A DNA stretch of 46,547 bases. It comes from Clostridiales bacterium. GTDB lineage: Bacteria > Bacillota > Clostridia > Lachnospirales > Lachnospiraceae. The position numbers and the translations under genes are program-made. The notes beneath the pieces were generated by a model. That model was not told the origin of the DNA. It was given only the letters and a program-made list of their open reading frames with translations, and ran no database searches. Shown one piece after another: positions 1 through 46,547 of the stretch. Numbering within the stretch: the first letter of the stretch is position 1; each line of letters begins with the position of its first letter. The stretch lies in assembly GCA_012519695.1 (NCBI GenBank), contig JAAYPT010000010.1, positions 1 through 46,547 of the forward strand. The letters run 5' to 3'.

Positions 1-73
1 AGGAATGGGGATTACGGATGGCATAATCCAAGGGGAAAATTCCTCTTTTCAACACAAATTTCATAGATACTAA
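1..73 (+). other. left-edge stretch, possible 3' end of a truncated gene
   Basis: The first ~70 bases are open in two frames: one ends at a TAG at 64-66, the other at a TAA at 71-73. Both stops come just before a hairpin at 82-107, which suggests that a gene running in from the left ends here. I recognise neither short C-terminal peptide, so I cannot say which frame is real or what the product is. Confidence 0.3.
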
Positions 74-81
74 GAAAAAGA

Positions 82-107
82 CTCCGAGAAACGTAAGTTT
101 CTCGGAG
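82..107 (+). terminator. hairpin, probable terminator of the upstream gene
   Basis: A perfect 11-bp stem (CTCCGAGAAAC at 82-92 with GTTTCTCGGAG at 97-107) closes a GTAA tetraloop. No clear U tract follows (CACTTTGTC), so intrinsic termination is likely but weak. Confidence 0.55.
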
Positions 108-137
108 CACTTTGTCTACAGTCTGAACAAATTTTTC

Positions 138-166
138 TTACAAAAAATTTGTTGTTTCGCTATAAT
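138..166 (+). promoter_or_regulatory. candidate sigma-A promoter
   Basis: TTACAA at 138-143 and TATAAT at 161-166 are 17 bp apart, 40 bp before the start of the small gene at 207. The -10 matches consensus fully and the -35 only in part. Confidence 0.45.
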
Positions 167-206
167 TAAAGTGCAATGAGGTAGAATTATGAAAGGTAGG
201 TAGAAT

Positions 207-446
207 ATGAAAAGAGTAAAAGCAGCATGTATTACACAGACATTACATTTTCTATTAAAGGAGGATATTCCACATGACTATGCTATAAAACTCGTTTCTG
301 AGGAAGTAAAGAAATACAAAGGACATCTTGATAAAAACAGAATAAAGTATAAAATTCTTTCAGAAGAAACACAGGCTGATGGTTCTGTTATTATCGAAAT
401 TAAGAAACAATATAATACATCTCCAATAGGAAATTATTTAGATTAG
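207..446 (+). CDS. small conserved hypothetical protein (79 aa)
   Basis: The ATG follows a GGTAGGTAG stretch that can act as a ribosome binding site. The 79-residue product is soluble and charged, with no signal or membrane segment; it looks like one N-terminal helix, a basic middle part and a C-terminal beta hairpin (GSVIIEIKKQYN). I recognise it as a type of short protein common in Lachnospiraceae genomes, but know no function for it. It has its own promoter-like element upstream and a good terminator at 468-506, so it appears to be monocistronic. Confidence 0.75.
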   Translation: MKRVKAACITQTLHFLLKEDIPHDYAIKLVSEEVKKYKGHLDKNRIKYKILSEETQADGSVIIEIKKQYNTSPIGNYLD

Positions 447-467
447 TCATTGGATTAAGTCTGCCAG

Positions 468-506
468 AACGTGCCTTTACCATTAGTGGATAATTGCACG
501 TTTTTT
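468..506 (+). terminator. intrinsic terminator
   Basis: AACGTGC (468-474) pairs with GCACGTT (496-502), and the T6 run begins at 501. It closes the 79-aa gene and lies just upstream of the ribosome binding site of the next gene. Confidence 0.75.
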
Positions 507-526
507 ATATAGCGAGGTGAGTGTTA

Positions 527-910
527 ATGGAGATAATGGATTTAGTGAATCAGAGTGTAATTCATAAGAATTTTGGAAGAGGTATGATTGTTAGTGTAAA
601 TAGTGAAAAGTACTTAAATGTAAAATTTGAAGGAAAAGATGCAACATGCAAGTTTTCATATCCTCAATGTTTTTATGGATATCTTACGCTAGAAAATTGC
701 AAATTGCAGTCTGAAATTGCTCAGATAGTAGAAATTTGGAAGGAAGAAAAAGGCATTACTGAAAGGGAAAAGTTATACCATCAGTATGAAATTACATTGC
801 GTGGCATTGAAAACAGACGAATTGCAGCGAAAGAAAAAAAGATGAAAGCATCGCAAAGAGCAGTAGAACATCGAACGGCATATAATATGAGGCATGAAAA
901 TAAAAAATAA
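527..910 (+). CDS. hypothetical protein with small N-terminal beta domain and basic coiled tail
   Basis: The ATG at 527 has GAGGTGAG about 7 bases upstream; an in-frame GTG at 521 is too close to that site. The N-terminal ~60 residues carry the pattern HKNFGRGMIVSV ... LNVKFEGKDATCKFSYPQCF. It resembles a small barrel-like module found at the ends of many uncharacterised Firmicutes proteins (FG.G.I ... V.F ... K.F.YP.aF). Residues ~70-127 are strongly helical and rich in Lys, Glu and Arg, ending in a basic tail that could bind nucleic acid. The product's function is unknown. The gene is separated from its neighbours by a terminator upstream and ~140 non-coding bases downstream. Confidence 0.65.
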   Translation: MEIMDLVNQSVIHKNFGRGMIVSVNSEKYLNVKFEGKDATCKFSYPQCFYGYLTLENCKLQSEIAQIVEIWKEEKGITEREKLYHQYEITLRGIENRRIAAKEKKMKASQRAVEHRTAYNMRHENKK

Positions 911-991
911 TATAGGAAAATCCGAAATATATGCAGAAGTTATAGTAAAAATCACTATACATACTATATAAAATATTGTAAAAAATACCTT

Positions 992-1021
992 TTGCATTTA
1001 ATATTTGTAATTTGGTAAAAT
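992..1021 (+). promoter_or_regulatory. candidate promoter of the MFS leader
   Basis: TTGCAT (992-997) and TAAAAT (1016-1021) are 18 bp apart. The region is AT-rich, so chance matches are possible. If it is real, transcription starts near 1028, just before the terminator hairpin at 1052-1087. Confidence 0.35.
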
Positions 1022-1051
1022 AAACTTTGCGCAAGAGGAAACGATATTTGA

Positions 1052-1087
1052 GAAGATATGACACAGAAATGCATATCTTCTTTTTTT
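1052..1087 (+). terminator. strong intrinsic terminator in the leader of the MFS operon
   Basis: A perfect 9-bp stem (GAAGATATG at 1052-1060 with CATATCTTC at 1072-1080) is followed at once by seven T residues. It lies ~140 bases after the preceding gene and only ~20 bases before the ribosome binding site of the next one. This position fits an attenuator as well as an ordinary terminator. Confidence 0.8.
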
Positions 1088-1136
1088 GCGCATTTTTACT
1101 AAAAATAAGGAGGCAGAAAATGAAGAATGTGATTCA

Positions 1137-1298
1137 ATGAATATTTTTTCAGATATAAAGGATGGAATAGCATATGTAGTAGGTCATTATCATGTAGACG
1201 AAAAACAGGAAAAATTAATGATTGAAAAAACGGATAGTGAGAGAAAAATGTGTGGAATTGATTGTAAGTGCAGTAAAATAAATAGGATGGTGAAATAA
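1137..1298 (+). CDS. 53-aa small protein coupled to the MFS exporter
   Basis: This short frame (starting MNIFSDIKDG) ends in TAA overlapping the ATG of the exporter (TAATG), so the two are probably translationally coupled. The AAGGAGG at 1106-1112 is too far from the ATG at 1137 but is ideal for an ATG at 1120, which opens a six-codon frame (MKNVIQ) ending in a TGA that overlaps the ATG at 1137 (ATGA). Initiation here may therefore depend on termination of that upstream peptide. The product is hydrophilic and has a Cys-rich C-terminus (CGIDCKC) that could bind a metal or act in redox chemistry. I do not recognise it. It could also be a by-product of a leader region. Confidence 0.5.
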   Translation: MNIFSDIKDGIAYVVGHYHVDEKQEKLMIEKTDSERKMCGIDCKCSKINRMVK

Positions 1299-2704
1299 TG
1301 AATAGTAAAGTAAAAGTACCAGCAAAACTTGCATTGTCTGTAGTTGCAGCTTGTCTGGTATCATTTTGTGGTTTGATTACGGAAACAGCAGTAAATATAG
1401 CATTTCCGGCAGTAATGAGTACATTTGGTGTATCAACAGAGATGGTTCAGTGGCTTACAACAGGAAACTTGTTGGTTGTGGCAATGATTACACCATTATC
1501 AGCTTTTTTACAGAAACGCTTTAAATTAAAGCAGTTATTTATATTTGGAACGATGTGTTTTGTTGTAGGAACAGTGGTAGCGATTTTTTCTCCCAATTTT
1601 ACATTTTTGCTGCTGGCAAGATTGATTCAGGGAATTGGAACCGGAGTAGGTGTGCCGATTGCGTTCTGTATTATTTTGGAACAGATACCATTTGAAAAAG
1701 TAGGAACTTATATGGGATATGGTGCATTGGTATCAGCGGCAGCTCCTGCATTAGGGCCTACATATGGAGGCATTGTAAACCAGACTTTAGGCTGGAGATA
1801 CATTTTTGTGCTTTTAATTCCTGTTTTGATTATTACGCTCATTCTTGGAATCGCAACAATAGAAGAAAAACATGAGCCTGAGAAAGTACCGGCAGATATC
1901 TGGGGAATCATCTTTATTATGCTGACATTTTTAGGACTTGTTTATGGATTTGCAAATATAGCAGCTTTTCAGAAGAATCCAATCGTGGAAGTCGCAGCAT
2001 TTGCAATGGGAATTGTAGCGTTAATATTATTTGTAAATCACTGCAAAAAATGTGAGAATTCATTGATTGATATGAGCATTTTTAAGAACATCCCATTTGT
2101 CTGCCACTTGGTAGCTTTTTTCTTAATTAATGCCATAATGCTTGGAACAAGCTTTCTTTTACCAAACTATTTACAGGTGGCACTTTTATGTGAATCTATG
2201 ATTGCGGGATTTATGATTCTTCCGGGAGCTGGATTAAATGCTCTTATGGGACCTTTCGGTGGTGCAGCATTGGATAAAATCGGGGCGAAATTTCCAATTA
2301 TGGTTGGAACAGGACTTATGACAATAGGTATCGTCTTATTTGCTGTATTTGGAATGAAACTAAATACAGGAATGATTATCGGGTTTTATATTATTTTTGG
2401 GATTGGATGTGGAATTGCATTTGGAAATACAATGACTGTTGGAAATTTAAGACTTCCGGTGGGACAGAAAGCATATGGTAATACATGCTTTAATACATTG
2501 ATGCAGTTTGCAGGAGCTGTTGGAACCAGCGTTTGTGCAGCCTTGGTGGCAGCAGCGCAGATGCAGAATAATTCTTTCAGCCATGAGCAAAAAACGGTAG
2601 CAGGATCTACACATGGTTTTATATTTTTGCTGATACTTGCGGTTGTATGTTTGATCCTTCAGATTGTTGGCTTTAAAAATTATGAAAAGACAGAAGAACA
2701 GTAA
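1298..2704 (+). CDS. MFS multidrug exporter, DHA2 (EmrB/QacA) family
   Basis: The 468-residue product is an integral membrane proton-driven exporter with 14 predicted transmembrane segments, the usual DHA2 count and length. Visible family marks are the N-terminal helix with ETAVNIAFPAV, the first loop QWLTTGNLLVVAMITPLSA, motif A-like basic residues (QKRFKLKQ), the motif B-like RLIQGIGTG and the antiporter motif C-like ALGPTYGG near residue 160. The start ATG overlaps the stop of the 53-aa frame. Substrates cannot be told from sequence; toxic organic compounds or antibiotics are the usual ones. The upstream leader with a terminator and small open frames suggests inducible expression. Confidence 0.9.
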   Translation: MNSKVKVPAKLALSVVAACLVSFCGLITETAVNIAFPAVMSTFGVSTEMVQWLTTGNLLVVAMITPLSAFLQKRFKLKQLFIFGTMCFVVGTVVAIFSPNFTFLLLARLIQGIGTGVGVPIAFCIILEQIPFEKVGTYMGYGALVSAAAPALGPTYGGIVNQTLGWRYIFVLLIPVLIITLILGIATIEEKHEPEKVPADIWGIIFIMLTFLGLVYGFANIAAFQKNPIVEVAAFAMGIVALILFVNHCKKCENSLIDMSIFKNIPFVCHLVAFFLINAIMLGTSFLLPNYLQVALLCESMIAGFMILPGAGLNALMGPFGGAALDKIGAKFPIMVGTGLMTIGIVLFAVFGMKLNTGMIIGFYIIFGIGCGIAFGNTMTVGNLRLPVGQKAYGNTCFNTLMQFAGAVGTSVCAALVAAAQMQNNSFSHEQKTVAGSTHGFIFLLILAVVCLILQIVGFKNYEKTEEQ

Positions 2705-2708
2705 AAAT

Positions 2709-2744
2709 AAGAGGCATGAATTCCGGTAGGGGTTCATGCCTCTT
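2709..2744. terminator. hairpin between MFS gene and nitroreductase remnant
   Basis: A perfect 12-bp stem (AAGAGGCATGAA at 2709-2720 with TTCATGCCTCTT at 2733-2744) begins five bases after the exporter stop codon. The following bases are not a clean T run. It may serve both strands, since the remnant gene on the minus strand ends at 2749. Confidence 0.65.
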
Positions 2745-2748
2745 GCCA

Positions 2749-2973
2749 TTATAAAACATAGTGTATACGTTGTTTATCAAAACGATCTTGCTGAGAGTGG
2801 ATTGATTCCGGATAACCACATGGAATAATAGCAAAAGCATCCAAATTTTCCGGTATGTTCAGTACAGTGCGGACAGCATCCATTCGCTCTTTCAGAGGAG
2901 CAATTCCAAGCCAGACAGCACCAAGTTCGAGGAAGTCCGAAAGCAAAGCATTTAATCTGACAGTAGTACCAAA
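2749..2973 (-). pseudogene. nitroreductase C-terminal remnant
   Basis: Only the last ~70 codons of a nitroreductase-family flavoprotein remain. Visible are the helix leading into LGAVWLGIAP, then ERMDAVRTVLNIPEN, AIIPCGYPES and the C-terminal DRFDKQRIHYV, all typical of the FMN-binding C-terminal third of the NfnB/RutE-type fold. The N-terminal two thirds, with the dimer core and most FMN contacts, are absent. The frame upstream of ~2970 loses similarity, and the next bases are the promoter of the MATE gene running the other way. No proper start codon or ribosome binding site exists. It is probably a deletion relic left by a rearrangement between the two exporter genes. Confidence 0.7.
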
Positions 2974-2990
2974 TCGGAGAAACTTTTTGT

Positions 2991-3019
2991 TTGACTTTTT
3001 TGAAAATGTGAAATATAAT
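2991..3019 (+). promoter_or_regulatory. sigma-A promoter of the MATE leader
   Basis: TTGACT (2991-2996), a 17-bp spacer and a perfect TATAAT (3014-3019) form one of the best promoters in the window. Transcription would start near 3026, immediately before the first of the two tandem hairpins. Confidence 0.8.
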
Positions 3020-3026
3020 AATTTTC

Positions 3027-3157
3027 AAACGAGTAGCAAACTAGCGTAAATCCAGTTTTTGCCACTCGTTTTTCTATGTTAAAATTTATAATGCCATTAA
3101 AAAGTGTGTAGCTTATCAGCGTAAGTCCAGCTTATGAGATAAGTGCACACTTTTTTT
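3027..3157 (+). promoter_or_regulatory. tandem hairpin/terminator leader, candidate riboswitch
   Basis: Two similar units lie between the promoter and the MATE gene. Unit A has outer arms AACGAGT (3028-3034) and ACTCGTT (3064-3070) followed by a T run. Unit B has outer arms AAAGTGTG (3101-3108) and CACACTTT (3146-3153) with seven T's. Both contain GTAGC near the 5' arm and a shared core AGCGTAARTCCAG (3043-3055 and 3118-3130). Inside the core a small stem around loop TCCAG changes in concert: AAA/TTT in A and AAG/CTT in B. Conserved loop, covarying stem, promoter in front and U tract behind point to a ligand-controlled attenuator. The guanidine-IV (mepA) riboswitch class, known upstream of MATE genes in Clostridia, is the leading named candidate, but I cannot confirm the consensus from memory. 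Confidence 0.65.
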
Positions 3158-3184
3158 ATGCAGAAAAAGGAGGATTAAGTTAGA

Positions 3185-4552
3185 ATGGCAGAAAGTAACA
3201 AGATGAAGGAGATGCCGGTGAATAAGCTTATGGTTCAGATGGGAATACCGATGATCTTATCTATGGCATTGCAGGCAGTCTATAATATTGTAGATAGTGC
3301 CTTTGTTGGAAACATGAAAGTGGGAAGTGAAGCAGCACTTAATGCGCTTACACTGGTTTTCCCGGTTCAGATGCTTATGGTAGCAGTTGGAATCGGAACA
3401 GGTGTGGGGACAAATGCGCTTCTGGCAAGGACTCTGGGACAAGGAAACACGAAAAAAGCAGCGAAGGTTGCAGGAAACAGTCTGTTTTTGGGAGTGATTA
3501 TTTATGCGGTATGTCTGCTGTTTGGAATTTTTGGGGTAAAGGCATACATTTCGTCGCAGACAGTTGATTCGGAAGTTATTTCAATGGGAACAAGCTATCT
3601 TAGAATATGTTGTGTGATTTCTTTTGGAATTATTTTTTTCTCATTATTTGAAAAGCTGTTACAGGCAACAGGACGATCACTTTATTCAACAATCGGTCAG
3701 GTAGTGGGTGCTGTAGTAAATATTATTCTTGATCCTATCATGATCTATGGTATCGGACCTGTTCCGGAAATGGGAGTAGAGGGTGCTGCGTATGCAACTG
3801 TAATCGGTCAGGTTGTATCAGCAGTTTTGTTATTTGTTTTCCATGTAAAATTAAATAAAGAGTTTGAGCATGGAGTGAAGTATATGAAACCGGATGCGGG
3901 AATTATTAAGGAAATTTATGCAATAGGACTTCCGGCAATCATTGCACAGGCACTTATGTCTATCATGGTTTATGTTATGAATCTGATTTTGAAGTTTAGT
4001 CCTTCTGCACAGACCGCATACGGACTGTTCTACAAAGTGCAGCAGTTTGTGCTGTTCCTTGCATTTGGATTGAGAGATGCAATCACACCGATTATTGCTT
4101 TTGCATACGGAATGGGAAGCAAAAAGAGAATAAAAGACGGAATCAAATATGGTCTGATCTATACGATTGTGCTTATGATTATCGGGGTGGCAATTACAGA
4201 AAGCTTTCCGGGAGCCTTTGCAACTTTATTTAATGCCGGACAGTCAAGAGAATATTTTATCAGTGCAATGCGAATTATCTCCATCAGCTTTATTTTTGCA
4301 GGAATCAATGTAGCATACCAGGGAATTTATCAGGCATTGAACGGAGGTATCGAATCACTTGTGATTTCATTGCTCAGACAGCTTGTAATCATATTACCGC
4401 TAGCCGGAATTTTTTCAATTTTTGTTAAAAATGGTCAGATGGGAGTTTCGCTGATCTGGTGGGCATTTCCGATAACGGAGCTTGTAGCGTGTCTGGTGGG
4501 ATATGCATTTTTAAAGAGAATCAAAAAGAACAAAGTGGACAGTTTAGGTTAA
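3185..4552 (+). CDS. MATE family multidrug exporter (MepA-like)
   Basis: The 455-residue product is a 12-helix Na+- or H+-coupled exporter of the DinF/MepA-like branch, full length for the family. The N-terminus has [24 protein letters not shown], the usual first-helix MATE signature, and the second half repeats it ([19 protein letters not shown]). The ATG lies 11 bases after AGGAGG (3168-3173). The gene follows a consensus promoter and a two-hairpin leader that probably controls read-through. It is followed after 13 bases by a cytidylate-kinase-like gene, so the two are likely co-transcribed. Substrates are not predictable from sequence; guanidinium-type or cationic compounds would fit if the leader is a guanidine sensor. 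Confidence 0.92.
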
Positions 4553-4565
4553 GGAGGAATTGGCA

Positions 4566-5156
4566 ATGTCAAAAAGAATCATTACAATCAGCAGAGAGTT
4601 TGGAAGTGGTGGACGCTTTATTGGAGAGGAAGTGGCAAAGAAGCTTGGAATTGCCTATTATGACAAAGATATTATAGGTCAGATTGCTGAAAAGTCGGGG
4701 TTATCACCGGAGTATATTCAGGCAAATGCAGAATTATCACCAAAGAAAGGTTTGTTTGCATATGCTTTTTCAGGACGTGATATTACAGGAAAATCGGTGG
4801 AAGATATGGTGTATGAAGCACAGAGAAAAGTGATTTTGGAAATTGCAGAAAAAGAAGATTGTGTGATTATAGGAAGAAATGCAGACTTTATCTTAAAGGA
4901 CAGAGGTGATGTGTTGAATGTTTTTATACATGGGGATATGACACAAAAAATGCAGCGCATATGTAAGCTATATAATGTTACGGAAGCTGATGCTGTGAAA
5001 ATGATAAATGATACAGATAAAAGACGCAGAACAAATTATAATTTCTATACGGAACAAAAGTGGGGCATGGCAACCAATTATACGTTGTCTTTGAATAGTT
5101 CAGTGTTGGGGTATGATATGTGCCAACAAATTATAATAGATTGTACAAAACTATAA
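4566..5156 (+). CDS. cytidylate kinase-like family protein
   Basis: This 196-residue protein belongs to the cytidylate kinase-like family of P-loop proteins common in Clostridia. The start ATG lies 8 bases after AAGGAGG (4551-4557); a TTG two codons upstream is too close to that site. The N-terminus ITISREFGSGGRFIGEEVAKKLG is the family form of the P loop, where a GSGG motif replaces the classic GKT/S. It is followed by YYDKDII and the VIIGRNADFIL strand-loop, and then an Arg-rich stretch (DTDKRRRTNYNFYT) like the lid of CMP kinase. Substrate and role are unknown for the family; a nucleoside monophosphate kinase activity is only inferred. It is probably co-transcribed with the MATE gene. Confidence 0.85.
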   Translation: MSKRIITISREFGSGGRFIGEEVAKKLGIAYYDKDIIGQIAEKSGLSPEYIQANAELSPKKGLFAYAFSGRDITGKSVEDMVYEAQRKVILEIAEKEDCVIIGRNADFILKDRGDVLNVFIHGDMTQKMQRICKLYNVTEADAVKMINDTDKRRRTNYNFYTEQKWGMATNYTLSLNSSVLGYDMCQQIIIDCTKL

Positions 5157-5163
5157 GAGTAAA

Positions 5164-5196
5164 GGGCAGAATAATCTTAGAATGGTTATTCTGCCC
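5164..5196 (+). terminator. hairpin after the MATE/kinase pair
   Basis: A perfect 11-bp stem (GGGCAGAATAA at 5164-5174 with TTATTCTGCCC at 5186-5196) sits 7 bases after the stop codon. The T tract is poor, so termination may be partial. The remaining bases to 5310 hold nothing else I can recognise. Confidence 0.6.
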
Positions 5197-5314
5197 TCAG
5201 GTTATATTCTGCAAATATCGTTCTCATCGTATCTTATCTCTTTATCATTCAATCAATCATCAGTTACAAAAATCGGAAACATTTCAATCAGTTCACCATA
5301 TCAATTTTATTTTG

Positions 5315-5323
5315 TGTTATACT
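5315..5323 (+). promoter_or_regulatory. extended -10 promoter element
   Basis: TGTTATACT is an extended -10 (TGn followed by TATACT), 58 bases before the ATC-hydrolase-family gene. No convincing -35 box is present, as is allowed for extended -10 promoters. Confidence 0.45.
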
Positions 5324-5380
5324 GTTTTATGAGGCTTCTTAATTGAAATTTGAAAGAATAGATGATAAAGATGCTAAAAT

Positions 5381-5998
5381 ATGGAATATTATGCAAAAGC
5401 AGTAGAATTATTATGCTTTAAACCAGCATTAGCTAAACTTTCGACTTTATATCCGGAAATGGATATGAAAAAGTACAAGAAAAAAGTAAAACGGGAATAT
5501 AAGGCTATGCTTTTAAGAACACCGGATATAGGAGGCAGTTCTTTAGAAATGAATCTGTATATTGCAGCATTTGTTTTTTCTTTACATAAAGCAGAACCGG
5601 ACAAGATTAATCCTGATATTGTGAATGAGATGGTAACAGCGGTTTTTGATTCACCATTTATGATAAAGGCACACAAAAATAAAAAATGTACTTTATTTAC
5701 GGATAAAGTACAGGATAAAAAAGTGAAAGAAAGCATAGCAAGTCAGACATCGAAGTTTGAACTTGACTGGAAATTTCATTATGAAAAAGGAATAGATGAA
5801 TTCTATAATACATATACGGAATGTAGTATTAGTAAACTTGGCAAAAGGGAAAATTGCTTTGAATTTGTCCCATGTTTATGTAATATGGATGAGAGAAATT
5901 ATAGAAATGATGGTGGGCAATTACATCGTACAAAAACTTTGGCACAGGGAGATGATTGTTGCAATTTTCATGTTACAAAGATTAAAATGGAGAGATAA
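5381..5998 (+). CDS. L-2-amino-thiazoline-4-carboxylate hydrolase-family protein
   Basis: The 205-residue protein resembles the ATC hydrolase family, whose founder opens the thiazoline ring of L-ATC in the bacterial conversion to L-cysteine. The clearest part is the C-terminus: ENCFEFVPCLCNMDERNY, then GGQLHRTKTLAQGDDCCNFHV. The His-Arg-Thr-Lys-Thr and Gly-Asp-Asp-Cys-Cys pattern is the family signature, and the several Cys could hold a metal. The middle (LYIAAFVFSLHKAE) is a soluble helical region. The start has no good ribosome binding site, but an in-frame TAA lies two codons upstream, so no longer form exists. Most family members in gut Firmicutes have no proven ATC activity, so the exact substrate is uncertain. 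Confidence 0.75.
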   Translation: MEYYAKAVELLCFKPALAKLSTLYPEMDMKKYKKKVKREYKAMLLRTPDIGGSSLEMNLYIAAFVFSLHKAEPDKINPDIVNEMVTAVFDSPFMIKAHKNKKCTLFTDKVQDKKVKESIASQTSKFELDWKFHYEKGIDEFYNTYTECSISKLGKRENCFEFVPCLCNMDERNYRNDGGQLHRTKTLAQGDDCCNFHVTKIKMER

Positions 5999-6077
5999 CT
6001 GTCGGTTTTCAAAGTTAAGATGAAGATGTTGAATTATTTTTAGGGTTAAATTTTTAATAATAAAGGAGAGAATTACT

Positions 6078-6461
6078 ATGAAAGAAACAAATTGTAAAAT
6101 AAGGTTGGTGATTGGAGCTGTTGCTTTACTATTAGCAGGTGTATTAGTTTCATACTTTTTGTTAAGATATCAAAAAGATTGGATAATGCTGGTGGGAATT
6201 ATTGTTTTTGGAATTATATTTTTAAAGTGTTTCAGATATGAGAATTTTGAAAAATATATTTATGATAAGTTGTCAAAATACCTTAATGTTTTAGCTATAA
6301 TTTTAATAGTTATAGCATTAACACTTTTGCCTGATTCAGCGGTAACAATGATGAATGAAAAATATCAAGGAATAGTGTATTTCCTTTCATTTCTTTGTTG
6401 GTTTATAGGGTTGTATTTTCTGAGTATAAAGAGTGAGTATAAGAATAGAATTGAAAATTAA
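6078..6461 (+). CDS. small integral membrane protein (127 aa)
   Basis: Four hydrophobic segments are visible: residues ~9-29, ~34-50, ~69-85 and ~100-117, with a charged loop between the second and third (RYENFEKYIYDKLSKY). A good AAGGAGAG lies upstream of the ATG. I do not recognise a family. The gene stands alone in AT-rich DNA between the ATC-hydrolase-family gene and a broken acetyltransferase. The window shows no partner that would suggest a role. Confidence 0.65.
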   Translation: MKETNCKIRLVIGAVALLLAGVLVSYFLLRYQKDWIMLVGIIVFGIIFLKCFRYENFEKYIYDKLSKYLNVLAIILIVIALTLLPDSAVTMMNEKYQGIVYFLSFLCWFIGLYFLSIKSEYKNRIEN

Positions 6462-6589
6462 TAACGGAATGTTATGTTTATTTAGAAATTCTGTTGATTA
6501 TTAAAAATATGTAGTATTAGTGCTAGAATGGTCGAGAAGTATAAGTTAGAAGGAGTTTAAAATAATCGAAATTTGAGGAGATAATGAAA

Positions 6590-7031
6590 ATGACAGAACG
6601 AGTTATTGACGAGGAAATTAAACTGATTCCTTATTATAGGAATGACGAGGCATCGTTTCCGTGGTATCAGGATTTGGATGTATGTAAGCAGGTGGATAAT
6701 AGAGATGAACCGTATGATTTGGAACTCTTGCATAATATGTATGATTACCTTAATGCACATGGTGATTGCTACTATATAGAATATAAGGGGGGTATTAGTT
6801 GGGGATGTTTCCCTAAGAGATAACGCTGAAATCGCTATTGTAGTTTGTAAAGAATACCAGAATCGACACATTGGAAGACGGTGCGTTTTAGATATACTAA
6901 AACTTGCAAAGGAGAAAGGAATGGATAAGGTAAAAGCAAATATCTATTCTTTTAATGGACAGAGTCAATTTATGTTTCAATCGGTTGGGTTTGAGAAAAT
7001 TGACAATGAATGGTATGAGTATAAGCTTTAA
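6590..7031 (+). pseudogene. GNAT family N-acetyltransferase, frameshifted
   Basis: The first frame (start ATG 6590, or 6584) gives the N-terminal half: IPYYRNDEASFPWYQDLDVCKQVD through DCYYIEYKG, then runs to a stop at 6822. The second frame, entered just after the G6 run at 6787-6792, gives DVSLRDNAEIAIVVCKEYQNRHIGRRCVL... and ends ...SVGFEKIDNEWYEYKL at 7031. Together they make a complete GNAT enzyme of ~147 residues, with the acetyl-CoA loop Q-N-R-H-I-G-R in the second part. Removing one G from the run restores a single frame. The cause may be a real mutation, a slippery tract or a sequencing error. GAGGAG at 6575-6580 suits the ATG at 6590. The substrate is unknown. Confidence 0.8.
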
Positions 7032-7131
7032 AGCGTGACAACTTCTAATTTTAAGAACTGAATACAGTTGATATATTGTGCAAAAATGCACTTTATATAA
7101 ATGCAGGATAAAAACGCACTGTACATTTTTT

Positions 7132-7225
7132 ATGTGCTAGAGCTGGTAGGTAGCCCAGCCGTCTGAGTTGCAAAACTCAGGTAAGTAACCTTCCCCTCCG
7201 GGTTGTCCATTCCTGTAAATATTAA
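7132..7225 (+). promoter_or_regulatory. yjdF-type riboswitch
   Basis: The ~95 bases before yjdF are far more GC-rich and structured than their surroundings. They contain GCTGG (7142-7146) pairing with CCAGC (7155-7159) around TAGGTAGC, a variable stem CTGAGTT/AACTCAG (7163-7169 and 7174-7180, loop GCAA), and the conserved-looking GGTAAGTAACC and CCCCTCCGGG blocks. This agrees with my memory of the yjdF motif RNA, which is found upstream of yjdF genes in Firmicutes and responds to aza-aromatic compounds. The 3' end is 20 bases before the GAGG ribosome binding site, so translational control is likely. The exact boundaries are approximate. Confidence 0.85.
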
Positions 7226-7245
7226 ATTATCAGGAGGGTTTCGTT

Positions 7246-7662
7246 ATGGACATTAATTTAGGAAAGCTGACGGTTTATTTTGAAAATCCATTTTGGGTTG
7301 GTGTATTTGAGCGTATAGAGGGCGGAAAGTTATCTGTATGCAAAGTTACATTTGGAGCAGAACCAAAGGATTATGAAATTTGGGAGTTTGCACTAAAAAA
7401 TTATAGTCGGCTTAGGTTTAGTCCGTCTGTTGATTTGGTTGTAAAAAAGGAGGCAACGAATCCGAAACGGATACAGAGGGAATTGCGAAAACAATCTACT
7501 GTTTCCGGGACAGGGACGAAGTCACAGCAGGCTTTGCAACTACAACGGGAAGAAAACAAATTGATACGAAAAACGGTTAGCCGTGAAAAACAGGATGCCG
7601 AAAAACAGCGACAATTTGAGCTAAAACAACAGAAACGAAAAGAGAAGCATCGGGGCAGATAA
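7246..7662 (+). CDS. yjdF: YjdF family protein (DUF2992)
   Basis: The 138-residue product matches the YjdF family. The N-terminus LTVYFENPFWVGVFERIEGGKL followed by FGAEPKDYEIWEFAL is the family core. The second half has NPKRIQRELRKQ, a GTGTKSQQALQLQREENK stretch and a long basic helix rich in Lys, Arg and Gln. The role of the protein is not known; because its riboswitch senses aza-aromatic compounds, a part in detoxifying or modifying them has been proposed. The ribosome binding site CAGGAGGG lies ideally before the ATG. The gene is single, with a short hairpin at its stop codon. Confidence 0.93.
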   Translation: MDINLGKLTVYFENPFWVGVFERIEGGKLSVCKVTFGAEPKDYEIWEFALKNYSRLRFSPSVDLVVKKEATNPKRIQRELRKQSTVSGTGTKSQQALQLQREENKLIRKTVSREKQDAEKQRQFELKQQKRKEKHRGR

Positions 7663-7670
7663 TGCCCCTT
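7652..7670 (+). terminator. short hairpin at the yjdF stop
   Basis: GGGGCA (7652-7657) pairs with TGCCCC (7663-7668); the loop contains the TAA stop. Only three T residues precede a G, so it is a weak terminator. Confidence 0.5.
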
Positions 7671-7763
7671 TGCTATATAATTAAAGGCTGTTGATGAATT
7701 ATAGATGCGTGTTATAAAAAAATATCTATGTGTTTCTATATTTGTATATAGGTATTGACTCTA

Positions 7764-7802
7764 TGTATTATTAGTATTGCAATCTATAATACAAATAATA
7801 CA
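7764..7802 (+). promoter_or_regulatory. probable autoregulatory operator of the GntR gene
   Basis: Nested inverted repeats precede the gene: outer arms TGTATTATT (7764-7772) and AATAATACA (7794-7802), inner arms GTATT (7774-7778) and AATAC (7788-7792). A TATAAT (7785-7790) lies inside and a TTGACT (7755-7760) just upstream, so a bound protein would cover the promoter. The half-sites match the palindrome at 12865-12900. Confidence 0.6.
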
Positions 7803-7816
7803 AAAGGCGTGATACA

Positions 7817-8191
7817 ATGATTATGAAATTGGATTTTGCAAGTAGCGTTCCGATTTACCAACAAGTGCGTGATCAAATTGTACAGGCAATCGCAGATGAA
7901 ATATTTAAGGATGGTGATAGACTTCCAACTGTGCGTGCGCTTGCACAAGAGGCAGGAATCAATACGATGACGGTAAATAAAGCATACCAGCTACTAAAGC
8001 AAGAGGGATATATCATTACAGACAGGAGAAATGGTGCAATGGTATGTTCTCAAAAGAAAATGAAAAATGGAATATCAGAAGAATTAAAGGAATCTTTTCG
8101 ATTAATAATTGCAGAAGCTAAAATTGCAGGAGTAAAAGAGGAAGAATTATTAACTTTATGTCAAAAGTTATACAGGAGGGAAAAGTTATGA
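7817..8191 (+). CDS. GntR family transcriptional regulator, YtrA subfamily
   Basis: The 124-residue protein has the winged helix-turn-helix at residues ~10-78 (PIYQQVRDQIVQAIA, DRLPTVRALAQEAGINTMTVNKAYQLLKQEGY) and only a short C-terminal helical tail of ~45 residues. That small tail, without a ligand domain, defines the YtrA subfamily, which usually represses its own operon of transporter or membrane genes. The next gene overlaps by ATGA, giving a two-gene operon. The operator-like repeats lie directly upstream. The effector, if any, is unknown. Confidence 0.9.
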   Translation: MIMKLDFASSVPIYQQVRDQIVQAIADEIFKDGDRLPTVRALAQEAGINTMTVNKAYQLLKQEGYIITDRRNGAMVCSQKKMKNGISEELKESFRLIIAEAKIAGVKEEELLTLCQKLYRREKL

Positions 8192-9090
8192 TAACCACAA
8201 TTATATTAGGTATCAGTGGATTGCCGGTATTGCTGATTATGTATTTTGTACTAAAAGGAATGGGAAAGGAACGGAATCATTCCTTATTTGGAATTACTTT
8301 ATGGCAGGATGCAATGAAGGAAGAAGGAGTACAAGAGGTAATCAGAACCTATAAAAAACAATTAAAATACTGGACCGTGTTTTTCTTGGTAACGCAGATA
8401 GTAATGTATCCCATTAAGTATATTTCTATTGTGATAATGCTCTGGCTTATCTGGCTGTTTGCCATGATTATCTGTATGTATATTCCATATGTTAAAGCGA
8501 ATAAAAAGATGCGGTTGTATAAGGCACAATATCAAGCTAAAAATAATGAGACACCACAAAATTTATTGGCAGAAGATGATGAAAATTGGATATGGGGAAT
8601 ATTTTACTATAATAAAAACGATAATCGTTTCTGGGTAAACAATAAGTTAGGAACTGGAACGACCGTAAATATGGCAAAACCGGGAGCCGTAGTATTTAAT
8701 GTAATTGTAATTGGACTTACAGTTGTTATTTCTATAGGGGCGGTAGTGCTTTGCGCATTAGATGAATTTGTTCCTATAAAGCTGGAATATAAAAACGGAG
8801 AACTGAATGCTTCCCAGTGGAAACAGGAATATCAGATTGAAGAAGAGGACATTTCCTCTGTTACCTTATTGGAGACATTACCGTCCATGTCAAGAAGCAG
8901 TGGTACTTCTCTGGATAATTTGTACAAGGGAAAGTGGTTTAGCAGAGAACTGGATAGAAGATTTAAAGTGTGTCTGAATCCGGAAGAAAATCCATTTTTA
9001 ATGATAGAAACAAAAGATGGTACCTGGTATCTGCTGGGAGATGAATCGGGCGAGCAGACCAAAGAAATTTACGAAAAGTTAAATAAGTAA
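8188..9090 (+). CDS. membrane protein with DUF5808-like and PH-like parts, GntR partner
   Basis: The start ATG at 8188 overlaps the regulator's stop (ATGA) and has AGGAGGG at 8173-8179. The 300-residue product has a first transmembrane helix at its N-terminus, two more around residues 50-95, a cytoplasmic segment containing ENWIWGIFYYNKNDNRFWVNN (the W-G-x-x-Y-N-x-D-x-R pattern of DUF5808), a fourth helix near residue 170-195 and a C-terminal soluble domain that looks PH-like (EYQIEEEDISSVTLLE ... FLMIETKDGTWYLLG). Such proteins are often paired with YtrA-type regulators and may take part in an envelope stress response, but no biochemical role is known. Confidence 0.75.
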   Translation: MITTIILGISGLPVLLIMYFVLKGMGKERNHSLFGITLWQDAMKEEGVQEVIRTYKKQLKYWTVFFLVTQIVMYPIKYISIVIMLWLIWLFAMIICMYIPYVKANKKMRLYKAQYQAKNNETPQNLLAEDDENWIWGIFYYNKNDNRFWVNNKLGTGTTVNMAKPGAVVFNVIVIGLTVVISIGAVVLCALDEFVPIKLEYKNGELNASQWKQEYQIEEEDISSVTLLETLPSMSRSSGTSLDNLYKGKWFSRELDRRFKVCLNPEENPFLMIETKDGTWYLLGDESGEQTKEIYEKLNK

Positions 9091-9163
9091 TTAATATAGG
9101 ACATCCAGCCTTTCATATATTAGAGTTAGTAATGATAATCTATGAAGGGTTGGATATTATTAT

Positions 9164-9931
9164 ATGAAAAATAAAGGCAGAAAGAAAAAAGTATGGGAAA
9201 AGTGGTTGTGTCTGGATATCATTTGTATAATGCTGATTCTGGTAGGATTTTCCTATAAAAAAATAGAAAAGACAACCATGGAAACGGAAAATTTTCGTAA
9301 AATATATCAGGAAGATAATAAGGAAAAGGCAGAAGAAACAAAAGAGGAGGAAGAAGGAGAAGATATGGAAAAAGAAAAGAAAAAGGTAGCACTGACCTTT
9401 GATGATGGACCCCATCCGGTGTATACGCCACAGATGTTAGATGTATTAAAAGAAAAAGGAGTAAAAGCCACCTTTTTTCTTTTAGGAGAACAGGTGGAAA
9501 AGTATCCGGAAATTGTAAAGCGTATGAGCGAAGAAGGACATTTGATAGGGAATCACTCATATAAGCATGAGCAGCTTAGTAAGTTATCCAGTGTACAGGC
9601 GTGTACGCAGGTAAATCGAACCAATGAGTTGATTTATAGTATAACCGGAGAATATCCGGAATATTTGCGTCCGCCTTTTGGAGATTGGAAAGAACATCTG
9701 GACTGTGAAGTGAATATGATAGAGGTTTTATGGGACGTAGATACCTTAGATTGGTCCAGTAAAAATAAGGATAAAATCATTAAGAAAGTAGTGACGAATG
9801 TAGAAGAAGGTGATATTATTTTAATGCATGACAGCTATGAAAGTACCGTAGATGCTGTAACAGAAGTCATTGACCTGTTACAAAAGGAAGGGTATGAATT
9901 TGTTACAGTCGATAAATTGATTTTAGAATAA
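9164..9931 (+). CDS. polysaccharide deacetylase (NodB domain)
   Basis: The 255-residue protein has an N-terminal membrane anchor (residues ~15-30), a Glu/Lys-rich linker (~40-68) and then a complete NodB deacetylase domain placed outside the cell. All five catalytic motifs are visible: TFDDGP, HSYKH (metal histidines), RPPFG, a D-x-DW (DVDTLDWSS) and LMHD near the C-terminus. It is expected to remove acetyl groups from peptidoglycan GlcNAc or another surface glycan; the substrate is not fixed by sequence. No strong ribosome binding site is seen; the ATG follows a leader able to pair ATCCAGCC (~9102) with GGTTGGAT (~9150). Confidence 0.9.
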   Translation: MKNKGRKKKVWEKWLCLDIICIMLILVGFSYKKIEKTTMETENFRKIYQEDNKEKAEETKEEEEGEDMEKEKKKVALTFDDGPHPVYTPQMLDVLKEKGVKATFFLLGEQVEKYPEIVKRMSEEGHLIGNHSYKHEQLSKLSSVQACTQVNRTNELIYSITGEYPEYLRPPFGDWKEHLDCEVNMIEVLWDVDTLDWSSKNKDKIIKKVVTNVEEGDIILMHDSYESTVDAVTEVIDLLQKEGYEFVTVDKLILE

Positions 9932-9965
9932 TGAGAGAGAAAAGTATTTTAGGAAGTGAGAAAAT

Positions 9966-11288
9966 ATGGATTTATTTGATTATATGAGAGAACAGAATAA
10001 AGAAAAAGAGTCTCCACTTGCCAGTCGCCTGCGTCCGGTAAAATTAGAGGAAGTAGTAGGACAGCAGCATATAATAGGGAAGGATAAGCTCTTGTATCGT
10101 GCCATTAAGGCAGATAAGTTGAGTTCTGTTATTTTTTATGGACCACCCGGAACCGGGAAAACAACATTAGCAAAAGTAATTGCCAATACCACCAGTGCAG
10201 AGTTTACTCAGATAAACGCCACTTCTGCCGGGAAAAAAGATATGGAAGAGGTAGTAGAACAGGCGAAAAATAATCAGGGAATGTATGGAAAAAAGACCAT
10301 TTTGTTTATTGATGAAATTCATCGCTTTAACAAAGGGCAACAGGACTATCTCCTTCCTTTTGTAGAAGATGGAACCATTATTTTAATTGGAGCGACCACG
10401 GAAAACCCTTATTTTGAAGTAAACGGAGCGTTGTTGTCAAGGTCTGTTGTTTTTGAATTAAAGCCTTTGACAAAAGAAGATATCAAAACCATTCTGGTGC
10501 GTGCGGTAACAGACCGAGAAAAAGGAATGGGCTCTTATGAGGCTGTGTTAGAAGAGGATGCACTGGAATTTTTGGCAGATGTGTCAAACGGAGATGCCAG
10601 AGCGGCACTTACTGCCATTGAATTGGGAGTTCTTACTACTCCAAGGGGAGAGGATGGAAAAATTCACATCACCTTAGAGGTAGCAGAAGAATGTATTCAG
10701 AAACGTGTACTTCGCTATGACAAAACAGGGGACAACCATTACGATACTATTTCTGCATTTATTAAAAGTATGCGTGGCTCAGACCCGGATGCAGCAGTAT
10801 ACTATCTGGCGCGTATGTTATATGCAGGAGAAGATATTAAGTTCATTGCCAGAAGAATTATGATATGTGCATCCGAAGACGTGGGAAATGCAGATCCAAA
10901 TGCATTGACGGTAGCAGTCAGTGCAGCGCAGGCGGTAGAGCGGGTAGGTATGCCGGAAGCACAGATTATTTTGGCACAGGCAGTTACTTATGTGGCATCG
11001 GCACCAAAGAGCAATGCCTCCTGCATGGCAGTATTTGAAGCAATGGATACCGTAAGAAATACCAAGACTGCGCCTATTCCGGTACATTTGCAGGATGCTC
11101 ATTACAAGGGAGCACAAAAGTTAGGTCACGGAGACGGTTATTTGTATGCCCATGATTATCCAAATCACTATGTAAAACAGCAGTATTTACCGGATGGATT
11201 AACAGACTGCCAATTTTATAAACCTACCGAAAATGGTTATGAAAAAACAATCAAAAATCATCTGACGTTTTTAAAAGAAAATGCATAA
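9966..11288 (+). CDS. rarA: replication-associated recombination protein A (AAA+ ATPase)
   Basis: The 440-residue protein is a full-length RarA/MgsA. It has the N-terminal PLASRLRP motif followed by VVGQQHI, Walker A GPPGTGKT at residues 59-66, Walker B LFIDEIH near 113-119, sensor 1 GATTENP and the arginine finger region LLSRSVVFEL. The C-terminal clamp-loader-like and tetramerisation domains carry ARRIMICASEDVGNADP and KLGHGDGYLYAHDYPNHY, both diagnostic. It acts at stalled replication forks in the cytoplasm. The gene starts 34 bases after the deacetylase stop and may share its transcript. Confidence 0.97.
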   Translation: MDLFDYMREQNKEKESPLASRLRPVKLEEVVGQQHIIGKDKLLYRAIKADKLSSVIFYGPPGTGKTTLAKVIANTTSAEFTQINATSAGKKDMEEVVEQAKNNQGMYGKKTILFIDEIHRFNKGQQDYLLPFVEDGTIILIGATTENPYFEVNGALLSRSVVFELKPLTKEDIKTILVRAVTDREKGMGSYEAVLEEDALEFLADVSNGDARAALTAIELGVLTTPRGEDGKIHITLEVAEECIQKRVLRYDKTGDNHYDTISAFIKSMRGSDPDAAVYYLARMLYAGEDIKFIARRIMICASEDVGNADPNALTVAVSAAQAVERVGMPEAQIILAQAVTYVASAPKSNASCMAVFEAMDTVRNTKTAPIPVHLQDAHYKGAQKLGHGDGYLYAHDYPNHYVKQQYLPDGLTDCQFYKPTENGYEKTIKNHLTFLKENA

Positions 11289-11458
11289 AAAAGCGTTTTC
11301 AATCGTTTTTTGGTAAATTTGCATAGTCCGCACTACACGAACAAATGTAAATTTGTGAAAGAAATTGCTTTACAAATTATACATAAATAGTGCATAATAT
11401 AAAAAGTTGCAGAAAAAGAAAGACATGAAATATAAGGAAGTTTTAGGAGGATTTGAAA

Positions 11459-12745
11459 ATGCAGTCATATCAGGAGATGAGCAAGGAAGAATTATTACAG
11501 GAAAAGGCAAGCCTAGAAGCAGCATATAAAAATTATGCTCAGAGCGGATTGAAGTTGGACATGTCAAGAGGAAAGCCATCCGCAGAACAGTTAGACTTAT
11601 CTATGGGAATGATGGACGTTTTAAATAGCAGCACAGATTTAAGCTGCGAAGATGGAACAGATTGCCGTAATTATGGTGTGTTAGACGGTATTCAGGAAGC
11701 AAAAGTTTTATTAGGTGACATGATTGAATGCCATCCGGACAATATTATTATTTATGGAAATTCCAGTCTGAACATTATGTATGATTGTATTGCACGTTCT
11801 ATGACACATGGTGTTATGGGAAGTACTCCATGGTGCAAATTAGATAAAGTAAAATTTTTATGCCCGGTTCCGGGATATGACAGACATTTTGCAATTACAG
11901 AATATTTTGGAATTGAAATGATTAACGTACCAATGCTTCCAACCGGACCGGATATGGATATAGTAGAAGAATTGGTAAGCAAAGACGATGCAATCAAGGG
12001 TATCTGGTGTGTACCAAAGTACTCTAATCCACAGGGAATTACATACTCTAATGAAACAGTACGTCGTTTTGCAAGATTAAAACCGGCAGCAAATGATTTC
12101 CGTATTTATTGGGATAATGCATATGGTGTACATCACTTATATGATATAGATCAGGATAGCTTAATTGAAATCTTAGCAGAGTGTAAACGTGCAGGTAATC
12201 CAGACATGGTTTACAAGTTCTGTTCTACCTCTAAAATCAGTTTCCCGGGTTCTGGTGTAGCTGCAATTGCAACCTCCGCAAACAATTTAGTAGATATTAA
12301 AAAGCAGATGAAAGTAGCAACTATCGGACACGATAAGGTAAATCAGTTGCGTCATGTAAGATTCTTCAAAGATATTCACGGAATCGAAGAACATATGAAA
12401 AAACATGCAGCAATCTTAAGACCAAAGTTTGAAATGATTATCAATACCTTCAATGAAGAATTAGCAGGTCGTGAAATCGGAAGCTGGATTACACCAAAGG
12501 GTGGATATTTTATCGCCTTTGAAGCATTAGAAGGTTGTGCAAAAGAAATCGTTGCTAAGGCAAAGAAAGCAGGAGTTACCATGACACCGGCAGGAGCACC
12601 TTATCCATATGGAAAAGATCCAAAAGACAGCACAATCCGTATTGCACCATCTTACCCAACAACAGAGGATTTAAAGATGGCAACAGATATCTTCGTTACT
12701 TGTGTAAAATTAGTAAGTATTGATAAGATTTTGGAAAGTAAATAA
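11459..12745 (+). CDS. PLP-dependent aminotransferase (MocR-like class I fold)
   Basis: The start ATG at 11459 follows AGGAGG at ~11446; the in-frame TTG two codons upstream is too close to it. The 428-residue product belongs to the aminotransferase group annotated as Aminotran_MocR, known from actinobacterial AspC-type enzymes. Marks are DMSRGKPSAEQLDLS near the N-terminus, NYGVLDGIQEAK, IYGNSSLNIMYD, CPVPGYDRHF, WCVPKYSNPQG, the Asp-Asn-Ala-Tyr (WDNAYGVHHL) and the Schiff-base Lys in STSKISFPGSG. Aspartate/2-oxoglutarate aminotransferase activity is likely. Codon use suggests high expression. A strong terminator follows. Confidence 0.9.
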   Translation: MQSYQEMSKEELLQEKASLEAAYKNYAQSGLKLDMSRGKPSAEQLDLSMGMMDVLNSSTDLSCEDGTDCRNYGVLDGIQEAKVLLGDMIECHPDNIIIYGNSSLNIMYDCIARSMTHGVMGSTPWCKLDKVKFLCPVPGYDRHFAITEYFGIEMINVPMLPTGPDMDIVEELVSKDDAIKGIWCVPKYSNPQGITYSNETVRRFARLKPAANDFRIYWDNAYGVHHLYDIDQDSLIEILAECKRAGNPDMVYKFCSTSKISFPGSGVAAIATSANNLVDIKKQMKVATIGHDKVNQLRHVRFFKDIHGIEEHMKKHAAILRPKFEMIINTFNEELAGREIGSWITPKGGYFIAFEALEGCAKEIVAKAKKAGVTMTPAGAPYPYGKDPKDSTIRIAPSYPTTEDLKMATDIFVTCVKLVSIDKILESK

Positions 12746-12758
12746 GTATAAAGTTTTT

Positions 12759-12791
12759 GAGCCGTTGTACATTTGTGCAGCGGTTCTTTTT
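12759..12791 (+). terminator. intrinsic terminator of the aminotransferase
   Basis: GAGCCGTTGTAC (12759-12770) pairs with GTGCAGCGGTTC (12775-12786), allowing G-U pairs, followed by a T run ending at 12791. The next hairpin repeat begins inside the run. Confidence 0.85.
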
Positions 12792-12840
12792 ATATAATAG
12801 GAAATTGCGTCCTATTGTATAAAAAACGCTCCGCTAAGAG
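12791..12840. repeat. intergenic hairpin repeat, module 1, copy A
   Basis: The stem ATATAATAGGA / TCCTATTGTAT with loop AATTGCG is followed by AAAAAACGCTCCGCTAAG. The same arrangement recurs at 16718-16795 and 28632-28680, always between genes. The TAAGAG end can also pair with CTCTT at ~12848. Confidence 0.8.
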
Positions 12841-12850
12841 TGTACACCTC

Positions 12851-12900
12851 TTGACAAAAGCAAAATAGTGTATTATTGTATTAAACAAATAATACACTAT
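12851..12900 (+). promoter_or_regulatory. promoter with perfect palindromic operator
   Basis: TTGACA (12851-12856) is 17 bp from TATTGT (12874-12879). A perfect inverted repeat, ATAGTGTATTATT (12865-12877) and AATAATACACTAT (12888-12900) with a 10-bp spacer, covers the -10 and start site. It is the form expected for a GntR/YtrA-type operator and shares TGTATTATT/AATAATACA with the site in front of the GntR gene at 7817. Confidence 0.75.
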
Positions 12901-12921
12901 ATAGAAGGTGGAGGAAGAAGT

Positions 12922-14553
12922 ATGGAAGCAATTATTGTTGTAATCGGAATGATTTTCGCTTATTTCGGATATAGTACTTACTATAAAATGCAATATAAGA
13001 AACAAAAACGGCAGGAAATCAGAAAAAGTTTCGGAAAGAAACCGGAGCCGAAGGAGAAAGATACGAAAAAAATTCGCTTTTTCTTAGAAAATCGTGGAAA
13101 AGAAGCCCAGGTGGATGATATTACCTGGAAAGATTTGTCCATGGATGAGGTGTTTTGGCGTATCAATAATTGTGCTAGTGCTACCGGAGAGCAGATTTTA
13201 TACGATACCATGCACAATACAGATTCTACAGAAGAAGAATTAGAAGAATTAGAGGAGTCTGTGCAGTATTTTTCAGAACATGAAAAAGAGCGCAATGAGA
13301 CGTTAGAATGCCTGCAACGAATCGGAAAAAGGGAGGCTTCCTACTATATTTCTCCATATATGGAAAATCTCGAAGTAAGTAAAATTGGAAATATAACTGT
13401 GTATAGAATACTGCAAATTTTGCCGATTTGTTTCTTAATTGGGCTATTAGTGTCTAAAAATATTTTTTTTGCAGGATTTCTTGCAGCAAATCTGATTTTG
13501 AATATTGTAATATATGCAATGATGAAAATGCGCTATGAGAACAACCTTGCAATGTTAGGAACAATAAGTGCCATTTTAACCACAGGAAAGCACTTGGAAA
13601 AAGTGAATTTAGAAGAAGTATTTGCAAAAAAGCTATCAGAACCATTACAGGCATTAAAGAAGGCAGAAGGAAATATTGAAAAGATGCAGTCCGCCCAGGA
13701 AACGATGCTGTCAGCGGATATGGGAGCTTTGGGAGACTATTTGTTAGGTGCAACCCTTTGGCATTTAATTGCATATGAAAAAAGTATTCAGATGTTAGTG
13801 CAATATCGAAAAGAATATATGGAGATTTTTGAAACTATCGGAAAGATAGACATGGCGATCAGTATTGCTTCTTTTCGAAAAAGTATTTCCTTTTATACAA
13901 CACCGGAATTTTGGGAAAAGCGGGAAGTATTACTGGAAGAAGCGTATCACCCACTCATTGAAAATCCGGTATGCAATTCTATCAATTGGAATCAAAATTG
14001 CATTATTACAGGGTCAAATGCATCGGGAAAATCAACATTTATTAAGTTATTAGGGGTAAATGTGATTTTAGCACAGACCATACACACCTGTATGGCACAA
14101 AAAATGCAGTTGCCGCATACAGATATAGTAACCTCCATGGCAGTACAGGATGATATTATGTCGGGAGATAGTTATTTTATCAAAGAAATAAAATATTTGA
14201 AACGAATGTTGGAACACTTAAATGAGGATAGATGTACCATTTGTATTGTAGATGAAATATTGAGAGGAACCAATACAAAGGAGCGAATTGCAGCATCACA
14301 GGCAATCATGGAGTATTTGTGTGAAAAAAATTGTCTGGTAATGGTTGCTTCCCACGATCAGGAGCTTACCGTATTACTTCAAAACAAGTATCAGAACTAT
14401 CATTTTAGTGAGAAAATCGGACAGCATGATATTGAATTTGACTATAAATTGTATCCGGGACCATCTACTTCCCAGAATGCAATTCGCCTGTTAGAGTATT
14501 TAGGATTTCCGAAAAAAATTATTACAGAGGCAAAAGAAAAAGCAGAAATTTAG
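12922..14553 (+). CDS. membrane-anchored MutS-family ATPase
   Basis: The start ATG at 12922 follows GGTGGAGGAAG; a longer frame upstream only reads through the operator. The 543-residue product has an N-terminal membrane helix (~2-20), a basic linker, a helical region, a hydrophobic pair at ~162-200 and a C-terminal MutS-type ABC ATPase: Walker A TGSNASGKS from residue 363, Walker B ICIVDE at ~440-445 followed by RGTNTKER, and the MutS histidine region VASHDQEL. The mismatch-binding and connector domains of MutS are absent, so it does not do classical mismatch repair. Such membrane MutS relatives occur in Firmicutes and Bacteroidetes without known function. It is a single gene under a palindromic operator. 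Confidence 0.85.
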   Translation: MEAIIVVIGMIFAYFGYSTYYKMQYKKQKRQEIRKSFGKKPEPKEKDTKKIRFFLENRGKEAQVDDITWKDLSMDEVFWRINNCASATGEQILYDTMHNTDSTEEELEELEESVQYFSEHEKERNETLECLQRIGKREASYYISPYMENLEVSKIGNITVYRILQILPICFLIGLLVSKNIFFAGFLAANLILNIVIYAMMKMRYENNLAMLGTISAILTTGKHLEKVNLEEVFAKKLSEPLQALKKAEGNIEKMQSAQETMLSADMGALGDYLLGATLWHLIAYEKSIQMLVQYRKEYMEIFETIGKIDMAISIASFRKSISFYTTPEFWEKREVLLEEAYHPLIENPVCNSINWNQNCIITGSNASGKSTFIKLLGVNVILAQTIHTCMAQKMQLPHTDIVTSMAVQDDIMSGDSYFIKEIKYLKRMLEHLNEDRCTICIVDEILRGTNTKERIAASQAIMEYLCEKNCLVMVASHDQELTVLLQNKYQNYHFSEKIGQHDIEFDYKLYPGPSTSQNAIRLLEYLGFPKKIITEAKEKAEI

Positions 14554-14616
14554 TGTCAAAATAAAATGAAAAGTTTATTAATTATAGGAAAAAAGACACA
14601 TAAAAGGGGAAAAATG

Positions 14617-14625
14617 TGATATAAT
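14617..14625 (+). promoter_or_regulatory. extended -10 promoter of the alarmone synthetase
   Basis: TGATATAAT is an extended -10 element 47 bases before the start codon. The -35 region is poor. Confidence 0.55.
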
Positions 14626-14671
14626 ATGAGCAAGTGAATTATAAGAAATATCATTGAAAGAAGGAAACAAA

Positions 14672-15340
14672 ATGGATACCCCTATTACATTTAATGAAGA
14701 TGTAGATAGCTGGAAAACAGTTATGTTTTTATATAATTCTGCGCTAAAAGAGGTAGGGACTAAGCTGGAAATTCTGCGAGATGAATTTCAATATATACAC
14801 AAATACAATCCAATCGAGTATATAAAGTCTCGTATTAAGGAACCGGAAAGTATTGTAAAGAAGTTAAAGAGAAACGGTTACGAAAGTACCATTGATAATA
14901 TGGTGACTTATGTAAAAGATATTGCGGGAATTCGTATTGTCTGTTCTTTTACTTCCGACATTTATCGTTTGGCAGAAATGATTGGGAAACAAAATGACCT
15001 TACGGTAGTTTCGGTAAAAGATTATATCAAAAATCCCAAAGACAGCGGTTACAAGAGTTATCATATGTTAGTAACAGTACCTATTTTCTTATCAGACCGC
15101 GTAGTAGATACCAAGGTGGAGATTCAGATTCGAACAATTGCCATGGATTTCTGGGCAAGTTTGGAACATAAGATTTACTATAAATTTGAAGGAAATGCGC
15201 CGGAATATATTAGCCGTGATTTACGAGAATGTGCCGGAATCGTGTCTATGCTGGATGCGAAGATGCTTTCCCTAAATGAAGCAATTCTTCAGGCGAAAGA
15301 GGAACAGGAAGAAGAACAGGAATTAAACAAAGATACATAA
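14672..15340 (+). CDS. relQ: small alarmone synthetase (GTP pyrophosphokinase, RelQ type)
   Basis: The ATG at 14672 has AAGAAGGA upstream. The 222-residue product consists of the ppGpp synthetase domain only, with no hydrolase, TGS or ACT domain, matching the RelQ/YjbM class (about 210 residues). Visible motifs are PIEYIKSRIKEPESIVKKLKR, DIAGIRIVCSF (the synthetase strand with catalytic acidic residues nearby), KDYIKNPKDSGYKSYHM, VEIQIRTIAMDFWASLEHKIYYK and a C-terminal Glu-rich helix for tetramer formation. It transfers pyrophosphate from ATP to GDP or GTP to give (p)ppGpp in the cytoplasm. It has its own promoter and terminator. Confidence 0.95.
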   Translation: MDTPITFNEDVDSWKTVMFLYNSALKEVGTKLEILRDEFQYIHKYNPIEYIKSRIKEPESIVKKLKRNGYESTIDNMVTYVKDIAGIRIVCSFTSDIYRLAEMIGKQNDLTVVSVKDYIKNPKDSGYKSYHMLVTVPIFLSDRVVDTKVEIQIRTIAMDFWASLEHKIYYKFEGNAPEYISRDLRECAGIVSMLDAKMLSLNEAILQAKEEQEEEQELNKDT

Positions 15341-15343
15341 CCG

Positions 15344-15367
15344 GAGAGGTTCCGCAAGGAGCCTCTT
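15344..15367 (+). terminator. terminator hairpin of the alarmone synthetase
   Basis: GAGAGGTTCC (15344-15353) pairs with GGAGCCTCTT (15358-15367) around loop GCAA, three bases after the stop. The T tract is short. Confidence 0.7.
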
Positions 15368-15370
15368 CTT

Positions 15371-15440
15371 ATGCAAGAGGAAATTAGTCATAGATGACAC
15401 CCCGCGGGCGCGAAAGAGTCCGGCGAACAGACTCTTTGTT
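15371..15440. repeat. intergenic repeat, module 2, copy 1
   Basis: The block with GAAATTAGTCATAGATGACACC, then a CG-rich run, then a hairpin AAAGAGTC/GACTCTTT (15413-15420 and 15430-15437) is closely matched at 28692-28760. It lies between the alarmone synthetase and the exporter genes. Confidence 0.8.
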
Positions 15441-15465
15441 CTATCATAGGAAAGGGATTACTTTT

Positions 15466-16254
15466 ATGGAAAACAAACAGGAGAGTAGAAGAATCTTGGA
15501 TTTGGCGGTATCCACAGGCGAAGTACTTTTGAAAAACGGTGGAGAAATTTATCGTGTACAAGAAACTGTCACTCGTATTTTAGAAGCATATGGGATAGAA
15601 GATTACAATGTATATGTGGTGACAAATGGAATATTTGCTACTGTGCGTGAACGAGAAGAAGATGCCAGCAGTATGGTACGTTATGTGACCATTGGTGATG
15701 TAAATTTACAAATGATAGAAGACATTAATCAGCTTTCCAGAGAAATATGGGAAGGAACTTGCAGCATAGATGAGGCATATGGGCGTTTGGAAATGTATAA
15801 GAAAAAGAAACTTCCGGATAAATGGATGCGGGTACTGGCATGCGGTATGGGTAGTGCAGGATTTTGTTACCTGTTTGGCGGAAGATTATACGACAGTGCC
15901 ATTTCATTTTTCCTGGGGATGTTACTGGAAGTATTTCTGTTTACAGCATCCAGACATCACACTTCAAAATTTATTTTAAATATTATCGGAAGTGCCATTG
16001 TGACAGTGGGAGCACTGGTGCTATATATGGCAGGAACCGGAATTTGGTTTGACAAAGTAATTATAGGTGGAATTATTCCACTGGTACCGGGGGTGGCATT
16101 AACTACAGCGATTCGTGACTTATTTGGAGGAGATTATTTATCAGGCAGCATACGGTTGATGGATGCACTAATGACGGCAATTTGTATTGCAATTGGAGTG
16201 GGTGCGGCAATTAAATTGTTTCAGTTTGTAACGGGAGGTGCGGTGTTGATATGA
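15466..16254 (+). CDS. threonine/serine exporter family protein, large subunit (ThrE N-terminal part)
   Basis: The ATG at 15466 follows AGGAAAGGG; a longer frame to 15394 only reads through the repeat. The 262-residue product has a cytoplasmic N-terminal domain of ~120 residues (LLKNGGEIYRVQETVTRI, GIEDYNVYVVTNGIFATV) and five hydrophobic helices after residue ~122, including GGIIPLVPGVALTTAIRDLFGGDYLSG, the DUF1212 signature. It pairs with the next gene, which supplies the remaining five helices of the ThrE fold. The pair is expected to export small amino or organic acids. The two genes overlap by ATGA. Confidence 0.92.
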   Translation: MENKQESRRILDLAVSTGEVLLKNGGEIYRVQETVTRILEAYGIEDYNVYVVTNGIFATVREREEDASSMVRYVTIGDVNLQMIEDINQLSREIWEGTCSIDEAYGRLEMYKKKKLPDKWMRVLACGMGSAGFCYLFGGRLYDSAISFFLGMLLEVFLFTASRHHTSKFILNIIGSAIVTVGALVLYMAGTGIWFDKVIIGGIIPLVPGVALTTAIRDLFGGDYLSGSIRLMDALMTAICIAIGVGAAIKLFQFVTGGAVLI

Positions 16255-16697
16255 TCGATCAGATAATTATGTCCATGGTGGCAACCATAGCATTTGCGAT
16301 TTTATTTAACGCACCGAAAAAAGAATATGTATTTTGTGCATTGAATGGATGTATTGGCTGGATGTCCTATCAGTTATTTTTAAGCTACGGGGCAAGTGTA
16401 GTAATGGCTTCTTTGTGGGCAACCTTGATTCTTACTTTGGTAGCAAGGATTTTATCAGCAATACGAAGGTCACCGGTTACCATATTTTTGGTGACGGGAA
16501 TCTTTACCTTAGTGCCCGGAGCCGGAATTTACTATACTTCCTATTATTTGATTATGAATGACTTAGCACAATTTACCGCAAAAGGAATTGAAACATTCAA
16601 AATTGCAGGAGTTATGGTACTAGGAATTGTATTTGGACTGGCATTGCCACAGAGTTGGTTTAATCAATTAAGAAAAATAACACATAAAAACAGGTAG
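16251..16697 (+). CDS. threonine/serine exporter family protein, small subunit (ThrE C-terminal part)
   Basis: The 148-residue product has five transmembrane segments and matches the second half of ThrE. The motif IFTLVPGAGIYYTSYYLIMND mirrors the LVPG loop of the partner. The ATG lies inside the end of the upstream gene (ATGATC over TGA), giving tight translational coupling and 1:1 synthesis. A strong terminator follows directly. Confidence 0.92.
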   Translation: MIDQIIMSMVATIAFAILFNAPKKEYVFCALNGCIGWMSYQLFLSYGASVVMASLWATLILTLVARILSAIRRSPVTIFLVTGIFTLVPGAGIYYTSYYLIMNDLAQFTAKGIETFKIAGVMVLGIVFGLALPQSWFNQLRKITHKNR

Positions 16698-16716
16698 TTT
16701 CCACTACCTGTTTTTT
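16690..16716 (+). terminator. intrinsic terminator of the exporter pair
   Basis: ACAGGTAGT (16690-16698) pairs with ACTACCTGT (16703-16711), followed by T6. It overlaps the stop codon region. Confidence 0.9.
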
Positions 16717-16717
16717 A

Positions 16718-16795
16718 TGCAATAGGAAATATCGTGTTACATAAAAGTGTGAAAGTTATGATTTTCCTATGATATAAAAACGCTCCGCTAAGGAT
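16718..16795. repeat. intergenic hairpin repeat, module 1, copy B (long form)
   Basis: ATAGGAAA (16722-16729) pairs with TTTCCTAT (16763-16770) across a loop of 33 bases, longer than in the other copies, and is followed by ATAAAAACGCTCCGCTAAGGA. It lies between two convergent genes. Confidence 0.75.
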
Positions 16796-16802
16796 ATAAA
16801 TG

Positions 16803-18113
16803 TTATGCTTCGCATTTCCAGAAATATGCGCTATATGGTGGAAGTTCGCTACCACCACCAAAATCATGCTTTTCTCCGGTGATTAAGTCAGTAGCAGTAC
16901 CACATCCAGCATCAAAGTGTGCGGTATAAGGCTGACCATCTGCATTGATTGCCACTAAAACACGTTCATGTTCTGAGGAGCGTTCAAAAATGCATTGCTG
17001 GTTGGTAAGAACCACAGAACGGAAGTTACCGTAATTAAGAGCTTCCGAAGCCTTTTTTGCGGCAGTTAATTTCTGAATCCAATCGGTTAAGTCATTCCAT
17101 TCCGGATGTTCTAATGCAGGTCGAAGTGCCGGGTCTCCCTGACTTTTATCACCCTCTATTCCCCATTCACTTCCGTAGTAGATGCATGGAATCCCAGGCA
17201 TACCAAAGCAAAGAGCATAAATAAGTGGAAGATGAGCCTTATTGGTTAAAATGCTGGCAATACGGGAAACATCGTGATTATCCACAAAGCTTAAAAGATG
17301 TTTGCCCTTATAAAGTGTCCAGTCTTCCGGTCCGAATTGTCTTAAAAGAGAGTGATTGATTTCAAACATATTCATAGAATTAAAGCTGGAATACAATCCC
17401 TTATAACACTCATAGTTGGTAGCGGAATGAAGCATTGCATCATTCATTAACTGGTTGTAGTCTCCGTGAAGCATTTCTCCTACTAAGAAAAAGTCTTCTT
17501 TTAAGCTATCGCAGTGGCTACGAAGTCGTCGTACAAAGTCGTGGTCAAGACAATATGCCACGTCAAGACGTAATCCGTCAATATTCCAATTTTTTACCCA
17601 AAAGGTAACACTATCTAGAAGATAAGAGATAACTTCTTCATTTCTCAGATTTAATTTTACTAAATCATAGTTACCTTCCCAACCTTCGTACCATAATCCG
17701 TCGTTATAGTTGGAGTTTCCGTTGAAATCAATGTGGAACCAGTCCTTATAAGGGGAAGATTCTCGATTTTTCAATACGTCCTGAAAAGCGAAAAATCCAC
17801 GTCCTGCATGATTGAAAACCCCATCTAATACCACACGGATTCCGGCATTGTGCAGTGCATCGCATACATCTTTGAAATCATCATTAGTACCGAGACGGGT
17901 ATCTAACTTTTGATAATCTCTGGCATTGTAGCCGTGAGTATCGGATTCAATTAATGGAGAAAAATAGATAGCATTGATACCCAGTTTTTCCATGTGAGGA
18001 ATCCAATCTTTGATTTTTAAAATTCTGTGTGTAAGTACACCGTCATTTTCAAAAGGTGCGCCACATAGTCCTAAAGGATAAATTTGATAAAATACACTTT
18101 CATAAGCCCACAT
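16803..18113 (-). CDS. GH13 alpha-amylase family glycosidase
   Basis: Translation probably starts at the ATG at 18113 (MWAYESVFYQIYP), which has GAAGGAA 10 bases upstream; a possible ATG at 18134 lacks a ribosome binding site. The 436-residue enzyme has the GH13 barrel with all conserved regions: DGVFNHAG, GLRLDVAY (nucleophile Asp), VGEMLHGDY (acid/base Glu) and FVDNHD (third acid), then GIPCIYYGSEWG and a short C-terminal beta domain. There is no signal peptide, so it acts in the cytoplasm, probably on maltodextrins or glycogen branches, alongside the glycogen phosphorylase at 23803. It begins 42 bases after the stop of proC and is likely co-transcribed with it. Confidence 0.93.
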   Translation of the reverse strand: MWAYESVFYQIYPLGLCGAPFENDGVLTHRILKIKDWIPHMEKLGINAIYFSPLIESDTHGYNARDYQKLDTRLGTNDDFKDVCDALHNAGIRVVLDGVFNHAGRGFFAFQDVLKNRESSPYKDWFHIDFNGNSNYNDGLWYEGWEGNYDLVKLNLRNEEVISYLLDSVTFWVKNWNIDGLRLDVAYCLDHDFVRRLRSHCDSLKEDFFLVGEMLHGDYNQLMNDAMLHSATNYECYKGLYSSFNSMNMFEINHSLLRQFGPEDWTLYKGKHLLSFVDNHDVSRIASILTNKAHLPLIYALCFGMPGIPCIYYGSEWGIEGDKSQGDPALRPALEHPEWNDLTDWIQKLTAAKKASEALNYGNFRSVVLTNQQCIFERSSEHERVLVAINADGQPYTAHFDAGCGTATDLITGEKHDFGGGSELPPYSAYFWKCEA

Positions 18114-18155
18114 AATGTTCACATTCCTTCCCATAATTATTTATGATAGTAAAAA

Positions 18156-18962
18156 TTATTTACTCATATCTTTTGATTTTTGTACACAAGCACGCTGTGC
18201 TGTAATTACAGAGTTGCGAAGTCCTTTTTCTTCTAATACGGCAACTGCTTCAATGGTAGTACCTCCCGGAGAGCATACAGCGTCTTTCAAAGCTCCCGGA
18301 TGTGTTCCGGTTTTTAATACCATTTTTGCAGAACCAAGGACAGACTGAGCGGCAAATTTGTAAGCCTGTGCCCGAGGCATACCGTCAGCTACAGCGGCAT
18401 CTGCCATAGCTTCAATAAACATATATACATAGGCAGGAGAAGAGCCGGATACACCGGTTACTACATCCATCAAAGATTCTTTTACCACTTCACATTTTCC
18501 GAAGCTGTTAAAAATATCAATAGTAGTAGAAAGCTCATCTTCAGTGACATTATCGTTAATACAAAGTGCACTCATAGCTTCCCCTACCAGAGCCGGAGTG
18601 TTTGGCATGGCACGAACAAGTTTAATGGAAAAACCAAACATATGCTCAATAGATGCAATCGGCTGACCGGCAGCAATAGAAATAATTAATGCATCTTTTT
18701 TTACATGGTCTTTGATTTCGGGAATAACTTCAGAGAATAGAAAAGGTTTTACTGCCAGGAAAATAATGTCGGCATTTTCAACAGCAGTCTGGTTATTCTG
18801 AGAAGTATGTATACCGAAACGTTCTTCCAAAGAAGAACAGGTTGTAGTTGTTTTGGCAGTAGCAGTAATCTGTTCTTTGGATGCAAGACCGGAAGAAAGA
18901 ATACCTCCGATGATAGCACTTGCCATATTTCCGCCACCGATAAAAGTAATATTGTGATTCAT
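18156..18962 (-). CDS. proC: pyrroline-5-carboxylate reductase
   Basis: The 268-residue product has the N-terminal Rossmann loop FIGGGNMASAIIGG, the strand IFLAVKP, the middle RAMPNTPALVGEAMSAL and the C-terminal GSSPAYVYMFIEAMADAAV and HPGALKDAVCSPGGTTIEAV signatures of ProC. It reduces pyrroline-5-carboxylate to proline with NAD(P)H in the cytoplasm. GAGGAGG lies just before the ATG. It is the first gene of a minus-strand pair with the GH13 enzyme. Confidence 0.97.
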   Translation of the reverse strand: MNHNITFIGGGNMASAIIGGILSSGLASKEQITATAKTTTTCSSLEERFGIHTSQNNQTAVENADIIFLAVKPFLFSEVIPEIKDHVKKDALIISIAAGQPIASIEHMFGFSIKLVRAMPNTPALVGEAMSALCINDNVTEDELSTTIDIFNSFGKCEVVKESLMDVVTGVSGSSPAYVYMFIEAMADAAVADGMPRAQAYKFAAQSVLGSAKMVLKTGTHPGALKDAVCSPGGTTIEAVAVLEEKGLRNSVITAQRACVQKSKDMSK

Positions 18963-19060
18963 AATGATGCCTCCTCGATTTGTGTTTTTATAAAAAAGTA
19001 ATTACTATTATGATAGCAATAGTAAGGAAATTGTGCAAGTATGAGGGGGGGGGAAAGAAG

Positions 19061-19240
19061 TTGAATAGCGATGAAAATCAACCTAGAATGGAGCGTTATT
19101 TAAAAGTGGGAAAAGGGGATCAAACAAAAGAATGTATTGTGATTTTTGAAAAACGAAAAATTTTGATTCGTTGTATTGTTGATTATATTGCAGGAATGAC
19201 AGATAGATATGCTATAGAAGAATATGAAAGACTAAAATAG
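19061..19240 (+). CDS. small ORF resembling a dGTPase C-terminal tail
   Basis: A TTG at 19061 follows a run of nine G's and AAAGAAG, which together make a purine-rich ribosome binding site. The 59-residue product ends IRCIVDYIAGMTDRYAIEEYERL, very close to the C-terminal helix of deoxyguanosinetriphosphate triphosphohydrolases (HD family). The HD catalytic domain is missing, and the first ~30 residues (MERYLKVGKGDQTKECIVIFEKRK) are unlike that family. It is therefore a gene relic or a small protein that has kept the helix. The reading frame is open further upstream through the G9 run at 19045-19053. Confidence 0.45.
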   Translation: MNSDENQPRMERYLKVGKGDQTKECIVIFEKRKILIRCIVDYIAGMTDRYAIEEYERLK

Positions 19241-19254
19241 TTTATGTAATATAA

Positions 19255-19288
19255 AAAAGGTATCCCACTTTTTAGTAGAATACCTTTT
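19255..19288. terminator. bidirectional terminator
   Basis: AAAAGGTAT (19255-19263) pairs with ATACCTTTT (19280-19288), with A-rich and T-rich flanks on both strands. It lies between the small ORF and the convergent crotonase. Confidence 0.75.
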
Positions 19289-19310
19289 AAAATTGTGCTT
19301 ATCAAATGAC

Positions 19311-20105
19311 TTAGAAATCTGTTAAGTCAGCAGCTCTCTTTTCAAGGAAAGCAGTCATTCCTTCCTTCTTGTCATGTGTAGAACATGTTACACCGAATAA
19401 GTTAGCTTCCATTTCAACAGCGTTCTTGATATCCATATCATATCCGTTGTTGATAGCAGCCTTTGCGATAGATACAGCGTAGCTTGCTTTAGAAGCAATC
19501 TTAGCAGCCATCTTCTTAGCAGTATCCATTAATTCTTCCTTAGGAACTACTTTGTTAACAAGACCGATTCTGTAAGCTTCTTCTGCATTAACGTTATCGC
19601 AGGTGAAGATCATTTCTTTTGCACGTCCCATTCCTACTAAACGAGCAAGTCTCTGAGTTCCGCCAAATCCTGGGATGATTCCAAGACCACATTCAGGCTG
19701 TGCAAAGCTTGCGTTGTCAGCAGCGATACGGATATCACATGCCATTGCGATTTCACATCCGCCGCCTAAAGCAAATCCATTAACAGCAGCGATAGTTACC
19801 TGACGCATGTTCATTAACTTGAAGAATGGTTCAGCAGCTCTCATACCAAAAGCACGAGCCTCAGCAGCTGTAAAGTTAACCATTTCAGAGATGTCAGCAC
19901 CAGCTACGAAAGATTTGTATGGGTTATCCTTTTTGTCAGGACCACCTGTTAAAATAACAACTTTTACGTCGTCTCTAGCTTCAATTTCAGATAATACAGT
20001 ATTAAGCTCAGTTAAAGTTTCACTGTTTAATGCGTTTAATGCTGCAGGTCTGCTGATTGTAAGAACAGCAACTTCGTTTTCCACTTCTAACTTTAAGTTA
20101 TTCAT
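19311..20105 (-). CDS. crt: enoyl-CoA hydratase / 3-hydroxybutyryl-CoA dehydratase (crotonase)
   Basis: The 264-residue product is full length for crotonase. It has RPAALNALNS, the oxyanion-hole motif SFVAGADISEM, VNGFALGGGCEIAMACD with one catalytic Glu, and FAQPECGLGIIPGFGGTQRL with the second. It dehydrates 3-hydroxyacyl-CoA to enoyl-CoA, the third step of butyrate formation from acetyl-CoA. In many Clostridia crt sits with bcd-etfBA-hbd; here it stands alone. Codon use is biased towards a highly expressed set, and AGGAGG precedes the ATG. Confidence 0.93.
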   Translation of the reverse strand: MNNLKLEVENEVAVLTISRPAALNALNSETLTELNTVLSEIEARDDVKVVILTGGPDKKDNPYKSFVAGADISEMVNFTAAEARAFGMRAAEPFFKLMNMRQVTIAAVNGFALGGGCEIAMACDIRIAADNASFAQPECGLGIIPGFGGTQRLARLVGMGRAKEMIFTCDNVNAEEAYRIGLVNKVVPKEELMDTAKKMAAKIASKASYAVSIAKAAINNGYDMDIKNAVEMEANLFGVTCSTHDKKEGMTAFLEKRAADLTDF

Positions 20106-20273
20106 GTGTAAACCTCCTAATATAATATGTAATTTAATAGTTCACGGATTGCCCAAAACATCGGCAAAACATACTTTAACTATATAACTTTGATAAAAAT
20201 TTGTCAATATCTGCCCGGAGATTTTCAAAGGTTTATATCAGACAATGGGAGAATAAATTTATTAAGTTTTAAG

Positions 20274-20303
20274 TTGACAGGAAAAATGCAAGAAAAGTAT
20301 GAT
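20274..20303 (+). promoter_or_regulatory. sigma-A promoter of the second MATE gene
   Basis: TTGACA (20274-20279) and TATGAT (20298-20303) are 18 bp apart, 39 bases before the start codon. Unlike the first MATE gene, no hairpin lies between this promoter and the gene. Confidence 0.7.
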
Positions 20304-20342
20304 AAAATAGGTCTAGAAACATAGAACAAGGAGACAGAGAAG

Positions 20343-21713
20343 ATGAGTGATAACAAAGATTTTTTAGGAAAAGAACCCATTGGAAAATTGTTATTAAAGT
20401 TGGCATTACCTACAGTAGCGGCACAGATGATAAATATGCTTTATAATATCGTAGACCGTATTTATATAGGACATATTCCAAAAGTAGGAGCTATGGCGTT
20501 AACCGGAGTTGGGGTATGTATGCCAATCATTATGATTGTTTCGGCGTTTGCTGCACTGGTGGGCAATGGTGGTGCACCAAGAGCTTCTATTTTTATGGGA
20601 AAAGAGGACAAGGAGTCAGCGGAGAATACGTTGGGAAATTGTTTTTTTGTGCAAATTCTCATTTCAATTATTTTAACTGTGGTACTGTTACTGTGGAATC
20701 GTGATTTGTTGTTGACCTTTGGAGCCAGTAAAAATACCATTTCATATGCAGAAAGTTATATGAGCATCTATGCCATAGGAACCATATTTGTTCAGCTTAC
20801 ATTAGGAATGAATGCATTTATCACAGCCCAGGGATTTGCAAAAACAGGAATGTTATCCGTTCTAATCGGAGCAGTGGCAAACATTATCTTAGATCCCATT
20901 TTTATTTTCGGATTTCATATGGGAGTAAAAGGAGCTGCACTTGCAACGGTTATTTCACAGGCATGTTCTTGTATCTGGGTGTTATCATTCTTGTTTGGAA
21001 ACAAAACCGTTTTAAAAATAAAAACCAAGTATTTACTGCCAAAAGCTAAGATTATTTTGCCAAGTCTGGCATTGGGACTGGCTACCTTTATTATGCAGGC
21101 AAGCGAAAGTGTGATTTCTGTATGCTTTAACTCTTCCTTATTAAAATACGGCGGAGATATTGCAGTTGGTGCCATGACGATACTGACAAGTGTTATGCAG
21201 TTTGCCATGCTACCGTTACAGGGAGTTGGACAGGGGGCGCAACCCATTATCAGCTATAACTATGGAGCGAAAAATGCAAAACGTGTACGAGAAGCTTTTT
21301 GGCTATTGTTAAAAGTGAGCCTTAGCTATGCAGTAATCTTGTGGTTATGTGTAATGATATTCCCACAAGGATTTGCAGCAATGTTTACTACCGATACAGA
21401 ACTTTTACAGTTTACCAAAACAGCACTTCGTATTTATATGGCATGTATGATGCTATTTGGCATACAAATTGCTTGTCAGATGACCTTTACTTCATTGGGA
21501 AAAGCAGGGGCATCTATCATAGTAGCGATTATGCGAAAATTTGTGTTATTACTGCCACTGATTTACCTTATGCCACATATCGTAACGAAAAACAGAACTA
21601 TGGCGGTGTATCTGGCAGAACCGGTTGCCGATTTCTTTGCAGTTACATTTACAATGATTTTATTCCGGTTCCAGTTTAGGAAGGCAATGAATCAGATTGA
21701 ACAAAAAAGATAA
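20343..21713 (+). CDS. MATE family efflux transporter
   Basis: The 456-residue product has 12 predicted helices and the family start LKLALPTVAAQMINMLYNIVDRIYIGH. The second half opens with PSLALGLATFIMQASESVISVCFN, and MLPLQGVGQGAQPIISYNYGA is a typical family loop. It is only distantly similar to the MATE protein at 3185, so it is not a recent duplicate. AAGGAGAC precedes the ATG. It has a simple leader, its own promoter and a strong terminator. Export of cationic drugs is the usual role; the substrate is unknown. Confidence 0.92.
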   Translation: MSDNKDFLGKEPIGKLLLKLALPTVAAQMINMLYNIVDRIYIGHIPKVGAMALTGVGVCMPIIMIVSAFAALVGNGGAPRASIFMGKEDKESAENTLGNCFFVQILISIILTVVLLLWNRDLLLTFGASKNTISYAESYMSIYAIGTIFVQLTLGMNAFITAQGFAKTGMLSVLIGAVANIILDPIFIFGFHMGVKGAALATVISQACSCIWVLSFLFGNKTVLKIKTKYLLPKAKIILPSLALGLATFIMQASESVISVCFNSSLLKYGGDIAVGAMTILTSVMQFAMLPLQGVGQGAQPIISYNYGAKNAKRVREAFWLLLKVSLSYAVILWLCVMIFPQGFAAMFTTDTELLQFTKTALRIYMACMMLFGIQIACQMTFTSLGKAGASIIVAIMRKFVLLLPLIYLMPHIVTKNRTMAVYLAEPVADFFAVTFTMILFRFQFRKAMNQIEQKR

Positions 21714-21727
21714 GCAACAGAAAAGAT

Positions 21728-21759
21728 AAGAGCATGGTGTTATTCTGCACCATGCTCTT
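21728..21759. terminator. bidirectional terminator
   Basis: A perfect 12-bp stem (AAGAGCATGGTG at 21728-21739 with CACCATGCTCTT at 21748-21759) has T's on both strands. It overlaps the end of the convergent hydrolase gene. Confidence 0.85.
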
Positions 21760-22743
21760 TTAAAAATTGAAACGTAGTCTCATAGTAGGTCTGGGGATCT
21801 TTATCCATCGCCTGTGCGTGTCCTGCACCGGGAATAATAAGAAGTTCTTTTTCGCCCCCGGCTGCATCGTAAAGTTGATATGCCATATCTACCGGTACCA
21901 TGTCATCCTGATCTCCGTGGATAATCAAAACAGGAAGTGTGGTTTTCTTAATAGCCTTGAGGGCAGAGGCATGTTTTAAGTTATATCCGCCCCGTAGCTG
22001 TAACACAAGGTTCATACTGTCCAGTAGCGGAAAAGAAGGGAGTCCAAACCAATCCTTCATTTGTTTGGCAAACATTTGGTATGCATCGGTGTAGGCACAG
22101 TCACTTACAATGGCACATACTTGGGAAGGAAGTTTTTCCCCGGACATCATAAGCGCACAGGCAGCCCCCATAGACTGACCATGAATGACAATTTTGGCAT
22201 CAGGGTCTTTGGCAATGATTTGGTCTAACCAAAGCATGTTGTCCAGGCGGTCGGTCCATCCCATACCATACCAATAAAATCCCCTTCACTTTCTCCGCTA
22301 CATCGCATATCAGGAACCAGAGCATGGTAGCCACGGGCAACATATTCACAGGCGATAGGGTACATTTCTTCTTTCCAGCCGGTATATCCGTGAAGTAACA
22401 GTACCCACAAGTGGCTTTCTTCCTGTGGTGCAAAAGAAGTAGCAATTAACTGATAGCCATCCGTGGTAGTAGCGGTAAGCTTTTCATAAGAAGCAGTTTG
22501 TAGCCACTCATTTGTTTTTTGGATAGCGGCAGCGTGATTATTTTGAATATCACTGGTTTGCACTAAGGCTTCCGTTGCAGTTTCTGTTACTTCTTCAAAA
22601 GCGTCTGTTTTTTCCATAAAAGAAGGCACTAAGGCAAGACTTACTGCAAAATAGCAGGCAATCCAATAGGCGATAAAAAGAAGAAACAGTATAAAGAGTA
22701 GTATATTGCGAATTTTTTTCTTTCGGTAAGTAAGTGTTTTCAT
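21740..22743 (-). pseudogene. membrane-anchored alpha/beta hydrolase, frameshifted by a 5-bp duplication
   Basis: The first frame (from 22743) has an N-terminal membrane helix (~residues 12-35), then LTATTTDGYQLIATSF, VLLLHGYTGWKEEMYP and DMRCSGESEGDFIGM. The second frame supplies GWTDRLDNMLWLDQI, the nucleophile elbow GQSMGAA, PVLIIHGDQDDMVPVD and GAGHAQAMD. Together they form one complete ~330-residue serine hydrolase with Ser, Asp and His in place. At 22261-22270 the plus strand reads CCATA twice; removing one copy restores the frame ...DFIGMGWTDR. The gene starts five bases after the AraC regulator, so the two form an operon. The substrate is unknown; the catalytic domain would lie outside the membrane. 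Confidence 0.85.
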
Positions 22744-22748
22744 AGGTA

Positions 22749-23621
22749 TTAGCTCCTGTTACGAAATGCAGTCGGTGTACATCCGTATTTTCTCTTAAAA
22801 AGTCGGTTAAAATAAGAAAGGTTGTCAAAACCTGTTTCAGCGGCAATATTCACAATGGAATCCGAAGAGGAAACCAATAGTCTGGTTGCCATGGTGAGAC
22901 GGTAATCATTAAGATAATCAGTAAAGGAAACAGCCATATTTTGTTTAAAAAACTTCATGAAATGAGACTGGGAAAAGCCGCAAATATCAGCCGCATCTGC
23001 AATGGAAATCTTATCACTGTAATTCGTTTCTACATATTTTAATATATCCCTGAGTCGGTCTAAGGACTTGTTCTGATGACTGGGCAACGGGTCCTTAATA
23101 AAGGAAATTAAAGAATAGAAAAGCGTAAATAGCTGACCTTTGATTGCCAGTTCATATCCGGGAGCAAAGGTTTTACAGATGTTATCCATAGTATCCAGAC
23201 AATTGGACAAAACCGGATAAACAGAAGAATCCGGAGTGTAGTGGTTCCAAATGCTGATTTGGCGTTGCAACAGTGGTTGAAAAAACTTTTCCGTACAAGT
23301 ATCTCCCTGAACAGCCATTAACATATTAAGTTGGAAAATAATATTTTCGTACTCCATAGACTGGTCTTCAAATTGCTCGATAGAGTGGAGCTGTCCCGGT
23401 GGAACCACAATAATATCTCCGGAATTTACCACAATAGGAACCAGATCCACAGTGATTCTTCCCTGTCCCTTCTTTATATAAATGATTTCCATATCATTGT
23501 GCCAGTGAGCAGGAACTAAAGGGAAGTCCAGTGGGATACTGCAAAGGTAAATATTAAAAGGAAAATCTGCCAGTCCATGAGACTTGATTTCCTGTGTATT
23601 TTCATATTCCAGTATATTCAT
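22749..23621 (-). CDS. AraC family transcriptional regulator with cupin sensor
   Basis: The 290-residue protein has an N-terminal cupin domain (VPAHWHNDMEIIYIKKGQGRITVD, then GDIIVVPPGQLHSIEQ) and two C-terminal helix-turn-helix motifs at ~195-288, with ISIADAADICGFSQSHFMKFFKQ and DSIVNIAAETGFDNLSYFNRLFKRKYGCTPTAFR. The layout fits sugar- or glycan-responsive activators. It probably controls the hydrolase directly downstream and might also act on glgP, which is divergent from it. The shared intergenic region has an inverted repeat TGATAG/CTATCA at ~23668-23696 that could be its site. Confidence 0.9.
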   Translation of the reverse strand: MNILEYENTQEIKSHGLADFPFNIYLCSIPLDFPLVPAHWHNDMEIIYIKKGQGRITVDLVPIVVNSGDIIVVPPGQLHSIEQFEDQSMEYENIIFQLNMLMAVQGDTCTEKFFQPLLQRQISIWNHYTPDSSVYPVLSNCLDTMDNICKTFAPGYELAIKGQLFTLFYSLISFIKDPLPSHQNKSLDRLRDILKYVETNYSDKISIADAADICGFSQSHFMKFFKQNMAVSFTDYLNDYRLTMATRLLVSSSDSIVNIAAETGFDNLSYFNRLFKRKYGCTPTAFRNRS

Positions 23622-23667
23622 AGATAGTTATCCTTTCGTAAAGCCTTTCAAAAAGATTTGGTTAATT

Positions 23668-23696
23668 TGATAGTATTGTACTATATTATGCTATCA
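23668..23696. promoter_or_regulatory. inverted repeat between araC-type gene and glgP
   Basis: TGATAG and CTATCA arms are separated by 17 AT-rich bases, between two divergent genes. A TATAAT at 23726-23731 just downstream is the likely -10 of glgP. The repeat may be an operator for the AraC regulator, but short arms in AT-rich DNA can arise by chance. Confidence 0.3.
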
Positions 23697-23802
23697 TATT
23701 GCAAGAAAAACGGAAAAAATAAGGCTATAATGTACCCATAAGATAAAAACAGAACACAAGACGATGTGTCTTAAATAATCAAAAGATTTTAGGAGGATAA
23801 AA

Positions 23803-26058
23803 ATGAAGGTAAAAGAATTACTGGAAAAACAGTGTGGCAAGGCAATTGCAGACTGTAGCAACGAAGAATTATATTACGGATTACTTGCAGTTGTAAAGGA
23901 ACTTGCAAAGGAAAAAGAAAGCAATGCAGGAAAGAAAAAAGTATATTATATTTCCGCAGAATTCTTAATCGGAAAATTATTATCTAACAATATGATTAAC
24001 CTTGGTATCTATGATGAAGTAGCACAGCTTTTCGCTGAAAACGGAAAAGACATCAACTTAATCGAGCAGGTTGAGCCGGAACCATCTTTAGGAAATGGTG
24101 GATTAGGACGTTTGGCAGCATGTTTCTTAGATTCCATGGCAACAATCGGATTAAACGGAGATGGTATTGGATTAAACTATCACTTCGGATTATTTTTACA
24201 GACATTCCAGGATCGTTTACAGAAAGAAAACAAGAATCCTTGGATTGAAGCACAGAGCTGGCTTACAAAGACAGATGTAACATATCCGGTACAGTTCGGT
24301 GGATTTACCGTACAGTCCAGAATGTATGACTTAGATGTAACAGGATTTGAAAACAGAACAAATAAATTACATTTATTCGATATTGAAACAGTTGATGAAA
24401 GCTTAGTAGGCGATGGAATCGACTTCGATAAGAACGACATCAAAAAGAACCTTACATTGTTCTTATATCCGGATGATTCTGATGAAGCAGGAAGACTTCT
24501 TCGTGTATACCAGCAGTACTTCATGGTAAGCAATGGTGCACGTCTCATTCTTGCAGAAGCAGAAGCAAAGGGATGTAACTTACATGACTTAGCAGATTAT
24601 GCAACAATCCAGATTAACGATACACACCCAAGTATGGTAATTCCTGAATTAATCCGTTTATTAATGGAAAGAGGAATTCGTATGGACGAGGCAATTGAAA
24701 TTGTTTCTAAGACCTGTGCATACACCAACCACACGATTCTTGCAGAAGCATTGGAAAAATGGCCAATGGATTACTTAAACAAAGCAGTTCCACAGTTAAT
24801 GCCAATTATCCGTGAATTAGATACAAGAGTAAAAGAAAAATTCGATGATAAGTCTGTAGCAATCATTGATGATGAAAATCGTGTACACATGGCACACATG
24901 GACATTCATTATGGATACAGCGTAAACGGTGTTGCATACTTGCATACTGAAATCTTAAAGAAGAACGAATTAAATAACTTCTACAAGATTTATCCTGAAA
25001 AGTTCAACAACAAGACAAACGGTATTACATTCCGTCGTTGGTTAATGCATTGTAACAAGGGATTAAGCCATTACTTAGATGAAACTATCGGAACAGGCTG
25101 GCACAAAGATGCTGATGAGTTAGAAAAATTATTAGCATACAAGGATGATGATGCAGTATTAAATAAATTATTAGAGATTAAGGCAGAAAATAAGAAGAAT
25201 CTTGCAGCATACTTAAAGGCTACTCAGGGTGTAGAAATCGATGAGAATTCTATCTTCGATATTCAGATTAAGCGTCTTCATGAGTACAAACGTCAGCAGA
25301 TGAATGCATTATATGTAATTCACAAATATTTAGATATTAAGAAAGGAAACAAGCCAAGTACACCAATCACTGTTATCTTTGGTGCAAAGGCAGCTCCTGC
25401 TTATATCATTGCAAAAGATATCATTCATTTGATTTTATGCTTACAGGAAGTAATCAACAATGATCCGGAAGTAAGCCCATACTTAAAGGTTGTTATGGTA
25501 GAAAACTACAACGTAACAAAGGCTGAAAAGTTAATTCCGGCATGTGATATTTCCGAGCAGATTTCCTTAGCATCTAAAGAAGCATCCGGAACAGGAAACA
25601 TGAAGTTCATGTTAAACGGAGCACTTACTTTAGGAACTATGGACGGAGCAAATGTAGAAATCGCCGATTTAGTTGGAAAAGATAACATTTATATCTTCGG
25701 TGAATCTTCTGATACTGTTATTGAACATTATGAAAAAGCAGATTATGTATCTAGAAAATTCTATGAAGAAGATCCGGAAATCAAAGAAGCAGTTGACTTT
25801 ATCGTAAGTGATACCTTATTAAAGGTTGGACATAAAGAAAACCTGGAAAGACTTTACAACGAGTTATTAAACAAAGACTGGTTCATGACTCTGTTAGATT
25901 ACAAGTCTTATGCAGCTAAGAAAGAAGAAATCTACAAAGATTACGAAGATCGTAAAGGATGGGCTAAGAAGATGATCGTAAACACTTCTAAAGCAGGATT
26001 CTTCTCTTCTGATAGAACAATTGCAGAGTACAACAAGGATATCTGGAAATTGAACTAA
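23803..26058 (+). CDS. glgP: glycogen/starch/alpha-glucan phosphorylase
   Basis: The 751-residue enzyme is a complete member of GT35, of the shorter clostridial type. It has [67 protein letters not shown], the [15 protein letters not shown] stretch and the PLP-lysine region [28 protein letters not shown]. It releases glucose-1-phosphate from alpha-1,4-glucans in the cytoplasm. TTAGGAGG precedes the ATG. Codon use is that of a strongly expressed gene. A strong terminator follows, so it is monocistronic. It would work with the GH13 enzyme at 16803, while galU at 45089 can use its product. Confidence 0.97.
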
Positions 26059-26085
26059 TTTTGAAAAAATAATATGAGTGAAAGA

Positions 26086-26121
26086 GGGTACCTTTTGAAA
26101 TTCCAAAAGGTATCCTTTTTT
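26086..26121 (+). terminator. intrinsic terminator of glgP
   Basis: A 12-bp stem (26086-26097 with 26104-26115, containing ACCTTTTG/CAAAAGGT) is followed by six T's. Confidence 0.9.
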
Positions 26122-26190
26122 GGTTTACAAAAAGAAAGTAATATGATATTTTTTATAGGTGTAAAATAATAAAAGAAAAGAGGGAAGAGT

Positions 26191-27308
26191 GTGAAAAAGA
26201 AAGTATTTCGAAATGAAAGTCTGAACCGGATATGCAGGTTAGAGCATGCCATATGGTTAGTTCCGGTATTTTTTTCCTATTAAGTGCATGGAAAAGCAGA
26301 AGCAAAATCACGGAGATATTAGAGGCAGAACATTCTCTTGTTGTGATTATAGGGCTGATATGCTTTTTGGCATTTATCGCATTTTTGGAATCCATAATTC
26401 CATTCGCAATTTTAAAAGTATTTTTCCGTAAGATGAAAAAACAGGTGATAAAAAATAACAGTTTTATTCCCATTGAAGATTTTGACTACTATCGTGATAA
26501 ACTGACAGGATTATCTCCTGCCATGATCAGTATTATATCTGACCTTGAAATAGAGCAGAGAAAGGATGTAGCAGCCTCTATTTTAAAATACGAGGAAATG
26601 GGTATTTTAAAAGTAGAAGGAAACAACTACGAAGCAGGAGATTATCAGAATGCTGATTTAAGAGAAAGTGATAAGTATCTGATAGAAGGTTTGGTAAATC
26701 ATACATTCAATATGGAAAATGATCGAGAGTGGCGAAAACTTGTAGAAAAAGAAGCAGAGGAAGAAGGCTACTTAAAAAATCCATTGTCAAGGGGAAAACG
26801 AGGACTTGGCAAAAAGCAAACAGGATGTGGATGTGGCGGAGGTTGTCTGATGCCGATTCTTCTATTCATTTTATTTTTGGTAGTGACATTTCATGCAAAT
26901 GCCAATACGGGAGAATTGGAAGCCATATTGGAAGCAGCATCGGATGATATGAGCTTTGGACAACAATTGGAGTATTTAGGTAAATATCCACAGGTATATC
27001 CTGTGATTGCTGAGATGATTCTTGCGCTGGTTCTTTTTATATTGACAATTATTTCACCGTTATTAGCAATAGTTGGTGGAATTGCTACGATGTCCAAAAG
27101 AAAAATTTGGACGAGAACGGATGCAGGAAATGAAATGGCAGAATGTATTTACGGTATGAAGAACTTTATTCACGATTTTTCAAATTTAAGTGAGGCACAC
27201 AAAGAACAGGTAGTCTTATGGGATGATTATTTGGTTTATGCAGTAGTTTTAGAAGAAAACCAGCAAATTGTAAAAGAGATTATGAAAAGGAGAAATGAGA
27301 AATGGTAG
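26191..27308 (+). pseudogene. DUF2207-type membrane protein with an early frame break
   Basis: A GTG at 26191 with AGGGAAG upstream opens MKKKVFRNESLNRICRLEH and AIWLVPVFFS, then hits a stop at 26281. The +1 frame, open to 27308, continues with LLSAWKSRSKITEIL. The break lies in a T7 run at 26269-26275; eight T's would give one frame of ~372 residues. The rest is intact: two membrane helices, a winged-helix-like segment DYYRDKLTGLSPAMISIISDLEIEQRKDVAASILKYEEMGIL (split here by no break), a GCGCGGGC patch and two more helices. It lacks the N-terminal lumenal domain of long DUF2207 proteins. Translation could restart downstream, but no ribosome binding site is visible there. The last codons overlap lemA. 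Confidence 0.7.
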
Positions 27309-27868
27309 CAGGAATTATAATAGCAGTTGTAGTAGTATTGATTTTGGCAATAATCATAAAAATATATAATGGATTAGTGGTATTGAAAAATCGTGTGGAA
27401 AATCAGGGAGCACAAGTAGAGGTTCAGTTAAAGAGAAGAGCAGATTTGATTCCCAACCTGATTGAAACAACCAAGGGATACGCAAATTACGAAAAAGCCA
27501 CATTGGAAAGGGTAACAGAACTTAGAAGTAAAGTGTTGAATGCTTCTAGCGCAAGCGAATCCTATCAGGCAAGTAATGCCCTCGGTAGAGAATTAAATCA
27601 AATTTTAGTACATAGTGAGAATTATCCGGAATTAAAAGCAAATACTAACTTTATGAAATTACATGAAGAATTGGCTGATACAGAGGATAAGATTGTAAAA
27701 GCACGTCAGTTCTACAACGATACCGTAATGAAGTATAATACACAGATTATGATGTTTCCAAAGTCTGTTTTTGCCGGAATATTTGGCTTTAAGAAATTTG
27801 ATTTGTTAGAGGCAACACCGGAAGAAAAGAAGAGTGTTAAGATAGAAGCGAATACATTTCAGTTCTAG
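27302..27868 (+). CDS. lemA: LemA family protein
   Basis: The 188-residue product has one N-terminal membrane helix (GIIIAVVVVLILAIIIKIYN) and a helical-bundle domain on the other side. The family motifs LKNRVENQGAQVEVQLKRRADLIPNLIETTKGYA, ELADTEDKIVKARQFYNDTVMKYNT and FPKSVFAGIFGFKK are complete. The gene overlaps the DUF2207-type gene by seven bases, a common pairing. LemA proteins are linked to envelope stress and membrane protein assembly, but their molecular role is not settled. Confidence 0.95.
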   Translation: MVAGIIIAVVVVLILAIIIKIYNGLVVLKNRVENQGAQVEVQLKRRADLIPNLIETTKGYANYEKATLERVTELRSKVLNASSASESYQASNALGRELNQILVHSENYPELKANTNFMKLHEELADTEDKIVKARQFYNDTVMKYNTQIMMFPKSVFAGIFGFKKFDLLEATPEEKKSVKIEANTFQF

Positions 27869-27904
27869 AAAGAGAAATTAGATTGGGAGAAGAAAAGAGA
27901 AAAC

Positions 27905-28588
27905 GTGAAATATAAAAATATAGTAAACGGAAAATTTCAAAGTCGTCCGAATCGTTTTATTGCCATGGTGGATATTGATGGAAAGGTAGAAACGTGTCAT
28001 GTGAAAAATACCGGAAGATGTAAAGAATTATTGCTTCCGGGAGCAGAAGTATATTTGGAAAAAAGCGGCAATCCCAATCGCAAAACGGCTTATGATTTAG
28101 TGGGTGTGAAAAAGGGAAAAGTTCTTATCAATATGGACTCCCAGGCACCCAATCAGGCAGTGAAAGAATGGCTAGAAAAAGAAGTATATTTTAAAAATAT
28201 TACCTATCTGAAGCCGGAATGTAAGTATGGAAATTCCAGAGTAGATTTCTATTTAGAAACGGCAGATGAAAGAAAAATTTTTATTGAAGTAAAAGGTGTC
28301 ACACTAGAAGAAGAAGGTGTTGCAAGATTTCCGGATGCACCTACCTTGCGTGGCATTAAGCATATGAAAGAACTAGAACAGGCAGTGCAACAAGGATATG
28401 AAGCGTATATTCTCTTTGTAATACAAATGAAGGGGATAAAATGGTTTGAGCCAAATGACAGAACACACCCGGAGTTTGGTGATACACTGCGCTGGGTATC
28501 AAAAAATGGTGTAGGAGTGCTTGCCTATGATTGCAGTATTACAAAAGAGAGTATGGAATTGGATATGCCGGTAGAAGTTCGGTTATAA
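27905..28588 (+). CDS. sfsA: DNA/RNA nuclease SfsA family protein
   Basis: The 227-residue product starts at GTG 27905 and matches SfsA along its length: KFQSRPNRFIAMVDIDG, CHVKNTGRCKELLLPGAEVYLE, YDLVGVKKGKVLINMDSQAPNQ, GNSRVDFYLE, FIEVKGVTLEE with the PD-(D/E)xK-like residues, and FPDAPTLRGIKHMKEL. The family is named after sugar fermentation stimulation in E. coli. A nuclease activity is inferred from the fold. It follows lemA after 36 bases and may share its transcript. Confidence 0.95.
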   Translation: MKYKNIVNGKFQSRPNRFIAMVDIDGKVETCHVKNTGRCKELLLPGAEVYLEKSGNPNRKTAYDLVGVKKGKVLINMDSQAPNQAVKEWLEKEVYFKNITYLKPECKYGNSRVDFYLETADERKIFIEVKGVTLEEEGVARFPDAPTLRGIKHMKELEQAVQQGYEAYILFVIQMKGIKWFEPNDRTHPEFGDTLRWVSKNGVGVLAYDCSITKESMELDMPVEVRL

Positions 28589-28629
28589 AAATGCCCCACC
28601 ACATGCGACATGCGTGTGGCGGGGCATTT
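28589..28629. terminator. long terminator hairpin after sfsA
   Basis: An 18-bp stem (28589-28606 with 28612-28629) has one A-C mismatch and contains ATGCCCC/GGGGCAT flanked by A's and T's. It overlaps the end of sfsA and adjoins repeat module 1. Confidence 0.9.
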
Positions 28630-28631
28630 CT

Positions 28632-28760
28632 TATGTAATAGGAAATTGCGTCCTATTACATAAAAAACGCTCCGCTAAGGAATCGCACCTCGCGGAGATG
28701 AAATTAGTCATAAATGACACCGCTCGGGCAAGAAAGAGTCCGACAAGCGGACTCTTTCTT
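28632..28760. repeat. composite intergenic repeat, module 1 copy C plus module 2 copy 2
   Basis: Four hairpins follow one another. The first is a perfect 12-bp stem TATGTAATAGGA/TCCTATTACATA (28632-28643, 28651-28662). The second pairs CTCCGC with GCGGAG (28670-28675, 28692-28697). The third is the small GTCA/TGAC (28707-28718). The last is a perfect 13-bp stem AAGAAAGAGTCCG/CGGACTCTTTCTT (28730-28742, 28748-28760). The first part matches 12791-12840 and 16718-16795; the second matches 15371-15440. It lies between convergent genes and ends at the stop codon of the CBS-domain protein, where the last stem may act as a terminator on the minus strand. Confidence 0.85.
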
Positions 28761-30045
28761 ATGCTTCTTCTTCCGTTTCGTTCATTTTTTCAGGAAGTTT
28801 CATAAATATTTTATTAATACGGTTCTTTTCCATATCTTCTACGCGAAGGAAAACACCTTCCGGAGTAGTGGCACATTCCCCTACCGTAGGTAAGTGGTCT
28901 AAAAGTCCAATCAGATAGCCGCCGATAGAATCATAATCTTCGGAAATCCAATCTAAAGCCAAGGTAGAGCATAAGTCTTCCAGATTCATAGAACCTTGTA
29001 CCATATATTCGTACTCGTTAATCTGTTGGATTGGGTCTTCTTCGTCCATGTCGTATTCGTCACGAATTTCACCGACAATTTCCTCAAGCAAGTCTTCTAA
29101 AGTGATAAGACCGGCAGTTGCGCCGTATTCATCAAGTACAATTGCGATATTGATGGAAGATTTTTTCATTTCCACCAAAAGTTCGGCAGTATTTTTGTGT
29201 TCATAAGTGTAATAGGGTTTTCTTAAAATATCCCGAACAGAAAAGCTGTCCTTATCCTCATAGAGTAATAAATCCTTCATGTTAATAATACCAATTACAT
29301 TATCGGTAGAGTCTTCATAGACCGGAAGACGTGTATATTTGTCCTTACGGAAAATATCCAGTAATTCCTGATATGTATTGTTGATATCTGCAAAGGTCAT
29401 GTCAATACGAGGAACCATAACTTCTTTTGCCTGTGCGTCTCCAAAATCGAAAACATTGTTAATCATTTCACGTTCTTCTGTTTCAATCACACCTTCCTCA
29501 TGACTGACATCCACAATGGTACGAAGTTCATCTTCTGTCATTGTATTTTGAGCTCCGTTAGGGTCTACACGAAGTAATTTCATAAGTCCAAGAGCCAGCT
29601 TGTTTACAATAAAAATAAGTGGAGTCAATATCTTCATAAGAATACTGATAATTCCGGCATAAGAAAGAGCAATCTTGTCTGCATGAATGGTAGCCAGTGT
29701 TTTCGGAGAAATTTCACCGAAAATCAAAACCAAGAGGGTTAATATACCAGTTGCAATACCTACGCCGGCATTTCCAAATGTCTTTGTTGCAAAAGTAGTA
29801 GCAAGTGAGGAAGCAGAAAGGTTCACGATGTTGTTTCCAATCAGGATAGCAGAAAGCATTTTTCCTGAATTGTCTGTAACCTCTAAGACCTTTTTGGCTT
29901 TTTTGTTGCCCTCATCTGCTAAAGATCGCATACGAATCTTATTTGAGGTAGTAAGTGCTGTCTCCGCAGAAGAAAAGAATGCGGATAACAGTAGTAAAAT
30001 AATAATAATTAATAATTGTATGACGTCACTTGTGTCCAAGTACAT
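28759..30045 (-). CDS. hemolysin-family (CorC/HlyC-type) CNNM transporter-like protein
   Basis: The ~428-residue protein has an N-terminal DUF21 (CNNM) membrane domain with four hydrophobic segments (LLIIIILLLLSAFFSSAETALTTSNKIRMR is typical), two CBS domains at ~205-330 (VPRIDMTFADIN, LPVYEDSTDNVIGIINMKDLL, INIAIVLDEYGATAGLITLEDLLEEIVGEIRDEYD) and a C-terminal CorC/HlyC domain (IQQINEYEYMVQGSMNLEDL). Relatives are linked to Mg2+ or other divalent cation efflux; the name hemolysin is historical. AAGGAG lies only two bases before the ATG at 30045. A TTG at 30039, two codons inside, is better spaced, so either start is possible. Confidence 0.9.
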   Translation of the reverse strand: MYLDTSDVIQLLIIIILLLLSAFFSSAETALTTSNKIRMRSLADEGNKKAKKVLEVTDNSGKMLSAILIGNNIVNLSASSLATTFATKTFGNAGVGIATGILTLLVLIFGEISPKTLATIHADKIALSYAGIISILMKILTPLIFIVNKLALGLMKLLRVDPNGAQNTMTEDELRTIVDVSHEEGVIETEEREMINNVFDFGDAQAKEVMVPRIDMTFADINNTYQELLDIFRKDKYTRLPVYEDSTDNVIGIINMKDLLLYEDKDSFSVRDILRKPYYTYEHKNTAELLVEMKKSSINIAIVLDEYGATAGLITLEDLLEEIVGEIRDEYDMDEEDPIQQINEYEYMVQGSMNLEDLCSTLALDWISEDYDSIGGYLIGLLDHLPTVGECATTPEGVFLRVEDMEKNRINKIFMKLPEKMNETEEEA

Positions 30046-30208
30046 CTCTCCTTTCATCACATAGATATAAATATAACGGAAACCGGTCTTATTTGCAAGG
30101 ATTTCAGAAAAAATTCAGAAATTATATGAAAAATTTACCATAAGGGCATAGTAAGAAGTAAAAAAGAATATGATGAGAGTAGAATAATTGGAATACGAGG
30201 AAACAACA

Positions 30209-30583
30209 ATGGGAAAAGGAATGATGAAACAAACATGGGTACTGTCTGTTTTGAAATTATTACTGTTTATGTATATTATTACGGGAATATTGTTGGTGAT
30301 TTTAGCGGGAATGCTTTGTAAGTTACAATTAAGTGAAAGTGTGGTAGCAGTTGGGATTGTACTTATTTATGTAATATCCGGATTTTTGGGTGGATTTCTG
30401 GGTGGAAAAATTATGAAAACCAGAAAATTTCTGTGGGGAATGGTGTTAGGTGGCTGCTACTTTGTGATTTTAGTAATCGGCTCCATTTTATTCACACATG
30501 GAATTAATATGGAAATTGGCAGATTTTTTACCACATTAATATTGTGCATTGCCTCTGGAATGATTGGGGGAATGGCAAGCTAA
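30209..30583 (+). CDS. TIGR04086 family membrane protein (YrzE-like)
   Basis: The ATG at 30209 has CGAGG eight bases upstream; an in-frame TTG at 30188 lacks such a site. The 124-residue product has four hydrophobic helices with glycine-rich turns (ISGFLGGFLGGKIM, FLWGMVLGGCYF, SGMIGGMAS), the pattern of the small TIGR04086 membrane family of Firmicutes. Its function is unknown. It is followed within ~10 bases by the regulatory region of the two-component system. Confidence 0.8.
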   Translation: MGKGMMKQTWVLSVLKLLLFMYIITGILLVILAGMLCKLQLSESVVAVGIVLIYVISGFLGGFLGGKIMKTRKFLWGMVLGGCYFVILVIGSILFTHGINMEIGRFFTTLILCIASGMIGGMAS

Positions 30584-30588
30584 TAGGA

Positions 30589-30609
30589 TTAAGATTTTTT
30601 TAAGATTTT
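30589..30609 (+). promoter_or_regulatory. 11-bp-spaced direct repeat, probable response-regulator site
   Basis: TTAAGATTTT occurs at 30589-30598 and again at 30600-30609, a period of 11 bp as bound by OmpR/PhoB-type regulator dimers. It ends just before the -35 of the promoter of the response-regulator gene. Confidence 0.65.
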
Positions 30610-30611
30610 CA

Positions 30612-30640
30612 TTGAGTTTTATTTTTAAAACGCCTATTAT
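30612..30640 (+). promoter_or_regulatory. promoter of the two-component operon
   Basis: TTGAGT (30612-30617) and TATTAT (30635-30640) are 17 bp apart. The direct repeat directly upstream is the right place for activation. Confidence 0.6.
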
Positions 30641-30682
30641 AATTACAAATGTAAAACGTAAGAAGGCAAGGAGCTAAAAACC

Positions 30683-31387
30683 ATGGAACAGCAGACAATT
30701 CTGGTAGTAGATGATAACAAAGAGATAGTGTTTTCCTTAGGAAAGCTTTTAGAGTATGAAGGATATCGCATTTTAAAGGCATATGACGGTATAGAGGCAT
30801 TAGATGTATTACAGGAAGAAGAGGTGGATTTGATTCTTTTGGATGTAATGATGCCACGACTCAACGGACTTTCCGCATTGATGAAAATACGGGAAAATAA
30901 TAAAATTCCGGTGATTATCCTTTCAGCGAAAACAGAGGAAAGCGATAAGGTGTCGGGACTTGTGATGGGAGCAGACGATTATATCGAAAAGCCTTATAAT
31001 CCGGCAGAACTTACAGCAAGGGTGGCAGCGCAGCTTAGACGTTATCATACTTGGGGCGGTAGTGCACCCAAAGAAGAGGAAGACCGACTGGTAAATGGTG
31101 GAATTGTACTGGACCGTCAAATGAAGGTTGCAGAAGTAGATGGACAGGAAGTAAAACTTACAGCAACAGAATACCGCATTCTGGAAGTGTTGATGGAACA
31201 TCCGGGACAGGTATTTTCAGCGGAACAAATTTACGAAAGAGCATGGAAAGAAATTGCAAATTATGCAGTGGAAAATACGGTTATGGTACATATTCGTCAT
31301 ATTCGTGAAAAACTGGAGATTAATCCGAAAAAACCAAAATATGTAAAGGTGGTGTGGGGCATTGGATACAAAATGGAAAAATACTAA
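30683..31387 (+). CDS. response regulator, OmpR/PhoB family
   Basis: The 234-residue product has a receiver domain with acidic pocket VVDDN (residues 8-12), phosphoacceptor Asp54 in LILLDVMMP, the Thr/Ser position IILSAK and the Lys of YIEKPYNP. Its C-terminal winged helix has VKLTATEYRILEVLMEHPGQVFSAEQIYERAW and NTVMVHIRHIREKLE. AAGGAGC precedes the ATG. The kinase gene overlaps its 3' end by 26 bases. It resembles VanR-like regulators of Clostridia, but the target genes are unknown. The direct repeat upstream suggests autoregulation. Confidence 0.95.
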   Translation: MEQQTILVVDDNKEIVFSLGKLLEYEGYRILKAYDGIEALDVLQEEEVDLILLDVMMPRLNGLSALMKIRENNKIPVIILSAKTEESDKVSGLVMGADDYIEKPYNPAELTARVAAQLRRYHTWGGSAPKEEEDRLVNGGIVLDRQMKVAEVDGQEVKLTATEYRILEVLMEHPGQVFSAEQIYERAWKEIANYAVENTVMVHIRHIREKLEINPKKPKYVKVVWGIGYKMEKY

Positions 31388-32612
31388 AAAAACAGAGTGG
31401 AAAATACGAAAACATTTGCAAACGAAAAGAGCTAGAATTATCATTGCGCTGATATGTGGAATACCGGGAATATTGCTATTTCTATATATGTGGAAGGAGT
31501 GGTTTGATTTTCCAAGTAAGTCAGCATGGGTAGTAGGGGGAATTATGAATATTCTTTTCGGTATAGCACTTTTCAACGGAATTCGCTGTAAAATAGAGAA
31601 ACGTTATCAGACATGGGATACTTTTGTGGAAGATTTCTTTCAAAAATGGAAAGAAGAGTGGAAAAAGCAACAGAAGTTTCTGATAGGCATAGCACTGGGG
31701 GTAGGAATTCTTGCAATTTTTATGTTTAAAACACAGATTATTGAATTATATTACTGGTATGGATACAATTATAGTGTGGGATACGTCACCATTGGGAGTG
31801 TGTTGATTCAGTTTATTGTAGCTGAGGCAACGGTAATTCGCTTCATGCTTCGTTTGTTAAATCATCATGTAGCAGATATGGAGGCGTTAGTAGAACAGAA
31901 TGTGGAGAAAGCCATGGAGCAGGCAATTCAAAGTGAAAGACTGAAGGTAGACCTGATTTCCAATGTATCTCACGACTTAAAAACGCCACTTACTTCTATG
32001 GTTGGGTATATTGAGTTGATAAAAAAGGAAGAAGTGAGTGATGTTGTTGCCGATTATGTAGAAGTTCTTGGAAATAAAGCACAGAAGTTGAAAGAGATGA
32101 TAGACAGTCTATTTGACTTGGCAAAAACAAGCAGTGGAAACATAGAATTTCATATGGAAAAAATGGAATTGAATCGTCTTATCGAGCAAGTGCAGGCGGA
32201 TATGGAAGATAAGTTCACACAGGCAAATAGAGAGGTAGTAGCAGAACTTACGGAAGAAAACACGGAGTTTACCTCGGATAGTAGCTATATGTATCGGATA
32301 TGTCAGAATCTAATGGAAAATGCATTGAAATATTCCGCAGAGCATACCAGAATTTTCTTAAAAACTGCCAGAGTTGAAAAGGCAGGAAAAGAGATGGTAC
32401 GATTTGAGATTACCAATACCGCCAACTACCGGATGAATTTTTCAAAAGACCAGATTGTAGAAAGATTTGCAAGAGCTGACAAGGCACGAACCACAGAAGG
32501 AAATGGATTGGGACTTGCTATTGTAAGTACCTATACCTCAGCCCTTGGAGGACTTTTTGAAGTAGGAATTGACTGTGACCAGTTTAAAGCCATTGTGGAA
32601 TTTCCTGTATAA
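31362..32612 (+). CDS. sensor histidine kinase
   Basis: The 416-residue protein probably starts at TTG 31362 inside the regulator gene; no better start exists before the first membrane helix. It has four hydrophobic stretches in the first ~170 residues (around 26-43, 56-71, 104-122 and 138-158) with little extracellular sequence, so it may sense within the membrane. Then come an H box SNVSHDLKTPLTSMVGYIELI, an N box QNLMENALKYS and a G box GNGLGLAIV. It is an orthodox kinase of the VanS-like group. Signal unknown. Confidence 0.92.
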   Translation: MDTKWKNTKKTEWKIRKHLQTKRARIIIALICGIPGILLFLYMWKEWFDFPSKSAWVVGGIMNILFGIALFNGIRCKIEKRYQTWDTFVEDFFQKWKEEWKKQQKFLIGIALGVGILAIFMFKTQIIELYYWYGYNYSVGYVTIGSVLIQFIVAEATVIRFMLRLLNHHVADMEALVEQNVEKAMEQAIQSERLKVDLISNVSHDLKTPLTSMVGYIELIKKEEVSDVVADYVEVLGNKAQKLKEMIDSLFDLAKTSSGNIEFHMEKMELNRLIEQVQADMEDKFTQANREVVAELTEENTEFTSDSSYMYRICQNLMENALKYSAEHTRIFLKTARVEKAGKEMVRFEITNTANYRMNFSKDQIVERFARADKARTTEGNGLGLAIVSTYTSALGGLFEVGIDCDQFKAIVEFPV

Positions 32613-32649
32613 TGGATTTTGAATAAAAAAATACTTCAGTAGCTCTCAG

Positions 32650-32952
32650 ATGCTTCATATTATGGATGAAGCAGAGGAACGCAGCGAACAGATAAAAGAA
32701 GCGGAAGAAAAGAATAAGCCGAAGACGGAAGAAGAAAGAAAAGAAGATGCAATAAAAGAGGCGAATAAAGAGGCAAGTGGTACGGATGAAAGTGACGGAT
32801 TGCTTTCTGAACTATTATCGTCGGATGAAAGTGATGGATTGCCTTCTGAACTATTATCGTCGGAAAACATGGAAGAATATAACAGTGCACAGAAGATAGA
32901 ACAACAAGCTGAAATAAACAGGAAATATGAGCCCTTTGATAAAAAAGTTTGA
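32650..32952 (+). CDS. acidic low-complexity hypothetical protein with internal repeat
   Basis: The 100-residue frame is rich in Glu, Lys and Ser with no membrane segment. Residues ~46-71 are two copies of DESDGLxSELLSS. The start ATG has no clear ribosome binding site, and it is only 37 bases after the kinase gene, so it could be translated from the same transcript or not at all. I know no homologue. A long open frame of this composition may also occur without coding. Confidence 0.4.
   Translation: MLHIMDEAEERSEQIKEAEEKNKPKTEEERKEDAIKEANKEASGTDESDGLLSELLSSDESDGLPSELLSSENMEEYNSAQKIEQQAEINRKYEPFDKKV
32785..32862 (+). repeat. two tandem 39-bp repeats
   Basis: 32785-32823 and 32824-32862 are near-identical 39-base units starting GATGAAAGTGA and ending TTATCGTCG; they differ at two positions. 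The unit length is a multiple of three, so the frame is kept. Confidence 0.9.
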
Positions 32953-32988
32953 TTTGCGTCAGTAGTGAGAAAAATGCAAAAAAATGCT

Positions 32989-33016
32989 TTGCAATCCATA
33001 ACAAGTATGATATAAT
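32989..33016 (+). promoter_or_regulatory. promoter of the SCIFF operon
   Basis: TTGCAA (32989-32994), a 16-bp spacer and TATAAT (33011-33016) preceded by TGA form an extended -10 promoter, 43 bases before the SCIFF start. Confidence 0.75.
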
Positions 33017-33058
33017 GCCTATTAGTAATCAGAATTATATGGAAAGGAAGTATTTCTT

Positions 33059-33199
33059 ATGAAACATGTAAAAACATTAAATACAAGAAAGTTACAGAAA
33101 ACAGTAAAAAAAGGCGGATGCGGTGAATGTCAGACATCTTGCCAGTCAGCATGTAAGACATCCTGTACAGTAGGAAATCAGAGCTGCGAAAATAAATAA
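33059..33199 (+). CDS. scfA: six-cysteine peptide SCIFF (ranthipeptide precursor)
   Basis: This 46-residue frame is too short for the usual ORF cut-off. It starts MKHVKTLNTRKLQKTVKKGG and then has CGECQTSCQS, ACKTSCTVGN and a last Cys four residues from the end. The Cys count (seven here) and the spacing match the SCIFF family, found in nearly all Clostridia directly before a radical SAM maturase. The N-terminal ~18 residues are the leader bound by the enzyme; the Cys-rich core receives thioether cross-links to non-alpha carbons. GGAAAGGAAG lies upstream. The biological function of SCIFF is not established. Confidence 0.95.
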   Translation: MKHVKTLNTRKLQKTVKKGGCGECQTSCQSACKTSCTVGNQSCENK

Positions 33200-33229
33200 G
33201 AATACAAAAAGAATAAAAACACAAAAAAG

Positions 33230-33254
33230 GACCGTTCGTTAGTAGCGAGCGGTC
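33230..33254 (+). terminator. intercistronic hairpin between SCIFF and its maturase
   Basis: GACCGTTCG (33230-33238) pairs with CGAGCGGTC (33246-33254) with one G-U pair. Only ATTTG follows, so it is a weak terminator or an RNA-stability element that could keep SCIFF levels above those of its enzyme. Confidence 0.65.
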
Positions 33255-33285
33255 ATTTGTGCGTTATAGAAAGAGAGGAACTGCA

Positions 33286-34644
33286 ATGGTTCACCAGTAT
33301 AAAAACAACGGCTACAACATTGTGTTGGATGTAAACAGCGGAGCAGTACACATCGTGGATGATGTTATGTATGACGTTATTCCAATGTTTGAAGAAAACA
33401 CAAAGGAAGAGATTATACAAAGCCTGGAGAGTAAATATAATAAGGCAGACGTTGAAGAAGCTTGGGAAGAAGTGAAGGAACTGGCAGATGATGAACAACT
33501 GTTTACCAAGGATGAGTACGAAGGTTATATCGAACAGTTTAAGACAAGACCAACGGTAGTAAAGGCATTATGTCTTCACATTGCTCATGATTGTAACCTC
33601 GCCTGTCGCTACTGTTTCGCAGAAGAAGGCGAATATCATGGCAGAAGAGAGCTGATGTCCTTTGAAGTAGGAAAGGCTGCATTAGACTTCTTGATTGCCA
33701 ATTCCGGAAATCGACGTAATTTGGAGGTTGACTTCTTTGGTGGAGAGCCACTGATGAATTTCGATGTGGTAAAACAGTTAGTTGCATACGGAAGAGAGCA
33801 GGAAAAGATTCATAATAAGAATTTCCGTTTTACACTGACAACCAATGGTGTATTGTTAAATGACGATATCATGGAATTTGCCAATAAAGAAATGGGAAAT
33901 GTGGTACTTAGTATTGACGGAAGAAAAGAAGTACATGATTATATGCGTCCATTCCGTAAGGGAGCAGGAAGCTATGAGTTGATCGTACCAAAGTTCCAGA
34001 AGTTTGCAGACAGTAGAAATCAGGAACGCTATTATGTAAGAGGAACCTTTACACATAATAACCTGGATTTTTCCGAAGATGTATTGCACTTGGCAGACTT
34101 AGGATTTAAACAGATTTCCGTAGAGCCGGTAGTTGCTCAGCCAACAGAAAGTTATGCACTGAAAGAAGAAGATTTACCACAGCTTTTTGAAGAATATGAT
34201 AAGCTGGCTGTGGAAATGATTAAGAGACATAAAGAAGGAAAAGATTTTAATTTCTTCCACTTTATGATAGATTTAGAAGGTGGACCATGTGTGGCAAAGA
34301 GATTGTCAGGATGTGGTTCCGGAACAGAATATCTTGCAGTAACTCCTTGGGGAGATTTTTATCCTTGCCATCAGTTTGTTGGAAATGAAAAGTTCCTGAT
34401 GGGAAATGTATATGATGGTATTAAGAATACAGAATTACAGAGCGAATTTAAGTGCTGTAATGTGTATGCTAAGGAAAAATGCAGAAATTGTTTTGCGAGA
34501 TTTTACTGTAGTGGTGGTTGTGCAGCAAATTCATATAATTTCCATGGAAGTATTACGGACGCTTATGACATTGGCTGTGAGTTAGAGAAAAAACGTATAG
34601 AATGTGCTATTATGATAAAAGCTGCATTGGCAGATGAAGCATAA
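33286..34644 (+). CDS. scfB: SCIFF radical SAM maturase
   Basis: The ATG at 33286 has AGAGGAA at a good distance; an in-frame GTG at 33259 lies in the hairpin tail. The 452-residue enzyme has an N-terminal peptide-recognition-like domain (~1-85), the radical SAM motif CNLACRYC preceded by Cys-less HIAHD (cluster Cys at ~103, 107 and 110), the FFGGEPLMNF motif and a C-terminal SPASM domain with many Cys (CVAKRLSGCGSG, PCHQF, CCNVYAKEKCRNCFARFYCSGGCAANS, CELE) for two auxiliary 4Fe-4S clusters. It uses S-adenosylmethionine to form thioether bonds in SCIFF. It is co-transcribed with SCIFF and precedes secDF. Confidence 0.96.
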   Translation: MVHQYKNNGYNIVLDVNSGAVHIVDDVMYDVIPMFEENTKEEIIQSLESKYNKADVEEAWEEVKELADDEQLFTKDEYEGYIEQFKTRPTVVKALCLHIAHDCNLACRYCFAEEGEYHGRRELMSFEVGKAALDFLIANSGNRRNLEVDFFGGEPLMNFDVVKQLVAYGREQEKIHNKNFRFTLTTNGVLLNDDIMEFANKEMGNVVLSIDGRKEVHDYMRPFRKGAGSYELIVPKFQKFADSRNQERYYVRGTFTHNNLDFSEDVLHLADLGFKQISVEPVVAQPTESYALKEEDLPQLFEEYDKLAVEMIKRHKEGKDFNFFHFMIDLEGGPCVAKRLSGCGSGTEYLAVTPWGDFYPCHQFVGNEKFLMGNVYDGIKNTELQSEFKCCNVYAKEKCRNCFARFYCSGGCAANSYNFHGSITDAYDIGCELEKKRIECAIMIKAALADEA

Positions 34645-34682
34645 TATTCATGCATAAAGAATACAAGAAAGGAAGAACTAAC

Positions 34683-36830
34683 ATGAAGAAAAGCAAAGCA
34701 GCAGTGATTCTTGCAGTGATTTTAGTAGTGCTGACAGGAATGACTTGGTATGCAGGCACAATTGTTTCTACAGTAGGTGTTGGGGCAAGCCGTAATATTA
34801 AGCTGGGACTTGACTTAGCAGGTGGTGTCAGCATTACCTACAAGGCAGTTGATAAGAATCCTTCCGCAGAAGATATGAAGGACACCGTTTATAAACTGCA
34901 AAAGCGTGTAGAAAAGTACAGTACAGAAGCTAGTGTATATCAGGAAGGCTCTGACCGTATTAGTATTGAAATTCCGGGTGTTTCCGATGCCAATACCATA
35001 TTGGAAGAAATGGGAAAACCGGGTTCTTTGGAATTTCAGACCTCAGATGGACAGACAATTTTAAGTGGATCTGACATCAAAGATGCTCAGCCTAAGACTT
35101 ATACAGATGATAAAGGGCAGAAGCAGAATGTAGTAGCATTAACATTAACAGATGAAGGAACAAAGAAGTTTGCAGATGCAACACAGGCAAACTTAGGAAA
35201 GAGTATTCCAATTGTTTACGATGGAGAGACTATCAGCAGCCCAACCGTACAGTCTGTTATTTCAGATGGAAATGCACAGATTACAGGTATGGAAAGCTAT
35301 GAAGCAGCAGATGAATTAGCATCTACCATTCGTATCGGTTCTCTTTCTTTGGAATTAAAGGAATTAAATTCCAAGGTAGTTGGAGCGCAGTTAGGAACTT
35401 CTGCATTGTCAGGAAGCTTAATGGCGGCAGTAATAGGTTTGGTATTAGTAATTCTGTTTATGATTGTCATGTATCGTATTTCAGGATTTGCATCAGGCAT
35501 AGCGTTGATTTTATACTCCGCATTGGTGGTATGGGCTTTGTGGATTTTTGATATTACTTTGACATTACCTGGTATTGCGGGTATTATTCTTTCCATTGGT
35601 ATGGCAGTAGATGCGAACGTTATTATCTTTGCTAGAATTCAGGAAGAAATTGCAGCAGGAAAAACAGTAAAGACTGCAATGAAAATGGGATATGATAAGG
35701 CGTTATCCGCTATCGTAGATGGTAATATTACTACCTTGATTGCAGCAGTTGTATTAGGACTTAGAGGTTCCGGTCCGGTAAAGGGATTTGCTTATACCTT
35801 AGGAATTGGTATTGTATTATCCATGTTTACCGCATTGGTAGTAACCAGATGGTTAATGAAATGCTTCTATACACTGGGAGCTAAGAGTGAGAAGCTTTAC
35901 GGTAAGAAAAAAGAGAGAAAAACCATCAATTTCCTTGGAAAAAGAGCGGTATTCTTTACACTCTCTATTGCAGTTATTGCAGCAGGATTTATTGGAATGG
36001 GTGTACATAATGCAAAGGGTGATAAGATTTTAAATTATAGTCTTGACTTTGTAGGTGGTACATCAACAACAGTTGATTTTGGAAAAGATTATTCTATTTC
36101 AGAAATTGACAAAGAGATTGTTCCGGTATTAGAAGAATTAACCGGTGATAAGAACATTCAGACACAAAAGATTAAAGAGTCTAACCAGATTGTTATTAAG
36201 ACACGTTCCCTGAATCTGAAAGAACGTGAAGCCTTAAATGATACATTAGCAGATAAGTTTGGTGTAGATAAAGAAACCATAACATCTGAAAACATCAGTT
36301 CTACCATTAGTTCAGAAATGAAGTCAGATGCTATTTGGGCAGTAGCAATCGCAACAATCTGTATGTTGATTTATATTTGGTTCCGTTTTAAAGATATACG
36401 TTTTGCAGGAAGTGCAGTACTTGCGTTGGTACACGATGTATTAGTTGTATTAGCATTCTATGCTATCGCGCGAGTTTCTGTTGGAAATACCTTTATTGCA
36501 TGTATGTTAACTATTGTAGGTTATTCAGTCAATGCAACCATCGTTATTTTTGACCGTATCCGTGAGAATCTTCCGGCATTGCGAGATCAGAATAAAGAAA
36601 ATCTTATGGAAGTGGCAAACAGAAGTATTACACAGACCTTGTCCAGAAGTATCAATACATCTTTGACAACTTTTGTCATGGTTGCATTGTTGTTTGTTTT
36701 AGGAGTAAGCTCTGTAAAAGAATTTGCATTACCGTTGATGGTGGGTATTGTTTGCGGAACTTATTCTTCCGTATGCATTACAGGCGCATTATGGTATATT
36801 TTCAGAGTAAGATTTAAAAAGAAAAAATAA
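34683..36830 (+). CDS. secDF: protein translocase SecDF fusion
   Basis: The ATG at 34683 follows AAGGAAG. The 715-residue protein joins SecD (to ~ residue 400) and SecF (from ~ residue 410). SecD marks are NIKLGLDLAGGVSITY, the P1 domain with RISIEIPGV and the membrane part LPGIAGIILSIGMAVDANVIIFARI. SecF marks are LDFVGGTSTTVDF and TIVGYSVNATIVIFDRIREN. It uses the proton or sodium gradient to help Sec-dependent secretion. Its place directly after the SCIFF maturase is conserved in many Clostridia, but whether it moves the peptide is not known. A long terminator ends the transcript. Confidence 0.96.
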   Translation: MKKSKAAVILAVILVVLTGMTWYAGTIVSTVGVGASRNIKLGLDLAGGVSITYKAVDKNPSAEDMKDTVYKLQKRVEKYSTEASVYQEGSDRISIEIPGVSDANTILEEMGKPGSLEFQTSDGQTILSGSDIKDAQPKTYTDDKGQKQNVVALTLTDEGTKKFADATQANLGKSIPIVYDGETISSPTVQSVISDGNAQITGMESYEAADELASTIRIGSLSLELKELNSKVVGAQLGTSALSGSLMAAVIGLVLVILFMIVMYRISGFASGIALILYSALVVWALWIFDITLTLPGIAGIILSIGMAVDANVIIFARIQEEIAAGKTVKTAMKMGYDKALSAIVDGNITTLIAAVVLGLRGSGPVKGFAYTLGIGIVLSMFTALVVTRWLMKCFYTLGAKSEKLYGKKKERKTINFLGKRAVFFTLSIAVIAAGFIGMGVHNAKGDKILNYSLDFVGGTSTTVDFGKDYSISEIDKEIVPVLEELTGDKNIQTQKIKESNQIVIKTRSLNLKEREALNDTLADKFGVDKETITSENISSTISSEMKSDAIWAVAIATICMLIYIWFRFKDIRFAGSAVLALVHDVLVVLAFYAIARVSVGNTFIACMLTIVGYSVNATIVIFDRIRENLPALRDQNKENLMEVANRSITQTLSRSINTSLTTFVMVALLFVLGVSSVKEFALPLMVGIVCGTYSSVCITGALWYIFRVRFKKKK

Positions 36831-36846
36831 GATAGTAAAATCAGAT

Positions 36847-36884
36847 ACAACAAAAAGAACCGTGTAAACGGTTCTTTTTGTTGT
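36847..36884. terminator. bidirectional 17-bp terminator
   Basis: A perfect 17-bp stem (36847-36863 with 36868-36884) closes loop GTAA and is A-rich on one side, T-rich on the other. It serves secDF and the convergent gene ending at 36899. Confidence 0.95.
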
Positions 36885-36898
36885 TACTAAGAAAGGAT

Positions 36899-37516
36899 TT
36901 ATTTTGTTTCTGTAGATGTTGTTTCGTTAGATTTAGTATCATCATCCTTGTTAACGCCAGCCCAGTCATCAAACTTTTTCATAACTGCATCATAAGTTTT
37001 TTGAGAAATATCAGGAAGATCTTTTCCCCAGGCCTTTGTAGCAGCCTTGAAACCTTTTTCAAAAGCGGCACGCATAGATTCTGCTTTATCCGGGTCATCA
37101 CCAACTAAAGCCTTTGCAAATTCAATGATACGATCGGAAGTCTGCTCTACGCCCCAATATCCGTCATCGGCAATATCAGCCTGAGCCTGTGCTTTTACTT
37201 CCGGCGTAACGGTATAATCGCCACTTGCAAGGAACTTCCACATATCATCAGCTTCACCGATTTTAACGCCCTGTTGAGACATCATTTTTTCTACCAGACT
37301 TTTTAACTGAGCAGTTCTGGAATCAGCATCAGCCTTAAGACGTGCAACTACATCTTCCTTTGCGTAAATTGTTTTAGAAGAGGTATTTGTACCTTTTTCA
37401 TAAACAACGCCAGAGTTATCGGTTGTTGTGCTTGTATCGTTAGAAGACTTTGTATAAGTTTTCGTATTGGTTGTTGCGGTATAAGCAGCTACATTGTTCA
37501 CACTGTTTACATTCAT
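36899..37516 (-). CDS. hypothetical protein with Thr/Ser-rich N-terminus
   Basis: The ATG at 37516 has GGAGGG seven bases upstream; a longer frame to 37543 lacks one. The 205-residue product has a low-complexity Thr/Ser/Asn N-terminus (~1-50), a helical stretch (YAKEDVVARLKADADSRTAQLKSLVEKMM) and a conserved-looking C-terminal block with DIADDGYWGVEQTSDRIIEFAKALVGDDPDKAESMRAAFEKGF and LPDISQKTYDAVMKKFDDWA. I have seen this block in uncharacterised proteins of motile and non-motile Firmicutes and Proteobacteria, but know no function. There is no signal peptide. It is transcribed alone. Confidence 0.7.
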   Translation of the reverse strand: MNVNSVNNVAAYTATTNTKTYTKSSNDTSTTTDNSGVVYEKGTNTSSKTIYAKEDVVARLKADADSRTAQLKSLVEKMMSQQGVKIGEADDMWKFLASGDYTVTPEVKAQAQADIADDGYWGVEQTSDRIIEFAKALVGDDPDKAESMRAAFEKGFKAATKAWGKDLPDISQKTYDAVMKKFDDWAGVNKDDDTKSNETTSTETK

Positions 37517-37678
37517 AATAGAACCCTCCTTGGAAAATATCATAGGTATCCATACCTGTTAATCTATTGTTATATTTTCTATCGGTAGAAAGGAGGGAAA
37601 AATTAATAGTCATTGACTTTTTCTATAAAAAATGTTTAACTAATAAGTAGTATGTATACAAAATACAGGAGAAAAACA

Positions 37679-38551
37679 ATGTATGAAATGAGACTCAAAG
37701 CGCTGGCAAAAATAAATCTGGGATTGGATGTAATCCGAAGAAGAGAAGATGGTTATCATGAAGTGAAAATGATTATGCAGACCATTCGTCTCTATGACAG
37801 AATCGTTATGCGTAAGCGGAGAGAACCCAAGATACAGGTAAAAACAAACTTGTTCTATTTGCCGGAAAACGAGAATAATCTGGTGTATAAGGCTGCAAAA
37901 CTGTTAATAGAGGAATTTAAGATACAGCAGGGAGTGCAGATTGATTTGCAGAAATTTATTCCGGTTGCGGCAGGTATGGCAGGAGGTAGTTCCGATGCGG
38001 CAGCAGTACTGTATGGAATGAATCGAATGTTTCATTTGGAGTTATCGTTAGAAGAACTCATGGAACGTGGCGTGAAAATAGGAGCAGATGTTCCGTATTG
38101 TCTCATGCGAGGAACGGCTTTGGCAGAAGGAATTGGAGAACAGTTAACAAAACTTTCTCCGGTACCACAGTGTAAGATATTAATTGCAAAGCCGGCAATT
38201 AGTGTTTCTACCAAGTTTGTATACGAGAATTTGAAGCTTGATGAGAATACTGTGCATCCAGACATCGATCTTTTAATACAGGATATAGAAACGAAAAATT
38301 TGGCAGATATGGCAGCACACATGGGAAATGTATTAGAAAGTGTTACGATTCCCAATTATCCTGTAATTGCCCAAATCAAAGAGCAAATGATAAAGGACGG
38401 TGCCCTGAACGCTATGATGAGCGGAAGCGGCCCTACTGTATTCGGAATATTTGATGACAAGGAAAAGGCAGAAGTTGCTTATAAACGGATGCGTGAAGGT
38501 AATCTTGCAAAACAGGTATATTTAACAGAAGTTTATAATAATGGGAGGTAA
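37679..38551 (+). CDS. ispE: 4-diphosphocytidyl-2-C-methyl-D-erythritol kinase
   Basis: The ATG at 37679 follows CAGGAG. The 290-residue enzyme is a GHMP kinase with LKALAKINLGLDVIRRREDGYHEVKMIMQTI at the N-terminus, the ATP-binding VAAGMAGGSSDAAAVLYGMN and the C-terminal MMSGSGPTVFGIFDD. It phosphorylates CDP-methylerythritol in the non-mevalonate isoprenoid pathway. It is followed three bases later by a GntR regulator, probably on the same transcript. Confidence 0.96.
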   Translation: MYEMRLKALAKINLGLDVIRRREDGYHEVKMIMQTIRLYDRIVMRKRREPKIQVKTNLFYLPENENNLVYKAAKLLIEEFKIQQGVQIDLQKFIPVAAGMAGGSSDAAAVLYGMNRMFHLELSLEELMERGVKIGADVPYCLMRGTALAEGIGEQLTKLSPVPQCKILIAKPAISVSTKFVYENLKLDENTVHPDIDLLIQDIETKNLADMAAHMGNVLESVTIPNYPVIAQIKEQMIKDGALNAMMSGSGPTVFGIFDDKEKAEVAYKRMREGNLAKQVYLTEVYNNGR

Positions 38552-38554
38552 GTT

Positions 38555-39229
38555 ATGACAGAAAAGCTAGAATTAAATATGAATGCGTATTTGCCTCTGC
38601 GTGATGTGGTGTTTAATACATTGCGAGAAGCGATTTTAAAAGGAGAATTAAAGCCCGGAGAACGATTGATGGAGTTGCAGTTAGCATCCAAGCTTGGGGT
38701 TAGCAGAACGCCGATTCGTGAAGCAATTCGTATGTTAGAATTAGAGGGGTTAGCAGTAACGGTACCGAGAAAAGGTGCCGAGGTTGCCCGTATGACAGAA
38801 AAAGACATGGAAGATGTATTACAGATTCGTAAAGCATTAGACGAACTTGCAGTAGGACTTGCATGTGATAATTTGAAAGAAGAAGATTTAGAGAAGCTGC
38901 ATGTAGCTTTGAAAAATTTTGAAGCAAGCACCAGAGGGCATGATGTAAAAAGAATTGCTCAGGCAGACGTGGAATTTCATGATGTGATTTATCAGGCAAC
39001 GGACAATCCGAAACTGGTTAATATGTTAAATAATTTAAGAGAACAGATATACCGATATCGAGTAGAATATTTGAAAAATGAGGATATCTATCCAACGTTA
39101 ATACATGAACATGAAAAGATTTTCGACTGTTTAAAGCGAAAAGACAAGGATGAGGTAATCCGAGTGATGAGTTACCATGTAGTAAATCAGGAAATGATGG
39201 TGAAAAATATTATCCGTGAACAGGAATAA
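38555..39229 (+). CDS. GntR family regulator with FCD domain (FadR subfamily)
   Basis: The 224-residue product has the winged helix at ~13-75 (FNTLREAILKGELKPGERLMELQLASKLGVSRTPIREAIRMLELEGL) and an all-helical FCD sensor domain at ~85-215, with the metal-ligand candidates D and H in RIAQADVEFHDVIYQATDN, LIHEHEKIF and MSYHV. FCD regulators sense small carboxylic acids. The gene begins three bases after ispE, a neighbour pair often seen in Lachnospiraceae; no functional link with isoprenoid synthesis is known. Confidence 0.93.
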   Translation: MTEKLELNMNAYLPLRDVVFNTLREAILKGELKPGERLMELQLASKLGVSRTPIREAIRMLELEGLAVTVPRKGAEVARMTEKDMEDVLQIRKALDELAVGLACDNLKEEDLEKLHVALKNFEASTRGHDVKRIAQADVEFHDVIYQATDNPKLVNMLNNLREQIYRYRVEYLKNEDIYPTLIHEHEKIFDCLKRKDKDEVIRVMSYHVVNQEMMVKNIIREQE

Positions 39230-39273
39230 TTAGGAATAAAAAAGAAAAATCAGGAAAAAATAAAAGAAAAAAG

Positions 39274-39307
39274 AAAAGAATTCCTTTCCATAGGGGTTCT
39301 TTTTTTG
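39274..39307 (+). terminator. intrinsic terminator before the germination operon
   Basis: AAAAGAATTCCT (39274-39285) pairs with AGGGGTTCTTTT (39292-39303) using two G-U pairs and runs into T's. It separates the ispE transcript from the ger operon. Confidence 0.75.
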
Positions 39308-39327
39308 TGGAAAGAATGAGATAGATT

Positions 39328-40809
39328 ATGCCAAAAAAAATCACCAAAAACCTGGAAGAAAATATTAAAAACTATGAGATACTGTTTTCGGATTGTGCCG
39401 ACATCAAGAAAAGACGCATTAAAGTAGGAACAAAATTAAAACGAGAGTGTTATATTGCCTATATCGAGGTAGCACTGAATAATACAGAGTGGAAAGAGTC
39501 GGCAATTGGAAAATTGTTAACTACACTTCGGGAACTTCCGGAGGAGGAGCTTATTTCTTATGTCAAAGAAAATACATGGGATATTTCAGATTCGGCTCCC
39601 TTTGATACCATAGAAGATGCAGCACAGGGAATGTTGACCGGTGATGTCATCTTTTTCTTAGAAGGTTATGAGAAGGCACTAAAGATTCCGGATCAGGGAT
39701 ATCCGGGAAGAGGAGTATATGAGGTAGAGTCAGAGAAGGTAATCAGAGGCTCTAATGAGGGCTTTTCAGAATCAGTCAAGTTAAATACCGCATTGATTCG
39801 AAAAAGACTTCGGAGTCCCCATGTAAAGGTGCGAGAGAGCTTTGCAGGAAAGCGGACACATACCAACGTGGATTTGGTTTATTTAAAAGATTTAATTCAT
39901 CCGGAAGTGTTAGAAGAAATTGAAAAACGGTTACAGGAGTTTGAAATTGATGGAACATTGGATAGCGGAATTATTGAGCAGCTAACAGAAAAGAAAAAGT
40001 ATTCTCCCTTTCCCCAGTTTCAAACCACGCAACGACCGGATAGAGCGGCGATGGCGATTCTGGAGGGTAGAATTGTCCTGTTATCAGATAATTCACCAGT
40101 GGCGTTAATACTTCCGGCTACCTATAACTCTTTTATTCAGACAAGCGATGACTATTATAGTCGCTGGGAAATTGCTTCCTTTACCAGAGTATTGCGTTAT
40201 ATAGCATCATTTCTTGCAATGACATTTCCGGGATTATATCTTGCAATGACAAATTTTCATACACAGATTTTACCTACGGATTTATTGCTGTCACTGGCGG
40301 CATCCAGACAGGGGGTCCCCTTTCCCGCAGTCATTGAAGTGCTTTTAATGGAACTTGCCTTTGAACTGTTACGAGAGGCAGGAGTACGGCTACCGGGAGC
40401 AAACGGGAATACCATTGGTATTGTAGGAGGATTGATTATCGGACAGGCGGCAGTGGATGCCAATATTGTAAGTCCCATTGTGGTAATTGTGGTGGCATTG
40501 ACCGCACTGTGTTCCTTTGCAGTACCAAATGAAGAATTTGCCACAGCGTTTCGGATTTTGAAATTTGGATTTATTTTGGTATGTGGATATTTGGGATTTT
40601 TCGGATTCTTAATGGGAATTATGGCGGTGTTGATACATTTATCTCATTTAGAGAGCTTCGGAATTCCATATTTAGCTCCCTTTGTAGGGGCAGATTTAAA
40701 TGGATATCAGGATGAAGGAGATACCTTTTTGCGTTTACCGTTGAAATTTCTGAAAAAGAGATCTCTTTATACCCGAGAAGGCGCAAGAACCAGATTAAAA
40801 CTAAAATAA
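39328..40809 (+). CDS. spore germination protein, GerA-type A subunit
   Basis: The 493-residue protein has a soluble N-terminal domain of ~240 residues (NYEILFSDCADIKKRRI; later LRSPHVKVRESFAGKRTHTNVDLVYLKDLIHPEVLEEIEKRL), then PFPQFQTTQRPDRAAMAILEGRIVLLSDNSP, the strongly conserved centre of the family, and five membrane helices. It forms the A subunit of a germinant receptor in the spore inner membrane. The A, B and C genes follow in standard order with short gaps or overlaps. They are normally expressed in the forespore under sigma G; I could not find a clear sigma G promoter. Confidence 0.93.
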   Translation: MPKKITKNLEENIKNYEILFSDCADIKKRRIKVGTKLKRECYIAYIEVALNNTEWKESAIGKLLTTLRELPEEELISYVKENTWDISDSAPFDTIEDAAQGMLTGDVIFFLEGYEKALKIPDQGYPGRGVYEVESEKVIRGSNEGFSESVKLNTALIRKRLRSPHVKVRESFAGKRTHTNVDLVYLKDLIHPEVLEEIEKRLQEFEIDGTLDSGIIEQLTEKKKYSPFPQFQTTQRPDRAAMAILEGRIVLLSDNSPVALILPATYNSFIQTSDDYYSRWEIASFTRVLRYIASFLAMTFPGLYLAMTNFHTQILPTDLLLSLAASRQGVPFPAVIEVLLMELAFELLREAGVRLPGANGNTIGIVGGLIIGQAAVDANIVSPIVVIVVALTALCSFAVPNEEFATAFRILKFGFILVCGYLGFFGFLMGIMAVLIHLSHLESFGIPYLAPFVGADLNGYQDEGDTFLRLPLKFLKKRSLYTREGARTRLKLK

Positions 40810-40820
40810 GGCGGAAAAAT

Positions 40821-41951
40821 ATGTTTGCAGATAATTGGAAAATTTCATTACGCCAGATAAGCAGAATTATGATATTGGATTTGTTTGGACTTAGTAGTTT
40901 GGTGTTACCGCGAATAGTAGCAGATATGACAGGAGCAGATGGGATTATTTGTTTTCTTCTTGGAATGGGTGGCGGAATCCTGCTGCTGGGAGTGATACAG
41001 GGGAATGTACGGTATATGGAAGGAAGCTATTACCAGTATTTAAAGAAAACCATGGGGCAGATTCTTTCAGATGTCTTTATGGTGTTTTATTTGCTGTATT
41101 TTATAATATTAGCCGGATATGTGTTATATCAGTTAGATATTCTTATTTTGTCGTGGCTGTTGCCCAAGGGAAATTATTGGATGGTGGAGGTATTGCTGTT
41201 ATTATTAGCGGCTTATGGAACGTTTCGCGGAATCGAAGGAAGAGTGAGAATTTATGAAATTTTATTTTGGTTTCTTGGAATTCCGTTGTTGATTATGCTG
41301 ATATTTGCTACCGGTTCCGTGGATACAGATATATGGACTCCTGTTTTTTATACCAATGGAAGAGGGTATATGGAGCATAGTATTACCGTTTGGAGTTATT
41401 TACTGCCGTTGTCAGGGTTATTGTTTTTAAAGGAATTTGCACAAAAGCCGGAAAGACTGGTAAAAAGCGGAAAAATAGCAGTTATAACAGTAACGATTTT
41501 AAATGTAGTGATATATTTAATTTTGATAGGAAATTTTGGACAAAAAACAGTGCAGGTATTGAAACATCCGGTGATTACACTCATGGGAATGGTAGATTTG
41601 CCGGGAGGATTTTTTACACGGCAAGATGTAACCATGACAGCCATTTGGTTTTTTGCATTATTTGCACTTCTTCATACCGGAGTTTTTCAAGGGACGTTAA
41701 TTATGAAGCAGTTGTGCAATGAAAAGAAAAGTAATTACAGTATGTGGGTGGCTCTGATTTTTATATTTTTTATAGCAGATAGTTTTATAAAAAATGGATT
41801 TATGGAGGATATATTTAAAGCATACCAAGAGCGAATTGCATTGCCGGGAATGTTAGTTATTTTGATTATAGTGCCTCTGGTATATCAGGTACGAAGAATT
41901 ATGAAAAAACCGGAGGGAGGAAAAAAGACATGGGAAAATCAGTCAAAATAG
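40821..41951 (+). CDS. spore germination protein, GerA-type B subunit (permease)
   Basis: The 376-residue protein has ten hydrophobic helices and belongs to the endospore germination permeases of the APC superfamily. The N-terminal ISLRQISRIMILDLFGLSSLVLPR, the long second helix region with GMGGGILLLGVI and the YYQYLKKTMGQIL loop are typical. It is the likely germinant-binding subunit. It starts 11 bases after the A gene and its end overlaps the C gene by 22 bases. Confidence 0.92.
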   Translation: MFADNWKISLRQISRIMILDLFGLSSLVLPRIVADMTGADGIICFLLGMGGGILLLGVIQGNVRYMEGSYYQYLKKTMGQILSDVFMVFYLLYFIILAGYVLYQLDILILSWLLPKGNYWMVEVLLLLLAAYGTFRGIEGRVRIYEILFWFLGIPLLIMLIFATGSVDTDIWTPVFYTNGRGYMEHSITVWSYLLPLSGLLFLKEFAQKPERLVKSGKIAVITVTILNVVIYLILIGNFGQKTVQVLKHPVITLMGMVDLPGGFFTRQDVTMTAIWFFALFALLHTGVFQGTLIMKQLCNEKKSNYSMWVALIFIFFIADSFIKNGFMEDIFKAYQERIALPGMLVILIIVPLVYQVRRIMKKPEGGKKTWENQSK

Positions 41952-43018
41952 CAATCTTTTTACTAAGTATGAGTTTTCTGGGGGGATGTGATTCTGCGGA
42001 ATTAGAGCAACGGAGTTTCCCACTGGCAATGGGAGTTGATATACAAATGCAAGAGCCGGAAGAAAATTTAGTTATTACTTATGACTTCCCGGATTTAGAG
42101 CAGATTTCAGAAAAAAGCAAAACAGCAGATACACCCATGGGATTTTCCTTAGAGGGAAAAGATTTGTATCACGTTGAAAAGTCTTACGAGAATAATACCA
42201 ATCGAATTTTGGATTATAATCATTTGAAAACAATAATTGTAAGTGAAGAGAACTTCGGAAACATGCAAAAGGTACGAGGTTTATTGGAAAACTGGGAAGA
42301 CAGACCGGAAGTAGCAAGAAATATCAGCCTATTTTTTACACCCAAAAAGGCGGCGGGAATCCTCACATTAACAGATAAAACAGAAGGTTCTGTGGGAAAA
42401 TATTTAGAAGAAATGTTAGAAAGTCAGAAGGATTTTCGGGCAAATAAGGTTGCAACCATAGGAGACTTGATGAATCAGTGGCATAATCAAGATGAGCTTC
42501 TTCTGGTTCCGGTGCTGACAGACCAGGGAGGACAGCCTGCAATTACACAGTACGGTGTGATTTCTGATTTTGAGTATGTAGGGGACATTTCTGTAGAACA
42601 GGCAATGGAGGCATTTTTAAGTCAAAATCTGTTAAAGCATTTTTCGTATGAATGTGAAGATGGCACGGTAATAGAAATCAGCAACATCAGGGTAGAACAG
42701 GAAATTCAAGAGAAGGATGGAGTTCCGGTAGTAAAGACAAGCCTTGTAGGAAAAGGGAAAATCAGTCAATCGGTTGTCCTGGAAGATGGAGAAAAATATC
42801 GGTTGGAAAAACAGGTAGCAGAGCAATTAGCATTTCAACTGACAAAAACAGCAAACGAATTGCAGGAAACATACGGAGTAGATATAACAAACAGTTATAT
42901 TACACTTGGCGGACATCAGCGGGAATTATATAAGAAGTATGATAATATGCCGAAAACTTACGGAAAAAGTGTCAGACATGTATTTCAGGCAGAGATTACA
43001 ATCTTAAATTTTCAATAA
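41930..43018 (+). CDS. spore germination protein, Ger(x)C family lipoprotein
   Basis: The 362-residue product has a lipoprotein signal ending SFLGGCD, with Cys as the lipid-modified residue at ~20, and then the GerAC domain: ELEQRSFPLAMGVDI, YNHLKTIIVSEENF and the C-terminal TYGVDITNSY ... KKYDN. It is the C subunit anchored to the outer face of the spore inner membrane. The overlap with the B gene supports a single operon. A strong hairpin begins 24 bases after the stop. Confidence 0.93.
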   Translation: MGKSVKIAIFLLSMSFLGGCDSAELEQRSFPLAMGVDIQMQEPEENLVITYDFPDLEQISEKSKTADTPMGFSLEGKDLYHVEKSYENNTNRILDYNHLKTIIVSEENFGNMQKVRGLLENWEDRPEVARNISLFFTPKKAAGILTLTDKTEGSVGKYLEEMLESQKDFRANKVATIGDLMNQWHNQDELLLVPVLTDQGGQPAITQYGVISDFEYVGDISVEQAMEAFLSQNLLKHFSYECEDGTVIEISNIRVEQEIQEKDGVPVVKTSLVGKGKISQSVVLEDGEKYRLEKQVAEQLAFQLTKTANELQETYGVDITNSYITLGGHQRELYKKYDNMPKTYGKSVRHVFQAEITILNFQ

Positions 43019-43042
43019 ATGTATAAGAGGAAAATAATGGGT

Positions 43043-43101
43043 AATACTTTCTTTAACCGGTAAAAAGGGTTTGCGCAGCCCGGTTAAGGAAGGTATTTTT
43101 T
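43043..43101 (+). terminator. terminator that also covers the spoIIR ribosome binding site
   Basis: An 18-bp stem (43043-43060 with 43080-43097, core TTAACCGG/CCGGTTAA, two G-U pairs) is followed by T's to 43101, directly before the GTG of spoIIR. The likely Shine-Dalgarno AAGGAAGG (43086-43093) is part of the 3' arm, so read-through RNA would hide it. Confidence 0.85.
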
Positions 43102-43728
43102 GTGAAGAAAATTTTATTATTAGTAGTAGTGGCAATTTGTCTTGTAATCGGAGGAAAACAGTATCAGCAACATAAAATGGCAGAAGAAATTGCAGGAAAA
43201 ATTATAAGATTTCATGTATTGGCAAATAGTGACAGTCAGGAAGACCAGAATTTAAAGTTAGAAGTGCGGGATGCAATCGGTGCGTTTATGCAGCCAAGAC
43301 TTGCAAATGTAACAGATATTGAAAGCAGCCGACAGATTGTACAGGAAAGTATTCCGGATATTGAACAAAAAGCAGAAGAAGTGATATCGGAGAAAGGATA
43401 TACATATACTGTATCTGCAAGACTTTCTAATATTGATTTTCCGGAAAAGACATATGGACCCTATACATTTCAGGCAGGAAATTATGAAGCATTGGAAGTT
43501 GTTATCGGGGAGGGAGAGGGACATAACTGGTGGTGTGTAATGTACCCAAACTTATGTTTTTTCAATAGTACTTATGAAGTAGTGGATGCAGAAGCAGAAA
43601 AATCGTTGGAACAAATATTAACGCCAGAGGAATATCAGAGTCTTATGGAAGATAAAAATTATGAAATAAAGTTTGCATTTTTAGATTTCTGGAAAGATAT
43701 CAAGGAATCAGTTGCAATTTTTCACTAA
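43102..43728 (+). CDS. spoIIR: stage II sporulation protein R
   Basis: The 208-residue product starts at GTG 43102 with AAGGAAGG eight bases upstream. It has a signal/anchor helix at ~3-17, then the conserved IIRFHVLANSDSQEDQNLKLEVRDAI and the C-terminal EGEGHNWWCVMYPNLCF, both diagnostic of SpoIIR. It is made in the forespore, is exported to the space between the two membranes and triggers SpoIIGA to cleave pro-sigma E in the mother cell. It is normally transcribed by sigma F; a possible sigma F site is GTATA at 43021 with GGTAATACT at 43040. Confidence 0.95.
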   Translation: MKKILLLVVVAICLVIGGKQYQQHKMAEEIAGKIIRFHVLANSDSQEDQNLKLEVRDAIGAFMQPRLANVTDIESSRQIVQESIPDIEQKAEEVISEKGYTYTVSARLSNIDFPEKTYGPYTFQAGNYEALEVVIGEGEGHNWWCVMYPNLCFFNSTYEVVDAEAEKSLEQILTPEEYQSLMEDKNYEIKFAFLDFWKDIKESVAIFH

Positions 43729-43774
43729 AAAAGGTAATATAAATCTATATGACTTAATGTATGGAGAAAGTAAT

Positions 43775-44608
43775 ATGATACAATCATTTGAAGATAAAAA
43801 ATATGCCCCGATTGGGGTATTTGATTCCGGTGTAGGTGGGCTTACGGTAGCAAGAGAAATTATGCGCCAATTACCGGAAGAACGTATCATTTATTTTGGT
43901 GATACGGCAAGAGTACCTTATGGTAGTAAGTCTAAAGAGACAATTACTCTTTATTCCAGACAAATTATTCGTTTTCTGGAATCTAAGGGAGTGAAAGCAA
44001 TTGTAGTCGCATGTAATACTGCAAGTGCATTTGCACTGGAAACCATTCGCCCGGAAATGAAGATTCCCATTATCGGAGTGGTAAAGCCGGGGGCTAAGGT
44101 GGCAGCAGAGACGACAGTAAATGGAAGAATTGGTGTAATCGGAACAGAAGGAACCATTGGAAGCCAGATTTATACCAAGACAATTCAGGAGCATAATCCG
44201 GATGCAGTGGTACTTGGAAAAGCATGTCCATTATTTGTACCGCTGGTAGAAGAAGGATGGTTGAAAGATCCGGTTACCATTGAAGTTGCCAAACGGTATT
44301 TGGATTATTTCCAAAAGTCTGATATTGATACTTTGATATTAGGTTGTACCCATTATCCGTTATTGCGTTCTACGATACGAGGCATTATGGGAGAAAAAGT
44401 TAATTTGGTAAATCCTGCATATGAAACAGCACAAGGCTTGAAACGATTATTGGCAGAGCATCAGCTTACAAATGATGGAGCGGACACCCGAGAAGTGCCA
44501 ATGTATCAGTTTTATGTCAGTGATGCAGCAGAGAAGTTTAAAAATTTTGCCAATTCTATTTTACCATGTGAGATAGAGGAAGCACGGTTAATACATATAG
44601 AGGAGTAA
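43775..44608 (+). CDS. murI: glutamate racemase
   Basis: The ATG at 43775 follows GGAGAAAG; in-frame ATGs further upstream lack a ribosome binding site and overlap spoIIR. The 277-residue enzyme has IGVFDSGVGGLTVAREI with Asp17 and Ser18, YFGDTARVPYGSKS, the first catalytic Cys in VVACNTASAFAL and the second in LGCTHYPLL, followed by a His. It makes D-glutamate for peptidoglycan. It lies between spoIIR and the DUF1934 gene on the same strand and may feed both vegetative and spore wall synthesis. Confidence 0.97.
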   Translation: MIQSFEDKKYAPIGVFDSGVGGLTVAREIMRQLPEERIIYFGDTARVPYGSKSKETITLYSRQIIRFLESKGVKAIVVACNTASAFALETIRPEMKIPIIGVVKPGAKVAAETTVNGRIGVIGTEGTIGSQIYTKTIQEHNPDAVVLGKACPLFVPLVEEGWLKDPVTIEVAKRYLDYFQKSDIDTLILGCTHYPLLRSTIRGIMGEKVNLVNPAYETAQGLKRLLAEHQLTNDGADTREVPMYQFYVSDAAEKFKNFANSILPCEIEEARLIHIEE

Positions 44609-44611
44609 TAT

Positions 44612-45064
44612 ATGACAAAAGATGTATTATTAACAATTAGCGGTTTGCAGTTTGCAGCGCAGGGTGAGGAAGAGGCAGAACCGGTAGAGGTTATTACTGC
44701 TGGTGATTATTATAAGAAAAATGGAAAACATTATATCTTATACGATGAAGTTATGGAAGGCTTTGAAGGAAGTACCCGCAATCTTATTAAGATTACAGAC
44801 GATTCTTTGGATATTACCAAAAAGGGTGTATCCAATGTGCATATGATATTTGAGAAAAATAAAAAGAACATTTCTTATTATCACACACCTTTCGGAAGTA
44901 TTTTAATAGGAATAGATGCGAAAAGTGTAGATATTAATGAAACCGATGAAAATATAGACATCAAGGTAAAGTATAATTTGGAAGTAAATTATGAACATCT
45001 GGCAGATTGTTCCATTACCATGAATATTAAGTCTAAGGAAGCAAAAGACTTTTCATTGGCGTAG
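44612..45064 (+). CDS. DUF1934 domain-containing protein
   Basis: The 150-residue product is a small soluble beta-barrel-like protein. The N-terminus MTKDVLLTISGLQFA, the middle KHYILYDEVMEGFEGSTRNLIKI and the C-terminal YHTPFGSILIGIDAKSVDI ... IKVKYNLEVNYEHLADCSITMNIK follow the DUF1934 (YwiB-like, calycin fold) pattern. Function unknown. It starts three bases after murI, indicating co-transcription. Confidence 0.92.
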   Translation: MTKDVLLTISGLQFAAQGEEEAEPVEVITAGDYYKKNGKHYILYDEVMEGFEGSTRNLIKITDDSLDITKKGVSNVHMIFEKNKKNISYYHTPFGSILIGIDAKSVDINETDENIDIKVKYNLEVNYEHLADCSITMNIKSKEAKDFSLA

Positions 45065-45088
45065 AATACATAAAAGGAGAAGATAATT

Positions 45089-45979
45089 ATGAAAGTAAGA
45101 AAAGCGATTATTCCGGCAGCTGGCTTGGGAACCAGATTTTTGCCGGCAACAAAGGCGCAGCCAAAGGAGATGTTGCCAATTGTTGATAAGCCAACGATAC
45201 AGTATATTATTGAAGAAGCAGTGGAAGCAGGAATTCAGGATATTATCGTGGTAACCGGTCGTAATAAGCGTTCCATTGAAGACCACTTTGACCGTTCTAT
45301 CGAATTAGAATTGGAATTAGAACGAAGTGGAAAACAGGAAATGCTAGATATGGTAAAAGAAATTTCTGAGATGGCAAATATTCATTACATTCGTCAGAAA
45401 GAGCCAAGAGGACTGGGACATGCTATACTAGCAGCACAGCATTTTATTGGTGATGAACCATTTGCGGTATTGTTAGGTGACGATGTGGTTATTTCAAAAC
45501 AACCATGTTTAGGACAGATGTTAGATGTATTCCATGAGTACCAGACATCTATTTTAGGAGTACAGACTGTTCCACACGAAGTAGTAAATAAATACGGAAT
45601 TATTGCAGGTAAGCAGGTAGATGACCGTGTATATAAAGTACAGGATATGGTAGAGAAACCATCTCTGGAAGAAGCACCATCTAATGTTGCGGTATTAGGT
45701 CGTTATATCATTACACCGGAAATATTCTCATTTTTGGAAACTCAGGATGCAGGAAAAGGTGGAGAAATCCAACTGACAGATGCCTTAAAGCGTTTAGCAA
45801 AGGATCAGGCAATGTATGCATATGATTTTAAAGGACATCGTTACGATGTGGGAAGTAAGATGGGATTCTTGCAGGCAAACATTGAGTTTGCATTGCGTGA
45901 TGCTACCTTAAAAGATGAGGTAAAGGAATATTTAGAACGTTTACATGGAAACATGGATGAAATGTTGAAATATGATTAG
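45089..45979 (+). CDS. galU: UTP-glucose-1-phosphate uridylyltransferase
   Basis: The 296-residue enzyme is full length. It has the nucleotide-binding KAIIPAAGLGTRFLPATKAQPKEMLPIVDKP, QKEPRGLGHAILAA, VLLGDDVV, GIIAGK and VEKPSLEEAPSNVAVLGRYI, and the C-terminal KGHRYDVGSKMGFLQANIEFAL. It makes UDP-glucose for cell-wall glycans and glycolipids. It follows the DUF1934 gene by 24 bases with AAAAGGAGA before the ATG, and a good terminator comes next. Confidence 0.97.
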   Translation: MKVRKAIIPAAGLGTRFLPATKAQPKEMLPIVDKPTIQYIIEEAVEAGIQDIIVVTGRNKRSIEDHFDRSIELELELERSGKQEMLDMVKEISEMANIHYIRQKEPRGLGHAILAAQHFIGDEPFAVLLGDDVVISKQPCLGQMLDVFHEYQTSILGVQTVPHEVVNKYGIIAGKQVDDRVYKVQDMVEKPSLEEAPSNVAVLGRYIITPEIFSFLETQDAGKGGEIQLTDALKRLAKDQAMYAYDFKGHRYDVGSKMGFLQANIEFALRDATLKDEVKEYLERLHGNMDEMLKYD

Positions 45980-46025
45980 TGAATGTTAAGATGTTAGAAG
46001 TATAAAAACGAAATAGTAAGTTATG

Positions 46026-46065
46026 AAGTATCGTCAGCCATATTGATGGCAGACGGTACTTTTTC
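46026..46065 (+). terminator. intrinsic terminator of galU
   Basis: A 15-bp stem with one mismatch (46026-46040 with 46047-46061, containing GCCA/TGGC) is followed by T5. Confidence 0.9.
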
Positions 46066-46086
46066 TTTATTATAAAAAGAAAAAAG

Positions 46087-46115
46087 TTGACAGGAAAGAG
46101 GGAAAAAATTACACT
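46087..46115 (+). promoter_or_regulatory. candidate promoter near the right edge
   Basis: A perfect TTGACA (46087-46092) is 17 bp from TACACT (46110-46115). About 140 bases of leader follow, with a 7-bp hairpin GTCTATG/CATAGAC (46167-46184), before the first likely start codon. Confidence 0.5.
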
Positions 46116-46263
46116 TATAGTAAGTTACGAGGAGAGTATACAAAAAAGGATAGGGAAATTGTCTAGGTCTATGATTCCATAGACTGCTGATTCAGTAAAA
46201 TTCAAAGTATGAAAAATTGTAGCTGACTTTGTAACAGAAAAGAACAGGAAGTGGGGTTGGTTT

Positions 46264-46547
46264 TTGAGCAAGCGGATGGAAAAAGAAAGGCTGCAACGAG
46301 AGTTAGAAGACATTGTGACTTTTGAACTGGAAAAAACAGGCGTGTTAAATCGTTTTCAGAGTCTGTTTATTTGTCAGCGGAGTGTTGCGTCCATGCGATA
46401 TGTCTTGGAAGGCAGGGTTAGCACGAGACAGTGTGAATGAATTGGTGAATGCCAGTAATGAAGTAATAGCTATTTTGGATGAGTATCTTATCAATGAAAC
46501 GATTCAAACGTTAAAAAAGATAAGAGACGGATATGAAGAAAGCGAGG
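46264..46547 (+). CDS. unrecognised gene at the right edge, possibly frame-broken, partial
   Basis: A TTG at 46264 (MSKRMEKERLQRELEDIV) opens a 58-residue frame ending at 46440. A second frame is open from before the ATG at 46400 to the end of the window, with DSVNELVNASNEVIAIL, DEYLINETIQTLKKIRDGY. Both have protein-like composition and overlap, so they may be one gene with a frame shift between ~46400 and 46440, or two overlapping genes. I recognise neither; both look helical and soluble. The gene continues outside the window. Confidence 0.35.

What the first reader, a model, noticed from the sequence alone, without database searches (positions are those of the whole stretch)
2991..3185. 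Two tandem look-alike hairpin/terminators with a shared core between a consensus promoter and a MATE gene
Seen directly: a TTGACT-17-TATAAT promoter, then two units each with GTAGC, the core AGCGTAARTCCAG, a closing stem and a T run, then the MATE gene. Inside the core a small stem around loop TCCAG covaries (AAA/TTT against AAG/CTT), and the outer stems differ in sequence but keep pairing. This is what a duplicated RNA sensor controlling termination looks like. Known biology: guanidine-IV (mepA motif) riboswitches sit before MATE genes in Clostridia. Whether this is that class, a divergent tandem version or a new motif is inference. Two units in series could give a steeper response.
Basis: partly seen in the sequence, partly recalled or inferred. 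Interest (0 to 1): 0.78.

Follow-up and report, generated by a model that had tools for sequence, protein, structure and literature searches.

The report
Tandem RNA switches before drug-efflux gene
Just before a drug-export gene sit two copies in a row of a tiny RNA element that looks built to stop the gene from being read until some signal arrives; the same element recurs before export genes in many related bacteria, matches no catalogued RNA family that I could search, and what it senses is unknown.

Summary
Window 2991-3160 holds a promoter and two RNA units, each ending in a terminator, before a MATE gene. P1 and P2 covary (158 distinct sequences). The terminator's 5' arm takes one half or the other of this hairpin, so the two folds exclude each other, as in an ON-type attenuator. 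A covariance model finds it in 85 of 299 family, 51 of 393 class and 13 of 398 phylum genomes. Of 175 instances 107 directly precede a MATE gene; others precede MFS and ABC exporters, CarD-like proteins, tannases, UvrA. No Rfam family matches. Guanidine-IV is excluded by anatomy: no partner hairpin, no GUAGGYCUUAG core. Most likely an uncatalogued terminator-embedded riboswitch class, here in tandem. Ligand unknown (an aromatic or plant-phenolic toxin is my guess). Ligand binding was not tested; a protein-bound element remains possible.

The parts
2991..3019 (+). promoter, -35 TTGACT (2991-2996), 17 nt, -10 TATAAT (3014-3019); transcript expected to start at about 3026, i.e. at the first base of unit 1
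   Evidence: 11 of 12 consensus bases; in relatives a -10 of at least 5/6 lies 1-12 nt before the motif in 134 of 174 instances against 21 of 174 in the 18-29 nt control stretch
3027..3057 (+). unit 1 conserved hairpin (proposed antiterminator/aptamer): P1 3028-3030 with 3055-3057 (3027-3058 as possible fourth pair), 5' loop GAGUA 3031-3035, P2 G3036-C3045 and C3037-G3044, 3' loop GUAAAUCC-A 3046-3054
   Evidence: model R1 44.9 bits, E 5.8e-10 in the window (this unit is among the sequences the model was built from); P1/P2 covariation in relatives
3027..3073 (+). unit 1 terminator, type A: 5' arm takes P1 and GAGUAGC, core in the loop, U run 3069-3073
   Evidence: fold -14.0 kcal/mol for 3027-3075; -14.5, z -4.1 for 3025-3079
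3102..3132 (+). unit 2 conserved hairpin: P1 3103-3105 with 3130-3132, 5' loop GUGUA 3106-3110, P2 G3111-C3120 and C3112-G3119, 3' loop GUAAGUCC-A 3121-3129
   Evidence: model R1 44.4 bits, E 8e-10 (among the sequences the model was built from); covariation as above
3102..3157 (+). unit 2 terminator, type A, U run 3151-3157
   Evidence: fold -22.5 kcal/mol for 3102-3155; -25.8, z -6.6 for 3095-3160
3087..3092 (+). TATAAT just before unit 2, possible second -10 without a recognisable -35
   Evidence: sequence; not reported by the promoter scan
3185..4552 (+). MATE family efflux transporter, presumed target gene
   Evidence: MatE PF01554 E 2e-36; TIGR00797 E 1.1e-57 over cut-off
4566..5156 (+). 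cytidylate-kinase-like gene, presumably co-transcribed (ATG 13 nt after the MATE stop; a TTG start at 4560 is also open)
   Evidence: Cytidylate_kin2 PF13189 E 5e-55 for 4566-5153; proteins of like sequence (by eye) follow the motif in L087 and L123

Best explanation
Each unit is a cis-acting transcription attenuator, a member of an RNA class not found in Rfam 15. A ~31-nt hairpin at the extreme 5' end of the mRNA (P1, a 5-by-9 internal loop of strongly conserved bases, P2) excludes an intrinsic terminator that reuses one half of it. Without signal the terminator forms (it wins in every minimum-energy fold) and the export gene is off. When the signal, most likely a small molecule, is bound in the internal loop, P1/P2 is held, the terminator cannot close and RNA polymerase reads on into the MATE gene. 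In the window two complete units stand in series, so both must be released for full expression, giving a tighter or steeper switch. Shown computationally: sequence conservation, P1/P2 covariation, predicted mutual exclusion with a strong terminator, position just after a -10 box, gene context. Inferred: that ligand binding (rather than a protein) stabilises the hairpin, the ON direction, and the effect of tandem units.
For: Covariation over 158 distinct sequences: P1 pair 2 paired 0.994 against 0.461 shuffled (z 14.8), pairs 1 and 3 z 9.1, P2 pairs z 11.4 and 13.1; tool counts on A1, A2, A3 agree, with G-U pairs, which points to RNA rather than DNA; P1 covariation holds within type A and type B separately. 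Terminators: 169 of 175 instances fold at -14 kcal/mol or lower with one half of the hairpin sequestered, against 93 of 875 with shuffled tails; type A 97, type B 76, other 2; no P1 pair is kept in any of the 175 MFE folds. Position. Context: 107 of 175 instances directly before a MATE gene, 89 distinct MATE proteins since tandem units share a gene, although the whole own genome gives only 45 MatE domain matches, about two per protein. No Rfam match at the window units or in 20 relatives.
Against: No ligand was tested. The bare P1/P2 fold is +0.9 and +0.6 kcal/mol by nearest-neighbour rules, so it needs help from non-canonical pairs, a ligand or a protein. P1 is short (3-4 bp; the fourth pair is made in only 0.63 of sequences). 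Under a loose definition 144 of 175 folds with shuffled tails also sequester the core, and under the strict one 451 of 875 do without the energy limit, so only the stability of the real terminators discriminates. Some members have no clear downstream gene (L005, L057) and could be small RNAs; three further instances without a found ORF (L071, L249, L280) lie 78-454 nt from the end of the sequence held.
Confidence: 0.65

Rival explanations
1. The hairpin is the binding site of an RNA-binding antiterminator protein (as for PyrR, LicT or ANTAR systems, recalled), which responds to drugs or stress; the RNA itself binds no small molecule.
For: Short weak hairpin with a conserved internal loop; 18 tandem pairs, an arrangement that PMC2864571 (passage read) takes for the pan motif as suggestive of a dimeric protein; 8 of 175 instances precede CarD-like proteins, a family of polymerase-binding regulators (recalled).
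Against: Apart from those 8, few regulator genes directly follow the element (one PadR, two HTH-like by eye); genes upstream or elsewhere were not surveyed. Spread over 24 families at E <= 0.01, some resting on one weak hit.
Confidence: 0.22
2. Plain constitutive terminators or promoter-proximal small RNAs, with the core conserved for another reason (sRNA function).
For: Some AAA-type copies lack an obvious gene (L005, L017); a 5' end at the motif fits an sRNA.
Against: 107 of 175 directly before MATE and others before exporters; the core is kept while the terminator stem is built around one or the other half (types A and B).
Confidence: 0.07
3. DNA operator of a repressor placed just downstream of the promoter.
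For: Position immediately after the -10 box.
Against: P1 and P2 covary, P1 with many G-U pairs, and keep pairing while sequence changes; a strong terminator is attached in 169 of 175.
Confidence: 0.03
4. Guanidine-IV riboswitch or its Gd4v variant.
For: MATE genes are among targets of both; conserved bases borne on the terminator (PMC7736828 passages, PMC9788692 parts 1-2).
Against: No second hairpin or pseudoknot; the core GUAGGYCUUAG is absent from the own genome and from the units even with 2 mismatches; model R1 does not hit the guanidine-IV-like SMR leaders.
Confidence: 0.02

Closest known systems
HMP-PP (thiS motif) riboswitch, terminator-embedded aptamer (PMC6478431, passages read)
   Same: conserved bases lie inside an intrinsic terminator; aptamer and terminator exclude each other; ON switch (for mine inferred)
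   Different: thiamin genes and a pseudoknot; here no pseudoknot was recognised, genes are mostly exporters, and the terminator can take either half. Sequences were not aligned (no HMP-PP sequence at hand)
Guanidine-IV riboswitch (GGAM-1/mepA motif; PMC7736828 and PMC11611296, passages read)
   Same: terminator-based, MATE among targets, conserved bases on the terminator
   Different: two hairpins with a kissing loop, core GUAGGYCUUAG (read by me off L318/L319 and the numbered bases in PMC7736828); window units have one hairpin each and another core
Gd4v motif (PMC9788692, parts 1-2 of 6 read)
   Same: terminator hairpin, MATE among targets, unknown ligand, enriched in guts
   Different: same two-hairpin pseudoknot plan as guanidine-IV; over half before transaminase genes
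azaaromatic (yjdF) riboswitch RF01764
   Same: thought to respond to toxic aromatics (recalled); one lies in the same window at 7098-7226
   Different: larger multi-stem model (alignment); the Rfam model does not match the units
HRC-8-4 motif (PMC8632094, passages read)
   Same: terminator with conserved tip, hypothesised to act like HMP-PP and guanidine-IV
   Different: near hvrB and cytochrome c genes; consensus not compared (figure not held)

Membership tests
[quoted passage not shown]
   one hairpin per unit; a -10 box 1-12 nt before the motif in 134 of 174 instances leaves no room for a 5' hairpin. No dedicated pseudoknot prediction was run
Guanidine-IV riboswitch | conserved core with G62 U63 G66 U67 A71 G72 (95 Lla numbering) in the second loop | tested here: not met
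   GTAGGYCTTAG with up to 2 mismatches gives 14 window matches (chance 11.8), none at 3020-3160; 0 exact in own genome. The core was derived by me from L318/L319 and the paper's numbering, not from a published alignment
Guanidine-IV riboswitch | binds guanidine | not testable with these tools
   needs in-line probing
Gd4v motif | guanidine-IV-like two-hairpin pseudoknot with an extra hairpin D2 | tested here: not met
   as above; one hairpin per unit. No Gd4v sequence was at hand for a direct comparison
any Rfam 15 family | match at gathering score | tested here: not met
   none at the units; in 20 relatives only a tRNA in L004. Rfam did not report the guanidine-IV-like leaders either, so its silence does not cover every published class
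HMP-PP riboswitch | HMP-PP consensus sequence and pseudoknot | not tested
   no sequence or alignment held; gene context differs
terminator-type riboswitch (kind) | conserved, covarying element mutually exclusive with an intrinsic terminator, 5' of genes | tested here: met
   (folds are predictions)
terminator-type riboswitch (kind) | direct ligand binding changes read-through | not testable with these tools
   no experiment

The most novel reading that the evidence does not exclude
A new, very small (~31 nt) riboswitch class of Clostridia, many of them gut bacteria, that senses a toxic aromatic, possibly plant-phenolic, compound and turns on efflux (MATE, MFS, ABC), tannase and DNA/transcription-protection genes (UvrA, CarD-like), with a terminator that may invade either half of the aptamer and with frequent complete tandems.
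Probability: 0.25. Interest if true: 0.88.

Novelty: new variant of a known kind. Interest (0 to 1): 0.72.

Why it matters
If it is a riboswitch, it would be a widespread uncatalogued class (85 of 299 sampled family genomes at E <= 0.01) that controls multidrug exporters, and its ligand would name a natural substrate of these MATE pumps. It is about the size of the smallest known natural aptamers (preQ1-I, recalled), it uses the rare terminator-embedded layout, and the two terminator types give a natural comparison of how one aptamer can be coupled to termination in two ways.

Tried and rejected
Rejected: guanidine-IV and Gd4v. The third bare core hit L003 (coding). The loose criterion for terminator exclusivity, because shuffled tails reached 144 of 175; replaced by a strict one with an energy limit. 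A second promoter for unit 2: TATAAT without -35, left open. The tannase link is weaker than hoped: of 4 tannase-A genes over cut-off in 196 class genomes, 2 have the motif (L313, L315) and 2 do not (L312, L314); two further tannase loci with the motif (L305, L307) lie in genomes outside the matches of that sample. The viral scan (37 stretches) gave five R1 hits at E <= 0.01 in four contigs: two strong in L337 (small gene and MATE-like ORF, perhaps host DNA), one in L327 with no T run in the ~100 nt printed, and weak ones in L334 and L348, not followed up. Literature: nine searches and passages in nine papers showed no description of this motif; supplementary alignments and subscription journals were out of reach, so earlier description under another name is possible.

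Rows dropped before counts: nine pattern loci removed by hand as chance or coding (L042, L043, L049, L072, L078, L094, L129, L135, L158); L078 later scored 32.3 bits and probably is a true member. Of the hits I read only those given loci (not all of these) plus 60 regions fetched; hits down to E 0.029 were kept. The 175 instances lie in 154 loci. A1 was chosen by a pattern that fixes the core and Y, so its invariant columns are by construction, while the P1 partners were not selected for; A2 and A3 are fitted to the model. Relatedness of the sequences is not corrected for in the shuffles.

Full report
What is there. The + strand carries a near-consensus promoter (2991-3019), two hairpin-terminators with a shared core (3027-3073 and 3102-3157) and a MATE gene at 3185-4552, followed after 13 nt by a cytidylate-kinase-like gene. 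Both units fold far better than dinucleotide shuffles. Rfam 15 has no match there at gathering score; at E up to 10 only chance-level hits, best E 1.1, are listed for the 701 bases searched.

Relatives. The gapped core pattern was found in 21 of 299 genomes of the same family, 31 sites against 3 for the reversed control pattern (sites counted from its rows). Aligning 66 instances chosen by the core pattern showed what two sequences alone could not: the bases just outside the core, NNNY on the 5' side and RNNN on the 3' side, pair and covary (pairing 0.89 in register against 0.37-0.46 in four shifted registers, 46 distinct rows; 97.5% of P1 cells paired, 53 cells changed on both sides against 15.1 in shuffles). 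A covariance model of this hairpin (R1) found the element at E <= 0.01 in 85 of 299 genomes of the family, 51 of 393 of the class, in 19 families, and 13 of 398 of the phylum, which adds five more families by my count. The tool scored only 18-24 candidates per genome, so members can be missed; on the other side this threshold allows nominally about four chance genomes in 400, and the model's E-values are rough, so the weakest family assignments are uncertain. In the own genome only the two window units reach the threshold. The distant hits brought P2 covariation as well: GC replaced by AU and CG by UA (5 and 5 sequences; z 11.4 and 13.1).

Anatomy. Consensus: P1 of 3-4 bp, 5' loop GNG(U/c)(A/g/u), P2 of two near-fixed pairs with a variable loop, 3' loop GUAARUCC and R. 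In 158 distinct sequences both G of GNG, the UAA and the CC do not vary; part of this reflects how relatives were chosen. A -10 box of at least 5/6 lies 1-12 nt upstream in 134 of 174 instances, peaking at 5-8 nt, against 21 of 174 in a control stretch of equal width, so the RNA should begin with P1 itself: there is hardly room for a leader peptide with a ribosome site or for an upstream hairpin.

Terminators. In all 175 instances a run of at least four T follows within about 70 nt. By the strict criterion 97 terminators take the GNGUAGC half as their 5' arm (type A, both window units), 76 take the GCGUAARUCC half (type B) and 2 neither; 169 of 175 have such a fold at -14 kcal/mol or lower, against 93 of 875 when the tail is shuffled. 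None of the three P1 pairs survives in any of the 175 minimum-energy folds. That two terminator designs each consume a different half of the same conserved hairpin is, to my mind, the best argument that the hairpin is the functional antiterminator. Against this, the hairpin is not stable by canonical pairs alone (+0.9 and +0.6 kcal/mol for the window units), so something must hold it.

Targets. Of 175 instances 107 are directly followed by a protein similar to the window MATE (blastp E <= 1e-5) and 114 have a MATE match within 2.5 kb on the same strand; the 107 stand for 89 distinct proteins, tandem units sharing one. For comparison the own genome has 45 MatE domain matches, about two per protein, in 3.16 Mb, and only one of these genes has the element at the threshold. 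Other clusters (representatives tested): CarD-like (8), MFS (7, 3 and a singleton), a small protein of unknown family related to window ORF 207-446 (6; 66% identity for L255; 5 of the 6 with a MATE match within 2.5 kb), a tannase-like protein with a copper-amine-oxidase N domain (4; NCBIfam tannase_A E 2e-168 for L307, and over cut-off at the sites of L197 and L218), a DUF2798 cluster (3), a cluster without Pfam match (3), ABC exporters (2), and single UvrA, cyclopropane-synthase, PadR, nitroreductase and flavin-oxidoreductase genes. The common theme is export and detoxification; tannase and PadR suggest aromatic or phenolic signals, but 2 of 4 sampled tannase-A genes lack the element, so this stays a guess.

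Tandems. In 18 places two units lie within 200 nt. In the 11 loci of the window's arrangement (the window included) unit 1 is always GAGUAGC...UAAAUCC and unit 2 always GUGUAGC...UAAGUCC, so the two have been kept apart by selection or descent rather than freshly copied. Tandem riboswitches are described as giving complex gene control functions (PMC9481103, start of abstract seen in the listings); that this holds here is inference.

Comparison with the known. Guanidine-IV and Gd4v are two hairpins joined by a pseudoknot with a terminator as the second (PMC7736828 and PMC11611296 passages; PMC9788692 parts 1 and 2). SMR-gene leaders in the genomes of two motif-bearing relatives (L318, L319) show that kind of architecture and the bases named in PMC7736828; R1 does not match them, and their core is missing from the window units and the own genome. 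Rfam reported none of these leaders, so its silence is weak evidence about guanidine-IV and I rely on anatomy. HMP-PP (PMC6478431 passages) is the closest in mode of action. The full-text searches named in Tried and rejected found no description of this motif.

Verdict. Observation confirmed; interpretation partly right. The element is a real, conserved, covarying transcription attenuator by all computed evidence, most likely a riboswitch of a class that is not in Rfam 15, present here in tandem. Ligand and direct binding are untested.

Noticed in passing
window 7098-7226 (+): Azaaromatic (yjdF) riboswitch, Rfam RF01764, 70.8 bits, directly before a 138-aa ORF at 7246 that would be the usual YjdF target (ORF not family-tested).
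   Followed up: no
window 1020-1092 (+): Strong hairpin with T run (z -5.8) right after a -10-like TAAAAT and before the operon of an EmrB-type MFS exporter (1298-2704, TIGR00711); looks like another attenuator, without the R1 motif.
   Followed up: partly
window 452-512 (+): Terminator-like hairpin (z -2.6) between ORF 207-446 and ORF 521-910. Relatives of both ORFs follow the R1 motif elsewhere (L255; L181 and L189, 43% and 33% identity over about 53 aa), but here no motif is found; perhaps a decayed copy.
   Followed up: partly
window 207-446 (+): 79-aa protein MKRVKAAC...QTLHFLLKED with no Pfam or NCBIfam match at E 0.001; six relatives directly follow the motif, five of them with a MATE match within 2.5 kb.
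   Followed up: partly
L318 1330-1455 and L319 before its SMR gene: Guanidine-IV-like leaders with GUAGGCCUUAG / GUUAGGUCUUAG in a terminator loop that Rfam 15 does not report at gathering score.
   Followed up: partly
L337 (IMG/VR contig) 4267-4624 (-): Two R1 motifs around the small MKRVKAAC gene and a MATE-like ORF on a contig filed as viral; perhaps flanking host DNA.
   Followed up: partly
L078 2001-2036: Motif (32.3 bits) with a T run before an MFS-like ORF (by eye) on a MAG titled planctomycete: outside Bacillota or a misbinned contig.
   Followed up: no
L005, L017: AAA-type unit with a strong promoter-like sequence but no convincing gene behind it; could be free-standing small RNAs.
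   Followed up: no
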